Shown: in pieces, positions 1 to 25,041 of the stretch
How the letters are laid out: the number at the start of each line of letters is the position of its first letter
Numbering within the stretch: the first letter of the stretch is position 1
DNA from: Chrysochromulina tobinii
Lineage: Eukaryota > Haptophyta > Prymnesiales > Chrysochromulinaceae
Direction of reading: 5' to 3'
Length of the DNA stretch: 25,041 nucleotides
Assembly: GCA_001275005.1 (NCBI GenBank)
Contig: JWZX01000856.1
Span: 1 to 25,041 of the forward strand
Translations under genes and position numbers: made by a program
The notes under the pieces: generated by a model
Databases searched by the model: none
Told to the model about the DNA's origin: nothing
What the model saw: the letters and a program-made list of their open reading frames with translations, nothing else

Positions 1-2
1 CT

Positions 3-1079
3 GCGGACCAGGGCTATGCTCCGGCGCAGTGCTCACTTGGAGACATGCACCGTGAGGGACGCGGTGTGGCCCAAGATGATAAGCGGGCGGCAGAGCTGTT
101 CAAGCTCGCTGCGGACCAGGGCGATGCCTGGGCGCTCTGCCAACTTGGATTCATAGCTGCGACTCAGCACATCGCCTCATCATGCGCGGCAGCAGCGTCC
201 AGTGCAGGTGTCACGTCCGTCGTGGCTGGCGGCGCTCGAGGCAGCCTCTCACGCGAGGACGAACAGGCCCGCGCTGACGCGATGATGGCACGCCTGATCG
301 CTGAAGAGGAAGCGAGAGCCAAAGCGGAGGCCGCGAAGGCGTCCAAGAAGGCGAAGAAGAAGGCGAAAAAGGGTAGAGCGGCGACCACAGCCGCAGGCGA
401 GGCGGGCATCGGCTTGTCGGCGTCGCAGTCAGAGCCGACGGAAGCGGAGTTGGTGGCAGAAGAGAAGATCGAGGAGCCTGCGGCAGAGGAATTGGCGATG
501 GCGGCACCAGCACCAGCATCGGAGGCCGTTGAGGCTGAGGAGGACGTGGAGGCGACCGCAGCAGCAGTGGCAGCCGCAGCGGAGGCGGCCGCGGCTACAG
601 CGGCTGAGGCGGCTGCGGCGACGGAGGCGGAGAGGGAGGAGGCGGAGAGGGAGGAGGCGGAGAGGGCTGAGGTGGAGCGCGCGACGGCTCTGGCCGTGGC
701 AGAGAACGCTGGCCGCGGCGGGCGAGGGGGGCGAGGGGGGCGTGGAGGGCGCGGTGGGCGCGGCCCGACTACCGTGCATCCGCCGCCTCCTGCCCCTGCG
801 CCACCAACAGCCCCAGCACTGGCTGCAGGTTTGATGCCAGCGGAGAGGCATCTGACGCTCGCCGACGTGGGCAACATCACCGGCCGTGTGCACGACGAGG
901 CGCCCGAATCGACCATCGGTGGCCAGACCACATGCATCGTGTGCATGGTGGGGCCCAAGTCGCACCTTGCGGTGCCGTGTGGCCATCAGCTCGCGTGCGA
1001 GCGCTGCGCGGCCAGCATGAAGAGTTGCCCTTACTGCCGCACGCCCGTCCAGTTTTGGCTGATGGCACGGCTAGTGTGA
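3..1079 (+). CDS. Sel1-repeat / RING-finger protein, 5'-truncated by window edge
   Basis: The frame is open to the left edge, and the residues before the first ATG (position 45) already read as Sel1-like repeat (AADQGYAPAQ-type helix pairs). The start is therefore outside the window. In order: one to two Sel1/TPR-like repeats; a lysine-rich basic patch; a long Ala/Glu-rich, probably helical stretch; an uninterrupted Gly-Arg-Gly run (about 713-765); a proline-rich linker; and a C-terminal RING finger. Counting from the ATG at 45, the zinc ligands are C297, C300, C312, H314, C318, C321, C328 and C331. This is the compact C3HC4 spacing of MAPL/IAP-type RINGs. The RING predicts E3 ubiquitin-ligase activity and the Sel1 repeats would bind partners. 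The RGG run could bind RNA. The first two roles follow from family knowledge and the third is inferred. Substrate and location are unknown. The stop TGA is at 1077-1079, and an AATAAA lies about 200 bases downstream (1285-1290). Confidence 0.8.
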   Translation, partial: ADQGYAPAQCSLGDMHREGRGVAQDDKRAAELFKLAADQGDAWALCQLGFIAATQHIASSCAAAASSAGVTSVVAGGARGSLSREDEQARADAMMARLIAEEEARAKAEAAKASKKAKKKAKKGRAATTAAGEAGIGLSASQSEPTEAELVAEEKIEEPAAEELAMAAPAPASEAVEAEEDVEATAAAVAAAAEAAAATAAEAAAATEAEREEAEREEAERAEVERATALAVAENAGRGGRGGRGGRGGRGGRGPTTVHPPPPAPAPPTAPALAAGLMPAERHLTLADVGNITGRVHDEAPESTIGGQTTCIVCMVGPKSHLAVPCGHQLACERCAASMKSCPYCRTPVQFWLMARLV

Positions 1080-1955
1080 TACAGAGAGGCGACCCGACCG
1101 ACCGCGACAATTTAGCGACAATTGGATGATGATTGCAGATTGGGCGAGTGGGGCGAAGGACATGGATGGAAGAGGGCAGCATTTTGTCGCGTGTGCAGTG
1201 ACGAGACAGCGATCGAGGCGCTCGAGCGTGGCCGCGCCTTGCCTCTAACCCTCATCACGTAAAGTAAAAGAAGGTTGGTTTCACAATAAATTTCGGCTCC
1301 GGCGCGCACTCACGACTCACACGTATTCCCAGGCTCCGCTACAACCCCGCTCTGGCCCTGGTCAAGATGCCCGGGGTGGGATGGTCACCGTTTGGTCACC
1401 GCTCACCCGACCGGGGGCGGCTCACCGCACGATCACGGCAGAGTTATAATAACTAGGGATACCCCTACTAACATGCACATTACTAGAAATATCATTAACT
1501 CGCACCACTGGGAGTCACACATCAGTCATCACGTCGGACTTCGGACACATGTGACACATCCCTTCGCCTTCCGTTCTGTTCCGTTCGGTTCTGCGTCGGG
1601 ACATTTCAAGTCGCTCATTTTGTATCACTCCTCGTCATACGTCAACCCCGAATTATGCGCGTCCCTGACGTCGGTGTACGCACGCCTGCTCGTGCTTTGG
1701 TCGCCTTTGGGGGTGACTGTCTTTAACTGTCTTGGGTGCATAGACCATTTTTGGTGCGCATGCCACTTGCAATGCATGCCAAAAAACCTCTTGCTATTTT
1801 GTGTGACAAAAAGTGATGCTTCTCGTCTTCGTCCTTGGCTCGCGCAGAGCTGACGCCATCATCATCGGAGCCGCTTTGTGTTCCGCTCTTATCGGCATTG
1901 TTCTCACGTTTCGCCTTGGAGCACTCGCGTTCGCTCAATAGCACCGGCATCAGCC
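1080..1955. other. Intergenic region without a recognisable gene
   Basis: This stretch is less GC-rich than the flanking genes. It holds the likely 3' end of the RING gene (AATAAA at 1285-1290) and the upstream region of the next gene. Open frames here lack an ATG at the right place or any family signature. I see no tRNA or other RNA gene. Confidence 0.5.
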
Positions 1956-3986
1956 ATGCAAGCGCTAAAAGCTCTGGCATGGCCGAGCATGGGCGCCTCG
2001 CCGCGCCGTTTACAGAACACCTGTCTCGAGCCGAGCGACGCATCGCACGTGTACACCTCGGCCCGCGACCACAGCTTCGCGTTCCAATTCCGGTACACAC
2101 TGGGACTCGACACGATTGCGGGTGCGAACGTGGTGACGTTCAACGCGCCGGCGGGCGTCGACGTCCACCTTGAGCGTGTCCTAGGCGGCTTTGGTGCCAC
2201 GATCGACAAGGAGGCCTTCGACGGCGTGCCAGCCGTGCAGAAGCGCGGCAAGGTCGTCGTCCGCCTGGGCCACGCTCCGCCCTCTCCGCCCTCTCCGACA
2301 GCAGAGTGGCTCCCAAGCCACATCGGTGGTTACATCGGTGGAGAGGGCGCACCTGTCGCTAGCGCCGCCTCGGCTGCAGAGTGGCTGCGCACACACGGCT
2401 CGCACCGCGTGCCGGTGCTGCCCGCCATTTCGGCGGACGAGTACGCGCGCACCCACTTTGCGCCACTCGACGGTGCCGCAGGCGCACCCGTGGCGGCAGC
2501 GGCGCAGGCAGCGGCGCAAGCAGCAGCCCTCTCGGTGACCGCAGCTGACGAGCACGCCCGCACGCTCCCAAGGTCTGGGACAGCCACCGTTACAGACGTA
2601 GACGTGCCAGCGTCACACGGGCGGAACGCACGTCGGGAAGGGGAGTCAGAGACGAGTCCTCAGTCAATCCCTCAGGGCAGTGAGAGGGGTGCTAAGCTGG
2701 CACTGGCGCTGGCAAGGTCCAGTCCGCCGCTTGTTACAGGCGTCTCAACTGAGTTGCATGCAAGTGCTCACCACAGCGTCTCGCCCGAGTGGCGGGCGGT
2801 CCCGCCGTCGCGGGCCTTGCGGGAAGGCGTCGCAGGCGTCACACTCGAGGTGCAGGGCACGCTGAGTGGTGAAGGACTCGAGCTCGCGCTACGCACGCAA
2901 GTGGGCGCACAGCTGGCGCTGCTGCTGCTCCCACAGTGCGAGAGGCCCGAAGCGCATGCAATCTACATGGCAAGTCTACGGCATGCCAATGAACATGTTG
3001 CGCCGCCACCGGTGCGCCCGATGCAGCGCCCGACGCCCACCGGCGCCGCGCCCTTGCCCCCGCCGCCAGGAAGCTACTCGTACGACCCAGCCAGCGACGA
3101 GGGCACCAACTCGTACGACCAAACATCTAGCGACGATGGAACCCGGGGCGAGCTGCCGAGCCGGTCGTCGCCGGCGCTTGTAACGGCGCTTGGGCTCGGT
3201 GCAGCTGACGGTTCAGTGCAACTGCCTAATTTGGATGACTCGCTGAGCGCCCTGCTTGCCAAAGAGGAGGCGGCGGCGTTGGCGGCGGCACGTCTTGGAA
3301 AGCTGCGTGTGCCGCCGCCGCCTCCTCCTCCTCCTCCGCCGCCGTTTCATTCGCTTCACCTCTCCCTCTCGTCTGTGCACGAGGCGGACGTTGAAGACGA
3401 TTCACAGATGGGCATGAGGCTGTTCACAGACGTTGAAGACGAGTCATTGGCGGCAAAGCTCGCGCAGCTTGCACCAAGGCTGCGCTCGCCGACGGACGGC
3501 GACAGCGCCGTCTCGGCAGACGGGTCTGCCGTACGGAAGTGGTTACGGGCGTGGCTGGCCGACGTGCTCACCACACGCATTGTACTCGTCTTCATGGCGC
3601 TCCAGCTTGCTGCGGGGGTCATCGTGTGGTCGAGACGGCGGAGATGCGGCCGCAGCAGCAGTGCGCGCGAGCCGCCGCTACCGCTCTCACAAGCTTGCGA
3701 TCCGGGTGGGAGTGGCGACGACAGTGAGGTTGACGAAACCTTTGACGAGACCGAGGACGTTGCCGCGAGAGAGTCTCGTCAAAGCACGGAGAGCGGCTTC
3801 ATTGGGCAACGCTGCAGCCTACACTGCAGCTCCCGCGACAGCGACGGCATGCGCCACGCGCTCATCCTCCACGGGCACGCGCGCGCTGGTGCCGATTCGG
3901 AATGGGACGATGGACACGAGGAAACTGGGGTCCTGTCTGCATGTGGCGCGCCGCAACGAAATGCGAGGTCGCAGGACATGGACTGA
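1956..3986 (+). CDS. Unrecognised proline-rich single-pass membrane protein
   Basis: I do not recognise this 676-residue protein. The frame is open further upstream but has no ATG before 1956, which sits in a fair context (gccATGc), so I start there. The first ~90 residues look globular and alternate beta-like hydrophobic stretches. They are followed by degenerate internal repeats of an AEWLxxH / ADEYARTH / ADEHARTL type, separated by Ala/Pro/Gly-rich linkers. A run of eleven prolines (residues 453-463, bases 3312-3344) precedes a second ordered section. One strong hydrophobic helix (about residues 542-558, IVLVFMALQL...) is followed immediately by four arginines, which suggests a single membrane span with the acidic/serine-rich tail on the cytosolic side. 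No signal peptide is evident. It could be a lineage-specific receptor or scaffold, but nothing shows this. No intron is obvious, though small exons could be missed. Confidence 0.55.
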   Translation: MQALKALAWPSMGASPRRLQNTCLEPSDASHVYTSARDHSFAFQFRYTLGLDTIAGANVVTFNAPAGVDVHLERVLGGFGATIDKEAFDGVPAVQKRGKVVVRLGHAPPSPPSPTAEWLPSHIGGYIGGEGAPVASAASAAEWLRTHGSHRVPVLPAISADEYARTHFAPLDGAAGAPVAAAAQAAAQAAALSVTAADEHARTLPRSGTATVTDVDVPASHGRNARREGESETSPQSIPQGSERGAKLALALARSSPPLVTGVSTELHASAHHSVSPEWRAVPPSRALREGVAGVTLEVQGTLSGEGLELALRTQVGAQLALLLLPQCERPEAHAIYMASLRHANEHVAPPPVRPMQRPTPTGAAPLPPPPGSYSYDPASDEGTNSYDQTSSDDGTRGELPSRSSPALVTALGLGAADGSVQLPNLDDSLSALLAKEEAAALAAARLGKLRVPPPPPPPPPPPFHSLHLSLSSVHEADVEDDSQMGMRLFTDVEDESLAAKLAQLAPRLRSPTDGDSAVSADGSAVRKWLRAWLADVLTTRIVLVFMALQLAAGVIVWSRRRRCGRSSSAREPPLPLSQACDPGGSGDDSEVDETFDETEDVAARESRQSTESGFIGQRCSLHCSSRDSDGMRHALILHGHARAGADSEWDDGHEETGVLSACGAPQRNARSQDMD

Positions 3987-4139
3987 TACATGTAGAACCA
4001 CGACGAAGAAGCATGCGAGCGATTGAGCTGACCTGTCTGCTTGACGTGTGAGAAAAACATCATGCGAGTTTTCTATTAGGATTCCTAACCGCCGAAGCAT
4101 GCGAAACAAGAAACAAACCACCTCCAAAAAATTATCGTA

Positions 4140-5081
4140 ATGCCGTCCGAAAGCAGCCCCGGCTCCGCCACGCGCGCCTGGGCCTCTCGGCCGAAGCCCG
4201 AGTGGCGCTCCAGCAGCGTGCGCTCGTCACGCTGGGCGGACAGCGTGCTGCCACCGTCGCCTCGCACGGCCTTGGCTACAGCCGGTTACGGGCACGTCGA
4301 GACGTCGATGTTGCGGCCCGTGATCAATCCGAAGAATGTGCCAAATCCTCCACCAAGTGACGTGCAGCCATCGGACAAGCAGTTGTCACCTCGCGGGTGG
4401 TTCTTCGAGCGGCCGGGTGCATCGAGCGGCTCGTCTGACAAGCGGACCAGGACGCCCGGCGTGAGCGCGAGCATGTCCTCTGGGGACTTTGACGCTGCGC
4501 GCGAGTACCGAAGGCGTGCACGTGCGCAGCTCGCAGCACGGAATGCGCGGCGCGAGATGGACTGGAACCGCACGCCGCACCGCACGTGCCCCGCCATGCT
4601 GGTGGGCATCAAGCCCATGACCGAAGAGCCCTGGTCGCGCGACGCCAAGGTGTACGCGCACAAGTTTGGGCGTTCATTCGAATGGGCTCCCAACCAGCAA
4701 ATGGACGGCGGCGCTCTCGATGCATACAACGACGAGTCAGTGCTGGACGGCAACAACGGGTACGAGATCAAGGTGACGGCCACCGGCCTCTCGAGGGCCA
4801 ACGCGGGCGCAGCTCAGCCGGCATGGGACTCTTCGACTTTCCGATCGTGTCCCTTCGTACTGCGCGGCATCAAGCCTGTGACGAGGGAGCCTTGGGTGTT
4901 CGACGAGCGCATCTACAATCGGGACACGACGCGCGACACGACAGACGATGAGCGGGCGGGCGGCGGCGCCCTTGACCTCGGCTCCTCATCGCATGCCACG
5001 CGCGCGCGCAACGGTCAGGTTGATCGTCCGAGCTTCTACTCGCCCAATTGGGAAAAGTGGGCCGCGTCCCTCTCGGCGTGA
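4140..5081 (+). CDS. Unrecognised protein with two ~87-residue internal repeats
   Basis: This 313-residue basic protein starts at an ATG about 150 bases after the preceding stop. I do not recognise the family. The C-terminal half contains two related copies of one module. Residues 149-165 read TCPAMLVGIKPMTEEPW and residues 236-252 read SCPFVLRGIKPVTREPW. Each is followed by a D-x-x-[IV]-Y segment and a GGALD box (about 189-193 and 275-279). Between the N-terminal Ser/Pro/Arg-rich part and the repeats lies an arginine-rich helix (about 117-140). Short Pro/Trp-containing repeats of this sort are common in proteins that bind regularly along axonemal microtubules. Since two ciliary-type genes lie elsewhere in this window, a flagellar role is conceivable, but this is only inference. 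There is no signal peptide or membrane segment. Confidence 0.6.
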   Translation: MPSESSPGSATRAWASRPKPEWRSSSVRSSRWADSVLPPSPRTALATAGYGHVETSMLRPVINPKNVPNPPPSDVQPSDKQLSPRGWFFERPGASSGSSDKRTRTPGVSASMSSGDFDAAREYRRRARAQLAARNARREMDWNRTPHRTCPAMLVGIKPMTEEPWSRDAKVYAHKFGRSFEWAPNQQMDGGALDAYNDESVLDGNNGYEIKVTATGLSRANAGAAQPAWDSSTFRSCPFVLRGIKPVTREPWVFDERIYNRDTTRDTTDDERAGGGALDLGSSSHATRARNGQVDRPSFYSPNWEKWAASLSA

Positions 5082-6030
5082 CGACAAAAGGGGAGAGAGG
5101 GAGTGAGGGGGCGAGGGGGCGAGAGAGAGGACATAGCATGTCATGCAGGTTGTGATGAGGCTTGTGAGCCTCGCCCAGCAGGGCCGTGTGTGAACGTGTG
5201 GGGGGCGTGCGCGCGTGCGCCCGCCCATGGGCGCATGGCCCCCGCCGGATGAGCATTTGTCTGAGCGCTATGAGTGCGGGCGAGCGAGTGAGTGAGTGTG
5301 ACGTTACGCCAGGGTACGTTGCTGAGTGTGCGCCCGCAGGTAGCCCGCAGGCCATCTGTGGCGGTGTGGCCGTGTGGCGCATAGTGGCGCACACGTTGGC
5401 ACGATCTGGCATGATGCATGATCACATGTTCCGTTCCATATTTGCGCATTGTGTGTGCGCGCGACCGTCCTCGGCATGACGCTTTCGCTGCGACCATGCA
5501 CACACCTCGACGTTCTGCCCATGAATGTGCGTTTCGCCAAGTCCCAAACGCTAGCGAACGGATAAGCGATAATAACGGTTTATTTACCTTGGCAATTTTT
5601 TAAGAAGAACGAACCGAACCGTCGCCGCCCGCGCTTCCGCTACCTTGGGCTTCAGCGGACCTCGCACCTCGACTACGGACCCCGCCCGGGTGCACGGCAC
5701 CTTCTAGAACTAGATCGGATACATCGATGTGAGATGACACGTCGCGTGCGCGATGAGTTGAGTGACGTCTGTTCGGGGGACGGGGAGGCTCTAGCGTCTA
5801 GGATACCGGATACACGATATCAAATAAAGGCGAGGGGAGATTCGTGCATGCAAATACAGGGTACCAATTGTGACAGCTAAACACGAGCTTCGCGTCGGGA
5901 TCTGAACCGAACAGCAGAGAGTCGGGGCTACTACGGGGCTGTCTCTGTCTCGTCTCGTCAGGCGCTTGCGGCCGACGCGTTCCAAAGAAGGCACCACTGT
6001 GAGCCCAGAGCTCACGAGCCTGTGCCTCGC
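5082..6030. other. Gene-poor region between convergent genes
   Basis: About 950 bases separate two convergently transcribed genes. Right after the upstream stop there is a purine-rich GAGGGGGC / GAGAGAGG microrepeat (about 5091-5130), then GTGTG- and GAGT-rich sequence, and further right AT-richer DNA. No coding frame here has family resemblance or a convincing start. I see no tRNA, rRNA or transposon. Confidence 0.5.
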
Positions 6031-9000
6031 TCACTTGCCGCCTCGTTCGATGTGGAGCTTCCATGCAGCCATGAAGCCGGGCGCGCGAGGCTGAGGCTCC
6101 TTCATCGACTTGTCGCAGAAGATCTCGCGGCAGAGGAAGCCGACGCTGCACGAGGCTATTGAGTTGTACTTCCACCCTATCGTCTCGCGAACGCACAGTA
6201 CCAACTCGCCCTTGCGGTTCGAGCCCTCCCCCAACGGCAGCCAGCGCCCGCCATAGTGGACCGTCGAGAGCCTCGGGGCGCCCTCGGGTGCGGCACCCCC
6301 CTCTGGCCCGTTGCCGAAGCTCAGGCACAGCTCATGCGCCTCGCGCGCGAGGTCGATCTGCTCACCAGGCACGCCCTTCTCGCCATTGAGCAGCAGCTGC
6401 GGCAGCTCAGCGTCCCCGACGCTCGGGTCGCTCATGCGCCTCTTGCGCGCGCGTAGGTCGCTCAGAGCCTCGCCAGCTAGCGGCGCGGACACGGTCGAGA
6501 TGTTGCCGCTCTGCCGCCCCATCTCGGCCTCGAGCCGTCCAAAGACTGCCGCCGAGCCCACGTACTTGCGCGCAACGAAGCGCTTCGACTGCTTCCCTTC
6601 GGGCGCGGACTGGTTGAACAGCTCGTAGTAGACAACAGTTGAGGCAAGCATCTTCTTGACCGCGGCGTAGTTGTTCACGTTGAAGAAGGCGAGGAACTCG
6701 AAGTGCGTGTCCAGCGGCTTCTCGACGCGCAAGATGGAGAGGATCGTGCCCCAGGGTGACCATGTAATCTGCTCGCCCATCCGAAAGTGCTCGGAGAGCG
6801 AGCCGCACGTCTCGCGCGTGCCCGCGCCGAAGACGACCCGCGTCTGGCCGTCGTCTGTGAGCATCGCCGGCTGCACGTACTGCAGGCCCTCGATGGCCTT
6901 GGTGCCGTTGGGTCCCCTCGCCTTGAGCTCCCCGAAGCCCTTGACGCCGATGAGCTGTTGGAAGACTTCGCTCCGCCCCTTGAGTTCAAACTGGTCGACG
7001 ATCCCCGCCACCGTCTCGAAGAAGGCGGAGCGCACGGTGAGGGTGACGAACTCGTCCAGCATGCGTTCCATCGTGAGGAGTGACGCCTTGTCCGCCGCGC
7101 TGTTCTGCATCGTCCAGATGCGGTGCAGCCGGAGCACGTTCATCTGGGAGCCATCTGGACGGAGCCGCTGGCCGGCATCGAGTAGCCCAAGACCCGCCGC
7201 TGCGACGGCAGGCATGCCCGACTGCGTGCGCAACATCGTGGTGTAGTCCCAGCTTCGGAAGACTGTCCAGCGCGGCACACTCTCCGAATCGTCCCACGCG
7301 CGGGCGCTCATCATCACGATCTTCTGCAGCGCGTTGGGATCTTTGGTCTTCTTGTCCTCCTCGCCCTCTGCGTACCGGAGGGGAAGCCCGTACGCCGCCT
7401 CCGAGGCACCCCCCTGCGCCTCGCGCCCCGCCAGCAGCCGGTACGTCTTGGGCAACCGCATCGGCTCATCCATATCGGGCACGAGCGCTGTGTCGAGCTT
7501 CTGCTGCAGCGAATTCTTCGCGACGCCGCCGATGCCCGAGGTGACCATGTCGTTGAGCAGGATGGCGGAGCCGCCCGGTGGCGGATTCGAGAGCTCGCCT
7601 TGGATGGCTTGCAAATCCTCAACCGTGAGGTACGTGATCCAGTGCAGGAGCGACGCCTGCGCCGCGTTGGACGCATCGATGGCCTTTTGGACTGCCTTCG
7701 CCCACGCCTTGGCAGCCGCCGCCTCTCCCTCGCCGTCGAGGTCGCCACACCAGGCCCGTGCCTCGTCGGCGCTCACCTTGATGCACGGCTTGCGCTTCAC
7801 AAGCTTCGACAGGAAGCGGCGCGGCGCCGCGTTGGGCACCTTTTGCTGCAAAAGCACCATGTCAAAGGTGCAGCCGCACTCATTCGATTTGTACATGACC
7901 TTGTATATGGAGCGGATCAAATCGGCCTGCTCGACGCTCACGTCGCCCACCGCCTCGGCCGCCACGCTCAAAATCGAGGCTGCGTCGAGCTTGCTCGCCG
8001 TGAACATGTCGAACGCCTGCAAGAGCGCCTCGGAGATATAATCTCGCAGCTTCTTGACGGAGCGCGAGTTGCGCGACTTGACCATCTTCTCCTCGGCGAG
8101 CTGCTCCGCCGTCATCCCCGCCATTCGCGGGCTGAACAACGGGTCCGCCGCGGCCGCATCGATCGCGGGCACGAGCGCCGCCACGTCCTCCGCTGGAGCG
8201 TCTGGCGGGGGCTCCGGAAGGGCGCCCACGACGTCGGAGGTTGACGAAACCGGCGGGTCGGCCCACACGCCCACCTTTTTGGTGCGCATCTCGTACGTGG
8301 CGGCGCCGACGAGGTCGAGCAGTGCGTTCAAGCAGTCGCGGATCTGGTCGATGTCGATGTCGTTCGGGTTCTTGAGCACCGTCGCATCCACCTCAAGAGC
8401 GGCGATCTCCTCCTTGACCGCAGCGAGCCCCTCGAGTGGGGACGCTCCCTTGGGAATCGCGCCGCGCACACGCCCGTCGATGGGCCCAAGGAGCTTGGCG
8501 AGCTCGCACAGCTTGTCGAAGCTGAGCTGCGGCGGCTTGGGCTTGGGCGTGTTGCTCGGCGGGGGTGAGACACCGAGGACGGGCTCCTTGCCCTTGGGTC
8601 CGCTGGGGCTACCGGCCTTGCGCCAGGCTGCCCACGCGTACCGCGCGGCCGAACCGATGGTGAGCATCTGGAGGGTGGTCGGGTCCTCCATGAGGCGCTT
8701 GAGCTTCTCTGAGAGGAAGAGGTCATACGCGGCATGGTCGCCCACGACGGCGCCGCTGCTCACGCCCGTCGCGTTGCGCACCATCGCGGGCAAGCAGCCG
8801 ATGAAGCTGGCCAGCTCGACGTTGTCGACGGCGAGCTCATCCGACGCATCCGACGCAGGGATCAGGTACTCCTCCGGCGCCGCCTCCTCGACTGCGGCGT
8901 CGCCGGCGTCGCCGCAGGGATAGGCGAGCCACTGCTTGTACTGTGCCTCGGCCGCCGCCAACGCCTCGGCGCCCTCGGTAAAGATGTGTCCAGCGCCCAA

Positions 9001-10539
9001 ATATTTGGGTTCGAGCTCCTTCGCCTCGAGCTGCTCGAAGCGCTGGTTGAGCTGCTCACCCAAAGGGGTGCCCGCCAGTCGGATCGCCAGCTGCGTCGAG
9101 AGTGGAATCTCCGCCTCCCGGTTGAAGCAATGCATGCGCAACGCGCCGCGCGCGTCGGCGTACTCGGCGAGCCCCTCGATCAGGAGCTTCTCGAGAGCCT
9201 CGAGCTTCGCCTGGGCGCCGCGCAGCTCGCTCGCGATGGCGGGGAACTGGTCTTGTATGGCCTCCGCTTCAGCGGGCTCCGGCTCGGCAGCGAGCTGCCA
9301 GTGCAGCAGCTGCACCCATCGAACCTTGGCACGCTCCTCGTACCGGAGCGCATTGAGCACGTGTTTTGCATGCTGCTGCAGCAGCGAGGGATCGGTGCTG
9401 CCGGTCACGTGCTGGTAGCCAGAGAGGAGTTCGCCCATCAGGGTGCGCTTCGTCTCGCAGAGGAGCCCGAGAAAGTCGCGCATCTTCATCCGCGTCGGCG
9501 AACGGCAAGGCGCACGCGGCCGGTGCGGGCACCAGGAGCCGGGTAGTCCGGGCACGCCCTGGCGCGCGCGCGCCTCCGGCGACGGGTAGGACTTGACGGT
9601 GCCGTCCTCGGCGAGCCCGATGCTCTTCCAAAGAGAGAAGAGGCGCTCGGCGATGGCCAGCCCCCACGCCTGCTGCAGCGGCGCGCCCACCTCCGCACAC
9701 TTGCTCCAGCGAACTCCCTCCCATACGTCGCACGCGCCGATCGGCTTCTCGACGATCGCGCCGCCGCCGGCGGCGCCCAGCTCGAGCACGACCGATCGAA
9801 ACTGATCGCGCATGTTGCTCGCGAACTCGAGCGAGCGCACGCCGAAGTCGCGCGCATGCACGCCCGTGCACCCCTCTGAAGAGTTGCGTGTGCCGCCGCG
9901 GAGCGCCTTGAGCATCGGCGGCGCGGGCGGCAGCGCGATCGGCACCGCGTCCGGGCTACCGGGCGGATTGCGCTTCCTTCGCGCCTTGAGGATGTCGGCG
10001 ACGAGCGAGCCGATCTCGGGCCTCGGCCCGTCCGGTAGAGCCTGCATCAGCTGGTTGCGGAACGCCTTGTCGAACAGCCGCTCCTCGAGCGGACCGTCGG
10101 CCCAGACGATCCCGCGCAGTCGGAAGTAGAGCCGCGTCGACACCCGTCCATCATCATAGCGGTAGAGGACCATCGCCGGAGGCGCTGTGGAATTCCACGC
10201 CATCGGCTTCGCCGTGGCCAACGTCTGCTTCAGCTTGCGCGCCACGGCGCCAACCGCCATCGCCCTCTCCGACAGCTGCTTTCGCGTCTGCTGGCGACAG
10301 AGCTGCAGGCGTGCCCAGAGCAGTAGCGCGGACGCAAGCTCGGCGGGACTCATGATATCGTCGTCGTCCTCCAGGATCTGCTCCGCACCCGCGCCAAGCA
10401 GCTCGGCCAGCGACTTTCCGGTGTGCTTGATGCCCTCGCACATCTGGACGAGGTCCTCAGAGCAGGTGGGTAGCACTGCGTCGAGCGCGGCCCGGATAGC
10501 TTCGTTGCGCGCAATCTGCTCAGGAGTGCGCTCCGCCAT
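6031..10539 (-). CDS. Giant intronless orphan protein (1,502 aa)
   Basis: A single uninterrupted frame of 1,502 codons runs from an ATG at 10539 to a stop at 6031, which is very unlikely by chance. I do not recognise any domain. The N-terminal third is mostly helical and charged, with a basic RRKR patch and proline-rich linker near residue 185-205. A second low-complexity linker (PPPSNTPKPKPP) lies around residues 655-673, and a third, Pro/Asp-rich, near 770-800. The last ~350 residues look like a compact globular domain with many aromatic residues and several cysteines. There is no signal peptide, membrane helix, Walker motif or zinc-ligand cluster that I can see. Length, linkers and helical content would suit a large scaffold or a replication/recombination-type protein of mobile or viral origin, but no motif supports either. 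Base composition matches the neighbours. It is transcribed divergently from the uS13 gene. Confidence 0.75.
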   Translation of the reverse strand: MAERTPEQIARNEAIRAALDAVLPTCSEDLVQMCEGIKHTGKSLAELLGAGAEQILEDDDDIMSPAELASALLLWARLQLCRQQTRKQLSERAMAVGAVARKLKQTLATAKPMAWNSTAPPAMVLYRYDDGRVSTRLYFRLRGIVWADGPLEERLFDKAFRNQLMQALPDGPRPEIGSLVADILKARRKRNPPGSPDAVPIALPPAPPMLKALRGGTRNSSEGCTGVHARDFGVRSLEFASNMRDQFRSVVLELGAAGGGAIVEKPIGACDVWEGVRWSKCAEVGAPLQQAWGLAIAERLFSLWKSIGLAEDGTVKSYPSPEARARQGVPGLPGSWCPHRPRAPCRSPTRMKMRDFLGLLCETKRTLMGELLSGYQHVTGSTDPSLLQQHAKHVLNALRYEERAKVRWVQLLHWQLAAEPEPAEAEAIQDQFPAIASELRGAQAKLEALEKLLIEGLAEYADARGALRMHCFNREAEIPLSTQLAIRLAGTPLGEQLNQRFEQLEAKELEPKYLGAGHIFTEGAEALAAAEAQYKQWLAYPCGDAGDAAVEEAAPEEYLIPASDASDELAVDNVELASFIGCLPAMVRNATGVSSGAVVGDHAAYDLFLSEKLKRLMEDPTTLQMLTIGSAARYAWAAWRKAGSPSGPKGKEPVLGVSPPPSNTPKPKPPQLSFDKLCELAKLLGPIDGRVRGAIPKGASPLEGLAAVKEEIAALEVDATVLKNPNDIDIDQIRDCLNALLDLVGAATYEMRTKKVGVWADPPVSSTSDVVGALPEPPPDAPAEDVAALVPAIDAAAADPLFSPRMAGMTAEQLAEEKMVKSRNSRSVKKLRDYISEALLQAFDMFTASKLDAASILSVAAEAVGDVSVEQADLIRSIYKVMYKSNECGCTFDMVLLQQKVPNAAPRRFLSKLVKRKPCIKVSADEARAWCGDLDGEGEAAAAKAWAKAVQKAIDASNAAQASLLHWITYLTVEDLQAIQGELSNPPPGGSAILLNDMVTSGIGGVAKNSLQQKLDTALVPDMDEPMRLPKTYRLLAGREAQGGASEAAYGLPLRYAEGEEDKKTKDPNALQKIVMMSARAWDDSESVPRWTVFRSWDYTTMLRTQSGMPAVAAAGLGLLDAGQRLRPDGSQMNVLRLHRIWTMQNSAADKASLLTMERMLDEFVTLTVRSAFFETVAGIVDQFELKGRSEVFQQLIGVKGFGELKARGPNGTKAIEGLQYVQPAMLTDDGQTRVVFGAGTRETCGSLSEHFRMGEQITWSPWGTILSILRVEKPLDTHFEFLAFFNVNNYAAVKKMLASTVVYYELFNQSAPEGKQSKRFVARKYVGSAAVFGRLEAEMGRQSGNISTVSAPLAGEALSDLRARKRRMSDPSVGDAELPQLLLNGEKGVPGEQIDLAREAHELCLSFGNGPEGGAAPEGAPRLSTVHYGGRWLPLGEGSNRKGELVLCVRETIGWKYNSIASCSVGFLCREIFCDKSMKEPQPRAPGFMAAWKLHIERGGK

Positions 10540-10786
10540 TTGAGCGTGCTGGGCGCGTCAGGTTCGCGCGGACGGTTCGCATCAATGTGCCACCATCTGT
10601 TCGAAGCGCCGTTTAAAGCGCTTCGTTTGGACGAATCGTCAATGCGATCAAGCGATGCGTGCGCTCCGAAAAGGGGGAACACTCAAAGTGATATTCACAG
10701 TGTTCGTGCGAAATTCACAGCGAAAACGCTGACGTCGCGCAGGAGACGTGACTGCCCAGAGCCCTGGACAGCCGCCACACGGAGCC
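10540..10786. promoter_or_regulatory. Divergent intergenic region (orphan gene / uS13)
   Basis: These 247 bases must hold the promoters of both the minus-strand orphan and the plus-strand ribosomal protein gene. Two copies of ATTCACAG, 20 bases apart (10693-10700 and 10713-10720), lie within 100 bases of the uS13 start codon. No TATA box is clear. The assignment rests on gene geometry only. Confidence 0.4.
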
Positions 10787-11535
10787 ATGTCCCTCGTCAT
10801 GAACGAGTCGAATTTCCAGCACATTCTTCGTGTGCTCAACACCAACCTTGACGGCAGGGTGAAGGTGATGTTCGCGCTCACCTCCATCAAGGGTGTCGGC
10901 CGCCGCTTTTCCAACATTGCGTGCAAGAAGGCTGAGGTCGACCTCAACAAGCGGTGCGCAGACAGACCCCTGCGCCTGGCCGGGCGGCGCGAGTCGCGCC
11001 GGGATCGGGACGCCTGCCTGAGCCGTCTGAAGAGCCCAGACGGCTGCCGCACGCCCCCGCGGCGCGCTCGAGGGTTGCAGGCGGCCGCGCCGCAGACGGT
11101 CACATCTTGCTGAAAATGTGTTGCCCGTGCCCGTGCGTGGTCTGGTTTGCGCAGGGCGGGCGAGCTGACGGCTGAGGAGGTGGAGCGGCTGGTGACCATT
11201 GTGCAGAACCCGCGGCAGTTCAAGGTGCCCGACTGGATGCTCAACCGCAAGAAGGACAACAAGGACGGCAAGTACTCGCAGGCGGTGTCCAACATCCTCG
11301 ACATGAAGTACCGTGAGGACCTCGAGCGGATGAAGAAGATCCGCGCGCACCGAGGCCTGCGGCACTACTGTGCGTGCCACGCCCGCCCACCCCTGCTGCT
11401 GCCGCGCCGCATGCCCGCTGCTGACCGGAGGCGCCGCGTTCGTCGATCGCAGGGGGTCTGCGCGTGCGTGGCCAGCGCACAAAGACCACGGGCCGCAAGG
11501 GCCGCACCGTCGGTGTCGCCAAGAAAAAGGGCTAG
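10787..11535 (+). CDS. RPS18: Cytosolic ribosomal protein uS13 (S18e), three exons
   Basis: This is small-subunit protein uS13, which contacts the head of the 40S subunit and tRNA/large-subunit bridges. Exons are 10787-10953, 11155-11369 and 11453-11535. The introns are 10954-11154 (201 nt, GTGCGC...GCGCAG) and 11370-11452 (83 nt, GTGCGT...ATCGCAG). Joined, they give 154 residues, against 152 in human. The protein shows the hallmark blocks [15 protein letters not shown] and IKGVGRR in exon 1, [10 protein letters not shown] and DGKYSQ in exon 2, and the basic tail [20 protein letters not shown] in exon 3. The first junction splits the Arg codon of NKR|AGEL and the second splits the Trp of HYW|GLRV. 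Both restore family-conserved sequence, so the splice sites are very secure. The start ATG is in good context (gagccATGt). It shares a 247-bp upstream region with the divergent orphan gene. Confidence 0.97.
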
Positions 11536-11767
11536 ACGAGCGCCACCACTACTTACGACGAGGGCGCGGCGAGGGCGTGTCGCGCCGCGCGGGAGAGCGT
11601 TGTCGAGTTCACACACACGCTTCTACTGCTATGCGCTCCTTTCAGCCCAGCGCCATCTCGCATGCTGCGTGTTATGCCTCTGAGCGAGGCATTCCTAGTC
11701 TTGTCGTGTGTGACCTCGTTGGGTTTGCATTATCCTATTCCGAATCACGATTTTCACGTGTTTCCCC
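11536..11767. other. 3' flank of the uS13 gene
   Basis: This sequence follows the uS13 stop and must contain its 3' UTR. Composition falls from GC-rich to AT-rich near 11700. No coding sequence or RNA gene is recognised. It runs directly into the tandem repeat. Confidence 0.4.
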
Positions 11768-11924
11768 TTGACCCAAGGGGGAGTGGTCTACTAAAAATTT
11801 TCATGTTTATAAGGCCCCACCCCTACCGCCTGTCTGGGAATTGAATGGTTGACCCAAGGGGGAGTGGTCTACTATTTTTCATGTTTATAAGGCCCCACCC
11901 CTACACCTGTTTGGGAATTGAATG
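11768..11924. repeat. Two-copy tandem direct repeat, ~81 bp unit
   Basis: Copy 1 spans 11768-11848 and copy 2 spans 11849-11924. Both begin TTGACCCAAGGGGGAGTGGT, continue through TCATGTTTATAAGGCCCC, and end GGGAATTGAATG. They differ by a few substitutions and a ~5-base length difference after GGTCTACTA. Inside each unit AGGGGGAGTGGTC and GGCCCCACCCCT form an imperfect inverted repeat that could fold as a hairpin, and a TTTATAAGG box lies in the middle. The repeat sits between the uS13 gene and the 3' end of the convergent phosphatase gene. The remaining ~100 bases to 12022 show nothing further. Confidence 0.85.
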
Positions 11925-12022
11925 CCCGGCCTATTTTCCGGGGTGTTTCAGGGAACTGATCCGGAGTTGTTTCGAAGACGGTGGAAAGACGCGTAACCGG
12001 GCGGGGCACCGGCGCACCACGT

Positions 12023-12814
12023 TCACGACCTGCCTGTCGTCTTCAGCTCGCGTAGATGGTCTCGCACGTCGAGCGCGCGCACGATGCAGCTTCCATCGAG
12101 GCCGAGGTCGAGCACGTTGATACACGTATTCCCTTGCTTCAAATCGGAGGCGGTCGTGATGTCGCCCTGCAGCGCGGCGATCAAGATCTTGTTGAAGCGA
12201 CCGTGAGCGACCACGCACACGTGGCGCTCGCCTCCCGATGGGCCTTCTCCGAGAAGGCCCAGTGCTCGGAGCCCGGCGAGGCCGCGCCGTGCGACAGCAT
12301 TCGGGCTTTCGCCACGCTCACCCGGGAAGGCTTTGTCAGTGCCGCCGCGCCACGCGCGCAAGTACTGCTTGTAGTCATCGTCAAACTCGCTGAGCAGCAT
12401 GCCCTCGTAGTCGCCAAAGCACATCTCAACGAACGCCTTCTCCTTGGAACGTTTCGCGCTCGGGTGGTGTCGTGCCACGACATCAGCGGTCGTGGAGGCT
12501 CTCGTGAGGCTCGACGAGGCAATGTGCTCCAAGGGAACGTCTGCGAGGGCGTCTGACAGCGCTACCGCCTGCTTGAGCCCAGCCTCATTCAAGGCTTTGT
12601 CTGTGAGGCCCTGGATGCGCCCTTCGAGGTTCCAGTCCGTCTCACCGTGCCTGATCAGGTAGAGCCTCTTGAAGTCCGGCTCCAGTGGTGGCAGCGACAA
12701 CCGAAACTTGGCGGAGCTATCGGCGCTCGAATCCGCGGCGCGCGATAAGGCCGTCGTGACTAAGCATCCGAGCAGGCCGCGGCGTGTGGGCTTCAAGGGT
12801 CTCGCCAACGCCAT
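12023..12814 (-). CDS. Histidine phosphatase (phosphoglycerate-mutase-like) with Tat-like leader
   Basis: This 263-residue protein belongs to the histidine phosphatase superfamily, which uses a phospho-histidine intermediate to hydrolyse or transfer phosphate. The RHG signature is at residues 55-57 (LYLIRHGETDWN), with H56 the nucleophile. The second arginine is R105 (SSSLTRA), the acid is in the FVEMCFGDYEG block (E130), and the second histidine is H204 (VVAHGRFN). The complete set predicts an active enzyme of the small phosphatase type. The substrate cannot be read from sequence. The N-terminus is unusual: TRRGLLGCLVTTALSRAA (about residues 10-27) looks like a twin-arginine signal ending in a small-residue cleavage site. 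In an alga this could mean thylakoid-lumen import, but no long transit peptide precedes it, so that is inference. The start is the first ATG in frame. The neighbouring cyclin C gene is on the same strand, 182 bases upstream. Confidence 0.88.
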   Translation of the reverse strand: MALARPLKPTRRGLLGCLVTTALSRAADSSADSSAKFRLSLPPLEPDFKRLYLIRHGETDWNLEGRIQGLTDKALNEAGLKQAVALSDALADVPLEHIASSSLTRASTTADVVARHHPSAKRSKEKAFVEMCFGDYEGMLLSEFDDDYKQYLRAWRGGTDKAFPGERGESPNAVARRGLAGLRALGLLGEGPSGGERHVCVVAHGRFNKILIAALQGDITTASDLKQGNTCINVLDLGLDGSCIVRALDVRDHLRELKTTGRS

Positions 12815-12996
12815 TTCGGGATTTCGGCAAAGTAGCGCTGCCGTGGGCGTTTATTCTTAAAGGAGTTAGTCGGTGCGTGCCGTCTATAGCGCACGTGCGA
12901 GACGGCAGATTCGCGTTTGCATTGCGCGGCTAAAGCCGGTCGCGGACGCCTCTGGCTCTTCTATAGGCCGCAGCTCCTCAAGTGCTCAACGGCGCC

Positions 12997-13969
12997 TCAC
13001 TCGGCCATCGGTTGCGTGAATTGCGGTGGAGTCCACGGCCGGCGCGGTCTCCAGTGCTCGTCAAGGCGCTCGCGCGTGGCGCTCACTTCCCTAGGCTGCA
13101 AGCGCGCACAGCGCTCGAAGAGCACGTATAGAGAGCCGGTGGCGAGCTCGGCGTGGCGCTGCAGCTCGTCCGAGGGCGTCGGCAACAGACCTTGCAGCGG
13201 CATCTTGAGCAGCTCCGCAGCCTGAGCACACGGCGAGGCGCATTCACAGTACATTCACAGGTGAGTGCATGGCCGCAGGCTGCGAGGGCGCGCGAACGGC
13301 TCTACAACAATGGCGGCGGTGGGTGCTCACCGTCTGGAGGCACGCGAGAGCGAGGGCGAGCGGAGGGCACCAGAGCACGACGTCTGTCTTGTAACAGTCG
13401 GTGAGCAGCGCGTGTGCCGCGTGCACGAGGCTTTCGCGCTCGTCGGCGCTCATTGGCTCGTTGGCCGCACCCTCGGCGGCCGCCGTGATGGCGTGCTTGC
13501 ACAGGCGAGCGAGGGGCACGTGCGGATGCGGCACGAGCAATGCGAAGCCCAGAGCTTCGAGCAGCATCGGCTCGGCGGCGATGAGCTGTGCGGTCTCATA
13601 AGGTTGCTGCTGCTCAAGCTCTGAAAGCTCCCGAAGGATCGTCTTCGCTGCAACGGGGCACTCCTCGACCTTGCTGGCGGCCCACAGCGCCGTGGGTGCG
13701 ATCAGAAGCGGGTCAGCATCAAGCAGCGAACGCTCCGAGTAGAACCGGCGGAAGAAGACGATGGCCGTGGCGACTGCCGGCTGCCTGAGTTTCACTCTTC
13801 TGCCGAGCGCCTCTGTGAGCTGTGAATAATAGAGCTTGGCCAGCTCGTTGTCACCCGAGCTCCATCCGGCACTGGCGTCACGTGCAATTATCTCATCTAG
13901 CACCGAGCGCTCGAGCTGCCGAGCACCGAGCTGCCGCTCCGCGACGATCGCACGTAGCGGGACGGCCAT
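12997..13969 (-). CDS. CCNC: Cyclin C, Mediator CDK8-module cyclin (two exons)
   Basis: Exons are 13969-13331 and 13221-12997, with a 109-nt intron 13330-13222 (GTGAGC...GCTCAG, phase 0). The 287-residue product is close to the usual cyclin C length. The first cyclin box is clear: KLRQPAVATAIVFFRRFY, DPLLIAPTALWAASKVEE (K100 and E102-E103 are the helix-3/5 kinase-contact positions). The second box contains LLTDCYKTDV and PPLALALACL, directly followed by the exon junction. Exon 2 supplies the last helices and a diverged, proline-rich tail. Cyclin C partners CDK8/19 in the nuclear Mediator kinase module. An upstream in-frame ATG at 14032 would add 21 residues. I prefer 13969 because it has G at -3 and G at +4, while 14032 is in a poor context. 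The N-terminal FWxSSH motif typical of animal and plant cyclin C is not present, so this copy is diverged there. Cyclin L/K types are less likely. Confidence 0.85.
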
Positions 13970-14126
13970 TTCCGCGCGAACGCTTTCAAGGCCGCAAGGA
14001 ATGATCAACGTTGTTGACGAACCTATCGGCATTTATTCCCGCATGATCGAGGCATCCAGACGAAATTTCACACTATGGTTGTCGCTTCTGACGTGTTAAC
14101 ACAGGTTAACGTTCACAAACGGTCGG
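13970..14126. promoter_or_regulatory. Short divergent promoter (cyclin C / UPF0193 gene)
   Basis: Only 157 bases separate the two opposing start codons, so both genes must share regulatory DNA. Close to the plus-strand start there are two GTTAAC palindromes ten bases apart (14095-14100 and 14105-14110). No TATA box is obvious. The role is inferred from layout. Confidence 0.4.
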
Positions 14127-14948
14127 ATGCCGCCTTACTCGGGCTTCAAGCCGCTGGTGGGCGGCGGCGCGCAGCACACGGCGCCGCCGGCGCGTGCGAC
14201 GGCGTCCACTCGCTCGGGACTGAGCGCCACGGCGACCGTGGCTGACCAACTGCCGGAGAAGAGCAACACGCCAGCGCTGCGGAGCACTTTTGTGGACAAG
14301 GAGGAAGCTGCGATGCTGCGCGCGATGGCGCGGCTCAATGGCGAAGACCCCGGCAAGAGCGTTGGCAACAAGTACTCGAAAACGAATCAGGTCAAGCTCA
14401 AGGCGCGCGCCGAAGAGGCCGCAGCGATGGGCCTTGTGCCGCTCGACCCGCTGGAGCAGCACGAGCTCGCCAAGAAAACGGCGGCCGGCTACACGACGAT
14501 TTCGGAGCGCGCCGTGCGCGTGCCCAAGGTGGGTCAGCGCGTGTACGGCGAGCGGCCAGCCCCTGTCGAGTGCCTGCCGCACCGGCGCTCCGAGGAGGAG
14601 ATACGGTACGCGCACAACAACTTCGAGCGGCCGATGGCGCCACCAGGCCGGCCGACACAGTCCTCCGATGCGCGCAAGGATGAGCTCGCGCTCCGCAACC
14701 AGTTCAACGGCAAGACGCCCCAGGAGATCCTTGCCGAGAAGCGCAGCAGTCAGCCGCCACCCGAGGCGCCGCCGCCGCCCAGGTCGCTCAAGCAGCAGAT
14801 CGAGGACGAGATCGCCGAGCGGCACGAATTCTTGGACCGGATGCGGGGCCTCGGGCGCGCCCACGAGCACGAGGCCAGGATCACCGGCGAGATCGCGGAG
14901 CGCATGCAGGACCTTAGGGCGCTGGCACGGATAGCCGATGCGGAATGA
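14127..14948 (+). CDS. UPF0193 (EVG1 / C22orf23)-like protein
   Basis: This 273-residue protein is hydrophilic and lacks any membrane segment. The C-terminal block (about 220-267) combines QQIEDEIAERHEFLDRM, a short LG-x-H/Y loop and RITGEIAERMQDL. To me this matches the end of the UPF0193/C22orf23 family, where an EIxERxEFLxxMxxLG stretch is followed by an ITxEI helix. A KYSKTNQVKLK segment (about 82-92) would be the family's N-terminal landmark. I recalled the family rather than searched it. Members are found mainly in organisms with motile cilia and no biochemical activity is established. A proline-rich linker (205-219) separates the halves. It is divergent from cyclin C and followed on the same strand, after 148 bases, by DRC8, which fits a ciliary role. 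Confidence 0.6.
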   Translation: MPPYSGFKPLVGGGAQHTAPPARATASTRSGLSATATVADQLPEKSNTPALRSTFVDKEEAAMLRAMARLNGEDPGKSVGNKYSKTNQVKLKARAEEAAAMGLVPLDPLEQHELAKKTAAGYTTISERAVRVPKVGQRVYGERPAPVECLPHRRSEEEIRYAHNNFERPMAPPGRPTQSSDARKDELALRNQFNGKTPQEILAEKRSSQPPPEAPPPPRSLKQQIEDEIAERHEFLDRMRGLGRAHEHEARITGEIAERMQDLRALARIADAE

Positions 14949-15096
14949 ACAGTGTTGAGTGTAGACTTGACTAGACTTGACTTGATGCCAAAGGAAGAAA
15001 CCGCTCGGTACAGCGCGGCGAGCAGTTCGCAAGTAAAAGCGCAAACGCCCTGTTGGCTTTGCCGTCAAGGCCCTGTGGCTGCGCGCGCATTGACCG

Positions 15097-15700
15097 ATGG
15101 CAGCGCACGCATTGACCGATGGCCTCGATCCAGTGGTTGCGCGCAAGCGCGAGATCTTCAGGTCCATCAAGGAGGGTTTTGCGCTCTTCGATCCCGAAAA
15201 GAAGGGCATGTGCGACGTCCGAGAGATCGGTACGATCGTGCGGCACCTGGGCATCAACCCGACGGAGATCGAGCTGCGTGACATGATCACGGAAATTGAG
15301 GAGGAGGAGCCCACCGGTTTCATTGCCTTTGAGCGCTTCGAGCGCATGATGCAGAGGATCATGCTTGAAAATCAGTACCCACGGGACTCGGAGGAGAAGC
15401 TGCTGCGCGCTTTCCGGACTCTCGACCCCGAGAACAAAGGGTACGTCGAGGCGGACAAGATCCGTACGCTGCTGACGACCCACGGCGAGCGCTTCTCGCA
15501 GGAGGAGATTGAAGACTTCTTGCACTTTGCTGTCGACGCTGAGTCTGGCGTGCTCCACTATGAGGGTACGCGCATGGCCACAACGAGCATGCCGCGGCGC
15601 CACATGCGCATTGCGGCGCCACCACACGGGGTGCTCTTCTCACCATGTCTGCTGCTCGCTGCCCATGCCCGCAGATTACGTGGTGCAGGTCGCGCCGTGA
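15097..15700 (+). CDS. DRC8: Dynein regulatory complex subunit 8 (EFCAB2-like EF-hand protein), two exons
   Basis: Exon 1 is 15097-15565 and exon 2 is 15675-15700. The 109-nt intron 15566-15674 (GTACGC...CCGCAG) splits an Asp codon, restoring HYEDYVVQVAP before the TGA. The 164-residue product has four EF-hand-like units (roughly 20-55, 57-90, 100-135, 140-164). The strongest calcium-loop candidate is around DPENKGYVEAD (110-120). The block VREIGTIVRHLGINPTEIEL followed by EEEEPTGFIAFE is nearly diagnostic for EFCAB2/DRC8, distinguishing it from centrin and calmodulin. DRC8 is part of the nexin-dynein regulatory complex, which links outer doublets and regulates dynein in motile axonemes. Without the intron, the reading frame would run on into an unrelated Arg/His-rich tail. 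A 14-bp direct repeat (GCATTGACCGATGG) overlaps the start codon, and its second copy lies just inside the gene. Confidence 0.93.
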
Positions 15701-16029
15701 GAAGGAGGGCTCGGCGGCCGTTTCGGAACATGCGCTCCTGAACGCATACTAGCGCCGCCACGACCCCGAGAATTGCTAACCGGCCGCGCATACACGCTCA
15801 TAGAACAACTCTCAGTATAGATCAATATCACTGCGAAACAAAAATTTCGTATGTTGAATCTGAATCGGTAATACGCGTCAAACGATCGAGCGCGACCGGT
15901 GTGCGGTCGTAGCTCGTACCGAACTCGAGGCGGGTAGGCTAGGCCCATGCGCCCATGGTACTAAGGCCGTAAGGAATTTATTTGCATACCGCACATTTTG
16001 GGAGCGCCACCCGTCACTCCGTCGTTCAC
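15701..16029. other. Intergenic region between convergent genes
   Basis: This region of 329 bases lies between the DRC8 stop and the stop of the minus-strand methyltransferase-like gene. The middle (about 15800-15880) is AT-richer than the surroundings and probably contains both 3' UTRs. I see no gene, tRNA or notable repeat. Confidence 0.5.
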
Positions 16030-17544
16030 TCACACTGGAGTCCGAGGCGGATGCGACGGCACCACCGAGTGCACGATGACGTTACGACCTTCGAAGGCGA
16101 GGCTGCTGATCGCTGATCGCTGCACGCCGCTCGCGCCGCCGCCCTCAACGGCGCCGAGGCTCTCTAGGTACTCACAAAAGTGCCCATGGCTCTCGACAGC
16201 CTTGCCTCGCAGCCGCCGGTGCGGGTTACTTTTGGGGAAGACGCAACAGGGGACGACGGCGAAGCGTTTACCCTCGCGCAAGGCGGCGCGCACGATGGGC
16301 TCCGTGGCCTGGTCGGGATGCATTCCAACGACGATGGAGACGTCGCGCCACAGCTGTGCGTGTGCACCAGTGGGGAACCTCACGTCGTCGAACCAGCCAC
16401 ACACCTGGCGGGGCAGGCATGCGTCACTCACCCCCTCCTCCGCATACGCGCTTGCCCATGAGGGGGGGATGGCGACCTCATCCGCGCTGGGTACGTCGCA
16501 CCCCTCGCACGGGCCACATCCGAATGAGGCCTCGGCCGCACCCTCAGCCGCACCGTCGGCAGGGGGCTCGCCAGCGGGATCGCCCGCTATGGCGCCCGCA
16601 CCCTCGCCCTCTCCTTCGGTGACCTGTGGGGAACCCGAACAGCCATTGGCCGCAGCCGCCATCACCGGCGCCGTAGCGGGCGCCGGCGCTTCTGGCAGCG
16701 TCGATGGCGGAGGCTGCGGCGACGACGGCCCCGGCGCGCCGGTGCTGCGCGTGCCGTTCGCCCCGGCGACCCACCATGATGCAGCGGGCGGCGGCGCTGC
16801 GCCGAGCACTTCCTGGGCTTTCACGCGACTGCGAAGGGCGCGCCGCTGCTTCGCATTGAGCTTCATCGGGCGCGGGTCGACGACGGTACACGGCACGCCG
16901 CGGCGGAAGGCGAGCTCGAAGGCAACGCCGCCCGCGCCGCCCGCCACGTCCAGCACACCCGCGCCCGAACGCAACGTCTCAAGCCCGAAAGACTCCACGA
17001 GCCACGCGACAAACTGCTGGTGGCGCGACTCCGTGTTCGGCCGCGTGTGGCTGCCGCTGTGCTTGAAGCGGACGCGTTCCGTGGCCGCCGAAGCATTGCT
17101 GGCCGCCGGCTCGCGCGGGGTTTCCGGAATCGTCACCACGCCCGCGTCGCCCTCGGCCGACGATACGAGCACCTGCACGACATGCAACGATCGCTCTCCG
17201 TCCTCGGCCACCTCCGGAAAGCCGACCAGCTCGACGTGAGCTGAACCCACGCCGGCGCCATCGCTCGATGCGGAGGCGCACGCATGCAGCGTCGACACTA
17301 ACAGCGCAATCTCTGGCTCGTCCAGGCAGCCCTCGCGAAACTTGGCGATGCACTCCCAGCTGGCGATGATGCTGGGGCCACGGTGCGCAGGCACGTCCAG
17401 CTTGAAGAAGACGAGGCGCTTGGACACGGCGCGGACGGACTGAGGGCGCACGGTTCCGCAGAGCGCGTAGCGGAGGTTTGGGTGCTTCCCTGGGCTCAGC
17501 GTGTGGGTCGCGGGCGGAGCGGACAAAGTCACCTCGTCCTGCAT
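16030..17544 (-). CDS. Probable SAM-dependent methyltransferase with N-terminal OB-like domain
   Basis: From the ATG at 17544 this gives 504 residues. Residues ~22-75 (YALCGTVRPQSVRAVSKRLVFFKLD) resemble the beginning of an OB-fold nucleic-acid-binding domain. A SAM-binding motif I follows at 197-206 (VLDVAGGAGG), with an acidic strand-2 motif TVVDPRP (220-226). After a ~100-residue Ala/Pro/Gly-rich low-complexity insert, a second conserved part reads IVVGMHPDQATEPIV and FAVVPCCVFP. HPDxAT and PCCVFP resemble the catalytic region of a eukaryotic methyltransferase-domain family of unknown substrate. By analogy it may act on RNA, but that is not shown. The start is uncertain. The frame is open upstream to an ATG at 17739, and TTTTGTTTTGCGGAATGCAG just before codon 3 could be a splice acceptor, so an upstream exon is possible. 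It is divergent from the surface-protein gene. Confidence 0.7.
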   Translation of the reverse strand: MQDEVTLSAPPATHTLSPGKHPNLRYALCGTVRPQSVRAVSKRLVFFKLDVPAHRGPSIIASWECIAKFREGCLDEPEIALLVSTLHACASASSDGAGVGSAHVELVGFPEVAEDGERSLHVVQVLVSSAEGDAGVVTIPETPREPAASNASAATERVRFKHSGSHTRPNTESRHQQFVAWLVESFGLETLRSGAGVLDVAGGAGGVAFELAFRRGVPCTVVDPRPMKLNAKQRRALRSRVKAQEVLGAAPPPAASWWVAGANGTRSTGAPGPSSPQPPPSTLPEAPAPATAPVMAAAANGCSGSPQVTEGEGEGAGAIAGDPAGEPPADGAAEGAAEASFGCGPCEGCDVPSADEVAIPPSWASAYAEEGVSDACLPRQVCGWFDDVRFPTGAHAQLWRDVSIVVGMHPDQATEPIVRAALREGKRFAVVPCCVFPKSNPHRRLRGKAVESHGHFCEYLESLGAVEGGGASGVQRSAISSLAFEGRNVIVHSVVPSHPPRTPV

Positions 17545-17763
17545 TCCGCAAAACAAAATACCGTACTGAGATGAAAAAGGGAAAAGTACAACAAATAATG
17601 CGTGCAGAAGCTCCACAGCGAGACGTGTGATCTCGTGCGGGGAAAAGTTGTTTTCGAAAGTTGAGCGCCGCCAAACACTTGCTGTCGAATGGCGAAGCTC
17701 AGCCTGCAGGCCCACTATTCCAGCGTCGTCCACCAGCATCACAGTCTTCGCACAGTCCACCAA
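17545..17763. promoter_or_regulatory. Divergent intergenic region
   Basis: These 219 bases lie between the chosen start of the methyltransferase-like gene and the signal-peptide ATG of the surface-protein gene. Part may be a 5' exon of either gene, since both frames remain open into it (ATGs at 17739 minus and 17689 plus). No promoter motif is clear. Confidence 0.35.
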
Positions 17764-20700
17764 ATGAGAGGGTTGAATGGTGGAGTCTTACTCGTCGCCG
17801 CCGCTTTGGGCGCGCGCGCCGAGAGCGCAACCTCCGCCCCCTTTGACGAGGCGCCTTGGGCGAGCCGTCAGCTTCTTCTCGGCGCCACTTCTCCTTCCCC
17901 GCCGTCGCAGCCGACCCCCTCTGTTACTGGCGCCGAGCACCCTTGTAACAGATATGGCACCGACTGCGCCGACTGCGGACCAGGCCAGCCGCTGCCACCA
18001 CCGGCGGTCAGCCCATCCCCCTTGCGTGCTGGCACTGGCATCTGGACGACGGCGTGCTTCTTTGCATCAGCCGAGTGTTTGGACGGCGGCCCCGGCTCCG
18101 AGCTCCTGATGTGCGCGTACGGCACCGACTGCGTCGACTGCGGCGCGCGCAACGTGTCGCCGCCCCCGCCGCCACATTCCTCTGGCGTGGTGTACACGAA
18201 CGACTGCCTCAACGCCGGCGACAGCGGCGGCCCTGGCTCCAAGTTCGCGACGTGCGCCTTCGGCACCGACTGCGTCGACTGTGGCCCGCGCGTCTCCATG
18301 CCATTGCCGCCTCCACGGCCACCAGCAGCGCATCCGGCACCCAACCCACCGCCGAGTAGCATCTGCTCGACCCCGTGCTTCTACACCTCCAACGCTGATT
18401 GCGATGATGGCGGCTTCGGCTGCCTGATCTGCGCCTACGGCACCGACTTGACAAGCTGTCGCGAGCACCCTCCGCGCCGTCACAAGCATAGATCGCGCGG
18501 TCACGAGCGCGCCCCCGGTCGCGCTGTCGCGAGCACCACCTGCGCCGTCGCGAGCACCTTCTGCGCCGTCACCTCCCGCGCCGTTGCATGCACCATCCGG
18601 GCCGTCGCAAGCCCCACCCGGGCCGTCGCGAGCACCAACCGGGCCGCCGCGATCACCACCAGCGCTGCTGTGAGCACCATCTGCGCCGGCATGGGCACCT
18701 TACGCGCCATCGCGAGCACTGCACGCGCCGGCATGGGCACCATACGTGCCTTCAAGGGCAGCTTCGTCATCATGGGTAACATACGTGCCGTCGTGAGCCT
18801 TCCGCGCGCCGTCGTGAGCCTCACACGCGCCGTCGTGAGCATACTTTGCGCCATAATGGGCACTCGTCGCCCTGTCGCGAGCACCTCCCACGCCGAAGGG
18901 AGCACCAACCGCGCCGTAATGACCACCAACCGCGCCGAGCACTTCCCGCGCTGCCACGAGCGCACGCGCCGTCGTGGGCACTTAACGTCACCGCCCCCGC
19001 CGATGCCCCCACCCAAGACGCCACCGTGCCGTTCGGACTCTGGCCTGACGCCACCGCCTGCGACCTCGCCGACACATCCGACCTCGGCAACACATCCGAC
19101 CTCGCCAACACATCCGATCACACGCTCACATACCCAAAGGCCCGATGGACACGGTGAGATCTGGTTGGAGACGCGGCTGGAGGCGGCTTCCAATTGGTGG
19201 CCAGTCACCAGGCAGCTACCCCTGCCTCTCGCTCTGCATGGCCAGTATCCGTCTGGCGACACTTTGTTGGATGCATCCGACTGCCTGAGGAACCAAGTGA
19301 TCCCCGTGCTGGCCGGTCGCGCCCACACTGTGTCCTCGTCCAGCAGCTCACTCGGTGATTGGCCAACGGATGTCCTTCACACGCAGTGTGCATTCATAGT
19401 GTGCGCAGGCAATGTCGTGGCAGAAGTCGTCGGCTCGCTGCCCTTCCACGCTGCGCTTATCCCCGCATCGTGGGACCACCTGCTTGCGCCAGATGGGGCG
19501 GTCGCTGCACTGGGCGATCACGTGATCCTCGACGCCAAAGAGCAGGTGCGCGACCAGCGGCCCACAGACGCCATCGTCCCAGGATTGTGGATGCTCGGGC
19601 AGCGCCTGGCTCCAGATCTTCGTAGCACGGTTTCGGCAAAGAGCCTTTATCTCCTTGGGTGCACGGCAAAGAGCGATGCTCTTCTTGCGTTGGAAGCCGA
19701 GCAACAGCAAGTCCTCCTGGCGCTCCATCGAGGTGCGATCACGTCCTCTTTGAAAGGCTCTGCTAGCCATTTGGTGGCGCGTGCTTGCAATCTGGTGGCG
19801 CCTGCTGACAGGTTGGTGGTGGTGCTAGCTCGCCTTTTGGCGACGTCTGCGTTCCTTCGGCTGGCGTCTGCTCGCTTTTCGGTGGCGTCTGCTCGCTTTT
19901 CCGTTGCGCCTGCTCATGATTTGGACGGCGGCAGCATACTCAATCCACGACAGTTGGTGCTGTGGGGGTGCATGCTGATGGGATCGCTCATGGCATGGCA
20001 TCATCGTTTTGCGAAGCCTCCTTGCACTCGGCCTCGGCCTCGAGAGGAACATAAGCTGCAGGTTACCCTCACTCTCCTTGCATTGTACAGCATGCTCCCC
20101 TGCACCAAGGCCAGCGACGCTCCCGGGCTGTACGAGCATCCTGTGCCCAGCCACCGCCGTGAGCTGCAGACGGCAGTGAGAAGCAGCGCCGGCCTGACCA
20201 GTGCACTCGCCAGCCCAACCGTCGGCCACATTGTCCTTGCCTCCGGCACCTACTACCTCAGCGCCGAGCTCAGAATCACCAGGAGCGTGATCATCGAGGC
20301 GGCCGTGGCAGGCTCGGTCGTGCTGCACGCGCAGGCGAGCTCCTCGAGTCCGCGTCGTGTGCTGTACATCAGCCCGGGGTCGAGGGGCGTCGTGCAACTG
20401 TTCGGGCTCAAACTCACGGGAGGCCTCACCATCTATGTGCGTGCTCATATGTTCAAATGTTCCCATCGCCCCCATGGGAAGATTGCTGACGCGCTTGCCT
20501 CGACTCTCGCTTGTGCAACTGCGAACGCATCGGTGAACTATACAAAGGGGGTGCGTGCCACAGAGACCTTGAAAACTTCCCATCGCCCTGATGGGAAAAT
20601 TTTTGTGCTGACCCGCTTACCTCGACTCTCACTCACACAACTGCGGCCGACGCTCCGGTCAACAACAGCAAGTACGTGCCGCAGAGACCTTCAACTATCC

Positions 20701-23043
20701 CATCGCCCCGCTGGGAAAAATGCTGACGTGCTTGCCTCGACTCACGCTTGCACAACTGCGGCCAACGCTCTGATCAACTCCAGGGGGTGCGTGACGCAGA
20801 GACCTTCAAAAGTTCCCATCACCCCAATGGGAAAATTGCTAACGTGCTTGCCTTGACTCTTGCTTGCACAACTACGAACGCTTCGGTCAACTACAGAATG
20901 TACGTGCCGCATAGACCTACAACTATCCCACATCGCCCCGATGGGAGAATTGCTGACGCGCTTGCCTCGACTCACTCTTGCACAACTGCGAACCCTTCGG
21001 TCAACTACAGTATGTACGTGCCAACTGTAGACCTTGAAAAGTTAAGTTCCGATCGCGCCAATGGAAAAATTGCTGACGAGTTTGCCTCGACTCTTGCATG
21101 CACTACTGTGGCTGACGCTTTGGTCAACTACAGGAAGTATGTTCTGCAGAGGACCTCTAACTTTCCCATTGCCCCGATGGGAAAATTGCTGACGTGCTTG
21201 CCCCCGACTCACGCTTTGCACAACTGCGAATGCTTCGGTCAACTATACAGGGGGTGCGTGCTGCAAAGACCTTGAAAACTTCCCATCGCCCCGATGGGAA
21301 AGTTATTGCTGACGTGCTTGCCCTGACTCACGCTTGCACAACTGCGGCCCACGCTCTGGTCAACTGCAGTGGGTATGTGCCGCACAGAGACCTGAAATTT
21401 CATCACCACCGCCCTGATGGGAAAATGCTGATGTGCTTGCCCCGACTCTCGCTTGCACAACTACGAACGCTTCGGTCAACTACGAACAGCGGGTACGTGC
21501 CGCAGAGAACTTGAAAAGTTCCCAACGCCCCCATGGGAAACTCACGTTTTGCTCTTTGTTTGTGTAGGGCGGCGGTGTCTACGTCTCTTCTGGCACGGTC
21601 TCGATAACGTCTTCCTCGATCACCGGCAACACAGCTTCTGGAATTGTGCGTGCTTATGTGCAAAACTTCCCATCGCCCCGATGGGATGCCTTGCTGACAC
21701 ATGCCCAAAACGACTCTCATCTTTTATGATGGGTGCTGCCTCGATCTACCAGTATGGGGTACGTGCCATCTGGGCCTGAAACTTCAAAAGTTCGCATCGC
21801 CCCGATGGGAAAGTTGCTGATGAGCTTGCCACGACTCACGCTTGCACAACTGCGGCCGAAACTCCGGTCAACTACAGACTGTACGTGCCGCAGAGGACCT
21901 CTAATTTTCCCATGGCCTCCATGGGAAACTCACGTTTTGCTCGTTGTTTGTAGGGCGGCGGTGTCTACGTCTCTTCTGGAACGGTCTCGATAACGTCTTC
22001 CTCGATCACCGGCAACACAGCTTCTTATGTGCGTGCTCACACTCCAAATCTCCCATCGCCCCGATGGGAAAGTTGCTGACGTGCTTGCCTCCGACTCACG
22101 CTTTGCACAACTGCGAATGCATCGGTCAACTACAGTGGGTGCGTGCCACAGAAACCTTGAAAGTTCCCATTGCCCCCATGGGAGACTCACGTTTTGCTCG
22201 TTGTTTGCAGGGCGGAGGTGTCGCCGTCTCGTCTGGCTCAGTGACCATTGATTCGTGCACCATCACTGGCAACACAGCTCTCTATGTGCGCGCTCATCCT
22301 CAAAAGTTCCCAATGCCCCAATGGGAAATCTGCGCCCCGATGGGAGACTCACGATTTGCTCGTTGTTTGCAGGGCGGCGGTGTCTATGACTCGTCGATGT
22401 CTGGCACAGTGGCCATCTCATCGTCCACCATAAGTGGGAACTCTGCTAGCTCTGTGCGCGCTCACGCTCTCAAAAGTTCCCATTGCCCCGATGGGAAAAA
22501 TTCTGACGTGTGCTTGCCTCGACTCTCGCTTGCACAACTGCGAACGCTTCGGTCAACTCCAGTTAGTACGTGCCACAGAGACCTTGAAAACTTCCCATCG
22601 CCCGCATGGGAGACTCACCTTTTGCTCGTTGTTTGTAGGGCGGCGGTGTCTACGTCTCTTCTGGCACGGTCTCGATAACGTCTTCCTCGATCACCGGCAA
22701 CACAGCTTCTTATGTGCGTGCTCACACTCTAAATCTCCCGTAGTGACCACTGTGTGCCCGTAGTGACCACTGTGTCGTCGCGTTCCCTAATACTCCCCCT
22801 GCCCAGGGGCCCAATGTCTATGTCAGCAGTGGAGGCACAGCAGTCTCCAGGGCAACAAACCTCACCGGCGTCTCTGGCACAGTCTGGAATTTAACTCTGG
22901 GTAGTTATATACTGATCGGACTGCTAGCGTTGGCTTTCGTCTGGCAGTCGTTGCGTGCTGTCGTTGCTTGCTGTCGTCGAGAGCAAGATTCCTGGCAAGT
23001 CATTATTGACGACGACGCGCCGAACGATCCTCAGTGCGCATGA
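17764..23043 (+). CDS. Large secreted/membrane protein: Cys-rich GTDCxDCG modules plus beta-helix rungs, many exons
   Basis: The ATG at 17764 opens a signal peptide (MRGLNGGVLLVAAALGARA); an in-frame ATG at 17689 would bury it. Exon 1 (17764-20436) encodes four cysteine modules (last consensus CxYGTDCxDCGxR; about 17938-18465, the fourth decayed to GTDLTSC), a low-complexity linker, an ~800-nt unrecognised part, a hydrophobic stretch near 20060-20110, and the start of a pectin-lyase-like beta helix (HIVLASGTYYLS, VVQLFGLKLTGG). The main downstream exons, all phase 0, are 21568-21645, 21954-22028, 22211-22285, 22373-22453, 22639-22713 and 22807-23043. The first five encode about one rung each (GGGVYVSSGTVSITSSSITG). 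Spacers of 3 or 6 nt lie between other introns and may be microexons. The last exon encodes a membrane helix (SYILIGLLALAFVW), a CCRR boundary and an acidic 25-residue tail ending at TGA 23041-23043. The frame closes perfectly over all junctions. Function is probably cell surface or matrix; no catalytic site is seen. Exon 1 may be two genes: an in-frame ATG at 19972 precedes a second signal-like segment. Confidence 0.75.
18480..18990 (+). repeat. Degenerate minisatellite (GCGCCGTCGCGAGCACC-type)
   Basis: A motif of about 18 bases, later about 30, is repeated many times (GCCGTCGCGAGCACC, GCCGGCATGGGCACC, GCCGTCGTGAGCCTC). In the gene's frame it reads as RAVAST-like repeats. Shifted by one base, the first ~200 bases read as a proline-rich APSRAPPAPSRAP linker, the type expected between cysteine modules in this protein style, until a stop near 18672. 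Confidence 0.75.
20437..21567 (+). repeat. Head-to-tail array of ten intron-like units with 3-nt spacers
   Basis: Units run from a GT donor to an AG acceptor: 20437-20547, 20551-20668, 20672-20783, 20787-20896, 20900-21010, 21014-21133, 21137-21250, 21254-21369, 21373-21489 and 21493-21567. Nine have lengths of 110-120 nt and the last has 75. Spacers are GGG, CAA, GGG, AAT, TAT, GAA, GGG, TGG and CGG, always exactly three bases. Most units start GTRYGTGCC, have a central palindrome based on CCCATCGCCCCGATGGG, then TTGCTGACGTGCTTGCC and CTTGCACAACTGCG, and end CGGTCAACTACAG. The first unit starts GTGCGTGCTCAT. The last ends GCTCTTTGTTTGTGTAG, in front of a beta-helix exon. The array may be spliced stepwise, with one-codon exons, or removed as one long intron. 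Confidence 0.85.
21646..22806 (+). repeat. Alternating beta-helix exons and modular palindrome introns
   Basis: Introns here are 21646-21752, 21759-21877, 21881-21953, 22029-22135, 22139-22210, 22286-22372, 22454-22562, 22566-22638 and 22714-22806. Spacers between adjacent introns are TATGGG (21753-21758), ACT (21878-21880), TGG (22136-22138) and TTA (22563-22565). After a beta-helix exon the intron begins GTGCGYGCTYA; after a spacer it begins GTACGTGCC or GTGCGTGCC. Before a beta-helix exon the intron ends TTGCTCGTTGTTTGYAG; before a spacer it ends CAACTACAG or CAACTCCAG (21752 is diverged). The intron at 22286-22372 joins exon-type 5' and exon-type 3' halves directly and carries a second partial palindrome. 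The last intron has lost the palindrome. Confidence 0.85.
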
Positions 23044-23453
23044 TGAAGACGAACCACCCACTGATTGCGATTGGGCGCCTCGCTCCCTCTCTGAGTGCCA
23101 TCGCGCAGAGAATCGACAGGCAGGGCGCTCTGCCTGCCAGTGACTGCCTTTTGCCATCTTGACGTCCATTCAGCAGCATAAACGCGCCAAACGTTGCGGA
23201 CGGACACCTGCTCCCTTCTTCGCCTGATTGATTGCCCCGAGGGGTGATTGGCGACGACGCGGGGTGTCGTGCACATTCTTCCGCACGTGAGTTGCACCGA
23301 TTGCCTTCCCTATGCCTTCCCATGGCGAACGAATGGCGGCGGGTTGCGATTGGTTGCGGCCGACTGGTCGCAATGGACGACCTCTGTGGCAACCGAGTGC
23401 CTTGGCATTGCACAGCGCCAAAACAGCGTGCGTTCGCCCTCGTGCTTCCACAG

Positions 23454-24540
23454 GCGGGACAAGGCGGCGGCCGACAAGGCGGCGGCCGACAAGGCGGCGG
23501 CCGAGAGGGCGGCGGCCGACAAGGCCGCGGCAGAGAAGGCGGCGGCCGAGAAGGTGGCGGCCGAGAGGGCGGCGGCCGAGAAGGTGGCGGCGGCGGAGAG
23601 GGCGAAGAAAGCTGAAGAGAAGGCGAAGAAAGCTGAAGAGAAAGACGGCTTCGCCCTCCGGCCTCTTCTGCCGGGGACCGACTTGCTGCAATCGCTCGAG
23701 GCGCTGCTCCAGACAGATGGCTCGGAGCTTGGCAAGGGCTCGGACGTGAAGAAAAAGTACGGCGAGTACGACTCGCTCAAGCTCGCGTGTGCGTGGAAGG
23801 TCGACCATCAACGCAACCTGGACAAGTACACGACCGGCGTGAAGCGCGTGCAGAAGGAGCTCGAGATGCTTGAGAAGAAAGGCAAGGATGTCTCCAATGT
23901 TCCCGGCCTGCCCGTGAAGACGGATTGCGTGGGCGGCTTCACCCTCTCGCAGGCTTGCAATGAGGTCATCCTCTTGCATGGTGTCAACCCAGATCGGCTG
24001 CTAGACCTGCTGTCCACGGGCCTGAACGAGCACTTCGCAGGCATCAACACGGGCACCGCCTTTGGCGACGGCGTCTACCTCGCGGAGGACGCTGGCAAGA
24101 CGGATCAGTACGTAGGCCCCGACAGCGCGTACGACCCAAGCAGTGAGCTGCACAAGCGGCTGTATGACGAAACCATGCCCCACCCGGAAGACGTCCTCTA
24201 CGTTCTCGTGGTGCGCGCGGCCCTCGGCTTCCCCATGCGCACGCAGCGTACGCTGGTCAAAAAGGCAAAGACACATGACCTTCGAGCCGCACGGGTCACC
24301 TCGATGGACAATGGCGCGCCTATCTTTCCAGTCAGCTGCCGTGAGCTCTCGGCAGTGCCGGGTGTCATGCCAAAAATCTTTCACCATTCGCTGATTGCCG
24401 AGCTGGGCAAGGATATCGTGCGCTACCGCGAGTTTGTTCTCTTCAACAGCAACTACGTGCACATCGACTACGTCATCGCCTACCACCGCTACAATAAAGG
24501 CCAGAAGCTGCGCATGACCGACAGTCCCTATCAGGCATGA
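23454..24540 (+). CDS. PARP-family ADP-ribosyltransferase, catalytic 3' exon
   Basis: The C-terminal ~190 residues are a PARP catalytic domain, which transfers ADP-ribose from NAD+ to proteins or nucleic acids. The NAD-binding H is in VILLHGVN (codon 23977-23979), the Tyr is in GKTDQYVG (24109-24111) and the catalytic Glu is in YREFVLFN (24430-24432). FGDGVYLAE and the final YVIAYHRY strand also fit. The complete H-Y-E triad predicts an active polymerase-type enzyme rather than a mono-transferase lacking Glu. The N-terminal part is an Ala/Lys/Glu helix built of pentapeptide repeats. No in-frame ATG exists upstream within reach (the open frame extends to about 23248 without one), so the initiator must be in another exon. 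TGCTTCCACAG ending at 23453 is the best acceptor, and GTGAGT at 23287 is a possible upstream donor. The upstream exon could not be placed. The phase at 23454 is one base completing a codon. Confidence 0.85.
23458..23600 (+). repeat. In-frame 15-bp coding repeat ([10 protein letters not shown])
   Basis: About nine copies of a GACAAGGCGGCGGCC-like unit encode D/E-K/R-A-A/V-A pentapeptides, followed by two KKAEEKA copies up to about 23640. The charge pattern suits a single straight alpha helix. The third bases and the Asp/Glu and Lys/Arg codons vary, while the frame is kept. Confidence 0.85.
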
Positions 24541-24572
24541 GGCTGCGTATGACCGACAGTCCCAATCAGGCA
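24507..24572 (+). repeat. 35-bp tandem duplication across the PARP stop codon
   Basis: Bases 24507-24537 recur at 24542-24572 with two or three substitutions (GCTGCGYATGACCGACAGTC...ATCAGGCA). The stop codon TGA of the PARP gene (24538-24540) lies between the copies. A fragment of the same unit (GACCGACAGTCCC) recurs at about 24698-24710. Confidence 0.85.
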
Positions 24573-25041
24573 CAGCAAGTTCTGGGCGCCGCAGATTGCG
24601 ACACGATTCGCGTTGAAGTCTTCTCAAACCCGTGAGTCTTCTCAAACCGACCCTTCCTAGCACGGCAGAGCCGGGATAGAGCCGGGAGCGAGCCGGGACC
24701 GACAGTCCCTGAGACCCACAGTTCTGAAGGGATCCCCTGGTGTGCGGTGGGGGACCCGGGAATTTGAAGGTGGTGCCGTCCTGAGGTTGTTGATGCATAT
24801 GCAGGTGGGTGTTTGCTGTTCGTTTTCCTGGGTTCCGTTGTTATGTTTCCTGGGTTATCCCGTTATGTCTGTCATATGGTCAGATATGCTGTGGCCTGTG
24901 CAAGGTGTCCTTATCGCGCAAGGGATTGACGTGACATATGAATAGAACAATGAACGTCTTCTCTGTGCATCACACTCAAAGGGATGGTTATTAATAAGCA
25001 GCCCCCCACAGAGACGGCCAGGGGCCGGCTCTGAGTCCCCT
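24573..25041. other. Repeat-rich 3' flank, no recognised gene
   Basis: There are short direct repeats here: GTCTTCTCAAACC twice (about 24618-24650), GAGCCGGGA three times (about 24668-24698) and TTTCCTGGGTT twice (about 24824-24858). Open frames are short and unconvincing. The last ~80 bases contain AT-rich sequence and then a GC-rich edge. I see no RNA gene. Confidence 0.45.

What the first reader, a model, noticed from the sequence alone, without database searches (positions are those of the whole stretch)
20437..21567. Ten intron-like units in series separated by exactly three bases
Seen directly: nine consecutive junctions read acceptor AG, three bases, then donor GT. The three bases vary freely (GGG, CAA, AAT, TAT, GAA, TGG, CGG...) while the flanking splice-site-like sequences are kept. 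Four more such junctions occur downstream (three of 3 nt, one of 6 nt), so all 13 spacers are multiples of three, while unit lengths vary without regard to three (110-120 nt). Flanking beta-helix exons are all phase 0. This is what serial one-codon microexons, each adding or skipping a single residue, would look like. The other reading is a tandem satellite of introner-like DNA removed as one 1,131-nt intron, with the spacer fixed by the duplication unit. Either is unusual. A chain of 3-nt exons would be extreme, since both spliceosomes would have to work across almost no exon. The absence of stop codons among the spacers is not informative at this number.
Basis: partly seen in the sequence, partly recalled or inferred. 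Interest (0 to 1): 0.93.

Follow-up and report, generated by a model that had tools for sequence, protein, structure and literature searches.

The report
Chains of one-codon exons in alga
In a freshwater alga, one loop of a predicted surface protein appears to be spelled out by nine consecutive exons of a single codon each, separated by similar small introns, and a database protein that matches a sister gene residue for residue shows such codons joined; this is an extreme form of splicing that could let a cell vary a protein one amino acid at a time.

Summary
The host is the haptophyte Chrysochromulina tobinii. Interval 20437-21567 holds ten introns (nine of 110-120 nt, one of 75) and nine 3-nt spacers. 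Junctions of this family occur on 18 other contigs, in chains of two or more on 12. In 118 junctions every spacer is a multiple of three (85x3, 26x6, 1x9, 4x15, 1x18, 1x36), while intron lengths show no such rule; no spacer codon counted is a stop. An isolated copy interrupts a conserved PITH-domain gene, and exact removal restores the domain. Units are equally diverged within and between arrays, so a recent local satellite does not explain the spacing. Decisive: database protein P0066 equals, 266 of 266 residues, a product of sister locus L014 in which four introns are exactly removed, four one-codon exons (GGG, GGG, GAT, TAT) are kept, and one GC-AG intron is retained. The microexons fill the variable turn between beta-helix coils that intron-free paralogues encode continuously. 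Best reading: serial one-codon exons that spell out protein loops. Whether codons are also skipped combinatorially is open; no RNA reads were examined, and no product of the window gene was found.

The parts
17689..20436 (+). First exon (start codon uncertain; an ATG at 20092 begins MLPCTKA.. as in several relatives): N-terminal region and start of the beta-helix, ending LKLTGGLTIY
   Evidence: Open frame to 20436, donor GTGCGTGC; 19297-19620 is 95% identical to environmental protein P0025
20437..21567 (+). Array: ten introns and nine one-codon microexons
   Evidence: Direct reading; tandem period 116/236
20548..20550 (+). Microexon GGG (Gly)
   Evidence: Acceptor CAAAG, donor GTGCGTGC
20669..20671 (+). 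Microexon CAA (Gln)
20784..20786 (+). Microexon GGG (Gly)
20897..20899 (+). Microexon AAT (Asn)
21011..21013 (+). Microexon TAT (Tyr)
21134..21136 (+). Microexon GAA (Glu)
21251..21253 (+). Microexon GGG (Gly)
21370..21372 (+). Microexon TGG (Trp)
21490..21492 (+). Microexon CGG (Arg)
21568..21645 (+). Coil exon GGGVYVSSGTVSITSSSITGNTASGI
   Evidence: acceptor TTTGTGTAG
21753..21758 (+). Two-codon microexon TATGGG (Tyr-Gly), type B acceptor CTACCAG
21878..21880 (+). Microexon ACT (Thr)
21954..22028 (+). Coil exon GGGVYVSSGTVSITSSSITGNTASY
22136..22138 (+). Microexon TGG (Trp)
22211..22285 (+). Coil exon GGGVAVSSGSVTIDSCTITGNTALY
22286..22372 (+). Plain 87-nt intron without microexon (similar 5' end, palindrome and 3' end)
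22373..22453 (+). Coil exon GGGVYDSSMSGTVAISSSTISGNSASS
22563..22565 (+). Microexon TTA (Leu)
22639..22713 (+). Coil exon GGGVYVSSGTVSITSSSITGNTASY
22807..23043 (+). Last exon: GPNVYVSSGG.. cap, hydrophobic (probable transmembrane) stretch YILIGLLALAFVW, tail, stop
   Evidence: translation; transmembrane call is by eye

Best explanation
The units are small spliceosomal introns and the 3-nt (sometimes 6, 9, 15, 18 or 36-nt) spacers are real, phase-0 microexons that enter the mRNA. They encode, one codon at a time, the variable turn between coils of a right-handed beta-helix protein that is probably anchored in the cell membrane. Splicing probably runs by intron definition, one intron after another: once a unit is removed, its single codon sits at the end of the growing exon just before the next donor, so no spliceosome has to recognise a 3-nt exon from both sides (inferred). 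Because every exon is symmetric, any subset could be skipped without breaking the frame (follows from lengths); skipping itself is not shown. The intron family is introner-like: copies were found on 20 contigs, 15 of them beside coil exons, one in an unrelated PITH gene, four in degenerate or unclear surroundings.
For: Spliced product: P0066 (JGI, 266 aa, contig 2080 nt) is identical in 266 of 266 residues to locus L014 read as exon 1 (..GGYYDV), GGG, GGG, retained GC-AG intron of 108 nt, GAT, TAT, coil exon GGGFYV.. and on into the next intron; four introns are removed exactly at array splice sites (diagonals). Skipping all microexons would read YYDVGGGFYV instead. Frame: 96 of 96 type A junctions have spacers divisible by three, also 19 of 19 in-array type B (all 6 nt) and 3 of 3 type C (15 nt). 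Introns: 44 micro-to-micro lengths mod 3 = 16/16/12; flanking landmarks show 50 length changes of which 18 are multiples of three (13 of them one shared variant), spacers 11 of 11 (Fisher 1.9e-7 without the shared variant, 8.3e-5 with it). Stops: 0 in 166 codons, 12.1 expected by position-wise shuffle; 51 distinct spacers expect 5.9, P=0.0023. Five of six distinct spacers of 9 nt or more in that call carry two Cys, in the predicted frame only (CFGNC, CASNPC, CAYGQSHGQMGC, CSDCS, CWNCG; the sixth reads YNV). Working sites elsewhere: isolated unit in a PITH gene, spliced 154 bits over 9-173 of 176, unspliced 94 bits over 9-115. Second fit: P0019 reads ..VNYSMYVLQRP, so its microexon can only be CAT or TAT; P0006, identical over 235 aa, has one extra Tyr before GGGVYV. 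Third: P0070/P0013, identical over 174 aa, then intron versus AGPNG+GGGVYV.
Against: No RNA read was examined, and no product of the window gene itself was found. The records do not state whether P0066, P0006 and P0013 come from RNA or DNA and their DNA could not be fetched; an allele that lost some introns through cDNA would look alike (it would still carry the codons). P0066 keeps one intron and runs into another, so it is not a mature message. NCBI model Ctob_000360 (P0091) joins exon 1 straight to a coil exon, skipping four microexons, though it comes from a prediction pipeline. Junctions share ancestry; about ten distinct length changes remain. Against intron trinucleotides (2.3% stops) only about 4 stops are expected (P about 0.02). 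The microexon/loop composition match (Spearman 0.67) is equalled by shuffled spacer bases (0.67), so it adds little. Raw profile-anchored distances were not divisible by three in 12 of 96; they become so when the first AG after the CAAC anchor is taken as acceptor, with two boundaries set by hand. A few spacers hold another AG (two type C spacers in L010 end TGTAG-C; L013 GCAGCA and AGG), which would give 1- or 2-nt spacers if used.
Confidence: 0.94

Rival explanations
1. Recursive splicing: AG-NNN-GT sites are stepping stones by which one long intron is removed in pieces, and the codons are normally lost from the mRNA, with inclusion only as a rare by-product.
For: AG next to GT resembles ratchet points; gene model P0091 shows a fully skipped form.
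Against: P0066 keeps four of four microexons; divisibility by three, absence of stops and two-Cys longer exons mean the codons matter for the protein; these arrays are about 1 kb, not very long introns.
Confidence: 0.04
2. A tandem satellite of dead introner DNA removed as a single intron; spacing fixed by the duplicated unit.
For: Head-to-tail units, TRF periods 116 and 236.
Against: P0066; adjacent units (mean identity 0.803, 34 pairs) are no closer than units of different loci (0.809, 851 pairs); spacer lengths vary but only by threes; isolated copy is a working intron.
Confidence: 0.01
3. The AG-NNN-GT block is conserved for a DNA-level reason (for example the insertion or recombination site of a mobile element), not for coding.
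For: A palindrome (TTCCCATCG CCC CGATGGGAA) recurs in the units (38 of 44 matched); the family is introner-like.
Against: Does not explain 6 to 36-nt spacers without stops, nor the codons present in P0066.
Confidence: 0.01

Closest known systems
Schistosome micro-exon genes (MEGs)
   Same: Serial short symmetric exons in proteins facing the outside, allowing variants that differ by a few residues (PMC4350168, passages seen; PMC10526429, abstract passage: exons of 3-81 bp).
   Different: MEGs have mixed exon sizes and long introns (up to 5 kbp, same abstract), in animals; here up to nine successive 3-nt exons, introns of about 110 nt from one sequence family, in an alga; sequence relation not tested.
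Single very small exons (Arabidopsis APC11 1-nt exon; 3-nt alternative exons)
   Same: Show that splicing can join across 1-3 nt; intron definition combined with recursive splicing is the route proposed (PMC4674806, passages seen; PMC8831610, passages seen).
   Different: Isolated cases or two adjacent microexons in the passages seen, not chains.
Recursive splicing / ratchet points
   Same: Acceptor directly followed by donor; stepwise removal (search listing and abstract starts).
   Different: Zero-length exons in long introns, nothing kept; here 3n nucleotides are kept under frame constraint.
Introners
   Same: Many similar introns in one genome, one copy in an unrelated gene; introners are reported from a Chrysochromulina sp. 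metagenome assembly (PMC9860276, passages seen).
   Different: Those carry the 5' site, co-opt the 3' site and show 4-bp target duplications; here both sites lie within the unit and no target duplication was established; most copies are in one gene family in chains.
Right-handed beta-helix / chlamydial PMP-like repeat proteins
   Same: Pfam Chlam_PMP hit for the spliced window protein (25.4 bits, cut-off 20.6), Beta_helix for relatives P0001 and P0013.
   Different: Loops split into one-codon exons; relative P0006 gave no Pfam hit.

Membership tests
Microexon (exon of about 30 nt or less) | Bounded by working splice sites | tested here: met
   Four introns exactly removed around GGG, GGG, GAT, TAT in P0066 versus L014; same family excised in PITH gene by protein homology; donor GT in 95 and GC in 1 of 96 (AG is part of the boundary definition)
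Microexon (exon of about 30 nt or less) | Present in mature mRNA | tested here: inconclusive
   P0066 266/266 and P0006/P0019 show the codons joined, but record type (RNA or DNA) is not stated and P0066 keeps introns; not tested for the window gene
Micro-exon-gene-like architecture | Series of symmetric (3n) microexons in one gene | tested here: met
   13 in the window, longest run 9; 118 of 118 junctions 3n
Micro-exon-gene-like architecture | Protein variants by differential exon skipping | not testable with these tools
   Needs RNA; in P0066 none of four was skipped
Introner | Similar introns at different sites in different genes | tested here: inconclusive
   20 contigs, 15 beside coil exons, one PITH gene, four degenerate or unclear (C837, C902, C968, C1055)
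Introner | Target site duplication or terminal inverted repeats | not tested
   Only looked at by eye at the PITH site; no empty site at hand
Recursive splice site | Zero-length exon regenerating a donor, no retained sequence | tested here: not met
   Spacers are 3-36 nt, frame-constrained, and kept in P0066
Tandem satellite | Neighbouring copies more alike than distant ones | tested here: not met
   0.803 adjacent versus 0.809 between loci
Right-handed beta-helix protein | Profile match to Beta_helix or PMP repeat | tested here: met
   weak for the window protein; no structure model (job failed, then tool switched off)

The most novel reading that the evidence does not exclude
A combinatorial generator of surface variants working one residue at a time: each one-codon exon in the loop arrays can be included or skipped independently, so this single gene (13 symmetric microexons) could make up to 2^13 in-frame versions of its beta-helix loops, a Dscam-like diversity system (Dscam named from recall) in a single-celled alga, built from introner-like introns.
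Probability: 0.27. Interest if true: 0.96.

Novelty: new variant of a known kind. Interest (0 to 1): 0.89.

Why it matters
Single 1-3 nt exons are known as rarities; chains of up to nine would show that spliceosomes can work codon by codon, and give a natural test bed for intron definition, stepwise splicing and how tiny exons avoid being skipped. The genome is otherwise intron-poor (on average one intron per gene, PMC4580454, passages seen), so the arrays look like a special use of introns to write, and perhaps vary, protein loops. It also means that gene models for this family of haptophyte proteins are likely to miss these codons, as P0091 does.

Tried and rejected
Palindrome as a selected RNA hairpin: pairs are mostly kept (30-36 of 38) but no clear compensatory double changes, and of six introns folded (five from the window, one PITH copy) z-scores ran from +0.46 to -2.26; left unexplained. 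Local tandem duplication: no signal. Composition of microexons as proof of loop identity: matched by base-shuffled spacers, so not used as proof. DNA of relatives: pattern scans of viral contigs and genome contigs gave 0 matches; a protein-guided scan of viral contigs matched 5 stretches, none a relative. Two C. parva gene models (P0123, P0128) against this genome gave no microexon information. The third protein search gave no further spliced/unspliced pair by my comparison. The three protein searches list 120 proteins each of 1309, 641 and 248 hits, so products may have been missed; my near-identity filters (and the second part of 85) also missed P0066 as a spliced form because its joins lower the aligned identity; it was recognised on rereading and confirmed. 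I first took P0066 for a fused microexon-coil exon; that was wrong. Set aside: six of 25 type B regex hits (lengths 12, 19, 24, 37, 37, 38), coil exons or chance outside arrays; one of 58 coil-acceptor hits, window 11081; four loose pattern hits. Further junctions seen outside the 118 (L026 CAAGAT, L018 AATTGTTAC; L009 TATTCA, which is in the stop count) are also 3n.

Full report
What was found. The window is contig C283 of a 53.15-Mb, 2,253-contig genome. The species is Chrysochromulina tobinii: protein P0091, named Ctob_000360 of C. tobinii by NCBI, lies on a 72,211-nt contig, the length of C2205, and matches it exactly in three blocks; taxonomy Haptophyta, Prymnesiales.

Between exon 1 (ending ATCTAT at 20436) and the next coil exon (GGCGGCGGT from 21568) there are ten stretches that begin GTRYGT and end AG, separated by nine 3-nt spacers. 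Four more spacers follow (TATGGG, ACT, TGG, TTA). The modelled exons are all in phase 0. With the microexons counted as exons, the 19 introns are 72-120 nt long; without them the introns would be 1131, 308, 182, 87, 185 and 93 nt. The unit length claim is slightly off (the tenth unit is 75 nt).

It is a genome-wide family. The array DNA matches 77 places on 20 contigs. I fetched these and built two separate profiles, one for the end of a unit and one for its start, from 12 window junctions (which are among those counted), and paired their hits: 96 junctions. Taking the first AG after the conserved CAAC as acceptor, spacers are 3 nt in 85, 6 in 7, and 9, 15, 18 and 36 in one each: 96 of 96 divisible by three. 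Two boundaries were set by hand (an insertion inside a donor in L013 and a deletion in L016); before the AG step, 12 of 96 raw distances were not divisible by three because the indel lies between CAAC and AG, or in one case in the donor. A second acceptor type (CTACCAG) gives 19 in-array junctions, all 6 nt, and a third gives three of 15 nt. Together these lie in the window and 18 other contigs; runs of two or more occur on 12 of the 18 (leaving out the set-aside hits). A scan that asked only for two short motifs 0-30 nt apart gave 53 places, 53 divisible by three.

This is not inherited rigidity. Forty-four introns between microexons have lengths 93-124 with no preference for a frame (16, 16, 12), and distances between other landmarks often shift by 1, 2, 4 or 5 nt; spacers change only by threes (Fisher tests). 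Units are about 80% alike whether they are neighbours or from different contigs, so a recent tandem duplication that would fix the spacing is not seen. Because junctions share ancestry I count about ten distinct spacer-length changes rather than 118 independent ones.

The spacers read as protein. None of 166 codons is a stop. Five of the six distinct spacers of 9 nt or more in that call carry two cysteines in the predicted frame only: CFGNC, CASNPC, CAYGQSHGQMGC, CSDCS, CWNCG; the sixth reads YNV. Intron-free paralogues in the same genome (for example the 1,611-codon frame in L031) carry at the same place, between GNTA and GGGV, variable turns such as QDGS, GNWWQDD and TYDCCNNGLYGH (62 loops collected). 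Microexon residues resemble these turns, although shuffled spacer bases resemble them as well.

The splice sites work in another gene. One unit lies alone in contig C1965 inside a PITH-domain gene. Removing GTGCGTGC...GTCAACTACAG restores the domain (154 bits, positions 9-173 of 176) while reading through gives 94 bits and ends at position 115. A pattern search and a search with this unit list the family only on contigs already known.

A spliced product with one-codon exons. Protein P0066 (JGI, 266 aa, one contig of 2,080 nt) is identical in all 266 residues to locus L014 (contig C640) read as follows: exon 1 up to GGYYDV; GGG (1083-1085); GGG (1195-1197); the intron 1198-1305 kept in frame (36 codons; it has the one GC donor among the 96 junctions); GAT (1306-1308); TAT (1419-1421); the coil exon from 1489 (GGGFYV...); and then the following intron to a stop. 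Four introns (exon 1 to GGG, GGG to GGG, GAT to TAT, TAT to coil) are thus removed exactly at the array splice sites and four one-codon exons are kept. A near-identical unspliced form is present as P0126 (98.7% to L014). This is what a partly processed transcript looks like; the record does not state its molecule type. In a second pair P0019, unspliced, allows only CAT or TAT as the microexon, and P0006, identical over 235 residues, has one extra Tyr there. In a third, P0013 has AGPNG where P0070 enters an intron of this family; 57 of 57 coil exons found by an acceptor pattern in array genes of C. tobinii begin at GGG, AGG, GAG or GPN (the pattern misses some exons, such as those of L015), so the extra residues probably come from microexons. 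Unspliced frames crossing junctions keep frame in 22 of 22 counted cases in 19 of 248 proteins (one, P0242, is the window's own). Against this stands the NCBI model P0091, which skips four microexons; the genome paper's passages describe a pipeline of TopHat/Cufflinks, Augustus, SNAP and GeneMark, which I would not expect to place 3-nt exons (inference).

How it most likely works. The introns carry a donor GTRYGT, a palindrome, a branch-like CTNAY whose T and A are invariant in the 44 introns aligned, and an acceptor. Stepwise intron definition is the simplest route, as proposed for the 1-nt Arabidopsis exon (PMC4674806, passages seen). The retained GC-AG intron in P0066 fits a weaker donor. 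The protein is probably a membrane-anchored right-handed beta-helix (Pfam hits; hydrophobic stretch near the C-terminus by eye), and the microexons spell its inter-coil turns.

Novelty. Searches for 3-nt or single-codon exons, for serial microexons in protists or algae, for Chrysochromulina introns, for introners and for schistosome MEGs listed no paper on chains of one-codon exons as far as the titles and abstract starts shown tell; only the best 10-20 of each list were seen, in an open-access library. Closest in architecture are schistosome MEGs; closest in size are isolated 1-3 nt exons; closest in origin are introners. I file it as a new variant of a known kind.

What is shown and what is inferred. 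Shown: junctions, frame constraint, no stops in the codons counted, functional intron elsewhere, no local duplication signal, a database protein that equals the spliced reading of a sister locus. Strongly suggested: inclusion in mRNA at the window gene. Inferred: splicing order, membrane exposure, any combinatorial use.

Noticed in passing
L027:2735-2841 (G000:C1965:4734-4840): An isolated copy of the array intron sits in phase 0 inside a PITH-domain gene; the only copy seen in a clearly unrelated gene.
   Followed up: yes
L014:1198-1305 (G000:C640): The one array intron with a GC donor among the 96 junctions is the one retained (in frame, 36 codons, no stop) in P0066.
   Followed up: partly
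L012, L016, L017, L010, L020 arrays: Longer microexons (15-36 nt) carry two Cys codons, suggesting disulphide-closed mini-loops.
   Followed up: partly
units, for example window 20579-20600: A 9-bp palindrome TTCCCATCG-CCC-CGATGGGAA recurs on the donor side of the introns (38 of 44 matched), also in plain introns between coil exons; no covariation shown.
   Followed up: partly
L024:2560-3000 (G000:C968); L022, L023, L019: Unit copies in unidentified or degenerate surroundings (C968 has two units with spacer AAA), perhaps decaying escapees or pseudogenes.
   Followed up: no
window 22737-22775: The last intron lacks the palindrome and holds two exact copies of a 20-nt repeat CCCGTAGTGACCACTGTGTG.
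   Followed up: no
window 23248-24537 (+): Downstream open frame with a PARP catalytic domain (36 bits) after a stretch with 15-nt repeats.
   Followed up: no
window 12026-12850 (-), 13247-14032 (-), 15094-15738 (+): Histidine phosphatase, cyclin N-terminal and EF-hand proteins.
   Followed up: no
window 6034-10557 (-): A 1,508-codon open frame with no Pfam match.
   Followed up: no
window 11768-11924: Two tandem copies of a 78-nt unit (91% matches).
   Followed up: no
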